Source of the DNA: Leisingera sp. M658 | GTDB lineage: Bacteria > Pseudomonadota > Alphaproteobacteria > Rhodobacterales > Rhodobacteraceae | NCBI RefSeq assembly: GCF_025144145.1 | Contig: NZ_CP083546.1 | Location: 2,496,501 to 2,560,500 of the forward strand | Length of the DNA: 64,000 nt | Reading direction: 5' to 3' | Part shown: piece by piece, positions 1 to 64,000 of the stretch | How positions within the stretch are numbered: position 1 is the first letter of the stretch | How the letters are laid out: each line of letters starts with the position of its first letter | Notes under the pieces: model-generated | What the model was told of the DNA's origin: nothing | What the model saw: only the letters and a program-made list of their open reading frames with translations | The model's database searches: none | Program-made: the position numbers and the translations under genes

Positions 1-758
1 ATGCGTTCGACCACCCGCACATGGTCTTCGGGCACCACCATCCAGCCAACCCGCCAGCCGGTCATCGAGAAGAACTTGGAGAAAGAATTGATGACGTAAG
101 CCTCATCCGTCAGCTCCAGCGCGGTGACCGCCTTCGCCTCATACTCCAGCCCGTGATAGATCTCGTCGGAGATAAAACTGGCCCCCTCACCCCGCGCCGC
201 ATCGATCAGGGCGCCCATCGCGGAATGGTCCAGCATGGTGCCCGATGGGTTGGCGGGCGAGGCCACCATGAGGCCCGCCAGATCCTGCCCCTTCAAATCC
301 GCGGCCACGGGTTGCAGCCGGTTTTCCGGGGCTGTCTGGATGTCCACCGGCGTCAGCCCCAGCGCCTTGAGGATCTGCCTGTAGGACGGATACCCCGGCG
401 CGCCGATCCCGACCCTGTCGCCGCTGTCAAACAGAGCCGTGAAGCTCAGCAGAAAGGCGCCGGAGGAGCCCGGCGTCACGATCACCCGATCCGGATTCAG
501 ATCGACGTTATACCAGTCGCCGTACAGCCGCGCGATGCGCTGGCGCAATTCCGGCAGACCCAAAGCAACAGTATAACCCAAAGCATTGTTTTCCAGCGCA
601 TTCCCCAGCGCTTTCAAGGCACCGGAGGGTGCCCCCGTCGATGGCTGGCCCACCTCCATATGGATGATATGGCGGCCTGCTTCCTCGGCCTTGCGGGCGG
701 CCTCCATCACGTCCATCACAATAAACGGATCAACGCTGGATCGGCTTGAGTTTCGCAT
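1..758 (-). CDS. PLP-dependent class I/II aminotransferase (3' part cut by window edge)
   Basis: Pyridoxal-phosphate aminotransferase of fold type I (AspC-like, COG0436 type), transferring an amino group between an amino acid and a 2-oxo acid in the cytoplasm; the substrate cannot be told from sequence. About 252 N-terminal codons are present and the gene runs off the left edge. Visible motifs are VGQPSTGAP near the N-terminus, PGSSGAF (phosphate loop), ASPANPSGT, ISDEIYHGLEY and the PLP-lysine context NSFSKFFSMTGWR near the edge. The ATG at 758 has GGGAG seven bases upstream; a nearby ATG at 771 is out of frame. It is divergent from the M48 protease gene, with only 22 bp between the two start codons. 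Confidence 0.9.
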   Translation of the reverse strand, partial: MRNSSRSSVDPFIVMDVMEAARKAEEAGRHIIHMEVGQPSTGAPSGALKALGNALENNALGYTVALGLPELRQRIARLYGDWYNVDLNPDRVIVTPGSSGAFLLSFTALFDSGDRVGIGAPGYPSYRQILKALGLTPVDIQTAPENRLQPVAADLKGQDLAGLMVASPANPSGTMLDHSAMGALIDAARGEGASFISDEIYHGLEYEAKAVTALELTDEAYVINSFSKFFSMTGWRVGWMVVPEDHVRVVER

Positions 759-780
759 TCTGATCTCCCATGGTGCGCGC

Positions 781-2136
781 ATGAGTTTTGACCGTTTCTT
801 CCGGCTGGCGTCAATCCCGGCTCTTGTGCTTTGCGCGCTGTTACAATTTGCAGCGGCAGCGCAGGCGGCGTCGATCTCGCTGCTGCGCGATCCGGATATC
901 GAGCACGGGCTGAACCGACTGGCAGCACCGGTGCTGCGGGCCGCGGGGCTGAACGCAAACCGGGTCCGGATCCTGCTGGTCAACGATTCCGCCTTCAATG
1001 CCTTTGTCTTGGATTCGCGAACGATATTCGTGAATTACGGGCTGATCCTCAAGGTGACCTCCCCCGAGATGCTGCAGGCAGTGATCGCCCATGAAGCCGC
1101 CCATATCACCAATGGCCATCTGGCGCGGCGGATGCAGAACCTGCGCTCAGCCAGCAGCGCTGCAGGTCTAGGCGTGGCGCTTGCGGTTCTGGCTGCGGCG
1201 GCGGGTGCGGGCGACGCCGCGGGCGGCATTGCCATCGGCACGCAGAATTCCGCGCTGCGCGGGTTTCTATCCCATACCCGCGCCGAAGAAAGCTCGGCCG
1301 ACCGTTCTGCTGCGGATTACCTCAACCGTGCCGGCATCAGCCCGCAGGGGCTGGTCGATCTGCACCGCGCCTTTGCCGGTCAGGAAGTGTTGAGTGCCGG
1401 CAGTCAGGACCCCTACACCCGCTCGCACCCGCTTAGCCGCGACCGTATCCGCGCCGCGCAGGCCTATCTCGCGGCGCATGGCGACAAGGGCCGGGCCAGT
1501 GCCGAGGCGCAATACTGGTTCGCCCGGGTGCGCGGCAAGCTGTCGGGGTTTACCCGCGCCCCGAAATGGACCCTGCGCCGGGTGCGCGAGGAACAGTACA
1601 AAGACGTGCGCCTGATGCGCGAAGCCGCCGCCTATCACCGGCAGCGAAATCTGAAGAAGGCCCTGAAGGCGGTAAATGGCGCGCTGGCGATCCGTCCCTC
1701 CGACCCTTTCTATCATGAATTGAAGGGACAGATCCTGATAGAGAACCGGCAATGGGGCGCCGCATTGGCGGCCTATGGCCAGGCGGTGAAACTGGCCCCC
1801 AAGGACCCGCTGATCCTTTCCGGTTACGGGCGTGCGCAGCTGGCCGCGGGCCAGCCGAAAGCGGCGCTGCAATCCATGGAACGCGCCCGCGCCATCGATT
1901 TCCGCAACCAGGTGCTGCTGCGTGACATGTCGCTGGCCTATGCCAAGACCGGACAGCGCGGCCTGGCCGCGCTGGTCACCGCCGAACGCTATGCCTTGCA
2001 AGGGCGTCTGGATGACGCCGGAATTCATGCCAAACGGGCCGTCGCCCAGCTGCCTGCAGGATCCGCCGCCGCGCGGCGGGCACAGGATGTGCTGACGGCC
2101 TATGAACAAGCTCAGAAAAGGAAAAGACGAAAATGA
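781..2136 (+). CDS. M48 family metalloprotease with C-terminal TPR repeats (BepA/YfgC-like)
   Basis: Secreted zinc metallopeptidase of 451 residues, probably periplasmic. An N-terminal signal peptide (hydrophobic core about residues 9-28, ending AAAAQAA) precedes the peptidase domain, which carries the zinc motif HEAAH (H104, E105, H108) and the downstream glutamate in RAEESSADR. From about residue 270 the sequence becomes TPR-like helical repeats (YHRQRNLKKALKAVNGALAI and following). This layout matches BepA-type proteases, which monitor outer-membrane protein assembly; that role is inferred. The 781 start is chosen because it places the signal peptide at the N-terminus; upstream in-frame sequence lies inside the divergent aminotransferase. 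Its stop overlaps the next start (ATGA), so it is translationally coupled to the DsbA-like gene. Confidence 0.9.
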   Translation: MSFDRFFRLASIPALVLCALLQFAAAAQAASISLLRDPDIEHGLNRLAAPVLRAAGLNANRVRILLVNDSAFNAFVLDSRTIFVNYGLILKVTSPEMLQAVIAHEAAHITNGHLARRMQNLRSASSAAGLGVALAVLAAAAGAGDAAGGIAIGTQNSALRGFLSHTRAEESSADRSAADYLNRAGISPQGLVDLHRAFAGQEVLSAGSQDPYTRSHPLSRDRIRAAQAYLAAHGDKGRASAEAQYWFARVRGKLSGFTRAPKWTLRRVREEQYKDVRLMREAAAYHRQRNLKKALKAVNGALAIRPSDPFYHELKGQILIENRQWGAALAAYGQAVKLAPKDPLILSGYGRAQLAAGQPKAALQSMERARAIDFRNQVLLRDMSLAYAKTGQRGLAALVTAERYALQGRLDDAGIHAKRAVAQLPAGSAAARRAQDVLTAYEQAQKRKRRK

Positions 2137-2897
2137 AACCTTTTACCCGCGCCGCCACGGCGGCAGCCACCGCCCTCGCGCTGCTGAGCACCCCGGCGCA
2201 GGCGCTGGACCTCAGCAATATGTCTGACGCCGAACGTGAGGCTTTTGGCGAACAGATCCGTGCCTATCTGCTGGAGAACCCCGAGCTGATCCTGGAAGCG
2301 GTTGATCTGCTGGAACAGCGCCAGCAGCAGGCCGAGGCTGTCCGCGATGACACGCTGGTCACAGACAATCTGGCAGAGCTGCAGAACGATGGCTATTCCT
2401 GGGTCGGCGGCAATCCGGACGGCGACATCACCCTGGTTGAATTCATGGACTACCGCTGCGGCTACTGCCGCCGGGCAGCCCCCGAGGTGGAAAAGCTGGT
2501 GAAAGGCGACGGCAATATCCGCCTGGTGATCAAGGAATTCCCGATCCTGGGCGAAGCCTCGGTGCTGTCGTCGCGCTTTGCCGTGGCATCCAAACTGGTG
2601 GCGGGGAATGACGCCTATAAGCAAGTGCATGATGCGCTGATTGAATTCGGCAGCGAGCCGAACGAGGTGGCTTTGCGCCGGATCGCGGACGGGCTGTCAT
2701 TGGATGGCGATGCGATCTTTGCCAAGATGGACAGCGAAGAGGTGACGGCCGAGCTGCGCCAGACCCGCGCGCTGGCACAGAAGATGGCAATCTCCGGCAC
2801 CCCGACCTTTGTGCTGGGCAATGAGCTGCTGCGCGGCTACCTGCCCGCCGACCAGATGGAGATCATAGTGGCTGAAATCCGCGACCAGCAGAGCTGA
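2133..2897 (+). CDS. DsbA family periplasmic thiol-disulfide oxidoreductase
   Basis: Periplasmic thioredoxin-fold protein of 254 residues. The signal peptide (residues 1-24, ending TPAQA) is followed by a helical N-terminal segment (about 30-80, NMSDAEREAFGEQIRAYL) typical of the ScsC/DsbA_N group, then the thioredoxin domain with the redox motif CGYC (C109, C112) in DYRCGYCRR and the cis-proline loop SGTPTF. It probably oxidises or isomerises disulfides of exported proteins; which of the two cannot be told. Its start overlaps the stop of the M48 protease by four bases, so the two are likely one operon for envelope protein quality control. Confidence 0.92.
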   Translation: MKPFTRAATAAATALALLSTPAQALDLSNMSDAEREAFGEQIRAYLLENPELILEAVDLLEQRQQQAEAVRDDTLVTDNLAELQNDGYSWVGGNPDGDITLVEFMDYRCGYCRRAAPEVEKLVKGDGNIRLVIKEFPILGEASVLSSRFAVASKLVAGNDAYKQVHDALIEFGSEPNEVALRRIADGLSLDGDAIFAKMDSEEVTAELRQTRALAQKMAISGTPTFVLGNELLRGYLPADQMEIIVAEIRDQQS

Positions 2898-2920
2898 CGC
2901 CTGACGCCGAACCGGCGGAA

Positions 2921-3003
2921 CCGGGGCTCTGCCCGCCGCCATTGGGCTTGAACCAATGGCGCACCAATGGCAGCCCCGGAGTTTTTTTGCAAAGATGAAA
3001 AAG
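2921..3003. repeat. Intergenic hairpin repeat, GGGGCTCTGCCC / ...AAAGATGAA type
   Basis: Between the convergent DsbA-like and ispG genes. CCGGGGCT (2921-2928) pairs with AGCCCCGG (2972-2979), with an inner ATTGG/CCAAT pair, followed by a T-run and AAAGATGAA. The same pieces recur at about 30207-30247, 34796-34890, 44471-44520 and 52279-52326. It may also end transcription from the left. Confidence 0.6.
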
Positions 3004-3030
3004 CGGGCAGCCTGAAGCAGGCCTGCGGGG

Positions 3031-4158
3031 TTATTCCGCAGCTTGGGCGGCCATTTCCGTTTCAATTTCCGAGGCCTTTTTCTCGACCTCTTCAACGATG
3101 TGGTCGACCATCTGTTCGTTGGACATCTTGTGGCTGGCCTTGCCCGCCAGATAGACCATGCCCGCACCCGCGCCGCCGCCGGTGAAGCCGACATCGGTCA
3201 TCAGCGCCTCACCCGGGCCGTTCACCACGCAGCCGATGATCGAAAGGCTCATCGGGGTGTGGATATGGGCAAGCCGTTCTTCCAGCGCCTCCACCGTCTT
3301 GATCACGTTGAACCCTTGGCGCGCGCAACTGGGACAGGAGATGATATTGACGCCGCGGTGGCGCAGGCCGAGGGATTTGAGGATCTCAAAGCCGACTTTC
3401 ACTTCCTCCACCGGATCGGCAGAAAGGCTCACGCGCAAAGTGTCGCCGATGCCCATCCACAGGAGCTGGCCCAGGCCGATCGCCGATTTGATGGTGCCGG
3501 AGACAAAGCCGCCCGCCTCGGTGATGCCAAGATGGATCGGCGCGTCGGTCGCCTCGGCCAACTGCTGGTATGCGGCGGCTGACATGAAGACATCCGATGC
3601 TTTCACCGAGATTTTGAATTCGTGAAAATCATGGTCTTGCAGGATGCGGATATGGTCGAGGCCGGACACTACCATCGCTTCCGGGCAGGGCTCGCCGTAT
3701 TTATCCAGCAGGTGTTTTTCCAGCGACCCGGCATTCACCCCGATGCGGATTGAGCAATTGTGGTCTTTTGCGGCTTTGATCACCTCGGCCACGCGTTTTT
3801 CGTCGCCGATGTTGCCCGGGTTGATGCGCAGACAGGCGGCTCCCGCCTCGGCAGCCTCAATCCCGCGTTTGTAGTGGAAATGGATATCGGCCACGATCGG
3901 AACCGGGCTTTCGCGCACAATCTCCTTCAGCGCTTTTGAGGACGCCTCATCCGGGACCGAGACCCGGACCAGGTCAGCGCCTGCCTCAGCCGCGGCCTGG
4001 ATCTGGGCAACGGTTCCCGCCACATCGGTGGTCAGCGTGTTGGTCATCGTCTGCACCGCAATCGGGGCGTCGCCGCCGACGGGCACATTGCCGACATGGA
4101 TCTGGCGGCTTTTGCGGCGCTCGATATGGCGCCAGGGGCGGATGTGGTTGATCGACAT
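3031..4158 (-). CDS. ispG: 4-hydroxy-3-methylbut-2-enyl diphosphate synthase (IspG/GcpE)
   Basis: Converts MEcPP to HMBPP, the penultimate step of the MEP isoprenoid pathway, in the cytoplasm using a [4Fe-4S] cluster. At 375 residues it is the usual bacterial length. The N-terminal TIM barrel shows [26 protein letters not shown] and [10 protein letters not shown], and the C-terminal cluster domain shows [10 protein letters not shown] and [10 protein letters not shown], supplying the three cysteine ligands plus the conserved glutamate. It lies 114 bp downstream of the RodZ-like gene on the same strand, a pairing seen in other alphaproteobacteria. Confidence 0.97.
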
Positions 4159-4272
4159 GAGGAATGCGTCCCGGCTGGATCCTGTTAGCAGCTAGATACG
4201 TGCTGAGAGGCGGCGCTGCAATGGCAGCCCGCCTCTTGCGGCGGGATTCGCCGGGCACATTTGCGGCAACAG

Positions 4273-5478
4273 CTACTCGGCCGACTGGTCCGCCTGCAGC
4301 TCGGCTACCAATGTTGCCAGTGCTTCATTGCTGCCATCGGCCAGATCAGCCAGTGCAAACCGGTTGGTGATCGCATCCATCGACAGGTCGATATTCTTGG
4401 ATACCTGGCCGCGTTCGCCGACCGGGCCGAAATGTTCGCCGTTCACCGCAAAATAGATTGCACTGCTTTCGCCGGTGCGCAGGCGCGGGGCATCTTCGGT
4501 CAAAGGCACTTCAAACCGCTGGCCTGCGTCCATGATGGTTTCCAGGATCACGCTGCCATCTGCCGCGGTGACCTGCACCCAGGACGGGCGCACCGCAACC
4601 ATTTCAACGCCCGGCTTAACCTCGGCCACAACCTGCGGCACCAATTGCAGCGGCCCTCCGCCCTCATAGGGCAGGCTGGCTTCGGCAAAGGCCAGCGAGG
4701 GCACTTCGGGCGCCGCAAAGTTGCCCAGCGTGGCCGGATCCAGGGTCGAAATCGGTGCATCGCGCGCCACCAGCACAGGCACATCCAGAGCTTGCGGGCG
4801 GTAAAGCCGGTCCAGCGCCTCAGCTGCCGGATCCTGCGCGTCCCCGGCTGCATTCAAAACTGCGCTGTTCAGCGGGTCGAGATCAGCCAGCACCGCAGGG
4901 GTTTGATCCACTGGTGCGAACTGCACCTGCTGCACCTCTTTCAAGACAGCCCAGCCGCCATAACCGATGCCGCCGATCAGCGCTGCCAGCACCATCAGCG
5001 AGCCGACAGCCCGCGGTTCGATCTGGCTGAGGAAACTGCTGGGGGCGGGAATAAACGGTGTGTTGGGCGAGGCAAAAGCATCGCCGCCCAGCCCGGTGGA
5101 TGTGACTGCCTGGGCGGCGCCGCCTTTGGTCCGGCTGGAAGCTTCGGCAGACATGCCATGGGCAACAGTAAATCCGCTTTCGGTGCAGAAATCCTGAAAA
5201 GCCTCTTCTGCGTCCATATTCAGATAGCGTGCATAGGAACGCACATACCCGGCGATAAAGCCGGGCGTGTCAAAGGCGGAAGGGTCTGAATTCTCGATTG
5301 CGGCGATGTAGGACGCCTTGATCCGCAACTCGCGCTGCACATCCAGCAACGACTTACCCATCGTTGCCCGCTCACCGCGCATTATGTCGCCGAGCTTCAA
5401 CTCGAAATCGTCAAAACCCTTCGGCTCTGCCGTTCCGCCATGCTCTTCTTGCTTGCGCTGGGTGAAGCGCCCGATCAT
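4273..5478 (-). CDS. RodZ-like protein: cytoplasmic HTH, one membrane helix, DUF4115 domain
   Basis: A 401-residue bitopic membrane protein. Residues about 25-95 form a Xre-like HTH (LGDIMRGERATMGKSLLDVQ, then YIAAIENSDPSAFDTPGFIAGYVRSYARYLNM), the domain that in RodZ binds MreB. A single membrane helix (AVGSLMVLAALIGGIGYGGW) follows a linker. The exported C-terminus ends in a DUF4115-type domain (WVQVTAADGSVILE through YFAVNGEHFGPVG). RodZ couples MreB to the elongation machinery; that role is inferred here from architecture. Upstream of ispG on the same strand. The region just 5' of it (5479-5607) is AT-richer and likely holds its promoter. Confidence 0.85.
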   Translation of the reverse strand: MIGRFTQRKQEEHGGTAEPKGFDDFELKLGDIMRGERATMGKSLLDVQRELRIKASYIAAIENSDPSAFDTPGFIAGYVRSYARYLNMDAEEAFQDFCTESGFTVAHGMSAEASSRTKGGAAQAVTSTGLGGDAFASPNTPFIPAPSSFLSQIEPRAVGSLMVLAALIGGIGYGGWAVLKEVQQVQFAPVDQTPAVLADLDPLNSAVLNAAGDAQDPAAEALDRLYRPQALDVPVLVARDAPISTLDPATLGNFAAPEVPSLAFAEASLPYEGGGPLQLVPQVVAEVKPGVEMVAVRPSWVQVTAADGSVILETIMDAGQRFEVPLTEDAPRLRTGESSAIYFAVNGEHFGPVGERGQVSKNIDLSMDAITNRFALADLADGSNEALATLVAELQADQSAE

Positions 5479-5607
5479 GCCTGCTGTCCCATTTTTGCCT
5501 GCCGCAATCTGTTCAGGGCGGTGAAAGAATCACATTTGCGACTCAGATCCGCTCATTGATTAGCAACAGCGTAACACACCGAAGGTAAATTTACACTGAT
5601 CAGTATG

Positions 5608-6831
5608 TTACCCGGCAAGTTCGGCACGATTCAGCGCACAATGCGACCACAATGCGTCCATCGCCTGGACCAGCGCGTCGATTTCCTTGGGGCCGTGCAC
5701 TGGCGACGGGGTAAAGCGCAAACGCTCGGTACCGCGCGGCACAGTCGGGTAATTGATCGGCTGCACGTAGATGCCATAGTCCTCCAGCAGATGGTCGGAC
5801 AGCACTTTTGTGTGCACCGGGTTGCCGACAATCACCGGCACGATGTGGCTGCCATGATCAATGATCGGCAGGCCAAGACCCTTAAGCCGCAATTTCAGCA
5901 CCTTGGCCTGGTCCTGATGCTTGTCGCGCAGATCCTGCGCGCCCTTCAGATAGGCAACCGAGGCCGCCGCCCCTGCCGCAACCGACGGCGCAAGCGAGGT
6001 GGTGAAGATGAAGCCCGGCGCATAAGAGCGGATCGCGTCGCACATCTTGGCCGAGGCTGCAATATAGCCGCCCATCACGCCGTAGGCCTTGGCAAGCGTG
6101 CCGTTGATGATGTCAATGCGGTGGGCCAGACGGTCGCGCTCTGCCACGCCGCCGCCGCGCGGGCCGTACATACCAACCGCGTGGACTTCGTCGATATAAG
6201 TGAGCGCGCCGAATTCATCGGCCAGATCGCAAAGGGCGTCAATCGGGCCGAAATCGCCATCCATCGAATAAATCGATTCAAAGGCGATCAGCTTGGGCGC
6301 CTTGGGGTCGTCCGCTTCCAGCAGTTCGCGCAGATGCGCCGCGTCATTGTGGCGGAAGATACGCTTGGCGCCGCCATTGCGGCGCACGCCCTCGATCATC
6401 GAGGCATGGTTCAGCGCATCGGAATAGATAATCAGCCCCGGGAACAGCTTGGGCAGAGTGCTCAGCGTGGCGTCATTGGCGATGTAAGCCGAGGTGAACA
6501 GCAGCGAGGCTTCCTTGCCATGCAGATCCGCCAGTTCGGCCTCCAGCTGCTTGTGATAAACCGTAGTGCCGGAAATGTTGCGGGTGCCGCCGGAGCCTGC
6601 GCCGGTCGAATCGATCGCATCATGCATCGCCTCCAGCACAACCGGATGCTGGCCCATGCCCAGATAGTCATTGCCGCACCAGACGGTGATGTCCTGTTCG
6701 CCGCCGTCCGGACGGGTCCAGACCGCATGCGGGAAATGGCCCTTCTTGCGCTCGATGTCGATAAAGGTCCGGTAGCGGCCCTCGTCGTGAAGGCTGGCAA
6801 TCGCTGCATCCAGTTTCGCGGTATAGTCCAC
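5608..6831 (-). CDS. hemA: 5-aminolevulinate synthase (GTG start)
   Basis: Condenses glycine with succinyl-CoA to 5-aminolevulinate, the first tetrapyrrole step (Shemin pathway), using PLP. Near-identical motif order to Rhodobacter Hem[67 protein letters not shown], the PLP lysine in [13 protein letters not shown], and [12 protein letters not shown] chose the GTG at 6831 because it gives 407 residues, the length I recall for Rhodobacter HemA, starting [11 protein letters not shown], and has GGAG six bases upstream. ATGs at 6843 and 6837 are alternatives. An FNR-like box lies at 6984-6997. Confidence 0.96.
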
Positions 6832-6983
6832 CGGCATCTCCATGGCTTCATGCGGCCCCAGGGGCACGCGGGCTGTGTAAAGGGCACGGCCTGTCGGCGA
6901 TGCGGCCACATTCACGGTCCGGAATGATTACCGCAGGCACCCCTTTTGATCAACTGCATACGCGCCGCCCTAGGTGCGCAACA

Positions 6984-6997
6984 TTGATGCAGGTCAA
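6984..6997 (-). promoter_or_regulatory. FNR/FnrL-like box upstream of hemA
   Basis: Read towards hemA this is TTGAC-CTGC-ATCAA, one mismatch from TTGAT-N4-ATCAA. It sits about 150 bp upstream of the hemA start. FnrL control of hemA is documented in Rhodobacter; here it is inferred from the motif. No other gene is seen between 6832 and 7217. Confidence 0.6.
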
Positions 6998-7217
6998 ATA
7001 AAACTTAAACAGGGGCTGGGCAAGGACAGCTGCGGCCAACCTGTGGCCGTTTGCGTCGCATATGCCGCGTGTTCAGGCGTCACTATGCGCAGGATCGGAA
7101 ACCTGCCGCCCTGGAAAAACAAGCGAAACCCCGCCCTTCCCCCACTGGCCCCTGTTCCGGACCGCTGTTAGGGTCCGCGTCAAATTGCCCGCAACCGGAC
7201 ACGCAGGAGAATGAAAG

Positions 7218-8609
7218 ATGGCACTGAATGATGTTCTGGACCGGATCGACGCAGAGCTGGACGCCGCCACCGAACGGCTGATGGACCTGCTGCGGATCCA
7301 GTCGATTTCCACCGATCCCGCCTTTAAGGCGGACTGCGACAAGGCCGCCGACTGGCTGGTGGCCGATCTCAACGCCATCGGCATCAAGGCGGAAAAGCGC
7401 GAAACGCCGGGCCATCCGATGGTGGTCGGCCATGTGGGCGAGGAAAACACAGACGCGCCGCATGTGCTGTTCTACGGCCACTATGATGTGCAACCGGTCG
7501 ACCCGCTGAACCTTTGGAACACCCCGCCGTTTGAACCGCAGCTGGAGGAAACCCCGAATGGCACCGTGATCCGCGGCCGCGGATCCTCGGATGACAAGGG
7601 CCAGCTGATGACCTTTGTCGAGGCCTGCCGCGCCTGGAAGGCCGTCAATGGCTCCCTGCCCTGCCGCATCACCTTTTTCTTTGAGGGCGAAGAAGAGTCC
7701 GGTTCCCCCTCGCTGATCCCCTTCATGGAGGCCAATGCCGAGGAGCTGAAGGCCGACCTCGCGCTGATCTGCGACACATCGATGGTGTCGCGCGGGGTGC
7801 CGTCGATCTCCTCGCAGCTGCGCGGCATGCTGAAGGACGAATTCACCATCGTCGGCCCGCGCATCGACCTGCATTCGGGCCACTACGGCGGCCCCGGCCT
7901 GAACCCGCTGCGCACACTCTCGGAAATTGTAGCCTCCTTTTATGACAGTGACACCGGGCGCGTGGCCGTCGAGGGTTTCTATGACGGCGCGCATGAGGTG
8001 CCCGAGGACCAGCTGCGCCAGTGGCAGAGCTGCGGTTTTGACGAATCCGAATACCTGAGCTCGGTCGGCTACTCGCAGCCGCACGGTGAAAAAGCCTATT
8101 CCACCCTGGAACAGCAATGGGCCCGCCCGACGCTCGAGGTGAACGGCCTCTGGGGCGGCTACAACGGGGCCGGCTCCAAAACCGTGATCCCGTCCGAGGC
8201 GCACTGCAAGATCACCTGCCGCCTGGTCGGCGACATGGACCCTGACGCGCTGCGCGACAAGATTCGCAAACACGTCGAGGACCGCCTGCCTGCGGACGCA
8301 TCGGTGCGCTGGGACAACGACCTCGAAGGCTCCCGCGCCGCAGTGATGAACATCACCCGCCCCGAATTTGAGGCCGCCCGCGGCGCCCTGTCGGACGAAT
8401 GGGAGCGCGAGGCCGTATTCTGCGGTATGGGCGGTTCGATCCCGATTGCCGGCTTCTTCAAGTCGATCCTGGACATGGACGCGATGCTGATCGGCTTTGC
8501 CAATGACGACGACGCCATCCACTCGCCGAATGAGAAATACGACCTGCAGAGCTTCCACAAGGGCATCCGCTCCTGGGCCCGTATCTTGGACGCCCTGTCG
8601 CGCAAGTAA
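7218..8609 (+). CDS. M20 family metallo-dipeptidase
   Basis: Cytoplasmic zinc di- or aminopeptidase of the M20/CNDP2-like group, 463 residues. Metal-binding signatures are FYGHYDVQPVD (first His, with Asp two residues on), RGSSDDKGQ (bridging Asp), FFFEGEEESGSP (catalytic EE pair) and LICDTSM. The dimerisation domain (about 210-370) lies between the two halves of the catalytic domain, and the final metal His is in DAIHSPNEKYDL. Substrate is unknown. AGGAG lies eight bases upstream of this ATG; another ATG seven bases earlier is out of frame. Stands alone between hemA, which is divergent, and a decayed gene. Confidence 0.93.
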   Translation: MALNDVLDRIDAELDAATERLMDLLRIQSISTDPAFKADCDKAADWLVADLNAIGIKAEKRETPGHPMVVGHVGEENTDAPHVLFYGHYDVQPVDPLNLWNTPPFEPQLEETPNGTVIRGRGSSDDKGQLMTFVEACRAWKAVNGSLPCRITFFFEGEEESGSPSLIPFMEANAEELKADLALICDTSMVSRGVPSISSQLRGMLKDEFTIVGPRIDLHSGHYGGPGLNPLRTLSEIVASFYDSDTGRVAVEGFYDGAHEVPEDQLRQWQSCGFDESEYLSSVGYSQPHGEKAYSTLEQQWARPTLEVNGLWGGYNGAGSKTVIPSEAHCKITCRLVGDMDPDALRDKIRKHVEDRLPADASVRWDNDLEGSRAAVMNITRPEFEAARGALSDEWEREAVFCGMGGSIPIAGFFKSILDMDAMLIGFANDDDAIHSPNEKYDLQSFHKGIRSWARILDALSRK

Positions 8610-8697
8610 CCCCAGTTTCGGGCGGTGCATTTCGAAGCCCCGCCCGGATACTCCAATCCGGACACCGCGAAGCAAGCCGGACAACGGGAAGCAGGCA

Positions 8698-9290
8698 TGA
8701 ACTCTATCTTCAAGACGTGCGCAATACTTGCGGCAGTACTGGCACCGCTTCTCCCCGCTCCGCCCGGTGCCGCCCAGTGCCACCGGAGAAAAGGCTCGGC
8801 CAGGCCGGTAAGGCGGTTTTCGTTGGCGCTACCGGTTTCCTGGCACGCAAGGCCCGGCAATCGGGAGCAGCCGGCGCCGCAGCCTATTTTTTTAGCGGGA
8901 GGCGGGCCAAAGCGGTTCCAAAGTCCACCGATGACCGGCTGGCCCGGCTGTTTTCAGGCACAAACTGCGCGGTTTCCCTGGACCGCCGCCCCGGCCAAGC
9001 CAAGGCCTATGTCTTCACAACACCCGAGGACCTGGACGCCTGTCTGCCGCGGCAGTTTCTTCTCGTGGCCGGTCTGCTTCCTTTCGAAGGCGAAACACCA
9101 AGCGCCTTGAACCTCAACTTCAATTAGACCAAGGCAACCCTGGCGGACGTCGCATTTTTGCGGATCCTCTCCTACATCGGAAAAACGCCGCACCTTGCCC
9201 GGCTGGAACTGCAAACCGCTGCCAACCGGATGTTTGACCTCTGCGACTTCAGCACACGGCTGCAATTGCAGGCGACGCCGCACTCCCGCC
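8698..9290 (+). pseudogene. Decayed secreted-protein gene (frameshift plus in-frame stop)
   Basis: The ATG at 8698 begins a convincing signal peptide (MNSIFKTCAILAAVLAPLL, then PAPPGAAQ) that soon turns into unlikely, proline-rich sequence. Protein-like sequence resumes one frame over, between about 8780 and 8800 (KRLGQAGKAVFVGATGFLAR ... VFTTPEDLDACLPRQFLLVAG), stops at a TAG at 9125-9127 and continues in that same frame (TKATLADVAFLRILSYIGKT ... LQTAANRMFDLCDF) to about 9290. Two lesions would be needed for one reading frame of about 195 residues. The family is not recognised. A chance run of open frames in GC-rich DNA is the alternative. Confidence 0.45.
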
Positions 9291-9323
9291 CGTCATCAAG
9301 CCTCATGCGAGGCCTTCTTCCCG

Positions 9324-9381
9324 TTGGGTCTGGCGCCGCTTGCGCGGCGCGCGCCGTGCCTTGGCACGGCGCCAGGCCCAA
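9324..9381. repeat. Nested, mutually exclusive hairpins
   Basis: An outer 15-bp stem (9324-9338 with 9367-9381, one G.U pair) and an inner perfect stem GCCGTGCC-TT-GGCACGGC (9353-9370) share bases, so only one can form at a time. No T-run follows. The rest of 9382-9643 shows no gene or clear signal apart from the ribosome-binding site of the next gene. Confidence 0.55.
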
Positions 9382-9643
9382 GGCTTCCAGCGGAATCTAT
9401 GATGCCGCCGGAAAGGCGCGGGAGCGCTCTGTTTCCGTCGGCTCCATGCAGAACGGGTGACACCGTGCAAAATTAGCGCTGCAAGCAACGCTAACGCCAC
9501 TAGCAGGATGTTCCCTGGGCACGGATTGCGTTTCTACCCTTGTTTTCCTCGCGTCTCCCTATCGGCTTAACCGTTGGTTATCCGAACCATCCGATACTGC
9601 ATGTGATTTCTGCCGCGACAGCGGACCACGATGGAGACAGCAG

Positions 9644-9865
9644 ATGGCACAAAGCAGATTCAACCGCCCGCCCGGTTTCGAAGGCAACCAGACCGATCCG
9701 GAAGAAAGCTACCGCGCCGGCTATCAGCATGGCACCCGCGTGATGCTGCGGTATCTGGAAACCATCCCCAAGGCAGACCTGGAACGCCTCAAGAAATGGG
9801 TCGATTTCGAACTCACTGGCTGGCGCCACGACACCGGCGCGGACCCGAACCCTCCGGCCCTTTGA
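9644..9865 (+). CDS. Small hypothetical protein, 73 residues
   Basis: I do not recognise this family. GGAGACAG precedes the ATG and the codon use looks like that of the neighbours. The protein is soluble with no signal peptide or membrane helix: FNRPPGFEGNQTDPEESYRA, then a helical stretch (GYQHGTRVMLRYLETIPKA, DLERLKKWVDFELTGWR) and a short charged tail. A compact helical fold is likely. The next gene follows 53 bp downstream on the same strand, so they may be co-transcribed. Confidence 0.65.
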   Translation: MAQSRFNRPPGFEGNQTDPEESYRAGYQHGTRVMLRYLETIPKADLERLKKWVDFELTGWRHDTGADPNPPAL

Positions 9866-9918
9866 TACCCCGGCCCCGACCGCTTGCACCTGATGCGCCA
9901 GTTCGCCAATGTGGCGCC

Positions 9919-10308
9919 ATGACGGAAAAGAATATGACCGAAGGCCCGCAGCTGGCCGAGATCCTTACCCTGGAAACCAAGGTCTGGGAGGCGCTTGTCT
10001 CTGGCGACCCCGAGGCAGATGGCCGGATGCTGTCGGAGGACTTCCTAGGTGTCTATCCCAGCGGCTTTTCGGGCAAGGCAGGCCATTGCGATCAACTGAA
10101 GGACGGGCCGGTAATGGCGCAATTCCGGCTGAGTGATGCGCAGCTGCGCGTCATAACAGAACAGGCTGTACTGCTGTCCTACCGGGCGCGCTACCGTTCC
10201 TCAGGCAGCTCATGCTGGCAGGTCATGCTGATCTCCTCGCTTTGGGAAAAAAGCGCGTCAGGCTGGCTCAACACTTTCAGCCAGGACACTCCGGAAACAG
10301 CCGCATAA
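9919..10308 (+). CDS. SnoaL/DUF4440-like (NTF2-fold) small protein
   Basis: A 129-residue soluble protein resembling DUF4440/SnoaL-like proteins of the NTF2 fold. It has an N-terminal helix (ILTLETKVWEALVSGDPEAD), the typical MLSEDFLGVYPSGFSGK turn, and three predicted beta strands (AQLRVITEQAVLLSYRARYR; CWQVMLISSLWEKSASGWL). Members include small enzymes and ligand binders, so no reaction is assigned. The ATG at 9919 is preferred; a second ATG 15 bases on (9934) is possible. The last coding gene before the tRNA cluster. Confidence 0.75.
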   Translation: MTEKNMTEGPQLAEILTLETKVWEALVSGDPEADGRMLSEDFLGVYPSGFSGKAGHCDQLKDGPVMAQFRLSDAQLRVITEQAVLLSYRARYRSSGSSCWQVMLISSLWEKSASGWLNTFSQDTPETAA

Positions 10309-10348
10309 CCACGGTACACTTTCGTTCATACCTGAAATTGAGAGAAAG

Positions 10349-10425
10349 TGGCGCGGTTGACGGGGCTCGAACCCGCGACCCCCGGCGTGACAGGCCGGTA
10401 CTCTAACCAGCTGAGCTACAACCGC
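10349..10425 (-). tRNA. tRNA-Asp (GTC), copy 3 in transcription order
   Basis: 77 nt including encoded CCA. Acceptor GCGGTTG pairs with CAACCGC, the anticodon loop CTGTCAC gives GTC, and the T-arm is GGTTCGAGCC. It differs from the other two copies by one base in the D arm (CAGCTGG versus CAGTTGG). Confidence 0.97.
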
Positions 10426-10505
10426 GCATTTGCCTTTCGGCGGCCGTCTCCGGCCAGTGTTCCCCTCCGGGGCGGACCCCGTAATGCCAGGGCGGCAGGC
10501 GAAAG

Positions 10506-10582
10506 TGGCGCGGTTGACGGGGCTCGAACCCGCGACCCCCGGCGTGACAGGCCGGTACTCTAACCAACTGAGCTACAACCGC
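10506..10582 (-). tRNA. tRNA-Asp (GTC), middle copy
   Basis: 77 nt with encoded CCA; identical to the copy at 10665-10741. The spacers on either side are about 80 bp and unrelated in sequence, so the repeats are confined to the tRNA bodies. Confidence 0.97.
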
Positions 10583-10664
10583 ATTTTCGCCTTTCGGCAG
10601 ATTGTTTCCAATCCAGTTCCCCTCCGGGACGGATCCTGTTTTACCCCAGGATGAGGTGCAGCGG

Positions 10665-10741
10665 TGGCGCGGTTGACGGGGCTCGAACCCGCGACCCCCG
10701 GCGTGACAGGCCGGTACTCTAACCAACTGAGCTACAACCGC
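10665..10741 (-). tRNA. tRNA-Asp (GTC), first copy after the promoter
   Basis: 77 nt with encoded CCA, anticodon GTC. First in a three-gene tandem transcribed leftwards from the promoter at 10779-10807. Confidence 0.97.
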
Positions 10742-10778
10742 CCGCTGCACGTTCAGCATCGCTGCTGAATGTTGGGCT

Positions 10779-10807
10779 GTAATATTCCCACCCCTTAGAA
10801 CCGTCAA
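10779..10807 (-). promoter_or_regulatory. Sigma-70 type promoter of the tRNA-Asp cluster
   Basis: On the minus strand TTGACG (10807-10802), a 17-bp spacer and TATTAC (10784-10779). This places the start near 10772, about 30 bases before the first tRNA-Asp. Confidence 0.75.
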
Positions 10808-10941
10808 GAAGTGTTTTGCCTTTTTCGGGACTTTCCCTCAAAAAAAAATCGCCCTCCCGGCAACCCCTTGAAACAGATGGAAAAAACCCAAAGACTACGC
10901 GCCTATCGGCATCTTAGCGCGGTCAATCTGCAAGGTGGGGA

Positions 10942-11017
<76 letters not shown>

Positions 11018-11027
11018 GGTAAGCGGG

Positions 11028-11056
11028 GATTTAGACAATGCCGCCGGGCAGCGCAA
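11028..11056 (-). promoter_or_regulatory. Possible promoter of tRNA-Val (TAC)
   Basis: On the minus strand TTGCGC (11056-11051), a 17-bp spacer and TAAATC (11033-11028). The -35 is reasonable and the -10 weak. Confidence 0.4.
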
Positions 11057-11093
11057 GAGAAAAAACAAAGATTTTTCCACCCTGCCCGCCGGA

Positions 11094-11663
11094 TCACTCC
11101 AAAACGGTTTCCATCCCGTTTTCCAGCACATAAACGCACCCCTGCCCGTTCGGGAGCGCCGCCATGCTGTCGCGGGGCAGGCCGCAGATGATACCGCGCA
11201 TCACCTGCCCCAAAAGCCCATGCGCCACCACCACAGACGGCCCGGTCAGCGACAGCATGAAGTCCAGAATGCGGCCATGAAAGCTGGCATAGCCTTCGCC
11301 GCCGGGGGCCTCGCAGAACAGGTCCAGGTTCCGCGGATTGGCGCCATGGATCTGCGGGTAACGCTGCGCGACCTCCTGCAGCGTCATCCCCTGAAACACG
11401 CCCGCAAAGGCCTCTGCCAGGCGCGGGTCGGTCACAAATGGCGCCCCTCTCAACGCGATATCCGCCGTCTGCTGGGCACGGCCCAGCGGGGACGCATAGC
11501 AGGCCGGATTCTGCTCCAGCACCGGCGCCATCAGACCGGCCTGCCGGCGGGCATGTTCAATTCCCAGCGGTGTCAGCGGCGATTCCAGCTGGCCTTGAAT
11601 GCGGTGCTCTGCATTCCACTCGGTCTGCCCGTGTCTCAGCAGCCAGATTTTCGGAAATTGCAT
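11094..11663 (-). CDS. Histidine phosphatase family protein (phosphoglycerate-mutase-like)
   Basis: A 189-residue cytoplasmic phosphatase of the branch 1 histidine phosphatase superfamily. The RHG signature LLRHGQTEWNAE near the N-terminus carries the phospho-accepting histidine; the second catalytic arginine is in SPLGRAQQTA and the second histidine in VVAHGLLGQVMRG. The length fits small PhoE/CobC-type phosphatases, so the substrate is open. The ATG at 11663 is preferred over longer in-frame starts because it places the RHG loop at about residue 10, as in the family. It lies between two tRNA-Val genes. Confidence 0.9.
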   Translation of the reverse strand: MQFPKIWLLRHGQTEWNAEHRIQGQLESPLTPLGIEHARRQAGLMAPVLEQNPACYASPLGRAQQTADIALRGAPFVTDPRLAEAFAGVFQGMTLQEVAQRYPQIHGANPRNLDLFCEAPGGEGYASFHGRILDFMLSLTGPSVVVAHGLLGQVMRGIICGLPRDSMAALPNGQGCVYVLENGMETVLE

Positions 11664-11737
11664 CACATGCCCCCTGCCCGGTTCTATCGCCAAATTGGTA
11701 GCGGCAAGCCGGGGACAACGGAACCCCGCAAACAAGA

Positions 11738-11772
11738 AAAGGCGCTCAACCGGTACCGGGAGCGCCTTTTGA
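11738..11772 (-). terminator. Rho-independent terminator after tRNA-Val (CAC)
   Basis: AAAAGGCGCTC pairs with GAGCGCCTTTT around a 12-nt loop. On the minus strand it lies directly after the tRNA and supplies a U-run. Confidence 0.8.
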
Positions 11773-11778
11773 AAAGAA

Positions 11779-11853
11779 TGGTGGGTGATAAGAGATTTGA
11801 ACTCCTGACATCTTCGATGTGAACGAAGCGCTCTACCACTGAGCTAATCACCC
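11779..11853 (-). tRNA. tRNA-Val (CAC)
   Basis: 75 nt with encoded CCA. Acceptor GGGTGAT pairs with ATCACCC, and the anticodon stem CTTCG/CGAAG encloses TTCACAT, giving anticodon CAC (valine). It starts only 13 nt after the stop of the HU-like gene, with no promoter-sized gap, so the tRNA is probably processed from that mRNA. Confidence 0.95.
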
Positions 11854-11866
11854 GTGAGGCAGGCTT

Positions 11867-12424
11867 TTACCCGTCCGATGCGGCCTCTGCAAGAGGGTCA
11901 TTGGAAGAATTTCCGGCTTCCCCGGAATTTTCTGCCGCCGCGCTTTTTGCGACCGCAGGCTGGCGCAGTTTGCATACGAACACTTTGCCATTGCTGCGTT
12001 CCTGGCTGCGGTTGATGCGCAGTTTCCCGAACGGCTTGAGGTTCAGTTCACGGCCTTCGGCCACGGCCTCGCCCAGCAACGCCAGAACCGCCTCCACCAC
12101 CGGCTTTGCGTCTCTCTTTTTGACACCAGAGCGTTCGACTGCCAGCTCCACCAGTTCCTTCTTGTTCAGTTCCGGTGCGGCAACAATCGGTGAAGCGGCT
12201 GTTACAACCACGGGTTCTGGTGCAGCAGACGCTTCGGATGACGGGTTGGCTTCCGGCGCGTGCCGCTGCATCGGTGCGTTCACATCTTCAGGTTCGCCTG
12301 TCTCAGGTTTCACAGCAGCCGTCCTGGCGGTGGATGCCTTCAGCGTGCCTGCCTTGCGGACAGGTGGCTTGCCTTCGCCGGACTTGCGCCCGGATGTACT
12401 GCTTTTGCTGGTTGCTCTTGCCAT
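11867..12424 (-). CDS. HU/IHF-like DNA-binding protein with long disordered N-terminal tail
   Basis: The 185-residue product has a typical bacterial HU-like fold only from about residue 86 (LNKKELVELAVERSGVKKRD, VEAVLALLGEAVAEGREL, LKPFGKLRINRSQERSNGK). The first 85 residues are rich in Ala, Pro, Ser, Thr, Lys and Glu with Lys/Arg clusters near the start (RATSKSSTSGRKSGEGKPPV), so it is a low-complexity, probably disordered tail; the C-terminus is a further short Ala/Ser/Glu tail. Normal HU is about 90 residues. It likely shapes nucleoid DNA, with the tail modulating binding (inference). Followed after 13 nt by tRNA-Val (CAC). Confidence 0.82.
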   Translation of the reverse strand: MARATSKSSTSGRKSGEGKPPVRKAGTLKASTARTAAVKPETGEPEDVNAPMQRHAPEANPSSEASAAPEPVVVTAASPIVAAPELNKKELVELAVERSGVKKRDAKPVVEAVLALLGEAVAEGRELNLKPFGKLRINRSQERSNGKVFVCKLRQPAVAKSAAAENSGEAGNSSNDPLAEAASDG

Positions 12425-12556
12425 TTGTGCCCCATGATCCTGTTACTTACCCTGCATCGGCTTCTCAGCTGCCCCGCGCTGTTGCGATTGGCAGCCAGGC
12501 GTGCGGGCCTGCTCTGTGCAGCCAGCCTAACACAGGCCCCCTCCGGCGTGAACCGG

Positions 12557-13012
12557 TTAGCAGGCCGGCAGGGCATCGCGCTGAATCATGGTGCGCAGGG
12601 TAAAACTGGACCGGGTGTTGCGAATGCCCGGCACCCGCATCAGACGGTCCTCCAGAAATCTGTCGAAATCCGGCAGATCCTCGGCCACCACCCGCAACAG
12701 GATATCGCGTGTGCCGGTCATTAAGTAGCACTCCATCACCTGATCGAACTGGCGCACCGCTTTTTCAAAGGCCTGCAGGGCGCCGGTTGACTGGCGCTCC
12801 AGCTCCACCGCCACAAAGATCGTGACCGGCAGCCCCATCTTGGTCTGATCCACTCGCGCGGAATAGCCGCTGATCACGCCGCTTTCCTCCAAATTGGCCA
12901 CCCGGCGCGCGCAGGGCGTTGGCGATAGCCCGACCTTCTCTGACAATTCGGAAATCTTCAGCCGCCCATTGCGCTGAAGCGCGGCCACAATCTTGCGATC
13001 AATTGAGTCCAT
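12557..13012 (-). CDS. Lrp/AsnC family transcriptional regulator
   Basis: A 151-residue feast/famine regulator. The N-terminal winged HTH (DSIDRKIVAALQRNGRLKIS, LSEKVGLSPTPCARRVANLE) is followed by the RAM/AsnC ligand-binding domain (VTIFVAVELERQS ... ECYLMTGTRDILLRVVAEDL ... VPGIRNTRSSFTLRTM). Such proteins form octamers and respond to amino acids. It is divergent from the amino-acid dehydrogenase gene at 13145, with 132 bp between them, so that gene is its most likely target and an amino acid its likely ligand. The start has GAGG and CCTCC-type sequence just upstream; GAGGAAAC lies at a good distance. Confidence 0.94.
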   Translation of the reverse strand: MDSIDRKIVAALQRNGRLKISELSEKVGLSPTPCARRVANLEESGVISGYSARVDQTKMGLPVTIFVAVELERQSTGALQAFEKAVRQFDQVMECYLMTGTRDILLRVVAEDLPDFDRFLEDRLMRVPGIRNTRSSFTLRTMIQRDALPAC

Positions 13013-13144
13013 GGAGGTTTCCTCTAAGAAAGGCTTCTTCTACAGAGCATACCACCAAACGCCACCGTTCTGGCAGGTCTTTTTAGTGAAAACCGGCGCC
13101 CGCGCCCTAGTATCATCGGGAAAAGTTTTGGAGGAGCAATCCAG

Positions 13145-14200
13145 ATGACAGTGACTGCCGTCGCATCGACCACCCATGAAGAGATCTACCGCGTCGAGGA
13201 GGCCTCTGCGGGGCTGCTTGGCTTCATCGCCATCCACTCCACCCGGCTGGGTCCCGCCGCCGGCGGATTGCGGATGCGCCCTTATGCCAGCGAAGAGGAA
13301 GCACTGACTGACGTTCAGCGGCTCAGCGAAGGCATGACCTACAAGAACGCCGCAGCAGGACTGACGCTGGGCGGCGGCAAGGCGGTGATCATCGGCGACC
13401 CTGCCCGGGACAAATCGCCGGAGCTGCTGCGCGCCTTTGCCCGTGCCATCGAAAGCCTGGACGGCCGCTACATCACTGCCGAAGACATGGGGATGAGCCC
13501 TTCCGACATGGGGGTTCTGGCAGAGGAAACCCGGTTTGTGGCAGGTCTTGCCGATGGCGAATATGCTAGCGGCGATCCCTCTCCGATCACCGCCCGCGGT
13601 ATTTTCAACGCGATTTGCACCACGCGTGCCCACAAACACGGCAGCCGTGATCTGGGCGGCGTTACCGTCGCGGTGCAGGGCCTGGGCCATGTCGGCTGGT
13701 ATCTTTGCCGGTTTCTGACCGAGGCCGGCGCCAAGCTGATTGTGACCGACATCGACGAGGCCCGTGTAGAACAGGCAATTGCCGAATTCGGCGCCAAAGC
13801 AGTGCCGCTGGACGGAATCTACGGTGTTGACGCAGACGTCTTTGCTCCCTGCGCCATCGGCGGCATCTTGAATGCCCGGACGATCCCGCAGCTGAAGGCG
13901 GACATCGTCGCAGGCGGCGCCAACAACCAGCTGGCGACCGCCGCTGACGCCGCAGGCCTGCACGCGCGCGGCATCCTTTATGCGCCTGATTTTGTGGCCA
14001 ATGGCGGCGGCATCATCAACGTTGCAACCGAAATCCAGCGGATCAAGGACCGCAAAGGATTTGTTGCCGAGAAACTCAAAGCGCTGGACGAAACGATGGC
14101 TTCGATCCTGATCCAGGCTGAGACAGCAGATGTCAGCCCGGCCGAAATGGCCATTGCCACGGTACAGGCCAAAATGGCCGGTTCCAGCAAGGCGGCCTGA
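13145..14200 (+). CDS. Glu/Leu/Phe/Val dehydrogenase family protein
   Basis: NAD-dependent amino-acid dehydrogenase of 351 residues, deaminating a branched or aromatic amino acid to its 2-oxo acid. Its length matches Leu/Phe/Val dehydrogenases rather than glutamate dehydrogenase. Substrate-binding motifs are GPAAGGLRM, MTYKNAAAGLTLGGGKAVI (catalytic lysine in GGGKA), and AEDMGMSPSDM; the nucleotide fold has VAVQGLGHVGWYLCRFL, with VTDIDE as the acidic end of its second strand, and the C-terminal part has APDFVANGGGIINV. TTGGAGGAG lies upstream of the start. Its divergent Lrp-type neighbour is the likely regulator. Confidence 0.92.
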   Translation: MTVTAVASTTHEEIYRVEEASAGLLGFIAIHSTRLGPAAGGLRMRPYASEEEALTDVQRLSEGMTYKNAAAGLTLGGGKAVIIGDPARDKSPELLRAFARAIESLDGRYITAEDMGMSPSDMGVLAEETRFVAGLADGEYASGDPSPITARGIFNAICTTRAHKHGSRDLGGVTVAVQGLGHVGWYLCRFLTEAGAKLIVTDIDEARVEQAIAEFGAKAVPLDGIYGVDADVFAPCAIGGILNARTIPQLKADIVAGGANNQLATAADAAGLHARGILYAPDFVANGGGIINVATEIQRIKDRKGFVAEKLKALDETMASILIQAETADVSPAEMAIATVQAKMAGSSKAA

Positions 14201-14286
14201 CCGCCTTCCCAAGCGATACCGCGGGGCACTCCCGCACCCGCACGGAGCCCGGCCTGCGGCAGGTCTCCATGAGGGTTTTGGGCCCG

Positions 14287-14400
14287 GCGGCCTGCCCCAC
14301 CGGGGCAGGCCGCACGCCGCACCCCAGGTGCGGCGCCCCGCCCAACCGCTGCTGAGGCGCATCAGCGCATCCCGCAGCGGGCAGGAGCCCTCCTCCCACG
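14287..14400. repeat. Hairpin-rich intergenic element
   Basis: A chain of strong stems: a perfect 12-bp stem GCGGCCTGCCCC/GGGGCAGGCCGC (14287-14313), a perfect 9-bp stem CGCCGCACC/GGTGCGGCG (14315-14335), and an imperfect one around GCTGCTGAGGCGCATCAGC (14349-14367). No reading frame of note in 14201-14538. From its look it is a candidate dispersed element, but no second copy is present in this window. Confidence 0.5.
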
Positions 14401-14482
14401 CCTGAGACCTGTCAGGGATAGACACACAGAAACCTGGAACCACGCCCCGGCAAGAAGGGCCGGAACGGAAGATGAAACTGAA

Positions 14483-14510
14483 AAAGGGCGGCCCCGCGGG
14501 ACCGCCCTTT
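14483..14510 (-). terminator. Terminator after lon
   Basis: AAAGGGCGG pairs with CCGCCCTTT, and the minus-strand copy ends in a U-run (AAAAA at 14481-14485 on the plus strand). Confidence 0.75.
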
Positions 14511-14538
14511 CCTTTCTTGCACCAGATCCAGGCCGTGA

Positions 14539-16950
14539 TCAGTGGGCGGTAGCGCCCGCCCCGTCCTCTGAGCCTTTCAGAGCCGCTTTGGCTGCTGCGG
14601 CTTCCTCGGCTTCCTGGTCCCATTCGATGGGGTCCGGTTGGGACACCAGCGCGTGTTTCAGAACCTCGGACACATGGGACACGGGGATGATTTTCAGCCC
14701 TTCTTTCACATTGTCCGGAATTTCCGGCAGATCCTTTTCATTTTCCTGCGGGATCAGCACCGTCTTGATACCACCGCGCAGGGCTGCCAGCAGCTTCTCC
14801 TTGAGGCCGCCAATGGCGCTGGCATTGCCGCGCAGGGTGACTTCGCCCGTCATCGCAATGTCCTTGCGTACCGGAATGCCCGTCAGCACCGAGACAATCG
14901 CCGTAACCATCGCCAGGCCCGCACTTGGGCCGTCCTTTGGCGTCGCGCCGTCGGGCACGTGCACATGGATGTCCAGCTTGTCGAACTGCGGCGGCTTGAC
15001 GCCGATCTGCGGGCTGATCGAGCGCACATAGCTCGACGCCGCCTCGATTGACTCCTTCATCACATCGCCCAGCTTGCCGGTGGTCTTCATCCGGCCCTTG
15101 CCCGGCAGCCGCAGCGCCTCGATACTCAGCAGCTCACCCCCGACGGACGTATAGGCGAGGCCAGTGACAACACCAACCTGATCTTCCATCTCAGCCAACC
15201 CATAGCGGAACTTCTTCACGCCCAGGAAATCATCCAGATTGTCCGCCGTGACAGTGACGCTGCCGGCCTCTTTCTTGATAATCTTGGTCAGCGATTTGCG
15301 CGCCACCTTGGCAATCTCGCGCTCCAGGTTCCGCACGCCTGCCTCGCGTGTGTAGGTCCGGATCATCTCGGTCACCGCGTCTTCGGTCAGCTCAAACTCC
15401 TTAGCCTTCAACCCGTGGTTCTTCACCTGCTTGGAAATCAGATGCTGCTTGGCGATCTCGCGCTTTTCGTCCTCGGTGTAGCCCGACAGCGGAATGATCT
15501 CCATCCGGTCCAGCAGCGGCCCCGGCATGTTGTAGCTGTTCGAAGTGGTCAGGAACATCACGTTCGAGAGGTCATATTCGACCTCCAGATAGTGATCCAT
15601 AAAGGTGTTGTTCTGTTCCGGATCCAGCACCTCCAGCATCGCCGAGGCCGGGTCGCCGCGGAAATCCTGGCCCATCTTGTCGATTTCGTCGAGCAGGATC
15701 AGCGGGTTGGTGGTTTTCGCCTTCTTCAGCGCCTGGATGATCTTGCCGGGCATCGAGCCGATATAGGTCCGGCGGTGGCCGCGGATCTCGGACTCGTCGC
15801 GCACGCCGCCCAGCGAGATGCGGATGAACTCGCGCCCTGTCGCCTTGGCGACGGATTTGCCCAGCGAGGTCTTACCCACGCCCGGAGGGCCGACAAGGCA
15901 CAGGATCGGCCCCTTCAGCTTGACCGAGCGCTGCTGCACCGCCAGATATTCAACGATCCGCTCCTTGACCTTCTCCAGGCCATAGTGATCCGCATCCAGG
16001 ATCTCCTGCGCCTTGTTCAGGTCTTTCTTGACGCGGGACTTGTTGCCCCACGGGATCGACAGCATCCAGTCGAGATAGTTGCGCACAACCGTGGCTTCGG
16101 CCGACATCGGCGACATGTTCTTGAGCTTCTTCAGCTCGGCATCCGCCTTTTCGCGCGCCTCCTTCGACAGTTTGGTGGCGGCGATTTTTTCTTCCAGCTC
16201 GGCGATTTCGCCAGCGCCTTCCTCACCGTCGCCCAGCTCCTTCTGAATGGCCTTCATCTGCTCATTCAGATAATATTCGCGCTGGGTCTTCTCCATCTGG
16301 GATTTGACGCGGGTCTTGATCTTCTTCTCGACCTGCAGGACCGACATTTCGCCCTGCATCAGGCCATAGACCTTCTCCAGCCGTTCGCTGATGGACAGTG
16401 TTTCCAGCAGTTCCTGCTTGCGGTCGACCTCTATGCCCAGATGACCCGCAACCAGATCGGCCAGTTTGGCCGGCTCAGTGGTTTCACCGACGGCGGACAG
16501 GGCCTCCTCGGGGATGTTCTTGCGGACCTTGGCATAGCGCTCGAACTCGTCGCCCACGGTGCGCACCAGCGCCTCGGTGGTGGTGACATCGCCGGGCATT
16601 TCCGGCAGTTCCTCGGCCTTGGCCTCGAAGAAATTGTCGTTTTCGAGGAATTCGGTGATCTTTACACGCGCCTGCCCCTCGACCAGCACCTTGACGGTGC
16701 CGTCGGGCAGTTTCAGCAGCTGCAGCACATTGGCCAGCACGCCCACGGAATAGATGCTATCGGTTTCGGGATCGTCCTCGGACGGGTCGATCTGGCTGGA
16801 CAGCAGGATCTGCTTGTCATCCGCCATCACCTCTTCCAAGGCGCGCACCGATTTTTCCCGGCCCACAAACAGCGGCACGATCATGTGGGGGAAGACCACG
16901 ATGTCGCGCAGCGGCAGGACTGGGTAGGAGGAATTGAGTGGCTCTTGCAT
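14539..16950 (-). CDS. lon: ATP-dependent protease La (Lon)
   Basis: Cytoplasmic AAA+ serine protease of 803 residues that degrades damaged and regulatory proteins. Domains in order: N-terminal Lon substrate domain ([20 protein letters not shown]), coiled-coil middle (LEVEKK-like helices around 210-300), AAA+ module with Walker [14 protein letters not shown] and Walker [12 protein letters not shown], then the protease domain with the catalytic serine in [11 protein letters not shown] and lysine in [11 protein letters not shown]. The ATG at 16950 begins [11 protein letters not shown], with AGGA ten bases upstream; a longer frame upstream lacks homology-like sequence. A heat-shock-like promoter lies at 17028-17056 and a terminator after the stop. 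Confidence 0.97.
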
Positions 16951-17027
16951 ACTCGGTCCTTTGATTTGGCAAGACGGCCCGGCCCCGATCCCGGCAGCTT
17001 TGGCCCGTCTCCTCAATTGATGTCTTT

Positions 17028-17056
17028 ATCTGGGGGGATGGTTAACACTTTTCAAC
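17028..17056 (-). promoter_or_regulatory. RpoH (sigma-32)-like promoter of lon
   Basis: On the minus strand GTTGAAA (17056-17050), 14 bp, CCCCAGAT (17035-17028), close to the classical CTTGAAA-N14-CCCCAT pattern. It would start transcription about 70 bases before the lon ATG. Alphaproteobacterial RpoH promoters are looser, so this is a motif match only. Confidence 0.5.
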
Positions 17057-17471
17057 CGCCCTGCCCCAAGGTTTGCAGCCACCTTGCCCGCACCGCACCC
17101 GGACCACAAGGGCGCAAATGGTGAAAGGGTGACCAAAGGCCTAACGGGCCCGCCGCAGCTGTAAGAGCTGCAGGGCACAGGCCGTTTAACAGCACATAGT
17201 TGCGCCCGGCCAGCCGTCATCCAGCAGCCATACGGGCGGGTTCCAACTGCTTGGCACAGGGTTCACATCCAGCACCTTGAACAACTGCACGCCGGCGCCT
17301 AAACTGCACGGCGAATACCGGAGATTGTATGACCTGAGTCATCCGGGCCCGCGGCATGCCGGCCCACACCAAACGCAAAAACCTTCAGACCTGCAGCCAG
17401 CGGGCCGGTTTTGTTTGGCCGCATTTGAATATACCACGCCCGCCAAACGGGCTCTCCGAGAGTTTTAAGAC
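17057..17471. other. Long lon-rsgA intergenic region
   Basis: About 415 bp with no supported gene. It includes a GC-rich inverted stretch around 17345-17366 (GGGCCCGCGGCATGCCGGCCC) and presumably the rsgA promoter, which I cannot place. Confidence 0.4.
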
Positions 17472-18539
17472 ATGAACCGCAGAAAACTTCCCGGCTTTCT
17501 GAACACCCCCGTGCGTTCGCAGGTCTCTTCCGGCCTGAGCGAACTGGGTTTCAAACCCTTTTTTCAACACCAGATGGCAGATGCCGCCGACGGCGCCGCT
17601 CCGGCCCGCATCACCGCCATTCACCGCAGCCAGTTCGACCTCATCAGCGCTGACGGTCCCCTGACCTGCCCGGCCATTGATGGCGCCGCTGTCGGGGACT
17701 GGCTGCTCCTTGACCCAGAAACCGGGCACGGCACCGTCCTGCTGGAACGGGCCTCCTTGTTTAGACGGCGCGCGCCCGGCACCGGCCGCGAAACACAGCT
17801 GATTGCCGCCAACATTGACACGCTGTTTATCGTCACCTCCTGCAATCACGACTTCAACATCGCCCGGCTGGAACGCTTTCTGGCGCTGGCAAACGAAGCA
17901 AACACCACCCCGGTGATCATTCTGACCAAGGCCGACCTTGCAGATGATCCCGACAGTTACCGGACGCAGGCCCAATCCTTGCAGCCCGGCCTTGTTGCCG
18001 AAACCATCGACGCCACCAATCCTGCAGAGGTCAACCGCCTGCGTGCCTGGTGCGGGCTGGGGGAAACGGTGGCATTGGCCGGCTCCTCAGGTGTCGGCAA
18101 GTCCACTTTGGCCAACACCCTGGCCGGCGGCGGGCTGATGCAAACCGGCGCCATCCGCGAGGATGACAGCAAAGGCCGCCATACGACCTCGCACCGGCAA
18201 ATGCTGCGGCTGCCCGGTGCCGGCTGGCTGATCGACACACCCGGCATGCGCGAATTGCAGATATCTGACGCGCAAGACGGTATTGATATGGTGTTTCAGG
18301 ATCTTACCGATATCGCGGCACACTGCCGTTTCAGGGACTGCCAGCACGAAAGCGAACCGGGCTGCGCCATCCAAGCAGCCGCCAAAGCCGGCCAGCTTGA
18401 CACCGACCGCATTGCGCGCTGGCAAAAGCTAAGATCCGAGGACGCCTTTAACGCGCAGTCTCCGTCGGAACGCCGCGCCGCCGGCAAAGCGCTTGGCAAG
18501 GTGATCAAACAGGCCAAACGCATCAAGCGCAAAAAGTAA
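17472..18539 (+). CDS. rsgA: Ribosome small subunit-dependent GTPase A
   Basis: Circularly permuted GTPase that helps 30S subunit maturation, 355 residues. An N-terminal OB-fold (about 40-110, ARITAIHRSQFDLISADG) precedes the G domain, in which the permuted order is visible: G4 ILTKADL, G1 AGSSGVGKSTLANTL, then the G3 motif DTPGMREL. A C-terminal zinc-binding region contains CRFRDCQHESEPGC (cysteines plus histidine) and ends in a basic tail (KQAKRIKRKK) fit for rRNA contact. Stands alone between lon and tgt, convergent with tgt. Confidence 0.95.
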   Translation: MNRRKLPGFLNTPVRSQVSSGLSELGFKPFFQHQMADAADGAAPARITAIHRSQFDLISADGPLTCPAIDGAAVGDWLLLDPETGHGTVLLERASLFRRRAPGTGRETQLIAANIDTLFIVTSCNHDFNIARLERFLALANEANTTPVIILTKADLADDPDSYRTQAQSLQPGLVAETIDATNPAEVNRLRAWCGLGETVALAGSSGVGKSTLANTLAGGGLMQTGAIREDDSKGRHTTSHRQMLRLPGAGWLIDTPGMRELQISDAQDGIDMVFQDLTDIAAHCRFRDCQHESEPGCAIQAAAKAGQLDTDRIARWQKLRSEDAFNAQSPSERRAAGKALGKVIKQAKRIKRKK

Positions 18540-18596
18540 GCCCCAAGGCCTAAACCCGCCCCTGGCGCAGCAGCGCCGGGGGTACCGGGGCGCCAT

Positions 18597-19727
18597 TTAC
18601 AGCGGCTCGATATCACCCTGCGCGCGGGTATCGTGAAAGTCCTTCTGCCAGACTTCAAAACTGCCGGCGGCAATCGCCTCCCGCATACCATGCATGATCT
18701 CCTGAAAATAATGCAGGTTGTGCCAGGTCAGCAGCATCCCCGAAATCATCTCGTTCGAGCGGAACACATGGTGCAGGTAAGCCCGCGAATAACTCGAACA
18801 GGCCGGGCAGCTGCAATGCTCATCCAAGGGCCGCGGATCGTCCTGATGGCGGGCGTTCTTGATATTCACCACGCCATAGCGGGTAAAGGCCTGTCCGGTG
18901 CGGCCCGACCGCGACGGCAGCACGCAGTCCATCATGTCAATGCCGCGCGCCACTGCGCCGACGATATCATCGGGCTTGCCCACGCCCATCAGATAGCGCG
19001 GCTTGTCTTGGGGCAGGAAACCGGGGGCGTAATCAAGGCAATCGAACATCGCCTCCTGCCCCTCGCCCACCGCAAGGCCGCCAACAGCATAGCCCTCAAA
19101 TCCGATTTTCTTCAGCGCCTCAGCGCTTTCTTCGCGCAGGTCCTGTTCCAGCCCGCCCTGCATGATCCCGAACAGCGCATGGCCGGGCCGGTCGCCGAAT
19201 GCCTCGCGCGACCGCTCGGCCCAGCGCATAGACAGGCGCATTGAGTCCGCAATCCGGTCACGGTCCGCAGGCAGCGCCGGGCATTCGTCAAAACACATCA
19301 CAATGTCGGACCCCAGCAGCCGCTGGATCTCCATCGAGCGTTCCGGTGTCAGCTCATGCTTGGAGCCGTCGATATGGGATTTGAAGGTCACGCCCTTCTC
19401 GGTCAGCTTGCGCAAACCGGCCAGCGACATCACCTGAAACCCGCCCGAGTCCGTCAGAATGGGCCGCTCCCAGTTCATGAACTTGTGCAAGCCGCCCAGC
19501 CGGTCGATCCGCTCCGCTGTCGGGCGCAGCATCAGGTGGTATGTATTGCCCAGCAGGATATCGGCCCCGGTCGCGCGCACGCTTTCCGGCATCATCGCCT
19601 TGACGGTGGCGGCGGTGCCGACCGGCATGAAAGCAGGCGTGCGGATTTCACCGCGCGGCGTATTGATGACACCTGTGCGCGCCGTGCCGTCGGTTGCCTT
19701 CAGTTCAAAGTTGAAAAGCTCTGCCAT
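18597..19727 (-). CDS. tgt: tRNA-guanine transglycosylase (queuine tRNA-ribosyltransferase)
   Basis: Exchanges guanine-34 of tRNA-Asp/Asn/His/Tyr for preQ1 on the way to queuosine; 376 residues, the usual bacterial length. Motifs: [40 protein letters not shown] (nucleophile Asp region), [25 protein letters not shown] and the C-terminal zinc site in [16 protein letters not shown]. Notably it modifies tRNA-Asp, three copies of which lie about 8 kb away. Divergent from the RimK-type gene with 70 bp between. Confidence 0.97.
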
Positions 19728-19797
19728 CTTCTATTCCTGCCGTTACACTCAAACCGGCACACCGGTGATTCCCCTCTAATGCCAAGGAGCCAACTCC

Positions 19798-21204
19798 ATG
19801 TCCACAGCCGACGCCGCACCGCAATTGAAACTCGGTTGGGAAGAATGGGTCAGCCTGCCCGACCTTGGTCTGCCCGCATTGCGGGTCAAGGTCGACACCG
19901 GCGCCCGCACCTCCTCGCTGCATGCCACCGGCATTGAAACCTTTGGCCCGGCAAGCGCCCCCAAGGTGCGCTTCATGGTGCATCCCATCCCCGGCCAGTA
20001 CGATCTGGAAATCCCCTGCTCTGCCTTGATCAAGGACCGCCGCGAAGTGACGTCGTCAAACGGCGAAAGCGAAATGCGCTTTGTGATCGAAACCCCGATG
20101 GAGATCGCAGGCCAGTCCTGGCCGGTGGAGCTGACGCTGACCGACCGGCGCGGCATGGCGAAACACATGCTGCTGGGCCGCCAGGCGCTGACCGAAAACG
20201 TGACAGTGGTGCCGGGCGAACGCCTGTGCCAGCCGGAACTGGATTATTCGGTCTATTCCTCTTCCAGCATCCGCAAATCCGCCCCGAAACGCTCGCTGCG
20301 CATCGCCGTGCTCAGCCGCGAGGACAATTATTCCACCCGCCGCCTGGTGGAAGAGGGGGAAAACCGCGGCCACACGGTCGAGGTGATCAATACCACCCGC
20401 TGCTACATGGCGCTGAACGCGCTGGCGCCCGAGGTCCATTATGACGGCAAGCGCCTGCCCCGCTATGACGCGGTGATCCCGCGCATCGGCGCCTCGGTCA
20501 CCCAATACGGCACCGCGCTGCTGCGCCAGTTCGAAACCGTGGGCACCTATTGCGTCAATGGCGCCGAAGGCATCACTGCCAGCCGCGACAAGCTGCACGC
20601 GCATCAGATTCTGGCGCGCCACAAGATCGGCATGCCCGCCACCGCCTTTGCTGCCTCGCCCAAGGACACCGGCAGCCTGATCCAGATTGTGGGCGGCGCG
20701 CCGCTGATCGTGAAACTGCTCGAAAGCACCCAGGGCAAGGGCGTGGTGCTGGCGGAAACCACAAAGGCCGCTGAAAGCGTGATCACCGCCTTCCGCGGGC
20801 TCAAGGCCAACTTTCTGGTGCAGCAGTTTGTCAAGGAAGCCGCAGGCGTGGATATCCGCTGTCTGGTGGTCGGCTCCAAGGTGGTCGCGGCGATGAAACG
20901 CTCCGGCGCCGAGGGCGACTTCCGCTCCAACCTGCACTTGGGCGGCAGCGCTGAAATCGTCCGCATCACCAAGGAGGAACGCTCCACCGCGGTCCGCGCC
21001 GCCCGTGCCTTTGGCCTCAACGTGGCGGGCGTGGATCTGTTGCGGTCGGAAACCGGCCCCAAGGTGCTGGAGGTGAATTCCTCCCCCGGGCTGGAAGGGA
21101 TCGAGAAGACCTCCTCCAAAAACATCGCCGCGCTGATCTATGCCGAGATCGAAGACCGGGTCCGCCCGGCCCCGATGCGGCGGCTCAAACCCTCTGCCTC
21201 TTGA
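19798..21204 (+). CDS. rimK: RimK-type ATP-grasp ligase fused to an N-terminal retropepsin-like domain
   Basis: A 468-residue fusion. Residues about 8-150 form the RimK-associated retropepsin-like (putative ATP-dependent zinc protease) domain, with [20 protein letters not shown] and the DTG-type motif [12 protein letters not shown], plus [16 protein letters not shown]-like sequence. From about 160 follows Rim[40 protein letters not shown]-grasp sequences [19 protein letters not shown] and [18 protein letters not shown], and [13 protein letters not shown] for metal binding. RimK adds glutamates to ribosomal protein S6 C-terminus; whether the substrate here is S6 is not shown. AAGGAG precedes the ATG. 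Confidence 0.9.
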
Positions 21205-21278
21205 GGCGCAGTTTATCTTGACCTGCCGGGACGGGCGCAGGATCCTGCCCGCAGGCGTTTGAAACAGAAAGCATATTC

Positions 21279-22169
21279 ATGAACGAAGACCTGATTCTGG
21301 ACCTTCTCTCCAGCAACCTGCTGTACTTGCTGGGCGCGGTCCTGCTGATCATCGTGGTACTGAAGGGCGTGCGCATCGTGCCGCAGTCCGAGAAATACGT
21401 GATCGAACGGTTCGGCCGCCTGCATTCGGTGCTGGGGCCGGGCATTAACTTCATCGTGCCGTTCCTGGATGTGGCCCGCCACAAGATGTCAATCCTGGAG
21501 CGCCAGCTGCCCAACGCCACCCAGGACGCGATCACCAAGGACAACGTGCTGGTGCAGATCGACACTTCGGTGTTCTACCGCATCCTGGAGCCGGAAAAGA
21601 CCGTCTACCGGATCCGCGACGTGGACGGCGCCATTGCCACCACCGTGGCCGGCATCGTGCGCGCCGAGATCGGCAAAATGGACCTGGACGAGGTGCAATC
21701 CAACCGCTCGCAGCTGATCGGGCAGATCCAGCATTCAGTCGAAAGCGCGGTAGACGACTGGGGCATCGAAGTCACCCGCGCCGAGATCCTGGACGTGAAC
21801 TTGGATCAGGCCACCCGCGACGCGATGCTGCAGCAGCTGAATGCCGAACGCGCCCGCCGCGCCCAGGTGACCGAGGCCGAGGGCGCAAAACGCGCCGTCG
21901 AGCTGAACGCCGACGCCGAGCTTTATGCCGCCGAACAGACCGCCAAGGCCCGCCGCATCCAGGCCGAAGCCGAGGCCTATGCCACCGAAGTTGTCGCCAA
22001 GGCGATCCGCGAAAACGGTATCGAGGCAGCGCAGTACCAGGTCGCCCTGAAACAGGTGGAATCGCTGAACGCGCTCGGCAAGGGCGCGGGCAATCAGACC
22101 ATCCTGGTCCCCGCCCACGCGCTTGAGGCCTTTGGCAACGCCTTCAACCTGCTGAAAGGGGGCAAATAA
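21279..22169 (+). CDS. SPFH/Band 7 (PHB domain) membrane protein, QmcA/stomatin-like
   Basis: A 296-residue inner-membrane protein with one N-terminal membrane helix (about 9-28, NLLYLLGAVLLIIVVLKGV) and a cytoplasmic or periplasmic SPFH domain (VPQSEKYVIERFGRLHSVLGPGINFIVPFLD ... VLVQIDTSVFYRI ... DLDEVQSNRSQLIG), followed by an Ala/Glu-rich coiled coil (ERARRAQVTEAEGAKRAVE). Members form ring oligomers and organise membrane microdomains with FtsH or NfeD. The stop overlaps the next start (TAATG), so it is coupled to the NfeD-like gene. Confidence 0.92.
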   Translation: MNEDLILDLLSSNLLYLLGAVLLIIVVLKGVRIVPQSEKYVIERFGRLHSVLGPGINFIVPFLDVARHKMSILERQLPNATQDAITKDNVLVQIDTSVFYRILEPEKTVYRIRDVDGAIATTVAGIVRAEIGKMDLDEVQSNRSQLIGQIQHSVESAVDDWGIEVTRAEILDVNLDQATRDAMLQQLNAERARRAQVTEAEGAKRAVELNADAELYAAEQTAKARRIQAEAEAYATEVVAKAIRENGIEAAQYQVALKQVESLNALGKGAGNQTILVPAHALEAFGNAFNLLKGGK

Positions 22170-22444
22170 TGGATATGCCGTTCTGGGACTTGTGGTGGGT
22201 CTGGGGCGCCGCGGCGCTGGTGCTGGCCATACTGGAAGTTCTGGTGCCCGGCTTTGTCTTTCTCGGCTTTGCCATCGGCGCCGCGGCCGTCAGCCTGCTG
22301 CTGCTGGCAGGCGCCGGTTTCGGCCTGCCGCCGCTATTGCTGATCTTTGCTGTGCTGTCGCTGGCGGCCTGGCTGGTGATGCGCCGCTTTTTTGCCCTGC
22401 CCAAGGGCCAGGTGAAGACCTTCAACCACGACATCAACGACTGA
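22169..22444 (+). CDS. NfeD-like short membrane protein
   Basis: A 91-residue protein with two or three membrane helices (LWWVWGAAALVLAILEVLVPGF; FLGFAIGAAAVSLLLLAGAG; LPPLLLIFAVLSLAAWLVM). It resembles the membrane half of NfeD proteins and is shorter than full NfeD (about 140-150 residues): the C-terminal OB-fold domain is missing and the protein ends QVKTFNHDIND. Pairing with the SPFH gene by TAATG overlap is the classic partner arrangement. An intergenic stretch after it (22460-22550) has several near repeats of CATGCGG/TACGGGCC type, not otherwise explained. Confidence 0.85.
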   Translation: MDMPFWDLWWVWGAAALVLAILEVLVPGFVFLGFAIGAAAVSLLLLAGAGFGLPPLLLIFAVLSLAAWLVMRRFFALPKGQVKTFNHDIND

Positions 22445-22552
22445 CAACACCAACTGACAGCAGGCCGGGCTGCGCATCACAGCGGCCCGGCCCATGCGGT
22501 ACGTGCCACATGCTACGGGCCATACGGCATAGCCCATGCGGCACGGCCCGCG

Positions 22553-23323
22553 TCAGAACCTGAAACCCACCCCCGCCAGCAGCCCGTGAGTCACCGCATC
22601 ATGGCGGAAAAAGCTGTCCGTGCCGCGGATGCCGTCCTGATACTCCACCCCCAGCCCGCGGTACATCACATAGATCGAGGCGCGCTCCCAGCGGTCGTAA
22701 ATCAGCCCGCCCATGGCCGACCAGCTTTGATCGGACCCGGCGCCGAAGCCGCCGATATCGCCCTCCAAGGACAGGCTGAACCGCGGCGACAGCCGCCGCT
22801 CCCAGCGCAGCCCCGCAATCGGATCGGTCCATGCGCCGCCGCGCCGCACCGCGCCGCCCGGCAGATAGGCCGTCACATCCACATCCCAGTGGCGCAGCCC
22901 GCCAAAGACCTCAAACCGGTCCCGCCCCTGCCCGAAACTATAGGTCACCACTGCCTCAGCCATATTCTGGTCATAGGCAGCAGCCACCGCACCGGCAAAG
23001 CTTTCCGCTGTCCGGTCCGAATCCATCACCGCATAGCGCAGCCGGAAACCGAAACGGCTGCTGTGCTGCCCCTCAAATGCCAGCATCCCGCCGGCCTGCA
23101 GCTGATCAAACACATCGCCCGCATCAATCGACAGACCGCCGCCTGCCTGCCCCAGCTCTGTTGTCCCCTCCACCGATGGTGCCAGCACAAAGGGCGTCAG
23201 CTGCCAGCGCCATGCCCCCTGTGCCCGGGCATCACCGGCCGTCCCGCCTACGGCCAGGCAGCTGCCCGCCAGCACAAGGGCAGCGGAATTCGCGCATCTG
23301 CGGGTCGTGGTTTTCCCTGGCAT
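22553..23323 (-). CDS. Outer-membrane beta-barrel protein of unknown role
   Basis: A 256-residue exported protein. The signal peptide (about 1-36, ALVLAGSCLAVGGTAGDARAQG) is followed by alternating hydrophobic strands (WRWQLTPFVLAPSVEGTTEL ... FGFRLRYAVMDSD ... AEAVVTYSFGQGRDRFEVFGGLRHWDVDVTAYL ... RFSLSLEGDIGGFG ... LGVEYQDGI), ending in the C-terminal aromatic signature GVGFRF recognised by BAM. Probably an 8- to 10-stranded barrel; substrate unknown. I used the ATG at 23323, which has AGGAGCGGAGAGG upstream, rather than the longer frame. Divergent from sufT with about 245 bp between the start codons. Confidence 0.82.
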   Translation of the reverse strand: MPGKTTTRRCANSAALVLAGSCLAVGGTAGDARAQGAWRWQLTPFVLAPSVEGTTELGQAGGGLSIDAGDVFDQLQAGGMLAFEGQHSSRFGFRLRYAVMDSDRTAESFAGAVAAAYDQNMAEAVVTYSFGQGRDRFEVFGGLRHWDVDVTAYLPGGAVRRGGAWTDPIAGLRWERRLSPRFSLSLEGDIGGFGAGSDQSWSAMGGLIYDRWERASIYVMYRGLGVEYQDGIRGTDSFFRHDAVTHGLLAGVGFRF

Positions 23324-23569
23324 GGCCTCTCTCCGCTCCTGCCCGCACACAGCAGCTCCGTGGCCGGACAGCGGCGCACGGCCCGCATCCTTCGGGCAGC
23401 GTTTACAAAATCATCGTGGGGGAGCCACAATTTAGCGCGCTCACCCCATCAAATCAAATTTTCACGAACAGGCGGTTAACAGAACATTCCCGCTGCGGTG
23501 TGCGCCGCCTCTGGACGCCGGGCCGTACATTCCCTATATAAATCGTCGGAATATCAGACCGGGATCCCC

Positions 23570-23932
23570 ATGACCAACCCTTCCGAACCGCTTGAAGGCG
23601 CACCGCTGATCGCGCCCTCCTCCGTCAGCCACCCGCTGTACGAGGCCGTGACCGACGCCTGCCGCTCTGTCTATGACCCGGAAATACCGGTGAACATCTA
23701 CGAGCTGGGGCTGATCTACACGATCGACATCAATGACGAGAACGACGTCAGGATCATCATGACGCTGACCGCACCGGGCTGCCCGGTTGCGGGCGAGATG
23801 CCGGGCTGGCTTGTCGACGCCATCTCGCCGGTGCCGGGGGTGAAAACGGTTGACGTCGAACTCACCTGGGAGCCGCCCTGGGGCATGGAGATGATGTCCG
23901 ACGAGGCCCGCCTGGAACTGGGCTTCATGTAA
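23570..23932 (+). CDS. sufT: SufT-type Fe-S assembly protein (DUF59/MIP18 family)
   Basis: A 120-residue cytoplasmic protein of the DUF59 family: VTDACRSVYDPEIPVNIYELGLIY, then VRIIMTLTAPGCPVAGEMP (the conserved cysteine in TAPGCP) and VELTWEPPWGMEMMSDEAR. SufT assists Fe-S cluster maturation; phenylacetate PaaD proteins are related but longer with a zinc site, not seen here. I start at the ATG at 23570, which is preceded by the sequence TATATAAATCG about 35 bases earlier, a possible -10 element. A sufA-like gene lies 1.5 kb downstream. Confidence 0.9.
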   Translation: MTNPSEPLEGAPLIAPSSVSHPLYEAVTDACRSVYDPEIPVNIYELGLIYTIDINDENDVRIIMTLTAPGCPVAGEMPGWLVDAISPVPGVKTVDVELTWEPPWGMEMMSDEARLELGFM

Positions 23933-23957
23933 GCCCGCACAGCCTGTGCCCGGATCC

Positions 23958-23984
23958 GGCCCCTGCATCTGCGGGGGCCTTTTC
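23958..23984 (+). terminator. Terminator after sufT
   Basis: GGCCCCTGC pairs with GCGGGGGCC (one C/T mismatch) around ATCT, followed by TTTTCATTTT. Confidence 0.8.
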
Positions 23985-24037
23985 ATTTTCGGGCCCGCGC
24001 GTCTAATGTGCGGCAGCCCTAGACCCGGAGCCGCCCC

Positions 24038-25255
24038 ATGCGCCTAGCCCTGCTGTCCGTTGCTTTACTGTCCGCGGCCCTCGTGCTGCTTCCTGCTCCC
24101 GGCACTGCGGAACCTCCGGCCCTCAGCTACGGCCCGCGCCCGGCCTATCTGATCAGCCAGCTGCCCGAAGGTGCGCTCAAGGACAGGCTGCAGGCCTGCG
24201 CAGGCCAGACCCCGGCGCGCACGGATTTCTCCATCGGCCACCGCGGCGCGCCGCTGATGTTTCCCGAACACACCGCCGAAGGCCACCGCGCCGCTGCCGC
24301 CATGGGGGCGGGCATTCTGGAATGCGACGTCACCTTCACCCGCGACCTGGAACTGGTCTGCCGCCATGCGCAGAACGATCTGCACCGGACCACGGACATC
24401 CTGACCTCGCCCCTGGCGGACCGCTGCATCCAGCCCTTCTCTCCGCATGCATTCAATTCCCCCGCCAGCGCCGAATGCCGCAGCTCCGATCTGACCCTGG
24501 ACGAATTCCGCAGCCTGCGCCCGAAAATGGACAGCGCCAATCCCTTTGCAGCCACGCCGCGGGACTATCAGGGCGGCCTTCCCTCGTGGCGCAGCACGCT
24601 TTACGGCGGCAATGCCCAAACCCTGACACATGCCGAGTCGATCGGCCTGCTGCAAAGCCTCGGCGCCAAATTCATGCCCGAGCTGAAAGCCCCCGCAGTC
24701 CCGATGCCCTTTAACGGCTTCACGCAACAGGATTTCGCGCAGAAACTAATTGATGATTATGAATCCGCCGGCATCGCACCCGCCGACGTCTGGGTGCAAA
24801 GCTTCAGCCTGGACGATATCCTCTATTGGATCGAACACGAACCGGAGTTCGGCCGCCAGGCGGTGCTGCTCGACGGCAGCTACCGCCACGAGGGGTTTGA
24901 TCACACCGATCCGGCAACATTCCCCTATGACTTCGCCACGCTGAAGGCCCAGGGCGTCAATTACCTGGCACCGCCCCTTTGGATGCTGGTGACCGTACAG
25001 GACGGCCGCATTATCCCCTCCGCCTATGCCATTGCCGCCAAATCCGCCGGGCTGCGGCTGATCACCTGGACGCTGGAACGCTCCGGCCCGCTGCAGGGCG
25101 GCGAATGGTATTTCCAGTCGCTCGCAGGTCTCAGCCGCGGCGACGGCATGTATTATCAGCTGCTGGACGTTTTGGCACAGGACGCAGGTGTCGAAGGCGT
25201 TTTTTCTGACTGGCCTGCCACCGTCACCTACTATGCAAATTGTATGGGACTGTGA
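24038..25255 (+). CDS. Secreted glycerophosphodiester phosphodiesterase
   Basis: Hydrolyses glycerophosphodiesters to glycerol-3-phosphate and an alcohol; 405 residues, probably periplasmic. The signal peptide covers residues 1-24 (ALLSAALVLLPAPGTAEP). The TIM-barrel catalytic motifs are SIGHRGAPLMFPEHT (first catalytic histidine and metal glutamate context), GILECDVTFTRDLELVCRHA (metal acidic pair and second histidine) and FMPELKAP (metal glutamate). Length and the long insertion after DLTLDEFRSLRP fit the larger periplasmic GDPD group. CGGAG precedes the ATG. Isolated between sufT and sufA. Confidence 0.9.
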   Translation: MRLALLSVALLSAALVLLPAPGTAEPPALSYGPRPAYLISQLPEGALKDRLQACAGQTPARTDFSIGHRGAPLMFPEHTAEGHRAAAAMGAGILECDVTFTRDLELVCRHAQNDLHRTTDILTSPLADRCIQPFSPHAFNSPASAECRSSDLTLDEFRSLRPKMDSANPFAATPRDYQGGLPSWRSTLYGGNAQTLTHAESIGLLQSLGAKFMPELKAPAVPMPFNGFTQQDFAQKLIDDYESAGIAPADVWVQSFSLDDILYWIEHEPEFGRQAVLLDGSYRHEGFDHTDPATFPYDFATLKAQGVNYLAPPLWMLVTVQDGRIIPSAYAIAAKSAGLRLITWTLERSGPLQGGEWYFQSLAGLSRGDGMYYQLLDVLAQDAGVEGVFSDWPATVTYYANCMGL

Positions 25256-25411
25256 CACCATTGGCCTGTGATCGGCGGCAGCGCAGGTTTCAGGCCGCTC
25301 CCCGTTGAAAATCCGCATACAGAGTACATGTTACCTGCCTGCCTGGACGTTTGCGGGGTTGAGCCGCGGCAGCACCAGCCCTAGATAGGGACTAAGTGTA
25401 AGGAGAACCCC

Positions 25412-25771
25412 ATGTTCGGCATTCCCGGCAAACAAGCTGTGACCATGACGCCCAAGGCAGCAGCGCAGATCGCCAGGCTGATGGCCAAGGACGGCCATGC
25501 CGGCCTGCGTATCGGCGTCAAGAAAGGCGGCTGTGCGGGCATGGAATACACCATGGAATACGTCAACGAGCCCTCTGCCAACGATGAAGTGGTGGAACAG
25601 GACGGCGCCCGCATCCTGATCGCGCCTATGGCGCAGATGTTCCTGTTCGGCACCGAAATCGACTATGAGGTGACGCTCTTGGAAAGCGGTTTCAAGTTCA
25701 ACAACCCCAATGTCGCGGATGCCTGCGGCTGCGGCGAATCGATCAGCTTCAAGGAACTGCCCGGCGCCTGA
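25412..25771 (+). CDS. sufA: A-type Fe-S carrier (SufA/IscA/HesB family)
   Basis: A 119-residue Fe-S cluster carrier. The three conserved cysteines are present: C41 (KKGGCAGMEY) and C105/C107 (DACGCGES). Length and KKGGCAGM context fit SufA/IscA rather than ErpA, but that assignment is soft. A typical AAGGAG ribosome-binding site precedes the ATG. Followed by its own terminator, so it is likely a single-gene unit. Confidence 0.93.
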   Translation: MFGIPGKQAVTMTPKAAAQIARLMAKDGHAGLRIGVKKGGCAGMEYTMEYVNEPSANDEVVEQDGARILIAPMAQMFLFGTEIDYEVTLLESGFKFNNPNVADACGCGESISFKELPGA

Positions 25772-25797
25772 TCCGGTCCAGACGGGACGCAATCAGC

Positions 25798-25822
25798 GGG
25801 CGGGGTCTTCCCCGCCCTTTTT
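25798..25822 (+). terminator. Terminator after sufA
   Basis: GGGCGGGG pairs with CCCCGCCC around TCTT, followed by TTTTT. Confidence 0.88.
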
Positions 25823-25910
25823 GTGGCCGGTCCCCGGCCAAGCGAATTGCGCCACTCCGCCGCTGGTGTTACCTGTCACGCCCACATAACGAGGATCGGA
25901 GGCATCCCCC

Positions 25911-26660
25911 ATGCGGCGGAAACTGGCAGCAGGCAACTGGAAAATGAACGGCACCGGCGACAGCCTGGGTGAATTGGCAGCCCTGGCCGAAAGCCATACC
26001 GGCCCGGCTTCGGAGATCCTGATCTGCCCGCCGGCAACCCTGCTGTCGCGCGCGGCTGAAATCGCCAAAGGCAGCGCCGTCGCCATCGGCGGCCAGGACT
26101 GCCATGCAAACGCCTCCGGCGCCCACACCGGCGATCTTTCAGCTGGCATGCTGAAAGACGCCGGCGCCTCCGCCGTGATCCTCGGCCATTCCGAGCGCCG
26201 CGCCGACCACGGCGAAACTGACGCCCAGATCTGCGCCAAAGCCGAAGCCGCCCTAGCAGAAGGCCTCACTGCGGTGATCTGCATCGGTGAAACCCTGTCC
26301 GAGCGCGAAGGCGGCGACACGCTGAAGGTGGTTGGCACTCAGCTTGCAGGTTCCGTCCCGGCCTCTGCCACCGGCAAAAACACCGTTGTGGCATACGAAC
26401 CGGTCTGGGCCATCGGCACCGGTAAAGTGCCGACGCTGGAGCAAATTTCCGAAGTGCACAACTTCCTGCGCGCCGAACTCACCGCCCGCTTCGGGGCCGG
26501 GACCGCAGAGACCATCCGCCTGCTCTACGGCGGCTCGGTCAAGCCATCGAACGCAAGTGAGATCTTTGCTGTCTCCAATGTCGATGGAGCACTTGTAGGC
26601 GGCGCCAGCCTCAAGGCCGCGGATTTCTCCCCGATCATCACCGCGCTTGAGGCCGCCTGA
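25911..26660 (+). CDS. tpiA: Triose-phosphate isomerase
   Basis: Interconverts dihydroxyacetone phosphate and glyceraldehyde-3-phosphate; 249 residues, the standard length. Catalytic features are AAGNWKMNG (Asn, Lys), VILGHSERR (His), [13 protein letters not shown] (Glu and the flexible loop 6) and [12 protein letters not shown] (phosphate binding). GGAGG is placed nine bases upstream of the ATG. Its stop is immediately followed by two overlapping palindromes and a terminator. Confidence 0.98.
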
Positions 26661-26709
26661 GCCAAGAAAATTCGAATTTTCTTGGCAAAATTCTTCGAAG
26701 AATTTTGCC
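26661..26709. repeat. Two perfect 26-bp palindromes overlapping by three bases
   Basis: Palindrome 1 (26661-26686) has the half-site GCCAAGAAAATTC and palindrome 2 (26684-26709) has GGCAAAATTCTTC; each is followed by its exact reverse complement, and they share GGC at 26684-26686. Both have no loop at all and both centre on TTCGAA-like bases. AT-rich in a GC-rich genome. It lies directly after the tpiA stop. Confidence 0.9.
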
Positions 26710-26718
26710 GCAGAACGC

Positions 26719-26750
26719 AAAACGGCGCCCGAACATCCGGGCGCCGTTTT
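26719..26750. terminator. Bidirectional terminator between tpiA and dctM
   Basis: AAAACGGCGCCCG pairs with CGGGCGCCGTTTT around AACATC, with T-rich sequence on the plus side (CTTTT). Usable by convergent tpiA and dctM transcripts. Confidence 0.9.
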
Positions 26751-26765
26751 CTTTTCTGCAAAGCC

Positions 26766-28142
26766 TTACTTGGTTATGATCTCCGGCCCCATCACCGCAT
26801 TTGGCAAAACAGTGGACAGCCAGGGGATATAGGTGATCATGATCAGGAAAACAAAGAGCACCGCGAGGAACGGCAGCGCCGCCCGCACCACCCCCATCAT
26901 CGGCATCCCCGCCACGCCCGAGGTCACAAACAGGTTCAGGCCAACCGGAGGGGTAATCATGCCGATCTCCATGTTCACCACCATGATGATGCCCAGATGG
27001 ATGGGATCAATGCCCAGCTCAATCGCAATCGGGAACACCAGCGGTGCAACGATGACCAGCAGGCCCGAAGGCTCCATGAACTGGCCGCCGATCAGCAGGA
27101 TCACATTGACCACGATCAGGAACATCACCGGGCCAAAGCCTGCCGACAGCATTGCCGTTGCAATCTGCTGCGGCACCTGCTCATCGGTCAGCACATGTTT
27201 CAGGATCAGCGCATTGGCAATCACAAACAGCAGCGTCACGGTCAATTTGCCCGCCTCGAACAGCGTGTGCTTGGTATCGCTGTGCAGGAACGCAGTCAGC
27301 AGTGCATAAGGCTTCCGCAACAGCGGCGTCTTTGCCTTGCCCTCACCATTCGACAGCGGTCCCATGTCCTTGTAGACAAAGCTGGCGATAAAGAAGGCAT
27401 ATACCGCCGCCACCGCCGCCGCCTCGGTCGGAGTAAAGATGCCGCCATAGATGCCGCCCAGAATGATCACGATCAGGAACAACCCCCAGCCCGCATCCCG
27501 CGCCGACTCAAAGATCTCGCCCCAGCCCTTCCACTCGCCCTTGGGCAGGTTCTTGACCTTGGCCATCACATAGATGGTCACCATCAGCATCAGCCCGGCC
27601 ATCAGTCCCGGAATGACACCGGCCAGGAACATCCGGCCGACGGAAACCTCAACCGCGGCTGCATAGACCACCATCACAATCGACGGCGGGATCAGGATGC
27701 CAAGCGTCCCTGCGTTACAGATCACGCCTGCCGCGAACTCCTTGGAGTAGCCCACCTCGCGCATGCCAGCGATCACAATGGAGCCGATGGCCACCACAGT
27801 TGCAGGCGACGACCCCGAAAGCGCTGCAAACAGCATGCATGCAAAGACGCCCGCAATAGCCAGCCCGCCCGGCAGATGGCCGACACAGGCAATCGAAAAC
27901 CGGATGATCCGCCGCGCCACGCCGCCCGTGGTCATGAAGCTTGACGCCAGAATAAAGAACGGGATCGCCAGCAGGGTGAAATGCCCCTCAAAGGCTTCAA
28001 ACAACGTGCCCGCGACGCTCGCCAGCGAACTGTCGGAGTAAATCAGCAGGAAAATCGTCGAGCTGAGACCCAGCGACACCGCAATCGGCACCCCGATCAG
28101 CAACAGGCCGATCACCATAGCAAAGAGAATTACCACTTCCAT
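26766..28142 (-). CDS. dctM: TRAP transporter large permease (DctM)
   Basis: The 458-residue inner-membrane large subunit of a tripartite ATP-independent periplasmic transporter. About twelve hydrophobic segments, starting VVILFAMVIGLLLIGVPIAVSLG; family motifs are IPFFILASSFMTTGG, FAALSGSSPATVVAIGSI, TLGILIPPSI and the C-terminal half repeat VNMEIGMITPPVGLNLFV. It uses the sodium gradient to move the DctP-bound substrate. Overlaps dctQ by one base. The pairing with DctBD suggests C4-dicarboxylates. Confidence 0.96.
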   Translation of the reverse strand: MEVVILFAMVIGLLLIGVPIAVSLGLSSTIFLLIYSDSSLASVAGTLFEAFEGHFTLLAIPFFILASSFMTTGGVARRIIRFSIACVGHLPGGLAIAGVFACMLFAALSGSSPATVVAIGSIVIAGMREVGYSKEFAAGVICNAGTLGILIPPSIVMVVYAAAVEVSVGRMFLAGVIPGLMAGLMLMVTIYVMAKVKNLPKGEWKGWGEIFESARDAGWGLFLIVIILGGIYGGIFTPTEAAAVAAVYAFFIASFVYKDMGPLSNGEGKAKTPLLRKPYALLTAFLHSDTKHTLFEAGKLTVTLLFVIANALILKHVLTDEQVPQQIATAMLSAGFGPVMFLIVVNVILLIGGQFMEPSGLLVIVAPLVFPIAIELGIDPIHLGIIMVVNMEIGMITPPVGLNLFVTSGVAGMPMMGVVRAALPFLAVLFVFLIMITYIPWLSTVLPNAVMGPEIITK

Positions 28143-28819
28143 CAGTCATGCTCCCCGCGCTGCGCCCGCACGGCGTCCAGCTCATCTTCCACTTCATGGC
28201 TGGCGACCAGCCGGTCGACATCACCGCGCGCGATCTGGAACGTCGCCTGAACAAAGCGGAACACCAAAAGCAGCATCGACACCGGCAGCACCACATACGG
28301 CACCACTTTCGGCAGTTTCTCGTAGGAATCGCCGTAGTTGATCAGGTCCTCAAGAAACTTGAAGACCGCCACCATCGGCACATCCTGCACCTCGTAAAAA
28401 CTTTGGCTGCGTGCCTTCATGTCAAACCCGGTCGGGAACCAGCGCCCCGAGGTCGGCGGCAGATCCGCAAACACCGCCCAATAGTCATATGCGCCTTTCA
28501 GCAGCAGCAACGAGAACACGATGCAGCAGGCGGCGGCAAACAAGCCCACCGCGCGGCGCGCGCCCGGCGCCAGCATGTTGACGATGGCATCAACGCCCAG
28601 ATGCGCATGGGCTTTCACCGCATAAGACGCGCCCAAAAGCACCAGCCAGGCAAACAGGAACACGGTCAGCTCCAGTGCCCATAAAATGTTAGAATTAAAC
28701 ACAAACCGCGCGATGACATTGGCAAATGTTATTGCCGTCATCAGCCCCAGCAGGATCGCGATCAGGGTTTCTTCGAGTGCGTTGATAAGCCCGCTCGGGC
28801 CGGTTCTGGACCCCGCCAT
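28142..28819 (-). CDS. dctQ: TRAP transporter small permease (DctQ)
   Basis: The 225-residue small membrane subunit with four helices (LIAILLGLMTAITFANVIARFVF; LELTVFLFAWLVLLGASYAV; FAAACCIVFSLLLLKGAYDY; VVPYVVLPVSMLLLVFRFV). It is longer than the usual 160-180 residues because of an insertion in the middle (WAVFADLPPTSGRWFPTGFDMKARSQ and following). GGGAGG precedes the ATG and the stop overlaps dctM. Confidence 0.93.
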   Translation of the reverse strand: MAGSRTGPSGLINALEETLIAILLGLMTAITFANVIARFVFNSNILWALELTVFLFAWLVLLGASYAVKAHAHLGVDAIVNMLAPGARRAVGLFAAACCIVFSLLLLKGAYDYWAVFADLPPTSGRWFPTGFDMKARSQSFYEVQDVPMVAVFKFLEDLINYGDSYEKLPKVVPYVVLPVSMLLLVFRFVQATFQIARGDVDRLVASHEVEDELDAVRAQRGEHD

Positions 28820-28921
28820 GGCTGCCTCCCAAATTTTGCGGAAAAGGGGTGCAGGCAGCGGATCCCCGCGCCGCCTGCAGTCAGGAGGCCCCGATGCGGG
28901 CCTCCCGGATACGGGCCTGAC

Positions 28922-29923
28922 TTACAGGCCTGCGTTGATGGCTTGCGCCGCGTCGATCTTCTCCTGGCCGACGTCGCCTGCGAACTTCTCCCAGACCGGC
29001 TTCATCGCTTCGACCCAGGCCGCACGCTGCTCGGGCGTCAGCTCACGCACCACGCCGCCGGCATCGATGATCGCCTGACGGGCTTCACCGTTCACCTTGG
29101 TGGATTCAGCGTTGCGGGTCGCGGTCACCTCATTCAGGATGGTCAGGAATTGGTCGCGCACCGCCGGGTCCAGGCTGTCCAGCCAGTCAACGGAGGTCAC
29201 CACCAGATAGTCCAGCGCGCCGTGGTTGGTCTCGGTCACACCGTCCTGCACCTCAAAAAACTTCTTGCCGTAGATGTTGGACCAGGTGTTTTCCTGCCCG
29301 TCCACAACCCCCTGCTGCAGCGCGCCGTAGACTTCCGAGAATGCCATCTTCTGTGGCGAGCCGCCGATAGCTTCCATCTGGGCGACCAGCACGTCCGAGG
29401 ACTGCACCCGGAACTTCAGCCCATTGGCATCCGTGGGCTCGACCAGCGGTTTGTTCGCCGACATCTGCTTCATGCCGTTGTGCCAATAGGCCAGCCCCTG
29501 CAGACCGCGGCGCTGCATGGAATCCAGCATCTCCTGGCCGGTTTCGGACCCCTGGAACGCATCCACCGCGTCGATGTTCTTGAACATGAACGGCAGGTCG
29601 AACAGGCGGAACTGCTTGGTGAATTTCTCAAACTTCGACAATGACGGCGCGGCCAGCTGCACGTCGCCCTGCAGCATCGCTTCCAGCACCTTGTTGTCAT
29701 TGTACAGCGTCGAGTTCGGATAGACCTCGATGCACATGGTGCCGTTCATTTCTTCGTTCACGCGGCTCTCCAGCAGCGACGCGGCAATCCCCTTGGGGTG
29801 CTTGTCGGTGTTGGTGACATGGCTGAACTTCACCACGATCTCGCCGTCGTCGCAGGCAGCACTTGCAGCGCCTGCGGTGACGGTCAGTGCCAGTGCGGTG
29901 GCGGCAGTGGTCAGGAATTTCAT
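28922..29923 (-). CDS. dctP: TRAP periplasmic C4-dicarboxylate-binding protein (DctP)
   Basis: A 333-residue extracytoplasmic solute receptor. Signal peptide residues 1-22 (TAATALALTVTAGAASAA). Family motifs include VVKFSHVTNTDKHPKG, SLSKFEKFTKQFRLFDLPFMF, GLKFRVQSSDVLVAQMEAIG (the conserved arginine that grips the substrate carboxylate in KFRVQ) and FSEVYGALQQGVVDGQENTW. Together with the adjacent dctBD pair this suggests succinate, malate or fumarate as ligand. First gene of the dctPQM unit; AGGAGG-like sequence (GGGAGG) precedes the ATG. Two perfect dyads lie 197-250 bp upstream. Confidence 0.95.
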   Translation of the reverse strand: MKFLTTAATALALTVTAGAASAACDDGEIVVKFSHVTNTDKHPKGIAASLLESRVNEEMNGTMCIEVYPNSTLYNDNKVLEAMLQGDVQLAAPSLSKFEKFTKQFRLFDLPFMFKNIDAVDAFQGSETGQEMLDSMQRRGLQGLAYWHNGMKQMSANKPLVEPTDANGLKFRVQSSDVLVAQMEAIGGSPQKMAFSEVYGALQQGVVDGQENTWSNIYGKKFFEVQDGVTETNHGALDYLVVTSVDWLDSLDPAVRDQFLTILNEVTATRNAESTKVNGEARQAIIDAGGVVRELTPEQRAAWVEAMKPVWEKFAGDVGQEKIDAAQAINAGL

Positions 29924-30110
29924 GGTCTTTTCCTCCCAGAAAAATCATCTCTGAATCCGATGTTGCATTCAGCGCATGGCTGAAGCCCGCCCAGAGCATC
30001 CCAAGTTGCGAGAATCCGCTCAAGAATTGATTCGGAACTCATAAGCCGTCAGTTTTTTCCGCATTCTGGCAATGGCTTACCGGCAATTCCAAGCGTGTTC
30101 AGGCTGCATC

Positions 30111-30116
30111 CGTCAA
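30111..30116 (-). promoter_or_regulatory. TTGACG element next to the dctP upstream dyads
   Basis: Minus-strand TTGACG lies three bases downstream of dyad 1. A downstream TGGAAT at a 19-bp spacing is a poor -10. No convincing sigma-54 (-24/-12) element was found between here and dctP. Confidence 0.35.
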
Positions 30117-30119
30117 AAG

Positions 30120-30139
30120 CTGTGCGGAATCCCGCACAG
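30120..30139. promoter_or_regulatory. Operator-like dyad 1 upstream of dctP
   Basis: CTGTGCGG-AATC-CCGCACAG, 8-bp perfect arms. Core TGTGCGG-N4-CCGCACA, shared with dyad 2; centres 33 bp apart, about three helical turns. A candidate binding site for the adjacent DctD-like regulator. Confidence 0.7.
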
Positions 30140-30151
30140 GGTGCTTCCGGC

Positions 30152-30173
30152 TTTGTGCGGAAAACCGCACAAA
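30152..30173. promoter_or_regulatory. Operator-like dyad 2 upstream of dctP
   Basis: TTTGTGCGG-AAAA-CCGCACAAA, 9-bp perfect arms, same core and spacing as dyad 1. Confidence 0.72.
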
Positions 30174-30583
30174 TGTTAGCACTGGACACAGCAAGCCGGG
30201 AATCACCTTTTTCCTCTTGCCGAAAATATCCCCGCCGGAGGCACCCCAGCCTGGCCCGGCACGCGCGCTTCGGGGTGTTGCGCCGCGGCCGCCCCCGCCG
30301 CACGCACCGCTTGCGCCTCCTTAACTCGGGCTTGCGATAGTCATTCCCGTCGCGACACCGGTGCGGTTTGACAACCCGCACCAACAGGAGACCACAGGGC
30401 CCCAAGACCACCTCTTCATCGGGTGCAGGGGCGTCCCGAACGAAGGCTTCAGCGGACATGGGCTTACCCCCGTCCTCCCTCCGCCCCCATGCCCCATTCC
30501 GGGGTTACCGGCGGCGCCGCCTCCTTGATACTCCGGCAGCAGTGCCGGACCATACCAATCGCAAGGCCCTGGCCCCAGCGCCC
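30174..30583. other. dctP-dctD intergenic remainder
   Basis: No supported gene. It contains a copy of the dispersed hairpin repeat in minus orientation (about 30207-30247) and an inverted repeat GGTGCGG/CCGCACC with a 9-nt spacer (30360-30382). Confidence 0.45.
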
Positions 30584-31813
30584 TCAGCGGCGGTAGTCCT
30601 CGGGCCGGATGCCATAGCGGGCCAGCTTGTCATAAAACGTCTTGCGCGGCAGCCTCAACGCTTCCGCGGCTGCAGCCGCGCGGCCATTGGCCCGGCCCAG
30701 CGCCGCAATCAGCAGCGAGCGCTCGACCTGCGCCATCTGCTCCGCCAGACCCAGCCCTGCTGCTGCGGCGGCCTCTTCCGGCATGCCCAGCACAAACCGC
30801 ATTGCCGCCGACATCAAGGAGCGCGCATTGCCCGGCCAGTCCTGCGCCATCAGGGCTGCCAGATGGCCCTGCGAAATCTCCGGCACCTCGATCCCCGCCT
30901 GCTCTGCCGCCTGCGCCACGTAATGACGGAACAATACCGGAATATCACCGGGGCGTTCGGCCAGTGAGGGGATCCGCACCCGCATCACATCCAGCCGGTA
31001 AAACAGGTCCGGACTGAACCCGCCGGCCTGCACCTTATCCGCCAGACCAGCACTGGAGCCTGCAATGATCCGCACCGCGCTGCCCTGTTCCAATTGCGCC
31101 AGCAGCGCAAATTGCGCCGCTTCCGGCAGCGCCTGCAGCTCGTCCAGAAACAGCGAGCCGCCCGCCGCCTCCTGGCACAGCTCCGCCACCGTCTCTGCGG
31201 CCAGCCCTGCGGCGGGGCGTTTCACAAACGGCCCCTGCCCTGCAGGCGACATCAGGTGAATGACCTCCGCCACTTTGGAAATACCGCTGCCCGGCGCGCC
31301 GGTGACCAGCACCTCCGCCCCTGTCGGCGCCACCGCGCGCACCCGCTGGCGCATTTCCATGGCCTGGGGCGAGGTGCCGAACAACAGCCGCGCCGCCGGA
31401 TCGCCGGTCTCCAGCTGATGCTTCAGCCGCCGGTTTTCCAGCACCAGCGCCCGCGTCTTTAGGGCGCGCTCCAGCACCGGCAGGAAATCGGCTGCGGCGC
31501 AGGGTTTTTCCAGGAAATCGAACGCCCCCTGCGACATCGCCTTCACCGCCATCGGAATGTCACCCTCGCCGGTCAGCAGCACCACCGGCAATTCTTCATC
31601 CATGCTGCGGGCATAGTCCAGCAGGTGAAACCCGTCCCGCCCCGGCATCCGGATGTCCGACACGATGATGCCGCCGAACACCGGAGCAATGTGATCCTTG
31701 GCCGCCACAAACGAGCCGCAGGCGACCACCTCCAGATCGTTCAGCTCCAAGGTCTGCGCCAGCGCCTCGCGCACCGCCGCGTCGTCATCCACCAGCAGCA
31801 CCTTGCGGGTCAT
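30584..31813 (-). CDS. dctD: DctD-like response regulator with degenerate sigma-54 AAA+ domain
   Basis: A 409-residue NtrC/DctD-type response regulator. Residues 1-120 are a receiver (VLLVDDD, phospho-acceptor D53 in VSDIRMPG, LEKP). The AAA+ domain (about 140-340) keeps Walker B (LFLDEL, 221-225) and the arginine region (FYRLDVMRVRIPSLAERPGD) but Walker A reads GAPGSGISK, with isoleucine (178) where the lysine should be, and the segment that should hold GAFTGA is missing: GPFVKRPAAGLAAETVAELC runs almost straight to GGSLFLDEL. The C-terminal Fis-type HTH is intact (AEALRLPRKTFYDKLARYGI). Overlaps dctB by four bases. Normal DctD is about 440-460 residues. Confidence 0.92.
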   Translation of the reverse strand: MTRKVLLVDDDAAVREALAQTLELNDLEVVACGSFVAAKDHIAPVFGGIIVSDIRMPGRDGFHLLDYARSMDEELPVVLLTGEGDIPMAVKAMSQGAFDFLEKPCAAADFLPVLERALKTRALVLENRRLKHQLETGDPAARLLFGTSPQAMEMRQRVRAVAPTGAEVLVTGAPGSGISKVAEVIHLMSPAGQGPFVKRPAAGLAAETVAELCQEAAGGSLFLDELQALPEAAQFALLAQLEQGSAVRIIAGSSAGLADKVQAGGFSPDLFYRLDVMRVRIPSLAERPGDIPVLFRHYVAQAAEQAGIEVPEISQGHLAALMAQDWPGNARSLMSAAMRFVLGMPEEAAAAAGLGLAEQMAQVERSLLIAALGRANGRAAAAAEALRLPRKTFYDKLARYGIRPEDYRR

Positions 31814-33552
31814 GCCGCGTCTCCCTTTTCAGAACCTTCGCGCCATGGCTCCAGTTCCACTGTGAACACCGCACCGCCGCCGGTATTGGCACCGCGGATG
31901 TTACCGCCAAAGCTTTGCACCAACCCGTATGAGATCGACAGCCCCAGCCCCATGCCTTCCGAACTGCCCACCGCCTTAGTGGAATAAAACGGCTCGAACA
32001 TCTTTTCCGGCTCCTTGATGCCGGGGCCGCTGTCCTGCACCCGCACCTGCAGCCGCGGGCCGCGTTCGACAGAGATTGAGATCACCTTCTCCAATTGCCC
32101 TTGCATTGCATCCGCCGCGTTGTTGATCAGGTTCACAAACACCTGCGTCAGCCGCACCTCGCCGCCCCAGGCCGGCACCGGCGCCGCATAGGCCGCCTCA
32201 TCCCAGCGCAGATCTATATGATCTGCTTTCAGCCGCGGCGCGGTCAGCTCCACTGCCGTTTTGATCACCTGCACCAGATCGACCTGTCCCATCGGCTCGC
32301 TTTCATTGCGGGCAAAGGCGCGCAAGTTCTTGATGATCCGCGCCATCCGCACCGCCATGTCGGCGATCCGGCCCAGGTTTTCGCCAGTGCGCTCCGCCTT
32401 GCCCCGCTCCAGAAAGGCGGCGCCGTTTTCGGCATATTGCTGGATCGCCATCAGCGGCTGGTTCAATTCATGGCTGATGCCCGCCGACATCTGCCCCAAA
32501 GCGGACAGTTTGCCCGCCTGCACCAGATCCTCCTGGGCGCGCTTCAGGGCGGCTTCGGCTTCCTCGCGCTCGCCCACCTCGCGGCGCAGCTGATCATTGG
32601 CCAGAGACAAAGCCTTGGTCCGTTTTTCCACCCGGCTTTCCAGCACCGCATTGGCCTCGGCCAGGGTGCGGCGGCGCTCCATCACGATGAACAACATGGC
32701 GCCCAGAGCCAGGCACACCGCCGCCAGCGCCGCCGCCTGCAAGGCTGCGATCCGCCGGGCAGGTGCCACATCCACCAGAATTTCGCCTGTCATCCCAATC
32801 AGCGGCAAATCCACCGAAAGATGCAGTGCGCGGCCGGGCAAATAGGGGCTGCCCTCAAGGCTCCAGATTTCATGCCCTCCATAGCGGTCCCTGCCAGTGA
32901 CACGCGGGGTTTCCCCCGCCGCGCCGCGCTGCCAGAACAGCAATTCGGACCGGTTGGAAATGAACACCTCGCCGCTCATGCCGGTAAAGAATACCGCCGG
33001 CAGCGAGCCGCGCCAGGTCTGCTCCACGTCATTCACATCCGCTGCAACCACCAGCGCCCCGCGCACACCACCAGGCTGAAACACTGGCGCGGCATAGAAA
33101 TACGACCGCCGCCCGCCCGGCTGCAATACCGCGTGGCCGGTGCCCATGGCCCCTTGCATGGCGCGGGTGAAATACGCCTGCCCCGAGACATCCGCGCCGG
33201 ACACCCCTTCGGCCGCCGCCAGCACCCGGCCGTCCGCAGCGGCAAAAAACACATCCAGCGCCGCGGTTTTGTCCGCAACCGCGCGCAGCAGCTCCGCCGC
33301 CGCGTCCTGCGCCACGGGCGTGGACAGGTCCGCCAGTGCCGGGTGTTCGGCGGTCAGAACCGCCAGTTCCTGATAGACCTGCAGCTGGGTGCTGACCCGG
33401 TCCGACGCCAAGGCCAGATCCGCCGCACTGCGCTCAGCCAGGCTGTCCAGCGCCTGACGGTAGCCATAAGACCAGACCATCAGCGCCAATGCCGCCACGG
33501 CCAACAGGAACCCGGCAGGCAGGCTCCAGCGAAGGAATTGCTGTGTTTTCAT
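31810..33552 (-). CDS. dctB: Sensor histidine kinase (DctB)
   Basis: A 580-residue membrane sensor for C4-dicarboxylates. One membrane helix at 11-28 and a second at about 270-291 frame a periplasmic double-PAS/Cache-type region (DSLAERSAADLALASDRVST ... GALVVAADVNDVEQTW). A cytoplasmic coiled coil (about 295-345) leads to the H box GISHELNQPLMAI (H361) and the N, G1 and G2 boxes (NLINNAADAM; DSGPGIKE; GMGLGLSISYGLV). Partner of the DctD-like regulator, whose ATG overlaps its stop (ATGA). Confidence 0.95.
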   Translation of the reverse strand: MKTQQFLRWSLPAGFLLAVAALALMVWSYGYRQALDSLAERSAADLALASDRVSTQLQVYQELAVLTAEHPALADLSTPVAQDAAAELLRAVADKTAALDVFFAAADGRVLAAAEGVSGADVSGQAYFTRAMQGAMGTGHAVLQPGGRRSYFYAAPVFQPGGVRGALVVAADVNDVEQTWRGSLPAVFFTGMSGEVFISNRSELLFWQRGAAGETPRVTGRDRYGGHEIWSLEGSPYLPGRALHLSVDLPLIGMTGEILVDVAPARRIAALQAAALAAVCLALGAMLFIVMERRRTLAEANAVLESRVEKRTKALSLANDQLRREVGEREEAEAALKRAQEDLVQAGKLSALGQMSAGISHELNQPLMAIQQYAENGAAFLERGKAERTGENLGRIADMAVRMARIIKNLRAFARNESEPMGQVDLVQVIKTAVELTAPRLKADHIDLRWDEAAYAAPVPAWGGEVRLTQVFVNLINNAADAMQGQLEKVISISVERGPRLQVRVQDSGPGIKEPEKMFEPFYSTKAVGSSEGMGLGLSISYGLVQSFGGNIRGANTGGGAVFTVELEPWREGSEKGDAA

Positions 33553-33611
33553 TGCGGCACGTTATCAAAGCGGCCCTTGCATTGACCAGATGCAACGGCA
33601 ACAACCGGTAT

Positions 33612-34793
33612 ATGAAGACTTTAATCCAATCCCCCACCGATCCGGCCTTTGTACAGGACCCCTACCCGTTCTACGCCGCCGCCCAGGTCCAGGGCCAGCT
33701 GCACCATTGGCAGGACTACGGCATGGTTGCCGCCTTTGGCCATTCCGCCGTGCATATGCTGCTGCGCGACCGCCGCTTCGGCCGCGAGATGCCGGAAGAG
33801 ATGCAGACAGAAGGCCCCGCCCATCTCGCCCCTTTTCTGGCGGTTGAAGCGCACTCATTGCTGGACGCCGAGCCGCCCCGCCACACCCGCCTGCGCCGGC
33901 TGGTGCTGCGCGCCTTCACCTCGCGCGAGATCGCGGCGCTGGAACCGGATATCAAGGATCTGTGCCACCAGCTGATCGACGCTTTCCCGGACCAGCCCTT
34001 CGACCTGTTGGAGGCCTATTGCACCCAGGTGCCGGTGATCACCATCTGCCGCCTGCTGGGCGTGCCCGAGGACATGGCGCCGCAGTTGCTGGACTGGTCG
34101 CACAGGATGGTGGCGATGTATCAGGCGTCGCGCACCGAAGAGACCGAACACGCCGCCGCCAAGGCCTCGCAACAGTTCACGGAGTTTCTGCGCAGCTACA
34201 TCGATGAGCGCCGCAACGATCCCCGCGACGACCTGATCACCCGGCTGATCGCGGCTGAAGAGGAAGGCGACAAGCTGTCAACGGACGAGCTGATCGGCAC
34301 CTGCATCCTGTTGCTGAATGCAGGCCACGAGGCCACCGTGCACTCCCTGGGTAACGGTGTGAAAACCATGCTGCAGCAGGGCTGGGACGCGGCGTGGCTG
34401 GCGCCCGATGGCCTTGACGGGCTGGTGGAGGAGATCCTGCGCTATGACCCGCCGCTGCATATGTTCACCCGCTACGCCTATGAGGAGGCCGAGGTCTTCG
34501 GCCATACCTTCCAGCGCGGCGATCAGGTGGCCTTGCTGCTGGCCGCCGCCAATCGCGACCCGGCGGCACTGGACGACGCGGACCGCTTCGACCCGGCCCG
34601 CCCGCCCAAAGTGAACAAAAGCTTTGGCGGCGGCTTGCATTTCTGCGTCGGCGCCCCGCTGGCGCGGCTGGAAATGCAGATTGCCCTGCCGATCCTGTTC
34701 GACCGCTGCCCGGATCTGAAACTGGCGGCAGCACCGGAGTACTCGAATACCTACCACTTCCACGGGTTGACCCGGTTGCTGGTTACGGTCTGA
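33612..34793 (+). CDS. Cytochrome P450
   Basis: A soluble bacterial class I P450 of 393 residues that hydroxylates an unknown small molecule. The I-helix oxygen-binding motif reads NAGHEATV (A237, G238, E240, T242), ExxR is E274-R277 (EEILRYDP), and the heme-cysteine loop is FGGGLHFCVGAPLARLE with C345. LRRLVLRAFTSREI fits the C-helix WxxxR region. There is no ferredoxin or reductase next to it, and the dctB neighbour is divergent. The ATG at 33612 was chosen because an upstream extension in the same frame looks non-coding. No ribosome-binding site is obvious. Confidence 0.93.
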   Translation: MKTLIQSPTDPAFVQDPYPFYAAAQVQGQLHHWQDYGMVAAFGHSAVHMLLRDRRFGREMPEEMQTEGPAHLAPFLAVEAHSLLDAEPPRHTRLRRLVLRAFTSREIAALEPDIKDLCHQLIDAFPDQPFDLLEAYCTQVPVITICRLLGVPEDMAPQLLDWSHRMVAMYQASRTEETEHAAAKASQQFTEFLRSYIDERRNDPRDDLITRLIAAEEEGDKLSTDELIGTCILLLNAGHEATVHSLGNGVKTMLQQGWDAAWLAPDGLDGLVEEILRYDPPLHMFTRYAYEEAEVFGHTFQRGDQVALLLAAANRDPAALDDADRFDPARPPKVNKSFGGGLHFCVGAPLARLEMQIALPILFDRCPDLKLAAAPEYSNTYHFHGLTRLLVTV

Positions 34794-34795
34794 CT

Positions 34796-34890
34796 TGGAG
34801 CTCTGCCCCAAACGCATGTTTAACATGGGGCTCTGCCCCAAACGCACGCTTAATATGGGGCTCTGCCCCAAACCCCGGGGTGTTTTCGGA
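34796..34890. repeat. Three 30-bp tandem repeats of the GGGGCTCTGCCCC unit
   Basis: CTCTGCCCCA recurs at 34801, 34831 and 34861, exactly 30 bp apart. Each unit carries the GGGGCTCTGCCCC hairpin; the third runs into AAACCCCGGGGTGTTTTCGG, as in the dispersed repeat. Confidence 0.85.
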
Positions 34891-34947
34891 CCAGAAAGAA
34901 GCAGACCATCTTCCCTGCTTCTTTCTGGCCTCCCTGCTTCTTTCTGG
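34891..34947. repeat. 14-bp inverted/direct repeats (CCAGAAAGAAGCAG / CTGCTTCTTTCTGG)
   Basis: CCAGAAAGAAGCAG at 34891-34904 is inverted exactly at 34915-34928 and again at 34934-34947. Either copy can pair with the first, so two alternative hairpins are possible between the convergent P450 and Lrp genes. Confidence 0.85.
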
Positions 34948-34965
34948 TCTTAAATACCCAAGTCC

Positions 34966-35433
34966 TTAGGGTTGCAGCGGCAGCATTGTTGTGGATTTGA
35001 TCTCCTCCATCGACAACAGCGCCGTCACATTATGCACCCGCACCTCGGCAATCAGCGCCTGATAGAACACATCATAAGCGCGCGCATTTTGCACCCGGAC
35101 CTTCAGGATATAGTCGATGTCGCCCGCAAGCCGGTGGGCCTCCTGCACCTCGGGGCGGTCGCGCAGCGCTTGCAGAAATTTGGCCTGCCAGTCCGCCTCA
35201 TGCTCGGAGGTGCGGATGAGAACAAAGAAACAGGCCTCGAACCCCAGCGCCTCGGCATCCAGCAGCACCGTTTGCTGGCCGATCACACCAGCCTCCTTCA
35301 GCTTGCGGATGCGATTCCACACAGGAGTCTTGGAGGAGCCCACCTGACGGGCGATTTCGTCCAGCGACTGGCCAGCGTCGCGCTGCAGTTCAGCCAGAAT
35401 TTTCCGGTCAGTGGCGTCGATCCGCACCGTCAT
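34966..35433 (-). CDS. Lrp/AsnC family regulator, divergent from the sulfite-reduction operon
   Basis: A 155-residue feast/famine regulator: HTH (RIDATDRKILAELQRDAGQS, IARQVGSSKTPVWNRIRKLK) then the RAM domain (CFFVLIRTSEHEADW ... EVQEAHRLAGDIDYILKVRV ... VTALLSMEEIKSTT). Divergent from cobA with 147 bp between the starts. It is the only regulator beside this sulfur operon, so control of cysteine synthesis is the working hypothesis. AGGAG precedes the start. Confidence 0.93.
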   Translation of the reverse strand: MTVRIDATDRKILAELQRDAGQSLDEIARQVGSSKTPVWNRIRKLKEAGVIGQQTVLLDAEALGFEACFFVLIRTSEHEADWQAKFLQALRDRPEVQEAHRLAGDIDYILKVRVQNARAYDVFYQALIAEVRVHNVTALLSMEEIKSTTMLPLQP

Positions 35434-35580
35434 TCCTGTTTTCTCCTATTGTGAGGACCAATCGGCCCAATGTCTCTTTTCGGTAAAGCCATTGTTCTTA
35501 TTTCCGCAGGTATATAGCGCAATACCGGGAATATTTCCTATATCTAACCTCAAGTCAAACACACTGGAGAGGCCGCCAAG

Positions 35581-36399
35581 ATGCCTGCACATAATATACC
35601 TGCCGCCAACGCCACCGCTTACACCCGCGGCAGCATGGCTTGTATGGTTGCGGGCCAGGTTGTCTTTGCAGGCTCCGGCCCCGGCGATGCGGACCTTTTG
35701 ACCGTCAAAACCCTGTGCGCGCTGCAGGAGGCGGATGTCATTCTTTATGACCGTCTGGTCAGCGATGAGATCATGGCGCTGGCCGGCCCGCAAGCGGTGC
35801 TGGAAAATGTCGGCAAGGAAGGCTTTGGTGCGCAGGTCAGTCAGGACGAGATCAACGCGCGGCTGGTCGCCCATGCCCAGGCCGGTAAAAAGGTACTGCG
35901 GCTGAAGGCTGGCGACCCCACCATCTTTGCCCGCCTGGATGAAGAGCTGACTGCATGCGAAGAGGCTGGCATCGTCACGCAGATCATCCCCGGCATCACC
36001 GCTGCGTCGGCTGCCGTGGCCGGCATCGGCCAAAGCCTGACGCAGCGCGGGCGCAACACATCCGTGCGCTTCATCACCGGCCACGCGATGACCGGCTTTG
36101 CTGATCACGACTGGGCCGCCTTGGCGCGTCCGGGCGAGGTGGCCGCAGTGTACATGGGCAAGAAATCCGCCCGCTTCGTACAGGGCCGCCTGATCATGCA
36201 CGGTGCGGACCGCGCCACGCCGGTGACCATTGTCGAGAACGCCTCGCGCCCTGAACAGCGGGTGCTGGAAACCAATCTGGACCGTCTGCCTGCCGACCTT
36301 GATGCGGCTGGCTTTGACGGCCCTGCCCTCACATTCCTGGGCCTCGCGCCGCGCAAAGCGGCCGCCGCCCTGAACGACCTCAAAACGGAGCTTGCATAA
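35581..36399 (+). CDS. cobA: Uroporphyrinogen-III C-methyltransferase (SUMT)
   Basis: Methylates uroporphyrinogen III twice with S-adenosylmethionine to precorrin-2, the precursor of siroheme. A 272-residue single-domain enzyme: GSGPGDADLLTVKTLCAL, VILYDRLVSDEI, LRLKAGDPTIFARLDEEL, IIPGITAASAAVAGIG and ITGHAM motifs. No CysG-type N-terminal domain, so precorrin-2 oxidation and chelation must come from elsewhere. In first place of the sulfite-reduction operon, it supplies siroheme for CysI. TGGAGAGG precedes the ATG; the stop overlaps the next start. Confidence 0.95.
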   Translation: MPAHNIPAANATAYTRGSMACMVAGQVVFAGSGPGDADLLTVKTLCALQEADVILYDRLVSDEIMALAGPQAVLENVGKEGFGAQVSQDEINARLVAHAQAGKKVLRLKAGDPTIFARLDEELTACEEAGIVTQIIPGITAASAAVAGIGQSLTQRGRNTSVRFITGHAMTGFADHDWAALARPGEVAAVYMGKKSARFVQGRLIMHGADRATPVTIVENASRPEQRVLETNLDRLPADLDAAGFDGPALTFLGLAPRKAAAALNDLKTELA

Positions 36400-36707
36400 T
36401 GGCCCGCGCCTTTACCCCCAAAGTCATCACCGCCAACGACTTGCTCGAAGGCGACGTGATCTATTTCACCGCTGACGACAGCTGGACCCGTGACATAGAA
36501 CAGGCTGAGCTGATCACCGACGAGGCCGTCGCACCGTTGCGCCTGCTGGACGCGGAAAAGCAGAACATCCGCATCGTCGGCGCCTATCTGGCCGATGCCA
36601 AGGCTGGGCCGAACGGCCCCGAGCCGACCCACTTCCGCGAGGACTTCCGCCGCACCGGCCCCTCGAACTACTTCCATGGCAAGCAGGAGGCTGAAGCCAA
36701 TGTATAA
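36399..36707 (+). CDS. DUF2849 domain protein
   Basis: A 102-residue cytoplasmic protein: MARAFTPKVITANDLLEGDV, VIYFTADDSWTRDIEQAELI, then IVGAYLADAKAGPNGPEPTHFREDFRRTGPS. DUF2849 proteins are found next to sulfite reductases in alphaproteobacteria; function unknown, and an electron-transfer or assembly role has not been shown. It overlaps cobA by one base and the cysI start by eight bases, so it is firmly part of the operon. Confidence 0.88.
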   Translation: MARAFTPKVITANDLLEGDVIYFTADDSWTRDIEQAELITDEAVAPLRLLDAEKQNIRIVGAYLADAKAGPNGPEPTHFREDFRRTGPSNYFHGKQEAEANV

Positions 36708-38364
36708 GTACAACGAGTTTGACGAAGCCTTCCTGGCGGAACGCAACGCCCAGTTCCGCGCCCAGGTCGAGCGCCGCATCGACGGCTCCCTCACCGAGGA
36801 CGAATTCAAGCCGCTGCGCCTGATGAACGGCGTCTACCTGCAGCTGCACGCCTATATGCTGCGGGTCGCGGTGCCTTATGGCACCCTGAATTCCGCCCAG
36901 ATGCGCACCCTGGCGCTGCTGGCGGAAAAGTGGGACAAGGGCTATGGCCATTTCACCACCCGCCAAAACATCCAGTACAACTGGCCGAAACTGCGCGACA
37001 TTCCGGATATGCTGGACGCGCTGGGTGAGGCTGGTCTGCACGCTATCCAGACCTCGGGCAACACCATCCGCAACACCACCGCCGACCATTTCGCCGGTGC
37101 CGCCGCGGATGAGCTGACCGACCCCCGCCCCTATGCCGAGCTGATCCGCCAGTGGTCCACCGACCACCCGGAATTCCAGTTCCTGGGCCGCAAGTTCAAG
37201 ATCGCCATCACCGGCAGCAGCAACGACCGCGCGGTGATCATGGCGCATGACGTGGGCCTGCAGGTGGTGGAACAGGACGGCAAGACCGGCTTCAGGGTCG
37301 TCGTCGGCGGGGGCCTCGGCCGCACCCCGATGATCGGCCAGGTACTGCGCGAATTCCTGCCGCAGGCAGACCTGCTGCCTTATCTGGAGTCGGTTCTGAC
37401 CGTCTACAACGTGCTGGGACGGCGCGACAACAAGTACAAGGCGCGCATCAAGATCACTGTCTCTGAGAACGGCATCGACACCTACCGCGCGATGACCGAG
37501 GAGGCCTTTATGGCGATCCGCGGCCAGTACGACGGCACCGACCAGCAGCAGCTGGAAGAGATCAAGACGCATTTCCAGGCACCTGAGTTCCGCTCCGGTT
37601 CCACCGAAACGTTTGACACGGCTTACGCAAACGACCCGGTGTTCCGCGCCTGGGCCGACACCAATCTGGCCGAACACCGCAAGGGCGACCATGCCATCGT
37701 GACCATCTCGATCAAGGCGCACGGGGCAACCCCGGGCGACGCGACTGCCGAGCAGATGCGGGTAATGGCGGATCTGGGCGAGCAATACGCCTATAACGAG
37801 CTGCGCATCAGCCACCAGCAGAACGTGATTCTGCCGCATGTCCACAAGAACGACCTGCCGGCGATCCACGCCACGCTGAAGGCAAACGGCCTGGCCACTG
37901 CCAACATCGGCCTGATCTCGGACATCATCGCCTGCCCCGGCATGGATTACTGCGCGCTGGCAACCGCCCGCTCGATTCCCGTGGCGCAGGAGATTGCAAG
38001 CCGCTTTGACGATCTGAAGATGGAACACGATATCGGCCATCTGCAGATCAAGATCTCGGGCTGCATCAACGCCTGCGGCCACCATCATGTTGCCCATATC
38101 GGCATCCTGGGCTTGGACCGTGCAGGGGTGGAGAACTACCAGATCACCCTGGGCGGCGACGCGACTGAGACGGCGGCCATCGGCACCCGCACCGGTCCCG
38201 GCTTTGCCTATGACGAGATCGTGCCCGCAGTAGAGCGCATTGTTGAGGTCTACATGGCCCAGCGTGAGGGGCCTGAGGAAACCTTCCTTGAGACCTACCG
38301 CCGGATCGGCATGGAGCCGTTCAAGGCAGCGCTTTATCCCGAGGCCCAGAAAAAGGTCGCCTGA
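36700..38364 (+). CDS. cysI: Siroheme nitrite/sulfite reductase (CysI-like)
   Basis: Assimilatory siroheme-[4Fe-4S] reductase of 554 residues taking sulfite to sulfide (or nitrite to ammonia) with six electrons. The cluster ligands are C412 and C418 (CPGMDYC) and C455 and C459 (CINAC) and the cofactor repeats are YGHFTTRQNIQYNW and YNELRISHQQNVILP. Cobalamin-independent siroheme is expected from the adjacent cobA. AGGAGG precedes the ATG at 36700 inside the DUF2849 gene. With cysH and DUF934 next to it, sulfite is the likely substrate. No CysJ flavoprotein gene is present, so ferredoxin (reduced by the nearby Fpr) is the probable donor. Confidence 0.94.
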   Translation: MYKYNEFDEAFLAERNAQFRAQVERRIDGSLTEDEFKPLRLMNGVYLQLHAYMLRVAVPYGTLNSAQMRTLALLAEKWDKGYGHFTTRQNIQYNWPKLRDIPDMLDALGEAGLHAIQTSGNTIRNTTADHFAGAAADELTDPRPYAELIRQWSTDHPEFQFLGRKFKIAITGSSNDRAVIMAHDVGLQVVEQDGKTGFRVVVGGGLGRTPMIGQVLREFLPQADLLPYLESVLTVYNVLGRRDNKYKARIKITVSENGIDTYRAMTEEAFMAIRGQYDGTDQQQLEEIKTHFQAPEFRSGSTETFDTAYANDPVFRAWADTNLAEHRKGDHAIVTISIKAHGATPGDATAEQMRVMADLGEQYAYNELRISHQQNVILPHVHKNDLPAIHATLKANGLATANIGLISDIIACPGMDYCALATARSIPVAQEIASRFDDLKMEHDIGHLQIKISGCINACGHHHVAHIGILGLDRAGVENYQITLGGDATETAAIGTRTGPGFAYDEIVPAVERIVEVYMAQREGPEETFLETYRRIGMEPFKAALYPEAQKKVA

Positions 38365-38368
38365 TCTG

Positions 38369-39142
38369 ATGTTCCACACAGCCGGAAACAAGCCCGCCGG
38401 GGAGCCTGTCAGCCCCCGGGACCGGGAGCTGGCCGCCAAGGCGGAGGCGCTGAATGCGCGCTTCCGCCACCATTCGGCCACCTCGGTGATGCAGGGCGCA
38501 TTGAAGGACGCAGGGCATATCGCTCTGGTTTCCTCTTTCGGCGCGGAATCCGTGGTGCTGCTGCACATGGCCGCGATCATCGACCCGATGACGCCGGTTG
38601 TGTTCGTGGACACCGAACTGCTGTTCACCGAGACACTGATCTACCAGCAGGAGGTGAGCGAGCGGCTGGGCCTGCGCAATGTGCGCATCATCCGCGCCGA
38701 CGACATCGCCGAAAAGGACCCCTATGGGGCCCTCAAGTTCAGCGACAAGGATGCTTGCTGCACCCTGCGCAAGACCGTGCCGCTGCAAAAGGCGCTGGCG
38801 GGCTATGACGGCTGGATTACGGGCCGCAAGCGGTTCCAGGCCGGCACCCGTGCCGCGCTGGAGTTCTTTGAGGTCGAAGACGGCCCAGGAGGATCAACCG
38901 GGCGGCTCAAGATCAACCCGCTGGCCCATTGGGCGCCCGAAGACGTGCGCGCCTATATGGATGAAAACCGCCTGCCCCGCCACCCGCTGGTGGCCAAGGG
39001 TTATCCGTCGATCGGCTGCGCGCCCTGCACCAGCCCGGTCAAGGAAGGCGAAGACCCGCGCGCCGGCCGGTGGCGCGGGGAAAACAAGGAAGAATGCGGC
39101 ATCCACGTGGTGGACGGCCAAATGGTACGCACAGGAGCGTGA
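38369..39142 (+). CDS. cysH: Assimilatory APS reductase (CysH, Fe-S type)
   Basis: Reduces adenylyl sulfate to sulfite with thioredoxin. A 257-residue protein with the PP-loop start IALVSSFGAESVVLLHM, the cluster cysteines C130/C131 (KDACCTLRK) and C217/C220 (GCAPC), and the catalytic cysteine C243 in ECGIH. The CC...CxxC signature marks the plant-type/bacterial APS reductase with a [4Fe-4S] cluster rather than the enterobacterial PAPS reductase. The start is four bases after cysI. RWRGENKEECGIH completes the active site. Confidence 0.95.
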   Translation: MFHTAGNKPAGEPVSPRDRELAAKAEALNARFRHHSATSVMQGALKDAGHIALVSSFGAESVVLLHMAAIIDPMTPVVFVDTELLFTETLIYQQEVSERLGLRNVRIIRADDIAEKDPYGALKFSDKDACCTLRKTVPLQKALAGYDGWITGRKRFQAGTRAALEFFEVEDGPGGSTGRLKINPLAHWAPEDVRAYMDENRLPRHPLVAKGYPSIGCAPCTSPVKEGEDPRAGRWRGENKEECGIHVVDGQMVRTGA

Positions 39143-39147
39143 GTGAG

Positions 39148-39543
39148 ATGACTGTTATCGTGACCGACACGGGCTTTGCCCGCGACGACTGGACCACCGG
39201 CTTTGAGGGCGCAGACGTGCTGGAGCTGGCCTCGGATGCCAATCTGAGCGAGGTGTCGCTGGACGGCGTGGCGCTGGTGCGGGTTGCCTTCCCCAGCTTT
39301 GCCGACGGCCGCGGCTTTACCCTGGCCCGCCAGCTGCGGCTGCGGGGCTATCAGGGCCGCCTGCGCGCCTTTGGCCATGTGATTGCCGATCAATACGCCA
39401 TGGCCCGCCGCTCCGGCTTTGACGAGGTCGAACTGTCCGACGATCTGGCCGCCCGCCAGCCCGAGGACCAGTGGCTGGCCCGCGCCAACTGGAAAGACCA
39501 CAGCTATCAGGCCCGCCTGCGCGGCAGCACCGCTGCCCGCTAA
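39148..39543 (+). CDS. DUF934 protein of the sulfite-reduction operon
   Basis: A 131-residue soluble protein: MTVIVTDTGFARDDW, LDGVALVRVAFPSFADGRGF, LRLRGYQGRLRAFGHVIADQY and FDEVELSDDLAARQPEDQW. DUF934 genes accompany cysI/cysH in many alpha- and betaproteobacteria and the family is annotated as a possible oxidoreductase; the function is unproven. It begins five bases after cysH. Last gene of the tight operon. Confidence 0.9.
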   Translation: MTVIVTDTGFARDDWTTGFEGADVLELASDANLSEVSLDGVALVRVAFPSFADGRGFTLARQLRLRGYQGRLRAFGHVIADQYAMARRSGFDEVELSDDLAARQPEDQWLARANWKDHSYQARLRGSTAAR

Positions 39544-39688
39544 GCCAGCCCTCCCGAGCCTGGGAAAACCTTTGCCAGACCGGTTCCGTTGCGTCCTGCG
39601 CGGGGCCGGTTTCGCAAAACAAGGGGTTTTCCTGACCTGTATCAAAGACTAATCAGAGGTGCCGGCTACTCCCCCGGCAGTGGACCCG

Positions 39689-40555
39689 ATGAATGAGATG
39701 ACACCCGTGACCGACATTGCAACCAACGCCGCGCCTGAAAAGGCAAAGCCTGCCCTGCCCGATGCCCAGACCGTCACGCAAGTGAAGCACTGGACCGACA
39801 AGCTGTTCTCCTTCAAGGTGACCCGCCCGGCCTCGCTGCGGTTCCGCTCGGGCGAATTTGTGATGATCGGCCTGATGAACGATCCCGATCCCAAGACCGG
39901 CAAGGTGAAACCCCTGCTGCGCGCCTATTCCATCGCCTCGCCGTCCTGGGACGAGGAAATGGAGTTCTACTCGATCAAGGTCGAGGACGGCCCGCTGACC
40001 TCGCGCCTGCAGCACATCCAGCCGGGCGACGAGATCATCCTGCGCCCCAAACCCGTTGGCACCCTGGTGCATGACGCGCTGCTGCCCGGCAAGCGGATCT
40101 GGTTCTTTGCCACCGGCACCGGCTTTGCGCCCTTTGCGAGCCTTCTGCGCGAGCCGCAGACCTACGAGGATTACGACGAGGTGATCATCACCCACACCTG
40201 CCGCACCGCGGGTGAGCTGACCTATGGCCGTGAATTGATCGAAAGCCTGAAGGAAGACGAGCTGCTGAACGAGGTGATCGGCGAAGGCTTCTGGAAGAAG
40301 ATCAAATATTACCCGACCACCACCCGCGAAGAGAGCCCGAAGATGGGCCGCATCACCGACCTGATGCGCTCGGGCGAGGCGTTTGCCGAACTTGGCGTGC
40401 CGCCACTGAACCCGGAAAGCGACCGCGCGATGATCTGCGGCAACCTGGCCTTCAACCTGGAGCTCAAGGATCTGTTCGAGAATACCTATGGGCTGGAAGA
40501 AGGCGCCAATTCGAAACCGGCGCATTTCGTGGTCGAAAAAGCCTTTCTCGACTGA
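39689..40555 (+). CDS. fpr: Ferredoxin-NADP reductase
   Basis: FAD-dependent reductase of 288 residues moving electrons between NADPH and ferredoxin. FAD binding shows as LLRAYSIASPSW (RxYS) and GPLTSRLQHIQPGD, and NADP binding as FFATGTGFAPFASLL and ITHTCRTAGELTYG; the C-terminus ends AHFVVEKAFLD (Fpr type ends in a short extension). It lies 145 bp after the DUF934 gene and could reduce ferredoxin for CysI. The start could be the GTG at 39659 or ATG at 39689; I prefer the latter, with low certainty. Confidence 0.93.
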   Translation: MNEMTPVTDIATNAAPEKAKPALPDAQTVTQVKHWTDKLFSFKVTRPASLRFRSGEFVMIGLMNDPDPKTGKVKPLLRAYSIASPSWDEEMEFYSIKVEDGPLTSRLQHIQPGDEIILRPKPVGTLVHDALLPGKRIWFFATGTGFAPFASLLREPQTYEDYDEVIITHTCRTAGELTYGRELIESLKEDELLNEVIGEGFWKKIKYYPTTTREESPKMGRITDLMRSGEAFAELGVPPLNPESDRAMICGNLAFNLELKDLFENTYGLEEGANSKPAHFVVEKAFLD

Positions 40556-40598
40556 TCCCGCACCGGGGGCGCTGCCCGGATTTTGACACTGTTTTGAC

Positions 40599-40627
40599 GG
40601 GAGGCTGCCGCCTCCCGTTTATCTTTT
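40599..40627 (+). terminator. Terminator after fpr
   Basis: CGGGAGGC pairs with GCCTCCCG around TGCC, then TTTATCTTTT. Confidence 0.8.
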
Positions 40628-40681
40628 GTTGGGGATGATTCTGTATTCCGGTTGCTGAGATCCAGAACGGAGCAGCAAGAA

Positions 40682-41185
40682 ATGCAGAACGAATTGACTT
40701 CGGGGCAGCCGCCCGTATTCCAGTCCGTCAGAACAGAGGCAGGCAAAGCCCGCGTCAAGGCAGCGGTTGCAGGGTTCCAGGCCCGTCCCGGCCAGGTGCA
40801 GCCGACGGTCCCCGAGCGGATTGCCGGCGTCAAGGCCCGCTATGATGCGCGCGCCATTACCCCAGGCGACATTGACGAGATGTTTGACGCGTTGGTGCAG
40901 GCCGGCCATCCGGTGACCTCGCCGATGCTGCTGCTGAATTCCATGGGCAAGCGGTTCCGCAGCCATCTGGCCACTATCACCGGCAGCGCCTACGACGGTG
41001 TCAAGCCGCTGGACCTGATTGGTATTGCCCAGCTGCAAATCCAGCGCGCCCGCAAACAAGGCGGCAACAGTGCCGGCTGGGAGACGTTCCTGGCCTTTCT
41101 GGCGCCGCAGCCGCAGCCCGGCGGCCAGGCCCCGCTGGACCATATGGCCCGTGTTGCGCAGCAAGCGCAGGCCCGCCCCCATTGA
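40682..41185 (+). CDS. Hypothetical protein, 167 residues
   Basis: Not recognised. A soluble, mostly helical protein with no signal peptide: an N-terminal segment (FQSVRTEAGKARVKAAVAGF), a conserved-looking region (DIDEMFDALVQAGHPVTSPM, LLLNSMGKRFRSHLATITGS) and an Ala/Gln/Pro-rich tail (LAPQPQPGGQAPLDHMARVA). GGAG-type sequence (CGGAGCAGCAAGAA) precedes the ATG. It is convergent with the alanine-rich protein gene and separated from it by a strong hairpin. Confidence 0.7.
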   Translation: MQNELTSGQPPVFQSVRTEAGKARVKAAVAGFQARPGQVQPTVPERIAGVKARYDARAITPGDIDEMFDALVQAGHPVTSPMLLLNSMGKRFRSHLATITGSAYDGVKPLDLIGIAQLQIQRARKQGGNSAGWETFLAFLAPQPQPGGQAPLDHMARVAQQAQARPH

Positions 41186-41215
41186 TCCGCGGCAGTAAGT
41201 TCCGGCCGCAGACGT

Positions 41216-41244
41216 CCGGCGGCAGGCATGATGCCTGCCGCCGG
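41216..41244. terminator. Strong palindromic hairpin between convergent genes
   Basis: CCGGCGGCAGGCAT-G-ATGCCTGCCGCCGG, a 14-bp perfect stem with a single-base centre. It has no U-run, so its role as a terminator is uncertain. Confidence 0.55.
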
Positions 41245-41257
41245 TTGCGTTTCGTGC

Positions 41258-41308
41258 CTTACGGCCTGGCCTAGCTTACGGCCTGACTTAGCTTACGACC
41301 TGGCTCAC
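41258..41308. repeat. Three 17-bp tandem repeats
   Basis: CTTACGGCCTGGCCTAG and two near copies at 41275 and 41292 (CTTACGGCCTGACTTAG, CTTACGACCTGGCTCAC), running into the stop of the alanine-rich gene. Confidence 0.75.
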
Positions 41309-41907
41309 TCGCTGCCTGCAGTGCTTTCGGTTTCCGCCGAACCGGATTGGTTCAGCAGTTCCTGTGCGGTGCCGGTTGCACTGTCCAGCGCCTCGGATGC
41401 GGCGTCCTGGGCGGCCTCAGCCGCGCCGGTGGCGGTCTCTGCCGTGCCGGTGGCAGCCTCGCCCGCCTGATCCACAGCAGAGCCTGCGGCATCCGCGGCG
41501 TCATCCGCAACGCCGGCGGCGGCATCGGTGGCAGCGTCTGTGGTGTCCTGGACGGTATCCGATGCAGCACCCGCCGTGCCCTGGGCTGCATCAACCGCAT
41601 CCCCTGCCGCTTCTGCCGCCGCTTCTGCGGCTTCGCTTACGGTATCCTGCACCGCATCAACAGCTGCGCCGGCAGCTTCGGCACCGGATTCGATGGCACC
41701 CTCAACGGCGTCCGCCGCATCTTCCACCGCCTGCTCAGCCGGCGCCGTGCTGTTCTCGTCTGCCGCTTCCGGCGCTGTGCTGCTCTGTTCTTCTTGCACG
41801 GCCGGCGCCTCAGCAGGTGCCGGCTCCTGCGCGTTCTGGCCGTTCAGCAGCACATATCCGCCCACGGCAGCAGCCCCCAGCGCAATCAGGATCAATAACT
41901 GTTTCAT
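41305..41907 (-). CDS. Membrane-anchored, alanine-rich low-complexity protein (LEA/apolipoprotein-like)
   Basis: A 200-residue protein with one N-terminal membrane helix or uncleaved signal (LLILIALGAAAVGGYVLLNG) and about 170 residues made almost only of Ala, Asp, Glu, Gly, Ser, Thr, Val and Gln in short repeats such as AVEDAADAVEGAIESGAEAAG and DTVQDTTDAATDAAAGVADD. It is strongly acidic, without aromatics, and consistent with amphipathic helices like those of LEA or apolipoprotein-type proteins, anchored in the inner membrane and facing the periplasm. No lipobox cysteine is present. Function is unknown. A long open frame on the other strand is a shadow of the repeats. Confidence 0.7.
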   Translation of the reverse strand: MKQLLILIALGAAAVGGYVLLNGQNAQEPAPAEAPAVQEEQSSTAPEAADENSTAPAEQAVEDAADAVEGAIESGAEAAGAAVDAVQDTVSEAAEAAAEAAGDAVDAAQGTAGAASDTVQDTTDAATDAAAGVADDAADAAGSAVDQAGEAATGTAETATGAAEAAQDAASEALDSATGTAQELLNQSGSAETESTAGSE

Positions 41908-42274
41908 AATACACTCCTTCCGTTAACCGGCTTGGCCGGTCTGGCCGCGCCATCCGCAGCATCTGCCTGCCAGATGGCGCGCGGCAGCGCAGCACTCAAG
42001 GGGGAAGTTTCCTAAGCCCGCATCACGGGCGGCCAGCTGCCGCCGGCCGGTCCCGCAACTGGCGGAACCCCGCCGCATTCCCACCGTTTCAGGATGCTGT
42101 CCCGCAGCGCCACGCTGCCGTCCGGCCAGGGTTTGCGCCTGTTTTCAGGGCCATTTGCAATATGCGGCCTTGAAATGCGGCTTTCCTGCCGCCATACCGC
42201 CTATAAGCCTTGAATCACATGCGCGGGGGCAGTAGCGTTCCCGCACTTTTTGCAATGACAGAAGGATCGCAGTC
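41908..42274. other. Intergenic region upstream of infC
   Basis: About 370 bp with no supported gene; contains inverted GC-rich pieces (around 42020-42075) but no convincing promoter was found. AAGGA (42262-42266) is the infC ribosome-binding site. Confidence 0.4.
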
Positions 42275-42823
42275 ATAGCCCGCAGACCTCATAACGCGCC
42301 GCCGCAACGCGACACCGGCCCGCGCGTCAACGAAAAAATCCGTGCCTCCGAAATCCGCCTGATTGGCGCCGATGGCGATAACGCAGGGGTTGTGACCCCC
42401 GCCAGAGCCATGGAAATGGCCGCCGAGGCCGGATTGGATCTGGTTGAAATCTCGCCCAACGCCAACCCGCCCGTGTGCAAGATCATGGACTTTGGCAAGT
42501 TCAAATATGAACAGCAGAAACGCGAGAGCGAAGCCCGCAAGAAGCAAAAGATCATCGAGGTCAAAGAGGTCAAGTTCCGTCCCAACACGGACACTCATGA
42601 CTATGATGTGAAAATGCGCAACGTCTACAAGTTCCTGGAGAACGGCGACAAGGTGAAAGTCACCCTGCGTTTCCGGGGCCGCGAGATGGCGCACCAGAAC
42701 CTGGGCCGCGAGCTTTTGGAACGGGTTGCGGAAGATATCAAGGAATTGGGCAAGGTCGAAAACATGCCCAAGATGGAAGGCCGTCAAATGATCATGATGA
42801 TCGGCCCGCTGCCGAACAAGTAA
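42275..42823 (+). CDS. infC: Translation initiation factor IF-3 (ATA start)
   Basis: IF-3 binds the 30S subunit and checks the start codon. The two domains are visible: N-terminal ([60 protein letters not shown]) and C-terminal ([38 protein letters not shown]). Codons from 42275 read [16 protein letters not shown] after the start, matching IF-3 N-termini, but no ATG, GTG or TTG is present in frame after the stop at 42233-42235. ATA at 42275 lies eight bases after AAGGA. IF-3 genes are known for rare starts (AUU, AUC, AUA) that allow autoregulation. Next ATG (42410) would remove the N-terminal domain. 182 residues. Confidence 0.92.
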
Positions 42824-42850
42824 TCCGGTCGCCTTCAAGACAGGTATCCA

Positions 42851-42882
42851 GCCCCGCAGTGCCGCTGCGGGGCTTTTCTTTT
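42851..42882 (+). terminator. Terminator after infC
   Basis: GCCCCGCAG pairs with CTGCGGGGC around TGCCG, followed by TTTTCTTTT. Confidence 0.92.
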
Positions 42883-42957
42883 GCCAAAGCCATCGCAGTT
42901 AGCGCTGCCTTAACGCCTGCCCGGTAGAAGGGTCTTCATGGTCACTAAGGTGCAGGC

Positions 42958-43596
42958 ATGAAAAGTTTATCCGACGTACAGAACACCGCTTTCATGGCCG
43001 TCGGCCCCAGCCGCATCGCCGCGCTGTCGCTGCTGGCCCTGGCCCAGGATCCGAAGGGCGCGGATGGCGGCAGCGCCACAGAGGTTCTGACCTTGTCGGT
43101 GCAGCGCATTGCGGCGGCTCATGCGATGCTCAGCAGCGGCCTGGACAGCCTGTTGCAGGAGTGCAGCTACAGTCTGCCCAAGGATCTGGAAGCCAAGCGC
43201 CAAGCCTGCCTGGACGTGCTCGGCCCCCTGCACAGCGCCACCTCCCGGCCCGAGGGCGGCCCGCTGGAGAATGTGCGCCGGATCCCGGACCTTGCGGGCC
43301 TCTGCCTTTACCGGCTGGAACCAGCTGTCTCCGGCTTTCTCAGCCAGATGGTCCAGACCTTATGCGACGCCCAGAAGAAGCGCGAGGAAGAGCGCGAGCA
43401 GAACATGCGCACAACCATCGCCAATGCCGAAGGGGTTGGCCGCAACATCAAGTTCATCTCCTTCAACGCCTCAATCGAGGCGGCGCGGATCGGCGATATG
43501 GGCAAGGGGTTTGCGGTTATCGCAACCGAAATCCGCGAATTGTCTGGCAAGACCCAGACCTTGCTGGAGGAAATCTCCGGCTACCTGCGGCACTAG
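42958..43596 (+). CDS. Short soluble protein with a chemoreceptor-like signalling segment
   Basis: A 212-residue cytoplasmic protein with no membrane helix. Residues about 1-140 show no known domain (ALSLLALAQDPKGADG and helical sequence). Residues about 155-212 match the tip and part of one arm of the methyl-accepting chemotaxis hairpin: VGRNIKFISFNASIEAARIG, then DMGKGFAVIATEIRELSGKT. A full MCP signalling domain is a long hairpin with two arms; here only about 50 residues remain, right at the C-terminus. CheA/CheW binding is therefore unproven. No chemotaxis genes are nearby. It starts 76 bp after the infC terminator. Confidence 0.75.
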   Translation: MKSLSDVQNTAFMAVGPSRIAALSLLALAQDPKGADGGSATEVLTLSVQRIAAAHAMLSSGLDSLLQECSYSLPKDLEAKRQACLDVLGPLHSATSRPEGGPLENVRRIPDLAGLCLYRLEPAVSGFLSQMVQTLCDAQKKREEEREQNMRTTIANAEGVGRNIKFISFNASIEAARIGDMGKGFAVIATEIRELSGKTQTLLEEISGYLRH

Positions 43597-43647
43597 CCGC
43601 CGCATTCGGCAGACACCGGCATCCCGGTGCCTGCTTTGTTCAAAACA

Positions 43648-44436
43648 TTAAGCGGCCGCCGCCACGGCGCGTTTGGCCATCACCCCGACCAGATGGGCGC
43701 GATAGGCTTTGGAGCCATGCAGGTCCGCCATCATGCCGCCGGCATCCACGCTGAGTCCATCAAGCGCCCCCGGCGAAAAATCCGCATCCAGCGCGGCTTC
43801 GGCCTCATTCCAGCGGAATACGCCCTCCTCTGAGGCGCCGGTCACCGCCACCCGTACGCCCGCCGCATATTTCGCCGCAAACACCCCGACCAAGGCAAAG
43901 CGCGAGGCTGGCTGCAGGAACTTTTGATAACTGGCCTTCTGCGGCACCGGAAAGCGCACCGCGGTGATGATCTCACCCTCTTCCAAAGCGGTCTCAAACA
44001 GCCCGCGAAAATAGCCATCCGCGGTGATCTCGCGCCGGTTGGTCATAATCGTTGCACCGCTGCCCAGCGCCGCCGCCGGATAACAGGCTGCGGGGTCGTT
44101 GTTGGCCAATGAGCCGCCGATGGTGCCGCGGTTCCGGACTGCCGGATCGCCGATTTGGCCCGCCAATGCTGCCAATGCCGGATAGGCATCTGCCGCAGCT
44201 TCGGCCACCTCCGCATGGGTGGTGGCGCCGCCGATGCTCAGCATCCCGTCACCGCCGCTGATACCCTTCATCCCCTCTATGCCCGTCAGGCTCACCAGTT
44301 TCGACGGCATCGCCAGCCGCTGTTTCAGCGTCGGGATCAGCGTCTGCCCGCCGCCCAGCGCCTGCGCGTCCTCATCCGCCAGCGCCGCCACCGCTTCAGC
44401 TATGGTCGCGGGTTTTTCGAACTCGAATTCATACAT
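43648..44436 (-). CDS. coxM: Form II aerobic CO-dehydrogenase-like medium (FAD) subunit
   Basis: A 262-residue FAD-binding subunit of a molybdenum hydroxylase. Family motifs are ALGGGQTLIPTLKQRLAMP (FAD loop), LSIGGATTHAEV, IGDPAVRNRGTIGGSLANNDP and ADGYFRGLFETALEEGEII. Carries electrons from the Mo site via the Fe-S subunit to the acceptor. AAAGGAAACGAAG precedes the ATG at 44436; a longer upstream frame lies in the repeat. Follows coxL with 87 bp holding a copy of the dispersed hairpin repeat. Third in the order S, L, M, the order seen in form II (BMS) clusters. Confidence 0.92.
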   Translation of the reverse strand: MYEFEFEKPATIAEAVAALADEDAQALGGGQTLIPTLKQRLAMPSKLVSLTGIEGMKGISGGDGMLSIGGATTHAEVAEAAADAYPALAALAGQIGDPAVRNRGTIGGSLANNDPAACYPAAALGSGATIMTNRREITADGYFRGLFETALEEGEIITAVRFPVPQKASYQKFLQPASRFALVGVFAAKYAAGVRVAVTGASEEGVFRWNEAEAALDADFSPGALDGLSVDAGGMMADLHGSKAYRAHLVGVMAKRAVAAAA

Positions 44437-44470
44437 CTTCGTTTCCTTTCTGAAAACCGGCCCTCCGGCT

Positions 44471-44520
44471 TTCATCTTTCCGAAAATACTCCGGGGGTAT
44501 GGGGGCAGCGCCCCCATGAA
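44471..44520 (-). repeat. Dispersed hairpin repeat copy between coxL and coxM
   Basis: On the minus strand CATGGGGGCGCTGCCCCCATACCC..GGAGTATTTTCGG..AAAGATGAA. Over 48 bp it differs from the copy at 52279-52326 at only four positions by eye. Confidence 0.8.
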
Positions 44521-44523
44521 CCC

Positions 44524-46893
44524 TTACCCGTTCATCGCCGCCCAGACCCGGGCGGGCGACAGCGGCATGTCGATATGGGTCACATCCTTGCCTGCCGACT
44601 GCAGTGCATCGACCACCGCATTTACCACTGCTGGCGGCGATCCGATGGCCCCGGCCTCGCCGCACCCCTTCACGCCCAATGGATTGTGGGTGCAGGGCGT
44701 CTGGCAAGAATGATCAACCTGATAGAACGGCACATCATCGGCGCGCGGCATGGCGTAGTCCATGTAAGACGCCGACAGCAATTGCCCGTCTTCGTCATAG
44801 GCGGCGTTTTCCAACAGCGCCTGGCCGATGCCCTGCCCCAGCCCGCCATGGACCTGGCCGTCAACGATCATCGGATTGATGATATTGCCAAAATCATCGG
44901 CAGCCGCAAAGCGCTCGATGCTGACCTTTCCGGTGTCGGGATCCACCTCCACCTCGCAGGCATAGGCGCCGGCCGGATAGGTAAAGTTGGCCGGGTCGTA
45001 AAACGCGGTCTCCTCCAGTCCCGGCTCCAGCTCCTCCAGCGGGTAGTTATGGGGCACATAAGCGGTCAGGGTCACATCGCCCCAGGCCACCGATTTGTCA
45101 GTGCCCGCAACGGTGAACTGGCCGTCCTTCAGCTCAATATCGGCGTCAGACGCCTCCATCAGATGAGCGGCGATCTTCTTGGCCTTATTGATGATCTTCT
45201 CGGTTGCCCGCACCATGGCCGAACCGCAGACCGCAATCGAGCGCGACCCGTATGTGCCCATGCCAAACGGCACCCTGCCGGTGTCGCCATGCACGATGTC
45301 GATCATGCTTTCATCAATGCCGATCATGTCGGCCACCACCTGCGGAAAGGACGTCTCGTGCCCCTGCCCGTGGCTATGGGCGCCGACAAAAACGCTGATG
45401 GTGCCGGTGGCATTGACCCGCACTGTGGCTGCATCATAAAGACCAGCGCGTGCGCCCAGCATGCCCACAATGTTGGAGGGTGCAATGCCGCAAGCCTCAA
45501 TATAGCAGTTGACGCCAAAGCCGCGCAGTTTGCCCTTGGCTTCGCTCGCCGCACGGCGGGCGGCAAAACCTGCCACATCGGCGACCTCCTCGAGCTTGTC
45601 CATGGTCGCCACGTAATCGCCGGTGTCATAGGTCAGCGCCACCGGGGTTTCATAGGGAAACTCGGTGATGAAGTTCTGACGGCGCAAGGCAATCGGGTCG
45701 GCGCCAAGCTCGCGCGCGGCCTTGTCGATGACACGCTCCAGCTGATAGGTCGCCTCGGGCCGCCCTGCACCGCGGTAGGCATCCACCGGCACCGTGTTGG
45801 TGAACACGGTCTTCACGTTCACCTGTACGATGGGCGTCTTGTAGTTACCCGCCATCAGGGTGCCGTGCAGATAGCTGGGCACCGAGGTGGAGAAGGTCGA
45901 CAGATACGCCCCCATATTGGCCATTGTATTGGTGCGCAGCGCGGTGAAATTATTGTCCGCGTCCAGCGCCAATTCGATCTTGGACACGTGATCACGGCCA
46001 TGCGCGTCAGAGATGAACGCTTCGGACCTTGTCGAGGTCCATTTCACCGCCCGCCCGCAGGCCTTGGCGGCATGGGTGCAAAAGGCTTCCTCGGCATAGT
46101 GGAAGATCTTGGAGCCAAAGCCGCCGCCCACATCAGGTGCCACCACCCGCACCTTGTGCTCGGGCAGGCCCAGCACAAAGGCGCACATCAGCAGGCGGAT
46201 CACATGCGGGTTCTGGCTGGTGGTGTGCAGCGTGTAGTCATCGGTGCCGCGGCTGTATTCGCCGATGGCCACACGCGGCTCCATCGGGTTGGCGACCAGA
46301 CGGTTGTTGACCAGCTCCAGCGTCGTCACATGGGCGGCGCTGTCAAAGGCCGCCTGCACCGCAGTATCGTCATCATTGCCGAACACCCAGTCATAACAGA
46401 GGTTTGAGGTCAGATCCTCATGCACCTTGGTGCTGCGGTCCGCCAATGCTCGGGCCATATTCACAACCGCAGGCTTGTCGCTGAGGTCCAGCTCAATGGC
46501 CTCTGCCGCGTCGCGGGCCTGCTCGACTGTGTCGGCGACCACTGCGGCGACGATCTCGCCCACGTGGCGGATGGTGCCGTCGGCGATGATCGGGTGGCGC
46601 GGCTCCTGCTGCGGGTTGCCGTGGCGGTCGGTTACGCCCCAGCCGCAGGGGATGCCGCCGACCTCGGCGAAATCAGCGCCGGTGAAGATCTTCACCACGC
46701 CGGGCATTGCCGCAGCCGTGCTGGTGCCGATCGAATTGATGGTTGCATGGGCCACATCCGCGCGCAGGAAATGCACATGGGCCTGGCCGTGCACGTTGAT
46801 GTCGTCGGTATAGTTTCCGGCTCCTGTCAGGAACCGCACGTCCTCGCGCCGCTTGGGGCTGGCGCCGATGCCGCTGTCATTGTCCTTGGGCAT
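44524..46893 (-). CDS. coxL: Form II aerobic CO-dehydrogenase-like large (Mo-cofactor) subunit
   Basis: The 789-residue catalytic subunit, xanthine-oxidase family. N-terminal [23 protein letters not shown]-cofactor contacts VGGGFGSK and [19 protein letters not shown], and C-terminal [20 protein letters not shown] with the catalytic glutamate. The active-site loop reads AYRGAGR (residues 372-378), the form II signature; form I true CO dehydrogenases have AYRCSFR with the Cu-ligating cysteine. So CO need not be the substrate, and what it oxidises is unknown. GGGAGGAAGATCCAGAC precedes the ATG. Confidence 0.93.
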
Positions 46894-46995
46894 GTCTGGA
46901 TCTTCCTCCCTGGAGGGTGCTGCCGTGGCGCACCTCTTGGTAATCACTCCTTGTTCAACTCAGGCCGCTCCCTGTCGGCCTGGGGTCGTCATCTG

Positions 46996-47481
<486 letters not shown>

Positions 47482-47604
47482 AGTACCCTCCCTTTAGCTT
47501 GTTTTTGTCTGGCTGGGGGGAGTTAACCACGGGCGGGGCCATCCGCGAAGTGTTTTCAGGGCGGTAACGGGGGTAAAATTCGCGTCAGACGGGCCTGCCT
47601 AGGG

Positions 47605-47623
47605 TTGTGACCTTGCGTCACAA
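47605..47623. promoter_or_regulatory. Dyad TTGTGAC-N5-GTCACAA upstream of coxSLM
   Basis: Perfect 7-bp arms. Resembles a CRP/FNR-family half-site pair (TGTGA...TCACA) but with 7 rather than 6 bases between. The region 47482-47645 has no gene. Confidence 0.6.
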
Positions 47624-47645
47624 ATCACGTGCCGCAACGCCGCAT

Positions 47646-48647
47646 TCAACCTTCTGCATCGCGGCGCGGCATCGGGCGGGTGGGAATCTCCTTCAGCAAC
47701 CCGCCGACGCCCATCGCGGCGATATCGGCGGAGGTGACGGGCAGGCCGCAAACCACCCGCTCCAGCACCCAATCGGCGCCATTGAGCGCCGGAGAGCGCG
47801 CGCAGCCCGGCAGGCCAATGACAGGCCTGTCCCGAAAGCTGCCCAGAAACAGCAGGTTGCCGGGATCGACCGGCATACCGAACCGGGTGACGCTGCCACC
47901 CGCCTTGCGCAAAGCCTCAGGTGCGACATCGTGAGTGTCGGAGGTCGCCGAGCCGGTCAGCACCAGCAACAGCTGTCCCGGTGCCCGGGCGATGGCCTCT
48001 GCCAGCGCGTCCTCGCGGTGCGGTACCACAACGCGCGGCGACAGGGGGATGCCCATCCGGTGCAGGCGCCCGGCCATCGCGGCGCGGCCTTTGTCCGGCG
48101 GCGTCTCGTCACTCACCTGCGTTTCAATCAGCGTGGCAGAGGAGAACACCGGCGGCAGCACCCGGATCGCATCCCCTGCGCCGTCGCTGGCGCGGCGGAT
48201 GGCGTCGGCGGCGACGCCATAGGAAATGATCTTGATCGTGGCCAGCATCCCGTCTGCGTCCGCCCGGTGATAATCCGGCACGGTGGCAACGGTGATCATC
48301 GGGTCCGCCGCGTTGACGGCCTCCAGCTTGGCCCGGTCCAGCCGCACCAAACCGGAGCGGTCGGCATAGAGGTTCACCCGGCCCGTACCTGCGCCGGAAA
48401 TGCGCACACCCTGCGCCGAGGGGTCCGGTACCAGCGCATGTCCAAGCGTTGCTGCGGCGGCGTCCTCGTGCAGATCGGCTGGGTCGAGCCGGGCCACGGT
48501 TAGGGTTTCATGCCCCGCTGCGGCGAGATCTTGGAGGTCATCTGCAGTCAGCACCGTGCCCTTGGCCACCTTACGGCTGCCCCCCTGCAGCGAATGTGCG
48601 AGGATGGCGCCCTTGGCCTGTTGCAGCGGGACGGGTCCGAACCTCAT
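47646..48647 (-). CDS. Molybdopterin-binding (MoeA/MoCF-like) protein
   Basis: A 333-residue cytoplasmic protein related to MoeA/MoCF proteins, probably handling molybdenum cofactor for the cox enzyme. The N-terminal part (RKVAKGTVLTADDLQDLAAA, LTVARLDPADLHEDAAAATL) resembles MoeA domain III/IV; the C-terminal MoCF fold shows LLLVLTGSATSDTHDVAPE, GGSVTRFGMPVDPGN and RPVIGLPGCARSPALNG. Typically paired with XdhC in cox clusters. Its ATG overlaps the XdhC stop (ATGA). Which step it takes in Mo-cofactor modification is unknown. Confidence 0.82.
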   Translation of the reverse strand: MRFGPVPLQQAKGAILAHSLQGGSRKVAKGTVLTADDLQDLAAAGHETLTVARLDPADLHEDAAAATLGHALVPDPSAQGVRISGAGTGRVNLYADRSGLVRLDRAKLEAVNAADPMITVATVPDYHRADADGMLATIKIISYGVAADAIRRASDGAGDAIRVLPPVFSSATLIETQVSDETPPDKGRAAMAGRLHRMGIPLSPRVVVPHREDALAEAIARAPGQLLLVLTGSATSDTHDVAPEALRKAGGSVTRFGMPVDPGNLLFLGSFRDRPVIGLPGCARSPALNGADWVLERVVCGLPVTSADIAAMGVGGLLKEIPTRPMPRRDAEG

Positions 48648-49624
48648 GGCTGTTTGCCGCGCAGCACGGCGGTCATTTCGGCCAGGATGGACACGGCGAT
48701 TTCCGCCGGGCCGGCGGCGCCGATATCAAGGCCGATAGGGCCGTGGATGCAGTTGATCTGCTTTGCGCTGAAGCCGGCGCCCTGCATCCGCGCCACCCGG
48801 GCGGCTTGTGTTTTCTTCGATCCCAACGCGCCGATGTAGAACACATCTGCCTTCAGGGCCGCTTGCAGCGCCGGATCGTCCAGTTTCGGATCATGCGTCA
48901 GCAGCACCAGCGCGGTGCGGCTGTCGAGACCGAGCTTTGCCACCGCCTCGTCCGGCCAATCATCCATCAGGGTCTCGCCGGGGAAGCGTTCCGGCGAGGC
49001 GAAGGCCGCGCGCGGGTCGATGATCACCACGTCATACCCCGCGATCCGCGCCATCGGCACCAAGGCTTGGGTAATGTGTACGGCCCCGACGCAGACCAGA
49101 CGCAGCGGCGGGTTGTGAACGGCCACAAAGGTTTCGCCGTCTTCTTCCAGGCCAGAGCGGTCCAGGCGCATCCGGTCGGGGTATCCATCGCGGACCAGGC
49201 GGCGGGTGCCGGTGGCGAGGTTCACCTCATAGGCCGCGGGCGTGCGGTTAGCGCGGGCCTCTGCCAGTTCTTGCAGCAGGTCCATGGGCAGCGCAGTGCC
49301 GACCGGCTCCACCAGCACCTTGATGGTGCCACCGCAGGCGAGGCCCACGGCAAAGGCGTCCGCATCGCTGACGCCGAATTCCAGCAAACGGTGACGGCCG
49401 TCCTGCAGTGCGTCAAGTGCTTCGGCCACCACGGCGCCCTCGACGCAGCCGCCGGAGACGGAGCCTTCGATCTTGCCATCTCCCGAGACCACCAGCTGCG
49501 AACCGGCGCGGCGCGGCGCCGAGCCCCAGGTCTGCACCACAGTGGCCAGCGCCGCGCCTGAACCGGAACGGTGCCATTCCAGGGCTGTCTCAGGCGCGTT
49601 CTCAAACGGGTTTGTGGTCTGCAT
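48644..49624 (-). CDS. XdhC/CoxI family Mo-cofactor maturation protein
   Basis: A 326-residue chaperone that binds Moco and passes it, sulfurated or cytidylated, to molybdenum hydroxylases. N-terminal XdhC_CoxI domain: ATVVQTWGSAPRRAGSQLVV, IEGSVSGGCVEGAVV. C-terminal Rossmann-like XdhC_C domain: LRLVCVGAVHITQALVPMAR, VIIDPRAAFASPERFP, VLLTHDPKLDDPALQAAL and YIGALGSKKTQAARV. GGGGAGG precedes the ATG at 49624; the longer upstream reading frame is not supported. Overlaps the next gene by four bases. A terminator lies upstream in the neighbouring unit, so this gene begins a new transcription unit. Confidence 0.9.
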   Translation of the reverse strand: MQTTNPFENAPETALEWHRSGSGAALATVVQTWGSAPRRAGSQLVVSGDGKIEGSVSGGCVEGAVVAEALDALQDGRHRLLEFGVSDADAFAVGLACGGTIKVLVEPVGTALPMDLLQELAEARANRTPAAYEVNLATGTRRLVRDGYPDRMRLDRSGLEEDGETFVAVHNPPLRLVCVGAVHITQALVPMARIAGYDVVIIDPRAAFASPERFPGETLMDDWPDEAVAKLGLDSRTALVLLTHDPKLDDPALQAALKADVFYIGALGSKKTQAARVARMQGAGFSAKQINCIHGPIGLDIGAAGPAEIAVSILAEMTAVLRGKQP

Positions 49625-49712
49625 GCGGCGTCCTCCCCGCCGGTTTGCCCGGCTTTGAGCCTCAAAGGTCGGGGTTTGCAGCCTTGGTTTCAAGCGGGAA
49701 GTTGCGGCGTCC

Positions 49713-49744
49713 AAACAGAAAACGCCCGCCGGAACGGGCGGGCG
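49713..49744 (-). terminator. Terminator of the YeeE/YedE unit
   Basis: On the minus strand CGCCCGCC pairs with GGCGGGCG around CGTTCC, followed by TTTTCTGTTT. It ends transcription 25 bases after the second YeeE/YedE gene, separating it from xdhC. Confidence 0.88.
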
Positions 49745-49769
49745 CTTGGGGCTTGCTTGGGTGCGGTGG

Positions 49770-50360
49770 TTATTCCGCCGGCTGCAGTTCAGCCTTTTGC
49801 GGCACCAGCCGCTGCGGCAGGGCAAAGGCCAGTGCGATGAATCCAAGGCCCAGAAGGATGCCCAGCAGATCGCCAGGCAGCGCCATCAGCCCTTCGTATT
49901 TGGCGCCGGGAACTGCGCCCAATGTCACCTTGCCGCCCGCGAAATTGTCCAAAAGGCCGCTGGCCTTCCACGCCGGATAGGTCGCCATATAGGCCGCCGC
50001 GCCCAGCAGGCCCCCTGCGATAAAGAACAGCGCGTCCTTGCGGCCCGAAGCGGCGGCGACAACGCCGGTGCCGGGGCAATAGCCCGACAGCGCCCAGCCG
50101 GCACCCAGCATCAGCCCGCCGATGAAAACACCGGTATAGGCCGCCTTGACCGACATATGGCCGGCATCGACCAGCCCCGCCATCTGGCCGCCGAACATCA
50201 GCACCGAGCCGGTGCCGATTGCCAGCAGGATGGATTTGGCCAGGTCCAGATTGGTGAGGTTCAGCATCTTGCCGATAAAGCCGGGGTTCGACGCTCCGAT
50301 CCGGTCCAGCACCGCACCAAAGGCAGCACCGGTCACAATTGCCAATAGAATGGTTGTCAT
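49770..50360 (-). CDS. YeeE/YedE family transporter, half B
   Basis: A 196-residue inner-membrane protein with about six hydrophobic segments. The family motif with the conserved cysteine appears as ALSGYCPGTGVVAAASGRKD, and AGLVDAGHMSVKAAY follows the same pattern. YeeE/YedE (TsuA, PmpA/B, DUF395) proteins move thiosulfate or other sulfur species, with cysteines in the pore. Half-length members act as a pair; the partner starts at 50915 and ends three bases before this gene. The predicted substrate is inferred only. Confidence 0.87.
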   Translation of the reverse strand: MTTILLAIVTGAAFGAVLDRIGASNPGFIGKMLNLTNLDLAKSILLAIGTGSVLMFGGQMAGLVDAGHMSVKAAYTGVFIGGLMLGAGWALSGYCPGTGVVAAASGRKDALFFIAGGLLGAAAYMATYPAWKASGLLDNFAGGKVTLGAVPGAKYEGLMALPGDLLGILLGLGFIALAFALPQRLVPQKAELQPAE

Positions 50361-50363
50361 GGC

Positions 50364-50915
50364 TCAGGCCTCCTTTTTGAACAGCAGTAGCGAGACGGGG
50401 ATGGCAGCGGCAAAGGCTCCGGCAGCGAAGATATAGCCCGAGAGCGCGGTTTGCATCATGCCGGACATCATGTGCCCCGAGGTACAGCCGCCTGCGAGGC
50501 GCGCGCCGTACAGCACGATGAAGCCGCCCAGGAAAGCCGCGGCGTAGCGTTTCATCCGGCAGCCGCCGAAGTTGGCGCGCCAGAGCGCGGGGATTGTCCG
50601 CTCAGCCTGCGGGATGCCGCCGCGCAGACTGGCCGAAAGCAACCCGCCCAGCGCCATCGCCAGCACAAAGACAAAGCTGTAGTTCAGCGGGCTGACGACG
50701 GCCTTGGCGTATTTGCCGTCCGATTTTGCCAGATAGGCGTTGGTGGAGGTGGTGCCTTCGGCGGTTTCTGTCACCAGTCCGGGGAACACCGCATCTGCGA
50801 TAATGCCGTCCAGGATCACAAATTGCGTTGAAACCCCGATGGGTTTGACCAGCAGCACCGCCAGAAAGAACACCAGCCCCAGCAAGAGGCCTCCGGCTTT
50901 CCAGTTGAGAGTCAT
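50364..50915 (-). CDS. YeeE/YedE family transporter, half A
   Basis: A 183-residue inner-membrane protein with about five hydrophobic segments: AGGLLLGLVFFLAVLLVKPI, YSFVFVLAMALGGLLSASL, AAAFLGGFIVLYGARLAGGC. The conserved cysteine motif is LAGGCTSGHMMSGMMQ. A classical partner of half B. AAAGGAG precedes the ATG; the 99 bp upstream hold two SqrR-like dyads and an FNR box. This leader and the downstream terminator make the pair an independent two-gene unit inside the cox cluster. Confidence 0.87.
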   Translation of the reverse strand: MTLNWKAGGLLLGLVFFLAVLLVKPIGVSTQFVILDGIIADAVFPGLVTETAEGTTSTNAYLAKSDGKYAKAVVSPLNYSFVFVLAMALGGLLSASLRGGIPQAERTIPALWRANFGGCRMKRYAAAFLGGFIVLYGARLAGGCTSGHMMSGMMQTALSGYIFAAGAFAAAIPVSLLLFKKEA

Positions 50916-50937
50916 GTCAGCTCCTTTCGCACGTTAC

Positions 50938-50953
50938 ATTCAGATTTCAGAAT
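50938..50953. promoter_or_regulatory. SqrR/BigR-like dyad 1 (ATTC-N8-GAAT)
   Basis: ATTC-AGATTTCA-GAAT, flanked by C and G to make CATTC...GAATG. Lies 23 bases before the start of YeeE half A, over the likely promoter. Confidence 0.7.
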
Positions 50954-50976
50954 GCAACGTGGAAGCGGGGAGCGGA

Positions 50977-50990
50977 TTGATCCAGATCAA
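50977..50990. promoter_or_regulatory. Perfect FNR/FnrL box
   Basis: TTGAT-CCAG-ATCAA, no mismatch to the FNR consensus, centred between the two ATTC-N8-GAAT dyads. Confidence 0.75.
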
Positions 50991-50995
50991 GTGAC

Positions 50996-51011
50996 ATTCC
51001 ATTTATGGAAT
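50996..51011. promoter_or_regulatory. SqrR/BigR-like dyad 2 (ATTC-N8-GAAT)
   Basis: ATTC-CATTTATG-GAAT, perfect inverted repeat over 16 bp. It ends three bases before the stop of coxE (51015). Confidence 0.75.
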
Positions 51012-51014
51012 TTG

Positions 51015-52268
51015 TTAACCGAGCATTGCCATCAGTCTGGCCTTCTCGCCCGCATCGGAGGGGCTGGAAATCACCTGTGCCAGATCCTGCAGCGAGGCGA
51101 TGGAATGGCCCGCGCGAAAACTGTCGGTATAGGGCAGCATGGCGCGGATACCCTGGGCCTTTGGGGCAAAACCGTCCCAGCGCAACAAGGGGTTCAGCCA
51201 GATCAGGCGGCGCGACGACAGCTGCAGGCGCTGCATCTCACGGGCCAAAGCCTCCGGGTCGCCGCGGTCCAGCCCGTCGGTGATCAAAAGCACCACCGCC
51301 CCCTGCCCCATCACCCGCCGCGACCAGTCGCGGTTGAAGGCGTGCAGGCAGTCGCCGATCCGGGTGCCGCCCTCCCAGTCCTGCGCCTCTGATCCCGCTG
51401 CAGCCAGGGCCGCGTCCACGTCGCGCTGATGCAGATGGCGGGTGATATTCGTCAGCCGGGTGCCGAAAGTGAAGCCATGCACCCGCGCCCAGCCTTGCCC
51501 ATTTGCATTGGCGGCGGCGTGCAGGAAATGCAGGATGATGCGGCTGTACTGGCTCATCGAGCCGGAGATATCGCAGAGCACCACCAGATTGGGCCAGCGG
51601 ATGCGGCGCCTGACGCGGGCGATCTGCTGCAATTCGCCGCCCTGGCGGGCTGCATTGCGCAACGTGCGGCGCCAGTCGGGACGTGTCCCTTGCGGCGATG
51701 CCATCAGCCGCCGCGACTGGATCGGTGTCACCGGCAGGGTGAGCTGCGCAAGGATGCGTTTGGCGGCGGCGATCTCCGACGTGCTCATCTGTTCGAAATC
51801 GAGGGTTCTGAGCCGTTCTTCGGCTGACATGGTGAGGGTGGTGTCCACCTCGACCTCGGTGCCGTCCTCATCATTGTCCGGTGTCTCCGGCTGGTCCCGC
51901 ATACCGTCCAGCAGCGCCTCTGCCGCGCGTTTTTCCGCCGGTTTTGCGGCGCGGTCCTCCTGCACGCCGCGGATCGCAGGCAGCATGGCGGCCATCATGT
52001 GTTCCAGATAGCGCGGGTCGCGCCAGAACAGGCGGAAGACCTGGGCGAAGACCGCCCGTTGCTCGGGCTTGGTCACGAAACAGGCGTGCAAGGCCCAGTA
52101 GAAATCCGTGCGGCTGGTGAAGCCCGCGGCGGCCACCGCCCGCACCGCACCCAGCACCCGGCCCGGCCCGGCCGGCAGCCCCGCCTTGCGCAGGGCGCGG
52201 GCGAAATGAGTGATGTTGCGGACCAGCTTGGGGTGGTCCGGCAGGGGGAGCGGCGGAGTGTCTGGCAC
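51015..52268 (-). CDS. coxE: VWA-domain CoxE-like protein (GTG start)
   Basis: A 417-residue cytoplasmic protein of the CoxE family. N-terminal helical part (PKLVRNITHFARALRKAGLP, TDFYWALHACFV), a middle segment (TPDNDEDGTEVEVDTT), and a C-terminal VWA domain with the MIDAS motif VLCDISGSMSQYS and ITDGLDRGD. CoxE works with the AAA+ protein CoxD in maturing the Mo-Cu or Mo site. I start at GTG 52268, the only start before LPLPDHPKLVR; the Shine-Dalgarno is weak. A dispersed hairpin repeat lies between it and coxD. Confidence 0.9.
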   Translation of the reverse strand: MPDTPPLPLPDHPKLVRNITHFARALRKAGLPAGPGRVLGAVRAVAAAGFTSRTDFYWALHACFVTKPEQRAVFAQVFRLFWRDPRYLEHMMAAMLPAIRGVQEDRAAKPAEKRAAEALLDGMRDQPETPDNDEDGTEVEVDTTLTMSAEERLRTLDFEQMSTSEIAAAKRILAQLTLPVTPIQSRRLMASPQGTRPDWRRTLRNAARQGGELQQIARVRRRIRWPNLVVLCDISGSMSQYSRIILHFLHAAANANGQGWARVHGFTFGTRLTNITRHLHQRDVDAALAAAGSEAQDWEGGTRIGDCLHAFNRDWSRRVMGQGAVVLLITDGLDRGDPEALAREMQRLQLSSRRLIWLNPLLRWDGFAPKAQGIRAMLPYTDSFRAGHSIASLQDLAQVISSPSDAGEKARLMAMLG

Positions 52269-52278
52269 TAGGGCAGCT

Positions 52279-52326
52279 CATGGGGGCTCTGCCCCCAAAC
52301 CCCCGGAGTATTTCTGGAAAGATGAA
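52279..52326 (+). repeat. Dispersed hairpin repeat copy between coxD and coxE
   Basis: CATGGGGGCTCTGCCCCCAA and following ACCCCCGGAGTATTTCTGG and AAAGATGAA; inverted relative to the copy at 44471-44520. Confidence 0.8.
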
Positions 52327-52329
52327 CCA

Positions 52330-53238
52330 TCAGGCCGCATCCAGGCTTGCCCGGGCCTGATCCAGGATGCGTTTGGCCTCGGAGCCGTGCAGGCGGGCGA
52401 TATCATCCTGGTATTTGAGGATTGCGCCCAGGGTGTCGGCGATCACCTCGGGGCTGAGGGCGATGACGTCGAGGGCCAGCAGGCAATTGGCCCAGTCGAT
52501 TGTTTCCGCAACACCCGGTTTTTTGAACAGGTCTTCGGTGCGCAGGGATTGCACAAAGGCGACGATCTCGCGGCTGAGCTGCTCGCTGGCCTCGGGCGCG
52601 CGGGCGTTGAGGATTTCAATCTCGCGGGGGAAATCCGGGTAGTCGACCCAATGATAAAGACAGCGGCGTTTCAGCGCGTCATGCACTTCCCGTGTGCGGT
52701 TGGACGTGAGGATGACGATGGGCGGTTCCGGCGCCTGGATGGTGCCAAGCTCGGGGATGGTGACCTGGAAATCGCTGAGCGCCTCCAAGAGGAAAGCCTC
52801 AAACGGTTCATCGGTGCGGTCGAGTTCATCGATAAGCAGGACGGGGGCGCCGTTTTCATCCGGGCGCATCGCCTGCAACAGCGGCCGTTCTATGAGGTAG
52901 TCAGCCGAGAACAGTTCCGCCTGCAGGGCGGCGCGTTCGGCGCTGCCTGCGGCCTCGGCGGTGCGGATGGCGACCATCTGGGCAGCGAAGTTCCATTCAT
53001 AGACGGCGCTGGCGGCGTCCAGCCCCTCGTAGCATTGCAGCCGGATCAGGCGGCGGCCCAGTGCGGCGGCAATGGCCTTGGCGATCTCGGTTTTGCCGGT
53101 GCCGGCCTCGCCCTCCAGAAACAGCGGGCGGCCCAGTTTCAGCGACAGGAACACCACAGTGGCCAGAGACCTGCCGCAGATATAGCCCTGCTCTGCCAGC
53201 ATGTGCTGGACCTGACCGATGGATTGCGCCTGCTGCAT
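52330..53238 (-). CDS. coxD: MoxR-type AAA+ ATPase (CoxD-like)
   Basis: A 302-residue AAA+ chaperone of the MoxR family. Walker A is FLEGEAGTGKTEIAKAIA, Walker B VLLIDELDRTDEPFEAFLLE, sensor 1 VILTSNRTREVHDALKRRC. In the cox system CoxD assembles or sulfurates the Mo site. MQQAQSIGQVQHML is the chosen start (ATG 53238), with GGGAGG 6 bases upstream. First gene of the cox set as transcribed. The next upstream region (53239-53483) is divergent with the glycosyltransferase gene. Confidence 0.92.
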   Translation of the reverse strand: MQQAQSIGQVQHMLAEQGYICGRSLATVVFLSLKLGRPLFLEGEAGTGKTEIAKAIAAALGRRLIRLQCYEGLDAASAVYEWNFAAQMVAIRTAEAAGSAERAALQAELFSADYLIERPLLQAMRPDENGAPVLLIDELDRTDEPFEAFLLEALSDFQVTIPELGTIQAPEPPIVILTSNRTREVHDALKRRCLYHWVDYPDFPREIEILNARAPEASEQLSREIVAFVQSLRTEDLFKKPGVAETIDWANCLLALDVIALSPEVIADTLGAILKYQDDIARLHGSEAKRILDQARASLDAA

Positions 53239-53483
53239 GTTGTGCCTCCCCTTGCCCTGCCAACAGGCCATGCGGCGCGGCATCGGTCAAGCCGCGTGGT
53301 GCGGCGACGCTGCGGCGGCGGGGTTGCCGGGGGCGGTTGAATAACCGGGCCTGCCGGGTAAAACTGCCGCGGGAAGACCCTGCAGACGGCCAGGGCAAGA
53401 GGACAGGGACAGGAACGCCAGCCATGCACCGCGTTTTTCGCAAACACGCCGGCCCGAGCGGCCAGGATCAAAGGCGCTAGGGG

Positions 53484-54548
53484 ATGCGGGTTCTGGCCGT
53501 CCTTTGCGTGCGCAATGAGGGCGCGTTTCTGCTGGAGTGGCTGGCCCATCACCGGGCTGCGGGCTTTACTGATTTCCTGGTGTTTTCAAACGATTGCCAG
53601 GACGGCACCGATCACATGCTGGACCGGTTGCAGGACATGGGGCAGCTGGTCCATGTCCGCAATGAAGGCCCGTATGACAAGGGCGGCATTCAATTCACCG
53701 CATTGAAGCAGGCCGACCGGCATCCGCTGATGAAGCAGGCCGATTGGGTGCTGGTGCTGGATATCGACGAGTTTGTCTGCATCAAGACCGGCGATGGAAC
53801 CGTGGCGGATCTGCTGGCAGCACTGCCTGAGGCCGATGCGGTGACGCTGACCTGGCGGCTGTTCGGCAACGCAGGCGCCGTGCGGTATAAGGATGCGCCG
53901 GTGACCGCGCAATTCACCCGTTGCGCGCCGGAGGCCATTCACTGGCCATGGCGGGCGGTGATGTTCAAGACGCTGTACCGCAATGACGGCACCTACCGGA
54001 AATGCGGGGTTCACCGGCCCCGCGATATCCACAGCACGGCGCAGCTGGACAGCTTCCGCTGGTATGATTGCGAAGGCCGCGAACTGGGCAAGGCGTTCAA
54101 GACAAAACGGCTGTTTTCCAACTACGGCCAGCCCAACGGACGGCTGGCGCAGCTGAATCATTACCCGCTGGGGGCGATGGAGAGCTATGTGCTGAAGGCC
54201 GACCGCGGAAGGGTCAACCGGCAGGCGGAGCTGGGCATGGATTACTGGGTTGAGCGCAATTATTGCAGCGCCGAGGATACCTCAATCGTCCGTTACGGCA
54301 CAGACTGCGCGGGTCTTCAGGCCGGGCTGATGGAGGATCCGGACCTGGCCCGGCTGCACCGCGGGGCTGTGGCCTGGCGCCATGCCCGGTTTGCCGGGCT
54401 GATGACACAGGAACCCTATCGGGCGCTGTTTGCGCGGCTGCTGATGACGCCCCCTGCCCGCCCGATAAGCCCGGCAGCCGCCGATCTGCTGCGCAGCTTT
54501 GCCATTCCGGACCAAGCCGCTCCGCAGCCCCCGGAGGACAGCAGCTGA
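53484..54548 (+). CDS. Glycosyltransferase family 2-like protein
   Basis: A 354-residue cytoplasmic or membrane-associated glycosyltransferase of the GT2/GT92-like group. N-terminal VLCVRNEGAFLLEWLAHHRA and FVFSNDCQDGTD-like sequence (FLVFSNDCQDGTD); metal-binding DxD is D93-D95 in LVLDIDEFVC. Further motifs are WRLFGNAG and HRPRD. Sugar and acceptor unknown. GGGG lies directly upstream of the ATG. Followed after 151 bp by the unknown 318-residue gene on the same strand, possibly related in envelope glycan metabolism. Confidence 0.85.
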   Translation: MRVLAVLCVRNEGAFLLEWLAHHRAAGFTDFLVFSNDCQDGTDHMLDRLQDMGQLVHVRNEGPYDKGGIQFTALKQADRHPLMKQADWVLVLDIDEFVCIKTGDGTVADLLAALPEADAVTLTWRLFGNAGAVRYKDAPVTAQFTRCAPEAIHWPWRAVMFKTLYRNDGTYRKCGVHRPRDIHSTAQLDSFRWYDCEGRELGKAFKTKRLFSNYGQPNGRLAQLNHYPLGAMESYVLKADRGRVNRQAELGMDYWVERNYCSAEDTSIVRYGTDCAGLQAGLMEDPDLARLHRGAVAWRHARFAGLMTQEPYRALFARLLMTPPARPISPAAADLLRSFAIPDQAAPQPPEDSS

Positions 54549-54699
54549 GGCACAGCTGCCGGCTCAGGCAAAAGGCCGCCGAAAGAACCGCGCGCCGCCT
54601 CATTCAGGCATGGGTTTTTCCAATTTTGGCCTTAATTGTCACCTAAATGTAAATCCAAACAGCAGGCAGGACCCCTTTGGGGCAAAGAGGACAGCAGGC

Positions 54700-55656
54700 A
54701 TGCAGGACGGACTTGAAAATCTGGATGAAGACCTTTCCGGGCTGAAGCCGGCCCAGTGGAAGGCCCGGATGGCGGCTTTGGCCGAAGAGCATGGCATGTT
54801 CCAGCCGCTTGGCGACAAGCATTTCGCCACATTCATCGACCAGGGCAACACGCTCTTGGTGACGTTTGAAACCATGCAGGGCATTCACAACCTGTCGGAT
54901 CAGGCGCAGCCGCTGGGGTTTGACCTGGTGAAGAACCTGGGCTGGTCGCATATGTGCGTGGTCTCAGACGGCGATACCTGGTTCCGCGAAGGCCGTATCT
55001 ATGGCTTTTTCGATCAGCTGATCGACGACGGTTTTTTCGACGAGTTCGACAAAGTGATCTTTTACGGCGCGGGCCCCTGCGGTTATGCGGCGGCGGCCTA
55101 TTCGGTGGCCTCGCCGGGTGCGGTGGTGGTCGCGGTGCAGCCGCAGGCGACGCTGGACCCGCGGATGACCGAATGGGATGACCGGTTTGCCGATATGCGG
55201 CGCCTGTCCTTCACCGACCGCTATGGCTATGCGCCTGACATGCTGGACGCCGCTGATCAGGCCTATGTGATCTATGACCCGCGGGAACAGCTGGACGCCA
55301 TGCATGCCGCGCTGTTTGCGCGCAAGAACGTGACCCGGCTCAGGGCTGCGCATCTGGGCGATGCGGTGCAGACCCGGCTGATCGAGATGGAGATGCTGTA
55401 TCACATCCTGTCGCTGGCAGGCAGCCGCAAGCTGACCGGCGGCGCCTTTCACAAGCTGCTGCGCAGCCGCCGCAACAATTCTTTCTTCCTGCGCAATCTG
55501 CTGAAAAACCTGGAACGGCAGGACCGCCCGTTCCTGATGGCGCTGTTGTGCCGCAATGTGACCGAGCGGATGCGGGCCCCGAGGTTCCGCCGCCGCCTGC
55601 AGGAATTGCAAACCCGCGCCGAAGAAGGCGAGTTCATCTTTCCTGCCAAACCCTGA
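54700..55656 (+). CDS. Unknown protein with alpha/beta-hydrolase-like elbow (cysteine instead of serine)
   Basis: A 318-residue soluble protein of no family I can name. A central stretch VIFYGAGPCGYAAAAYSVAS resembles the nucleophile elbow of capsule-associated alpha/beta-hydrolase-like proteins (G-x-S-x-G-G), here G123-A-G-P-C127-G-Y with cysteine at the nucleophile position, followed by VVVAVQPQATLDPRM. The C-terminal third is helical and basic (KLLRSRRNNSFFLRNLLKNL). I recall homologues carrying odd names such as PAPS reductase in relatives, but no such motif is seen. Start ATG 54700 is chosen over a longer frame lacking protein-like sequence. Same strand as the glycosyltransferase. Confidence 0.65.
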   Translation: MQDGLENLDEDLSGLKPAQWKARMAALAEEHGMFQPLGDKHFATFIDQGNTLLVTFETMQGIHNLSDQAQPLGFDLVKNLGWSHMCVVSDGDTWFREGRIYGFFDQLIDDGFFDEFDKVIFYGAGPCGYAAAAYSVASPGAVVVAVQPQATLDPRMTEWDDRFADMRRLSFTDRYGYAPDMLDAADQAYVIYDPREQLDAMHAALFARKNVTRLRAAHLGDAVQTRLIEMEMLYHILSLAGSRKLTGGAFHKLLRSRRNNSFFLRNLLKNLERQDRPFLMALLCRNVTERMRAPRFRRRLQELQTRAEEGEFIFPAKP

Positions 55657-55721
55657 GCAGCGCCTGCCCCGGGCGCATTCAGCCGCTTCTTTTCTGCCCG
55701 CCTCTGTGCTAGGCGGGCGGC

Positions 55722-56765
55722 ATGACCCAGACGCTGACCATCCCCCGCCCCGACGACTGGCACCTGCATCTGCGCGATGGCGCGATGCTGGAGGCCGTGC
55801 TGCCTGAAACCGCCCGCCATTTCGGCCGCGCAATCATCATGCCGAACCTGGTGCCGCCGGTGGTAACCGCTGGTCAGGCCGCCGCTTATCGCGACCGCAT
55901 TCTGGCCGCGCTGCCCAATGGCATGGCGTTTGAGCCCTTGATGACGCTGTACCTGACCGAGGACACCGACCCCGCGGATGTTGCCGCGGCGCACGCCAGC
56001 GGGCTGGTCAAGGCGGTAAAGCTGTACCCGGCCGGCGCCACCACCAATTCGGCCTCGGGCGTCAGCGACTTCGACAAGGTGCGCGGCGTGCTGGAAAAGA
56101 TGGCCGGGATCGGCCTGCCGCTGTGTGTGCATGGCGAAGTCACAGATGCGGACATCGACATTTTCGACCGCGAGGCCGTATTCATCGACCGGGTGCTGGA
56201 CCCGATCCGCAAATCCACCCCCGGACTGCGCGTGGTGATGGAGCATATCACCACCAAGAACGGTGTGGACTATGTGAAATCCAACGCCGCAGATCTAGGG
56301 GCGACGATCACCACGCACCATCTGATCATCAATCGCAACCACATCCTGGTGGGCGGCATCAAGCCGCATTACTATTGCCTGCCGGTCGCCAAGCGCGAAG
56401 AGCACCGTCTGGCGTTGCGCGCTGCCGCCACCTCGGGCGATGCGCGGTTCTTTCTGGGCACCGATTCCGCGCCCCATACCGATCCGAACAAGGAAAGCGC
56501 CTGCGGCTGCGCCGGCTGTTTCACCGCCACCAACACCATGTCCCTTCTGGCGCATGTGTTTGAAGAGGAAGGCGCGCTGGACAAGCTGGCGGGCTTTGCC
56601 TCGGAAAACGGTCCGGCGTTTTACGGCCTGCCAGTGAGCGGCGAGATGCTGAGCTTAAGAAAATCGGACGCGGCTGTGGAATTTCCCGAAAAGATCGAAA
56701 CCCGTGAGGGACCGGTGACGGTGTTTCAGCCGGGGTTTGATGTTTACTGGAAAGTCGCAAAATGA
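55722..56765 (+). CDS. pyrC: Dihydroorotase (class II, PyrC type)
   Basis: Zinc enzyme closing carbamoyl-aspartate to dihydroorotate in pyrimidine synthesis; 347 residues. Metal ligands in [10 protein letters not shown] (HxH), the carboxylated lysine in [14 protein letters not shown] (His), VVMEHITTK (His) and [11 protein letters not shown] (Asp). The length fits the E. coli-type class II enzymes. pyrE lies 3 kb downstream on the same strand, separated by two RTX genes. Its start sits just after a GGCGGGCGGC stretch; no clear Shine-Dalgarno. Confidence 0.97.
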
Positions 56766-56771
56766 CAGACC

Positions 56772-56804
56772 CGGCCCGCAAAGCAGGCTGCTGCGCGGGC
56801 CGGA
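56772..56804 (+). terminator. Hairpin after pyrC
   Basis: CCGGCCCGC pairs with GCGGGCCGG around a loop of about 14 bases. No U-run, so only a possible terminator. Confidence 0.45.
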
Positions 56805-56889
56805 CCGGGCCATTTGCCAAAAACTGCGACTATAGCGCCATTACAACACCTGTTAACGAAACATGAACAATCTCCAGTCCGCCGCTTGC

Positions 56890-56903
56890 ATTGCGACCGC
56901 AAT
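56890..56903. promoter_or_regulatory. Inverted repeat ATTGCG-AC-CGCAAT upstream of the first RTX gene
   Basis: Perfect 6-bp arms with a two-base centre, 71 bases before the start. Sequence here is AT-richer than the flanks. Regulator unknown. Confidence 0.4.
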
Positions 56904-56973
56904 CTAAAGACGCTCTCAGCCGATTTCAAAAGTTTGCCGCACAGGCAGACAGTTCAATGTAATGAGGCTGACA

Positions 56974-58329
56974 ATGACGACATTTTCACTCCGCGGTATC
57001 CGGGTCGACTATTCTGGTGACGACATTGCAGCCGCAAGCGCCATTCAGGCCGAAGTGGTAGTGCCATCTGCATCAACCACATTCAGCTATACGATAACCG
57101 GCCACCAGGAAGACAATGTCGCTGAAATCAGCCTGACTGGCGGCATCCGGCAGCTGAGAATTGAAGGCAGGATTTACGACCATTCAACGGACGCGCCCGG
57201 GTATGAAACACTGATTACCAGCGTCACATGGTCCGGCGGCACCAGCATTGTACTGATTGTCGCTGAAGAGACCGGACCCAACTCGGACACCGATTACATC
57301 TTCCATTTGGACGGCCCTGCTTTCCCTGCAATCGGAACTTTGCAAGAGTGGATCAGTGTAAATGACTCTATCACCAGCCTTATGGATCCGACAGGCAGTT
57401 TTGCACCGGGCGCGGATATACCATGGTCCACATTCACCCATTCTACCGTCAGTGAAGAAGACACTTATGTCGGCACCTCCGGCAACGACACTTTGACCGG
57501 CACCGGAGCTGATGACTATTTCATCAGCTCCGAAGGCAATGACCGTTATAATGGTTCTGGAAGCAAATATGACCAGGTCACCTTCAATAATGACCCCGGC
57601 GGTGTCACCGCCAACCTGAAAACCGGTAAGGCAACAGACGGCTGGGGCGACACTGACACTTTGCGCAGCATAGAAATGCTGCGCGGCTCCGCCTTTGATG
57701 ACGATCTGTCGGGAAATGGCAAACGTAACTTCTTTCGCGGACTGGCAGGCGATGACACGATCAACGGCCGCGGAGGCCGGGACGAGGTCCGTTACGACCG
57801 CGACGAACGCTATGGCGGCGAGGACGGCGCAACTGTCAACCTGTCCAAAGGCTTTGCCATTGACGGCTTTGGCGACCGTGACACGCTGAAAAGCATCGAA
57901 AACGCGCGCGGCACTGACAGCGGCGACAAGATTACCGGCAGCAGCACCGGCAACCGCATTATGGGACTGGGCGGCAATGACACCCTGTCCGGCAAGGGCG
58001 GAAATGACACGATTTTTGGCGGCGGCGGCAAGGACAGGATCAATGGTGACGGCGGCAACGATCTGCTGTCCGGCGAAGGCGGTGCTGACCGGTTCATTTT
58101 CAAAGGCACCTTCGGGAACGATACGGTATCTGATTTTTCCACCTCAGGCCGCAAGGAAAAGATCGACCTGTCTGATGTCACAACCATCAAGCATTTCCGC
58201 GATCTGAAGAACAACCATCTGTCCGAAAACGATGACGGCGATGCGGTGATCCGCGACAACCGCGGCAATACAATCACCCTGGAAGACATTGCGATTGCCG
58301 ATCTGTCCGGCAACGATTTCCTGTTCTGA
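56974..58329 (+). CDS. RTX (hemolysin-type calcium-binding) protein 1
   Basis: A 451-residue secreted protein. Residues about 1-170 form a module not recognised as a known domain (MTTFSLRGIRVDY, EDNVAEISLTGGIR, ITSVTWSGGTSIVLIVAEET). The rest holds calcium-binding RTX nonapeptides (GGNDTLSGKGGNDTIFGGGG; GDGGNDLLSGEGGADRFIF), with two 70-residue blocks like VTANLKTGKATDGWGDTDTL between them. The end FGNDTVSDFSTSGRKEKIDL ... DLSGNDFLF resembles serralysin-type C-termini that guide type I secretion. No N-terminal signal. GAGG lies six bases upstream of the ATG at 56974. No type I exporter genes are in the window. Confidence 0.86.
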   Translation: MTTFSLRGIRVDYSGDDIAAASAIQAEVVVPSASTTFSYTITGHQEDNVAEISLTGGIRQLRIEGRIYDHSTDAPGYETLITSVTWSGGTSIVLIVAEETGPNSDTDYIFHLDGPAFPAIGTLQEWISVNDSITSLMDPTGSFAPGADIPWSTFTHSTVSEEDTYVGTSGNDTLTGTGADDYFISSEGNDRYNGSGSKYDQVTFNNDPGGVTANLKTGKATDGWGDTDTLRSIEMLRGSAFDDDLSGNGKRNFFRGLAGDDTINGRGGRDEVRYDRDERYGGEDGATVNLSKGFAIDGFGDRDTLKSIENARGTDSGDKITGSSTGNRIMGLGGNDTLSGKGGNDTIFGGGGKDRINGDGGNDLLSGEGGADRFIFKGTFGNDTVSDFSTSGRKEKIDLSDVTTIKHFRDLKNNHLSENDDGDAVIRDNRGNTITLEDIAIADLSGNDFLF

Positions 58330-58376
58330 ACCCGAACCGCAGGTGCCGGCCTGAAAAGTCAGCGGCGAAAGACACC

Positions 58377-58408
58377 AAAAAGGCCTGTGCTCCGGCACGG
58401 GCCTTTTG
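58377..58408 (+). terminator. Terminator after RTX protein 1
   Basis: AAAAGGCCTGTGC pairs with GCACGGGCCTTTT (one mismatch) around TCCG, ending in TTTTGTT. Confidence 0.85.
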
Positions 58409-58507
58409 TTCACCATTCCAATCAGCCGGTGCTTCACACTTGAAAGACGAGCTGGCAAGTGTAGTTTCAACTTTGATTAAAATAAGTTCTTTTTGAGGTG
58501 AACACGT

Positions 58508-59713
58508 ATGACGACCTATACGCTTTCAGGCTTCGGCGTCAGCAAATTTTCTTTGTTCGATCCTGCCGGGGGGGGATGGGTGCAGACCGGCCTGAAACTC
58601 AGATTGACGGTTCCGGATGGCGAAGGGTTTACGTTTTCGCCAACCCGGGTTCACGAAGACAAGGTTGATATCGAACCCGGTGATCACGTTTCCGGCCTGA
58701 CGCGGACCCAAGGCGAGGCCGCTGACGGAACCCACTATGACACGCTGGACACAGGATATTCGCTGTCAGAAATTTCGTGGGACGGCGGCAAGACCGTGGT
58801 TCTGACAATACACAGCATGAGTGTTCACCAGGCTGTTTACGCGCTGAGCGGCGACCCGCCGCCGGAGATCGGCAGTTACAGCGACTACGCGGCCTTTGAA
58901 GGCTCGATCACGCAGCGGTCCCCTGTCACCACCTCCCTGCAGCCCGGTCAAGTCCTGGAGTGGGCCCTGGGCACGGTGGATGTTTCGCAACACGACAGGC
59001 TCATCGGAACCGGCCGGGATGATACGCTGAAGGGCGGTTCCGGGGCTGACACCATCAAAGGCGGCGCGGGCGACGACGTTGTGAAAGGCGGGTCCGGCAG
59101 CGACAAGCTGGCCGGAAATTCAGGCGATGACACGTTGTCCGGCCAAAGGGGGGATGACAGGCTGAACGGCGGCAGAAGCAGGGACAGCCTGGATGGCGGC
59201 TGGGGAGACGACGCGCTGAAAGGCGGCAAAGGCCGGGATACGCTGGATGGCGGTGCAGGGCACGATACCCTGCATGGCGGCTCCGGGCGGGACACGCTCG
59301 ATGGCGGCTATGGCGATGATCTTTTGACCGGCGGATCAGGCGACGACACTTTTGTGTTTTTTGACGTGTTTGGCGACGACATCATTACCGACTTTAATGC
59401 CTCCAGCAGCGGTGAAAAGATTGACCTGAGCACGGTGTCCAGCATCACGGATATGACTGATCTGCTGGACAACCACATTCGCGAGGACGGCGAAAACGTC
59501 GTGATCGAGGACGCACACGGCAACACCATCACGCTGAAAGATGTGCAGCTGGCGGATCTGGACGAAACGGATTTCAATTTTGAATTGCTCGAATGGGAGC
59601 CTGTGCTCGTTTCAGCCAAGCAGCCCGCCGGCATCGACACCCCTACCCCCATTGTTGAAAGACTCTGGGCCTGCGAAGACTACCCAGCCCCGCTGGAATG
59701 GAACTTGGTCTGA
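58508..59713 (+). CDS. RTX protein 2 with C-terminal extension
   Basis: A 401-residue protein, paralogous to RTX protein 1. It starts MTTYTLSGFGVSKFSLFDP and shares HEDKVDIEPGDH, LSEISWDGGKTVVLTIHSM and YSDYAAFEGSITQ with the same positions of the first protein. Residues about 165-285 are near-perfect GGxGxDxLx repeats, at least a dozen (GGSGADTIKGGAGDDVVKGG; DGGYGDDLLTGGSGDDTFVF). The family end (FGDDIITDFNASSSGEKIDL, DVQLADLDETDFNF) is followed by about 43 further residues, including one cysteine (ERLWACEDYPAPLEWNLV). RTX1 ends just here. GAGGTG precedes the ATG. Its own AT-rich leader suggests separate transcription. Confidence 0.86.
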   Translation: MTTYTLSGFGVSKFSLFDPAGGGWVQTGLKLRLTVPDGEGFTFSPTRVHEDKVDIEPGDHVSGLTRTQGEAADGTHYDTLDTGYSLSEISWDGGKTVVLTIHSMSVHQAVYALSGDPPPEIGSYSDYAAFEGSITQRSPVTTSLQPGQVLEWALGTVDVSQHDRLIGTGRDDTLKGGSGADTIKGGAGDDVVKGGSGSDKLAGNSGDDTLSGQRGDDRLNGGRSRDSLDGGWGDDALKGGKGRDTLDGGAGHDTLHGGSGRDTLDGGYGDDLLTGGSGDDTFVFFDVFGDDIITDFNASSSGEKIDLSTVSSITDMTDLLDNHIREDGENVVIEDAHGNTITLKDVQLADLDETDFNFELLEWEPVLVSAKQPAGIDTPTPIVERLWACEDYPAPLEWNLV

Positions 59714-59823
59714 TCTGAACAACAGAGGGCAGCGTTGGCCTGCTGCCTTTCACCGGGGGTTCAAACCGGCGGCGTTCCGGTTTATGGACAGCCAAACCGC
59801 TGCCGCAAAGGATGCCTGCCGCC

Positions 59824-60504
59824 ATGATCCCCTCGTCCTATCCGTCTCAAGAAGAAATCGCCCGCCTGTCGGCCCGGATGCTGCTGGAAATCGGCGCGGT
59901 GAACTTTAACACCGAAACACCTTATACGCTGGCGTCCGGCCTGCCCTCGCCCAGCTATATCGACTGCCGCAAGCTGATCTCCTTTCCGCGGATCCGCTCG
60001 ACGCTGATGGATTTCATGACCGTGACCGTGATGCGCAATGCCGGGTTTGAGGCGTTTGACAATATCGCCGGCGGTGAGACTGCGGGCATTCCCTTTGCTG
60101 CCCTGGTCGCCGAACGCATGGCACTGCCAATGACCTATGTGCGCAAGAAGCCCAAGGGCTATGGCAAGAACGCCCGCATCGAGGGCGCGATGAGCGAAGG
60201 TGAACGGGTGCTGCTGGTCGAGGACCTGACCACCGATGGCGGATCGAAACTGTCGTTTGTCGATGCGATCCGCGAGACCGGAGCCAGCTGCGGCCACACC
60301 GCAGTGATTTTCTATTACGACATCTTCCCGGAAACCACCAAGACCCTGGGCGATCACGGGGTGGAACTGCACTATCTGTGCACCTGGTGGGATGTGCTGG
60401 CCGAAGCCCGCGCGCAAGGAGCGTTCAGCACCGAGACGCTCGATGAGGTGGAAACCTTCCTGAAGGATCCGCGCGCCTGGCAGGACGCGCATAAATCCGC
60501 TTAA
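59824..60504 (+). CDS. pyrE: Orotate phosphoribosyltransferase
   Basis: Joins orotate to PRPP to form OMP; 226 residues. The type I PRT signature is [22 protein letters not shown] (PRPP motif), with orotate/PRPP loop [14 protein letters not shown] and [15 protein letters not shown]. The ATG at 59824 is preferred over 59812, because AAAGGA abuts the earlier ATG but is well spaced for the later one. Downstream of pyrC with two RTX genes between. Confidence 0.96.
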
Positions 60505-60531
60505 CGCCAGGGAAAGCGTTACGGGGCGGCC

Positions 60532-60693
60532 TGTGGACAAAGCCGCCTCGAATCATATTCTGCGCCAATAGATATGCAGATATAGAATTCTTCCCAGATC
60601 GCGCCACATCATATAGTCTGCATAGGGCAGGCATGCTGGCCTTTCCGGTAAACAGCCCACAGGCCCCGTGCGGATATCCACAAGGGATCCACA
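60532..60693. promoter_or_regulatory. DnaA-box-like nonamers upstream of dnaB
   Basis: TTGTCCACA (minus, 60532-60540), ATATCCACA (60674-60682) and GGATCCACA (60685-60693) each differ from TTATCCACA by one or two bases. Between them is an AT-rich stretch (about 60550-60625). Confidence 0.35.
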
Positions 60694-60758
60694 GAGATTC
60701 CCAGATAGGAGAAACGCCCTTGGCGCCCTATAAGGCGGGCTTAGTGACGAGAGCAGTG

Positions 60759-62279
60759 ATGAACGAAATTACCCCTTTCGACGGCGATATGCCGCCTCCG
60801 GCCCCGATGCCGGAGCCTGCCGCACCGCAATCTGCGATGCCAGACAATGAACTGCCGCATTCGGTGGAGGCGGAACAGCAGCTCTTGGGTGCGATCCTGA
60901 CCAACAACGAGGTCTATGACAAGATCGCGCTGATCATCGACTCGTCGCATTTCTATGATCCGGTGCATGCCCGGATCTATGAAGTGGCCGCAGCGCGGAT
61001 TTCCAAGAACGCGCTGGCCTCGCCGGTGACGCTGAAGGCGTTTCTGGAAGACCACGAGGGGCTGAAGGAGCTGGGCGGCCCGGCCTATCTGGCCAAGCTT
61101 GCCGGCGCGTCGATCTCGGCCTTTGCGGTGCGGGATTACGCACAGATGATCTACGACCTGGCGATCCGGCGCGAGCTGATTGCCCTGGGCCACAGCATTG
61201 CAGAAAAGGCGCGCCGCGTTGACGTGGCATCAGAACCTAAAGAGCAGATCGTTGAAGCAGAACAATCGCTGTATCAGCTGGCCGAACAGGGCCAGACCGA
61301 AAGCGGTTTCAAGTCGTTCCTGAAAGCCGTCACAGAAGCGGTTAATGTGACCAACGAGGCGTATCAGCGGGGTGGCGGCATGGCCGGCATCTCGACGGGC
61401 CTGACGGACCTCGACAAACAACTTGGCGGCCTGCATCCCTCGGACCTTCTGATCCTCGCGGGCCGCCCCTCTATGGGGAAGACGTCGCTGGCGACCAACA
61501 TCGCCTTTAACGTCGCCAAGGCCTATAAACGCGGGATAAAACCCGACGGTTCGGAGGGCGCGCTGGACGGCGGCGTGGTCGGCTTTTTCAGCCTTGAGAT
61601 GAGCGCCGAGCAGCTGGCCGGGCGTATTCTGGCGGAAGCGTCTGAGATTTCATCGCACAAGATCCGCCAGGGTGACATGACCGAAGGCGAATTCCGCCGC
61701 TTTGTGCAGGCGGCCAAGGACCTGGAAAGCTGCCCGCTGTTCATTGACGACACACCGGCGATCCCGATTTCGCAGCTTGCCGCACGGGCGCGGCGTCTGA
61801 AGCGGACGCATGGGCTGGACCTTCTGGTGATCGACTATCTGCAGCTGTGCCGCGGCATGGCCGAAAACCGGGTGAACGAGATTGCCGAAATCTCGATGGG
61901 GATGAAGGCGATTGCCAAGGAATTGAACATCCCGGTGATCGCGCTGTCGCAGCTGTCGCGCCAGGTGGAAAACCGCGAAGACAAACGGCCGCAGCTGTCG
62001 GACCTGCGGGAATCCGGCTCGATCGAACAGGACGCCGACGTGGTGATGTTTGTGTTCCGCGAGGAATATTACAAAGAACGGGAAAAGCCCGGCGATCACG
62101 AGCTGGACAGGATGGAAGAGTGGAAGCAGGCGATGGAGAGCCTGCACGGCAAGGCGGATGTCATTGTCGGCAAACAGCGCCACGGTCCCATCGGCACCGT
62201 GACCCTGACATTTGAGGCGCAATTCACCCGCTTTGGCAACCTGGCCAAAGCCTGGCAGCAGGGGCAGGAAGACTACTGA
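60759..62279 (+). CDS. dnaB: Replicative DNA helicase (DnaB)
   Basis: Hexameric 5'-3' helicase of the replisome, 506 residues. N-terminal domain with NELPHSVEAEQQLLGAILTN and a linker helix; RecA-like domain with Walker A LILAGRPSMGKTSLATNIA, Walker B LDLLVIDYLQLCRG, and the motif SQLSRQVENREDKRPQLSDLRESGSIEQDADVV split in the text as ALSQLSRQVENRED and LRESGSIEQDAD. The ATG 60759 is chosen as it gives the usual N-terminus; longer frames upstream run through an apparent promoter. Followed by alr after 191 bp. Confidence 0.97.
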   Translation: MNEITPFDGDMPPPAPMPEPAAPQSAMPDNELPHSVEAEQQLLGAILTNNEVYDKIALIIDSSHFYDPVHARIYEVAAARISKNALASPVTLKAFLEDHEGLKELGGPAYLAKLAGASISAFAVRDYAQMIYDLAIRRELIALGHSIAEKARRVDVASEPKEQIVEAEQSLYQLAEQGQTESGFKSFLKAVTEAVNVTNEAYQRGGGMAGISTGLTDLDKQLGGLHPSDLLILAGRPSMGKTSLATNIAFNVAKAYKRGIKPDGSEGALDGGVVGFFSLEMSAEQLAGRILAEASEISSHKIRQGDMTEGEFRRFVQAAKDLESCPLFIDDTPAIPISQLAARARRLKRTHGLDLLVIDYLQLCRGMAENRVNEIAEISMGMKAIAKELNIPVIALSQLSRQVENREDKRPQLSDLRESGSIEQDADVVMFVFREEYYKEREKPGDHELDRMEEWKQAMESLHGKADVIVGKQRHGPIGTVTLTFEAQFTRFGNLAKAWQQGQEDY

Positions 62280-62470
62280 TCCCGGCCGGTTTGGGCCGGA
62301 GTCCGGTTTACCTATGCCAAGGACACGCCGATCACTTGACCGTCACCCCCTTGGCACCGGCCCCGTCCTGCCCCCCTGGACCGGGCTAATTTGTTCTGCG
62401 GCGGCGGAGCTCTGCCGCCATTCCGGTTTTTCCCACTTGACCTGCGGTCTCCCCATGTCATGAACACCGC

Positions 62471-63508
62471 ATGAGCACGGCAAGATTGACAATCAACCTG
62501 GATGCGCTGGTCACCAACTGGCGGAATCTGGATGCGCTGACCACCTGCGAAACCGCAGCTGTGGTCAAGGCGAACGGCTATGGCCTGGATGCGGGCCGCG
62601 TCGGCAAGGCACTGGCCAAGGCGGGCGCGCGCAATTTCTTTGTGGCGGCAGCGGAAGAAGGCGGCGCGCTGCGGCGCGCACTTGGCCCCGGCCCCGGCAT
62701 TTCGGTGTTTTCCGGCCATATGGCGGGCGACACCAAGCTGCTGAAGGATTTTCAGCTGACACCGATGCTGAACTCGCTGGACCAGATGCTGCGCCATTTC
62801 GAGGCGCTGCCGGGGCATCCGTTCGGGGTGCAGCTGGACAGCGGCATGAACCGGCTGGGAATGGAGCACAGCGAATGGGCCGCAGTGGCCGAGATCGCCC
62901 TGGGCCAGAATCCGGTGCTGCTGATGTCGCATCTGGCCTGCGCCGATGAGCCCGGCCACGCGATGAACGCGCAGCAGCTGCAGACCTTCCGCGATATGAC
63001 CGACGGGCTGGAAATCCCCCGCTCGCTGGCCGCGACCGGCGGCATGCTGCTGGGGCCGGAATACCATTTCGACCTTTGCCGCCCCGGTATCGGGCTTTAT
63101 GGCGGGCTGCCGTTCACGGACGCACTGCCGGTGGTGCAGCTGGACCTGCCGGTCATTCAGCTGCGCGATCTGAAACCGGGTGAGACTGCCGGTTACGGCA
63201 ACAGCTGGACCGCCCAGCGTCCCAGCCGCATCGCCACCGTCGCCGCGGGCTATGCCGACGGTTTGCACCGGGCGATGGGCAATGGCGGCATCCAGGTCTT
63301 TGCAGGCCGCACCCCCTGCCCCGTGGTAGGCCGGGTCTCGATGGATCTGATCACTGTGGACGTGACCGACCTGGCTGAGGTGCCTGAGGCGCTGTCGATC
63401 CTCAATGAGCAGCAAACCGTGGATCGGCTGGCCGATGCGGCCGGCACCATCGGCTATGAGATCCTGACCTCTACCGGTCACCGCTATGCACGGACATATC
63501 AGGGATGA
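62471..63508 (+). CDS. alr: Alanine racemase
   Basis: PLP enzyme making D-alanine for peptidoglycan; 345 residues. The PLP lysine lies in [14 protein letters not shown], other motifs are [55 protein letters not shown] (catalytic tyrosine downstream of it in the family) and [16 protein letters not shown]. The protein is at the short end for the family (usually 350-370). ATGA overlap with the mlaE start. Confidence 0.95.
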
Positions 63509-64000
63509 ACCCGATTGCTTTTCTGGCCCGGCTGGGCCGCGCAGCCCTGGCCGGGCTGGCCGCTGTTGGCCGCGCAGCACTATTTGCGCTGCGGGCCTTC
63601 AGCCATATGGTCCGCCCGCCCTATTACCCGCGCGAGCTGCTGAATGCGCTGTTGAACATCGGCTGGCTGTCGCTGCCGGTTGTGGGCCTGACCGCGGTCT
63701 TCACCGGCGGCGCGCTGGCGCTGCAGATCTATGCCGGCGGCGCGCGCTTTAATGCCGAGGCGGTGGTGCCGCAAATCGTTGCCATCGGCATGGTGCGCGA
63801 GCTGGGCCCGGTGCTGGTCGGGCTGATGATCGCGGCGCGGGTGACCTCGTCGATTGCGGCGGAGATCGCCACCATGAAGGTGACCGAGCAGATCGACGCG
63901 CTGGTGACGCTGTCGACCCATCCGATGAAATACCTGGTGGCACCGCGGGTGCTGGCGGCCCTGATCACCGTGCCGGTGCTGGTCGGCGTCGGCGACATCA
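63505..64000 (+). CDS. mlaE: MlaE-like ABC transporter permease (3' end cut by window edge)
   Basis: The inner-membrane permease of the phospholipid-trafficking (Mla/Ttg2-type) ABC system. About 165 N-terminal residues are present, continuing to the right edge. Amphipathic start ([20 protein letters not shown]), then [23 protein letters not shown], the conserved [27 protein letters not shown] and [20 protein letters not shown], where E and I motifs fit MlaE. It overlaps alr by four bases, so it is translated from the same mRNA. Confidence 0.93.

Follow-up and report, generated by a model that had tools for sequence, protein, structure and literature searches.

In a Leisingera-like genome (4.89 Mb) a pair of YeeE/YedE half-transporter genes is preceded by what we consider, with fair probability, to be a composite promoter, which would be activated by FnrL and repressed, most likely, by SqrR2 (a name given here to a stand-alone paralogue of SoxR), so that the pair would be made under low oxygen in the presence of reactive sulfur. 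The sites occupy a gap of 99 bp in the window, i.e. the whole analyzed stretch of 64,000 nucleotides (C1:2496501-2560500), between a CoxE-like gene (51015-52268) and the transporter pair (50364-50915 and 49770-50360), all of these genes lying on the minus strand. On the plus strand the gap contains an exact ATTC-N8-GAAT dyad, ATTCAGATTTCAGAAT, at 50938-50953, a second exact dyad, ATTCCATTTATGGAAT, at 50996-51011, and the exact TTGAT-N4-ATCAA box TTGATCCAGATCAA at 50977-50990. An earlier note on this DNA had reported two exact dyads and a perfect FNR box before the YeeE/YedE pair, and all three sites were recovered at the same positions.

Read in the direction of the genes, the distal dyad ATTCCATAAATGGAAT (50996-51011, minus strand) is located directly upstream of the FNR box TTGATCTGGATCAA (50977-50990, minus strand), its start 21 nt ahead of the box, while the proximal dyad ATTCTGAAATCTGAAT (50938-50953, minus strand) begins 37 nt downstream of where the box starts and overlaps the predicted -10 element and start site. 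The putative -10 element, CATTCT (50949-50954, minus strand), was deduced from 54 promoters anchored on their FNR boxes, and transcription is predicted to start at 50942 (minus strand), 27 nt before the ATG, if the FNR box centre is at -41.5. A GGAG ribosome-binding site, read from the sequence, precedes the ATG (50915) at 50921-50924 (minus strand).

The transporter pair and its gene neighborhood

The first gene (50364-50915, minus strand) encodes a PmpA-like YeeE/YedE half transporter of 183 aa that matches positions 177-308 of the 310 positions of Pfam Sulf_transp, and the second (49770-50360, minus strand) a PmpB-like half transporter of 196 aa that matches positions 8-117 of 310. The first protein thus corresponds to the C-terminal half and the second to the N-terminal half of the family, the PmpA/PmpB arrangement described in the accessible part of PMC11582611. 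According to the same part of that source, pmpAB of H. denitrificans showed no response to thiosulfate, which counts against our reading. Cysteines, candidates for the conserved functional residue of each half transporter, are found in the motifs GGCTSGHM and GYCPGT of the pair, as read from the translations. In the collection searched, the transporter gene has its closest named relative in Leisingera aquimarina, at 93% identity. Besides a YeeE-family gene adjoining soxR, the genome carries two more full-length ones (G000:C1:3048907 and C1:2655426).

The pair is embedded, between the CoxE-like and an XdhC-like gene, in a form II CoxL-like molybdenum-hydroxylase cluster (window 44524-53283, minus strand). 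The genes downstream of the pair are XdhC-like, molybdopterin-domain, 2Fe-2S and CoxL-like. In the CoxL-like protein we noted AYRGAGR, taken to be the form II CoxL signature; this protein scores below the NCBIfam cut-offs for CO dehydrogenase. It is conceivable that the pair supplies sulfur to the molybdenum-hydroxylase cofactor. Among the orthologous loci of relatives (best 80 of 414), XdhC was found downstream in 59 and CoxE within 1 kb upstream in 49, and neither was found in 13, some of which are cut by contig ends. Since the sites persist in several loci of this last kind (L062, L092, L097, L109), the regulatory module goes with the pair and not with its neighbors. Within 4 kb on either side of the transporter in the 80 loci, or up to the contig end where this came first, no gene of the SqrR/SoxR class was found, which counts against the proposed repressor.

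Conservation of the sites across relatives

The window contains three exact dyads and one exact FNR box. Because shuffled sequences gave a mean of 0.81 dyads and 5 of 100 shuffles reached three, three dyads in the window are, taken by themselves, weak evidence. The third dyad (6910-6925) is located at the start of the gene 5608-6925, presumably 5-aminolevulinate synthase-like, and may be a chance occurrence; upstream of the same gene there is a one-mismatch FNR box, TTGATGCAGGTCAA, at 6984-6997. In the whole genome, exact dyads number 31 and exact FNR boxes 11. Random placement at these frequencies would give about 0.011 dyad pairs as close to each other as those in the gap, and about 2e-6 such pairs that also share the 99 bp with an exact FNR box; both figures are rough.

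Conservation across orthologous loci is stronger evidence than the count in the window. We scored 150 bp upstream of the orthologous transporter genes in the best 80 of 414 relatives. One or more exact dyads were present in 62 of these 80 upstream regions and two or more in 27; an FNR box was found in 53 when one mismatch was allowed (17 exact), and an exact dyad together with an FNR box in 47. The FNR box is missing at this threshold in the other 27 loci, which counts against the composite promoter. The 80 upstream regions hold 89 exact dyads, compared to 2 in 637,180 bases of remaining locus DNA and to a mean of 0.2 (maximum 2) in shuffled upstream regions.

As the sites are conserved upstream, nearly absent from the flanks and held at set FNR-dyad spacings, they go beyond chance. 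The idea that they are chance palindromes in an AT-rich gap, for which one could cite the genome-wide dyads and the shuffles that reach three per window, was rejected on the conservation across the 80 loci and is in our view extremely improbable. Of the 28 dyads outside the window, 18 fall inside ORFs by a rough ORF map, including one sox-cluster dyad that we think was assigned to an ORF wrongly. Three of the 10 remaining dyads are further sites of the sox cluster, another precedes a metallo-beta-lactamase-fold gene, and about six intergenic dyads have no evident sulfur link by the same rough map. The earlier note would have been contradicted by frequent dyads in unrelated intergenic DNA, a pattern that this distribution does not show.

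Promoter geometry

Relative to the FNR box start, and among those of the 80 loci that have an FNR box, 26 dyads start at +37, 17 at +12 and 14 at -20/-21, and the proximal dyad, with its 26 cases at +37, therefore has a set position. Distal and proximal dyads are combined, as in the window, in 12 of the 80 loci, and a middle and a proximal dyad in 13; the middle dyad lies between the FNR box and the predicted -10 element and shares two bases with the end of the box. No exact dyad was present in 18 loci, and the others show one or another layout. The flanking of the FNR box by two dyads, as previously proposed, is thus true of the window, but it is just one of two layouts in the family, the other having a dyad between the box and the -10 element.

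When the 54 promoters (window included) are aligned on the FNR box, the consensus TATTCT appears at offsets 36-41, with each base present in 56-81% of the sequences. In class II FNR promoters the box is centered at -41.5. With the FNR box placed there, TATTCT comes to lie at -12 to -7, the class II position of the -10 element, and ATTC, the left arm of the proximal dyad, would then belong to the -10. This arrangement is consistent with a class II FNR promoter whose predicted -10 falls inside one dyad, and a repressor bound at the proximal dyad would cover both the -10 and the predicted start site. As in class II FNR/FnrL promoters generally, the box centre would lie about 41.5 bp before the predicted start, with the putative -10 at the matching distance. 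The promoters described here differ in that the putative -10 shares bases with a predicted repressor operator arm and in that, in one layout, two bases of the box are also part of the second operator.

Candidate activator

FnrL is encoded at C1:571633-572400 and reaches 460 bits on NF045989 (curated cut-off 300). The COX1-family gene adjoining fnrL has an exact FNR box in front of it. The HTH_Crp_2 model gave 24 matches in the genome, 11 of them over the cut-off and not all of them CRP/FNR proteins; these matches include at least five CRP/FNR-like proteins besides FnrL. Given these further proteins, and as TTGAT-N4-ATCAA is also a Dnr/Anr-type site in the portion of PMC5398030 available, the FNR box might, in place of FnrL or in addition to it, serve a different regulator of the CRP/FNR type (Dnr-like, NO- or nitrite-linked). 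We regard this as quite unlikely, with an FnrL over its cut-off in the genome and an exact box before the gene next to fnrL.

Two candidate repressors of the SqrR class

Among 13 HTH_5 matches in the genome only two have a cysteine pair 66 residues apart (Cys41/107 and Cys42/108). SoxR is encoded at C1:2243806-2244144 in a presumed sox cluster, and its paralogue SqrR2 at C1:487882-488214, about 2 Mb from the window on the same contig. Both have as best solved matches 13ct, 6o8l and 6o8k (E 1e-31 to 3e-35), which we take to be R. capsulatus SqrR, and neither reaches the BigR equivalog NF040642 (98.8 and 104.5 bits, cut-off 155). By their cysteines and closest structures, SqrR2 and SoxR probably belong to the SqrR/BigR/SoxR class of sulfane-sulfur-sensing ArsR proteins. 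The sox cluster and its gene names are our assumption from the protein sequences, Pfam having been run only on SoxR and on the gene that follows it, a full-length Sulf_transp gene. SqrR2 lies between an FAA-hydrolase gene and an enolase-family gene, with no sulfur gene as neighbor and no exact dyad nearby, either at its own locus or in 20 relative loci, which counts against it as the repressor. Its presumed TTG start is found within an inverted repeat, AATATGCGGCA...TGCCGCATATT (L157:7205-7245, minus strand), which is also present in L225 and not evident in more distant relatives.

A SoxR-like gene is present in 21 of 21 genomes of the genus and a second match, at 51-56% identity, in 18 of 21. 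In the repressor tree the SqrR2 clade (n=56, support 0.975) and the SoxR clade (n=63, support 0.991) are separate, with 16 sequences outside both, including the solved SqrR. All 56 SqrR2-clade sequences have M in the recognition helix where all 63 SoxR-clade sequences have Q, and further differences exist outside the helix. The solved SqrR has Q at this position, which counts against SqrR2.

Repressor genes were searched in 78 of the 80 genomes, L042 and L048 being left out. In five no repressor was found, and four of these have neither an FNR box nor a dyad, even at one mismatch; the fifth, L103 (a MAG), has a dyad and no detected repressor, which counts against the association. In the 73 repressor-bearing genomes an exact dyad was found in 59. 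The 14 without one also count against it, 9 of them having a one-mismatch dyad. Dyad and repressor presence are associated with P 0.009, ancestry being ignored. The repressor acting in the window is probably of the SqrR/SoxR class, and the proposal of dual SqrR-type and FnrL control with the repressor in trans gains support by inference from the presence of FnrL and two SqrR-class proteins, although there are two candidate repressors and not one.

Two operator dialects

Exact dyads number 4 in the sox region of the own genome. Of the 20 corresponding regions taken from relatives, 19 contain 1 to 4; the remaining one, L259, has the repressor gene with neither sox cluster nor dyad. The dyads lie in or beside the presumed soxW-soxX gap in 19 of 19 regions and between soxA and soxB in 16 of 19. 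Their half-sites read ATTC-A/G, with a purine at position 5, in 96 of 98 cases, and the two exceptions, with a pyrimidine, belong to dyads located within soxC (L249:2831, L257:2805). In the short loci around repressor genes exact dyads are present in 5 of 60, four of these beside soxR-soxS of close relatives, and it is the wider sox regions that carry dyads.

Transporter half-sites, in contrast, are ATTC-C/T in 119 of 148 cases where SqrR2 is present (57 genomes, window included), and in 5 of 28 where SqrR2 was not found (22 genomes). Counted per genome, a pyrimidine majority is seen in 37 of 48 with SqrR2 versus 0 of 13 without, and at least two dyads occur in 26 of 57 versus 1 of 22. The 11 SqrR2 genomes that have dyads and no pyrimidine majority count against the association. 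L059 was moved into the SqrR2 group as a probable member, on a 55%-identity match, and both the half-site and the per-genome counts use the moved row. Absence of a repressor means no match at E 1e-12, and several such genomes are MAGs. P values for half-sites and genomes ignore shared ancestry, and the tests are weakened by this ancestry and by those absences that come from MAGs. SqrR2 presence changes 9 times on the transporter tree, on which L062, L074, L091 and L103 stand amid SqrR2-bearing genomes and lack a pyrimidine majority. That the pyrimidine dialect is solely a by-product of the overlap with the -10 element was rejected, since arms off the -10 are also mostly pyrimidine (27 of 34, 33 of 40 and 28 of 40, compared to 31 of 34 for the proximal left arms).

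In the window dyads 3 of 4 arms carry the pyrimidine, so that the inner bases are not of the sox type, and the two dyads score +26.5 and +13.9 with the transporter PWM. When the own genome was left out of the training, the PWMs still told its 4 sox dyads apart from the 2 dyads before the transporter pair. A one-mismatch search of the genome for the SqrR2 dialect gave 28 places, both window dyads included and none of them exact. One sox-dialect dyad, ATTCACACATGTGAAT, is found at G000:C1:2662643 (L006:3644) between the metallo-beta-lactamase-fold gene and a short-chain dehydrogenase gene, a possible further SoxR target.

Because the inner bases of the window dyads match the dialect linked to SqrR2, SqrR2 is the likelier repressor. 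The same switch could be run by the SoxR of the sox cluster, with the pair as a member of the sox regulon. SoxR-type operators share ATTC-N8-GAAT, SoxR-like genes are found throughout the genus, the SoxR helix is the closest to that of SqrR, and L062, L094 and L109 have only a SoxR-like gene yet keep their dyads. This reading is nevertheless unlikely in our view, given the nearly pure purine sox half-sites, the pyrimidine transporter half-sites where SqrR2 is present and the far better fit of the window dyads to the transporter PWM; SoxR as sole repressor had been an early working idea and was downgraded once the dialects appeared. The earlier assignment of ATTC-N8-GAAT to SqrR/BigR gains support at the level of the repressor class; the motif itself is silent on which of the two proteins acts, and it is the inner bases that favor SqrR2 over SoxR.

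Relation to known systems

In Acinetobacter baumannii BigR controls the yeeE-yedE-pdo2 operon, as given in the accessible part of PMC7315123, so that this kind of regulation is already known. Common to both systems is the control of a YeeE/YedE pair by a persulfide-sensing ArsR repressor of the SqrR/BigR class, which in our case is predicted. Here, however, no repressor or dioxygenase gene adjoins the pair, whose neighbors are CoxE-like and XdhC-like; neither candidate reaches the BigR model cut-off, the promoter contains an FNR box, and a second paralogue, SoxR, is associated with another dialect. E. coli YgaV binds near the start site and the polymerase sites at an ATTC-N8-GAAT-like sequence, according to the part of PMC9774250 available. 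By the same part of that source, SqrR of R. capsulatus and YgaV are two-cysteine ArsR repressors with such an operator, which in ygaVP lies on the core promoter; the system described here is predicted to resemble them in these respects. What sets it apart is the target, a YeeE/YedE pair whose FNR box has class II spacing, and the M of SqrR2 in place of the Q of SqrR. SoxR of the sox cluster, as treated in the accessible part of PMC10451225, belongs to the same protein class, shares the outer operator bases and is present in the same genome, whereas the sites differ, being ATTC-A/G in sox regions and mostly ATTC-C/T at transporter promoters. In the accessible parts of the SqrR papers searched we found no statement of the site motif, its letters appearing in one of them solely within a primer table. 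A search for R. capsulatus among 394 genomes of the family, aimed at the SqrR sites of that species, gave no match at E 1e-48, an empty result that carries no weight. The composite of FNR box and SqrR-type operators before a YeeE/YedE pair and the dialect split look new; in the accessible parts of the open-access literature searched we found no description of either, which is no proof of absence from print.

Proposed mode of action

We suggest that FnrL is active in the absence of oxygen, occupies the FNR box at about -41.5 and brings RNA polymerase to the putative TATTCT-like -10. A reduced repressor dimer, most likely of SqrR2, would sit on the proximal dyad over the -10 and start site and on the second dyad upstream of the box, and transcription would be blocked. 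The second dyad may make repression tighter, either because polymerase or its upstream contact is obstructed or, in the overlapping layout, through competition with FnrL. Sulfane sulfur would react with the two cysteines of the repressor and release it from the DNA, so that the pair would be made only when low oxygen and reactive sulfur coincide. We infer the binding events, this AND logic, the choice between the two paralogues and the putative sulfur substrate of the transporter from sequence.

More tentatively, and with somewhat less than even confidence, we propose for the Rhodobacteraceae that two paralogous sulfane-sulfur repressors are separated by one operator base pair per arm (purine for SoxR, pyrimidine for SqrR2) and by one helix residue (Q or M), with SqrR2 perhaps nearly dedicated to a single FnrL-driven transporter promoter whose -10 is at the same time an operator arm, an AND gate for oxygen and sulfur, and with a second operator that switched sides of the FNR box between lineages. 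If true, the sensing of low oxygen and of reactive sulfur would be joined at one promoter of marine Rhodobacteraceae, which would tell when PmpAB-like transporters are made. It would also offer a testable case of paralogous repressors dividing their target sites, and the dialects hint at how two sister sulfur sensors avoid cross-talk.
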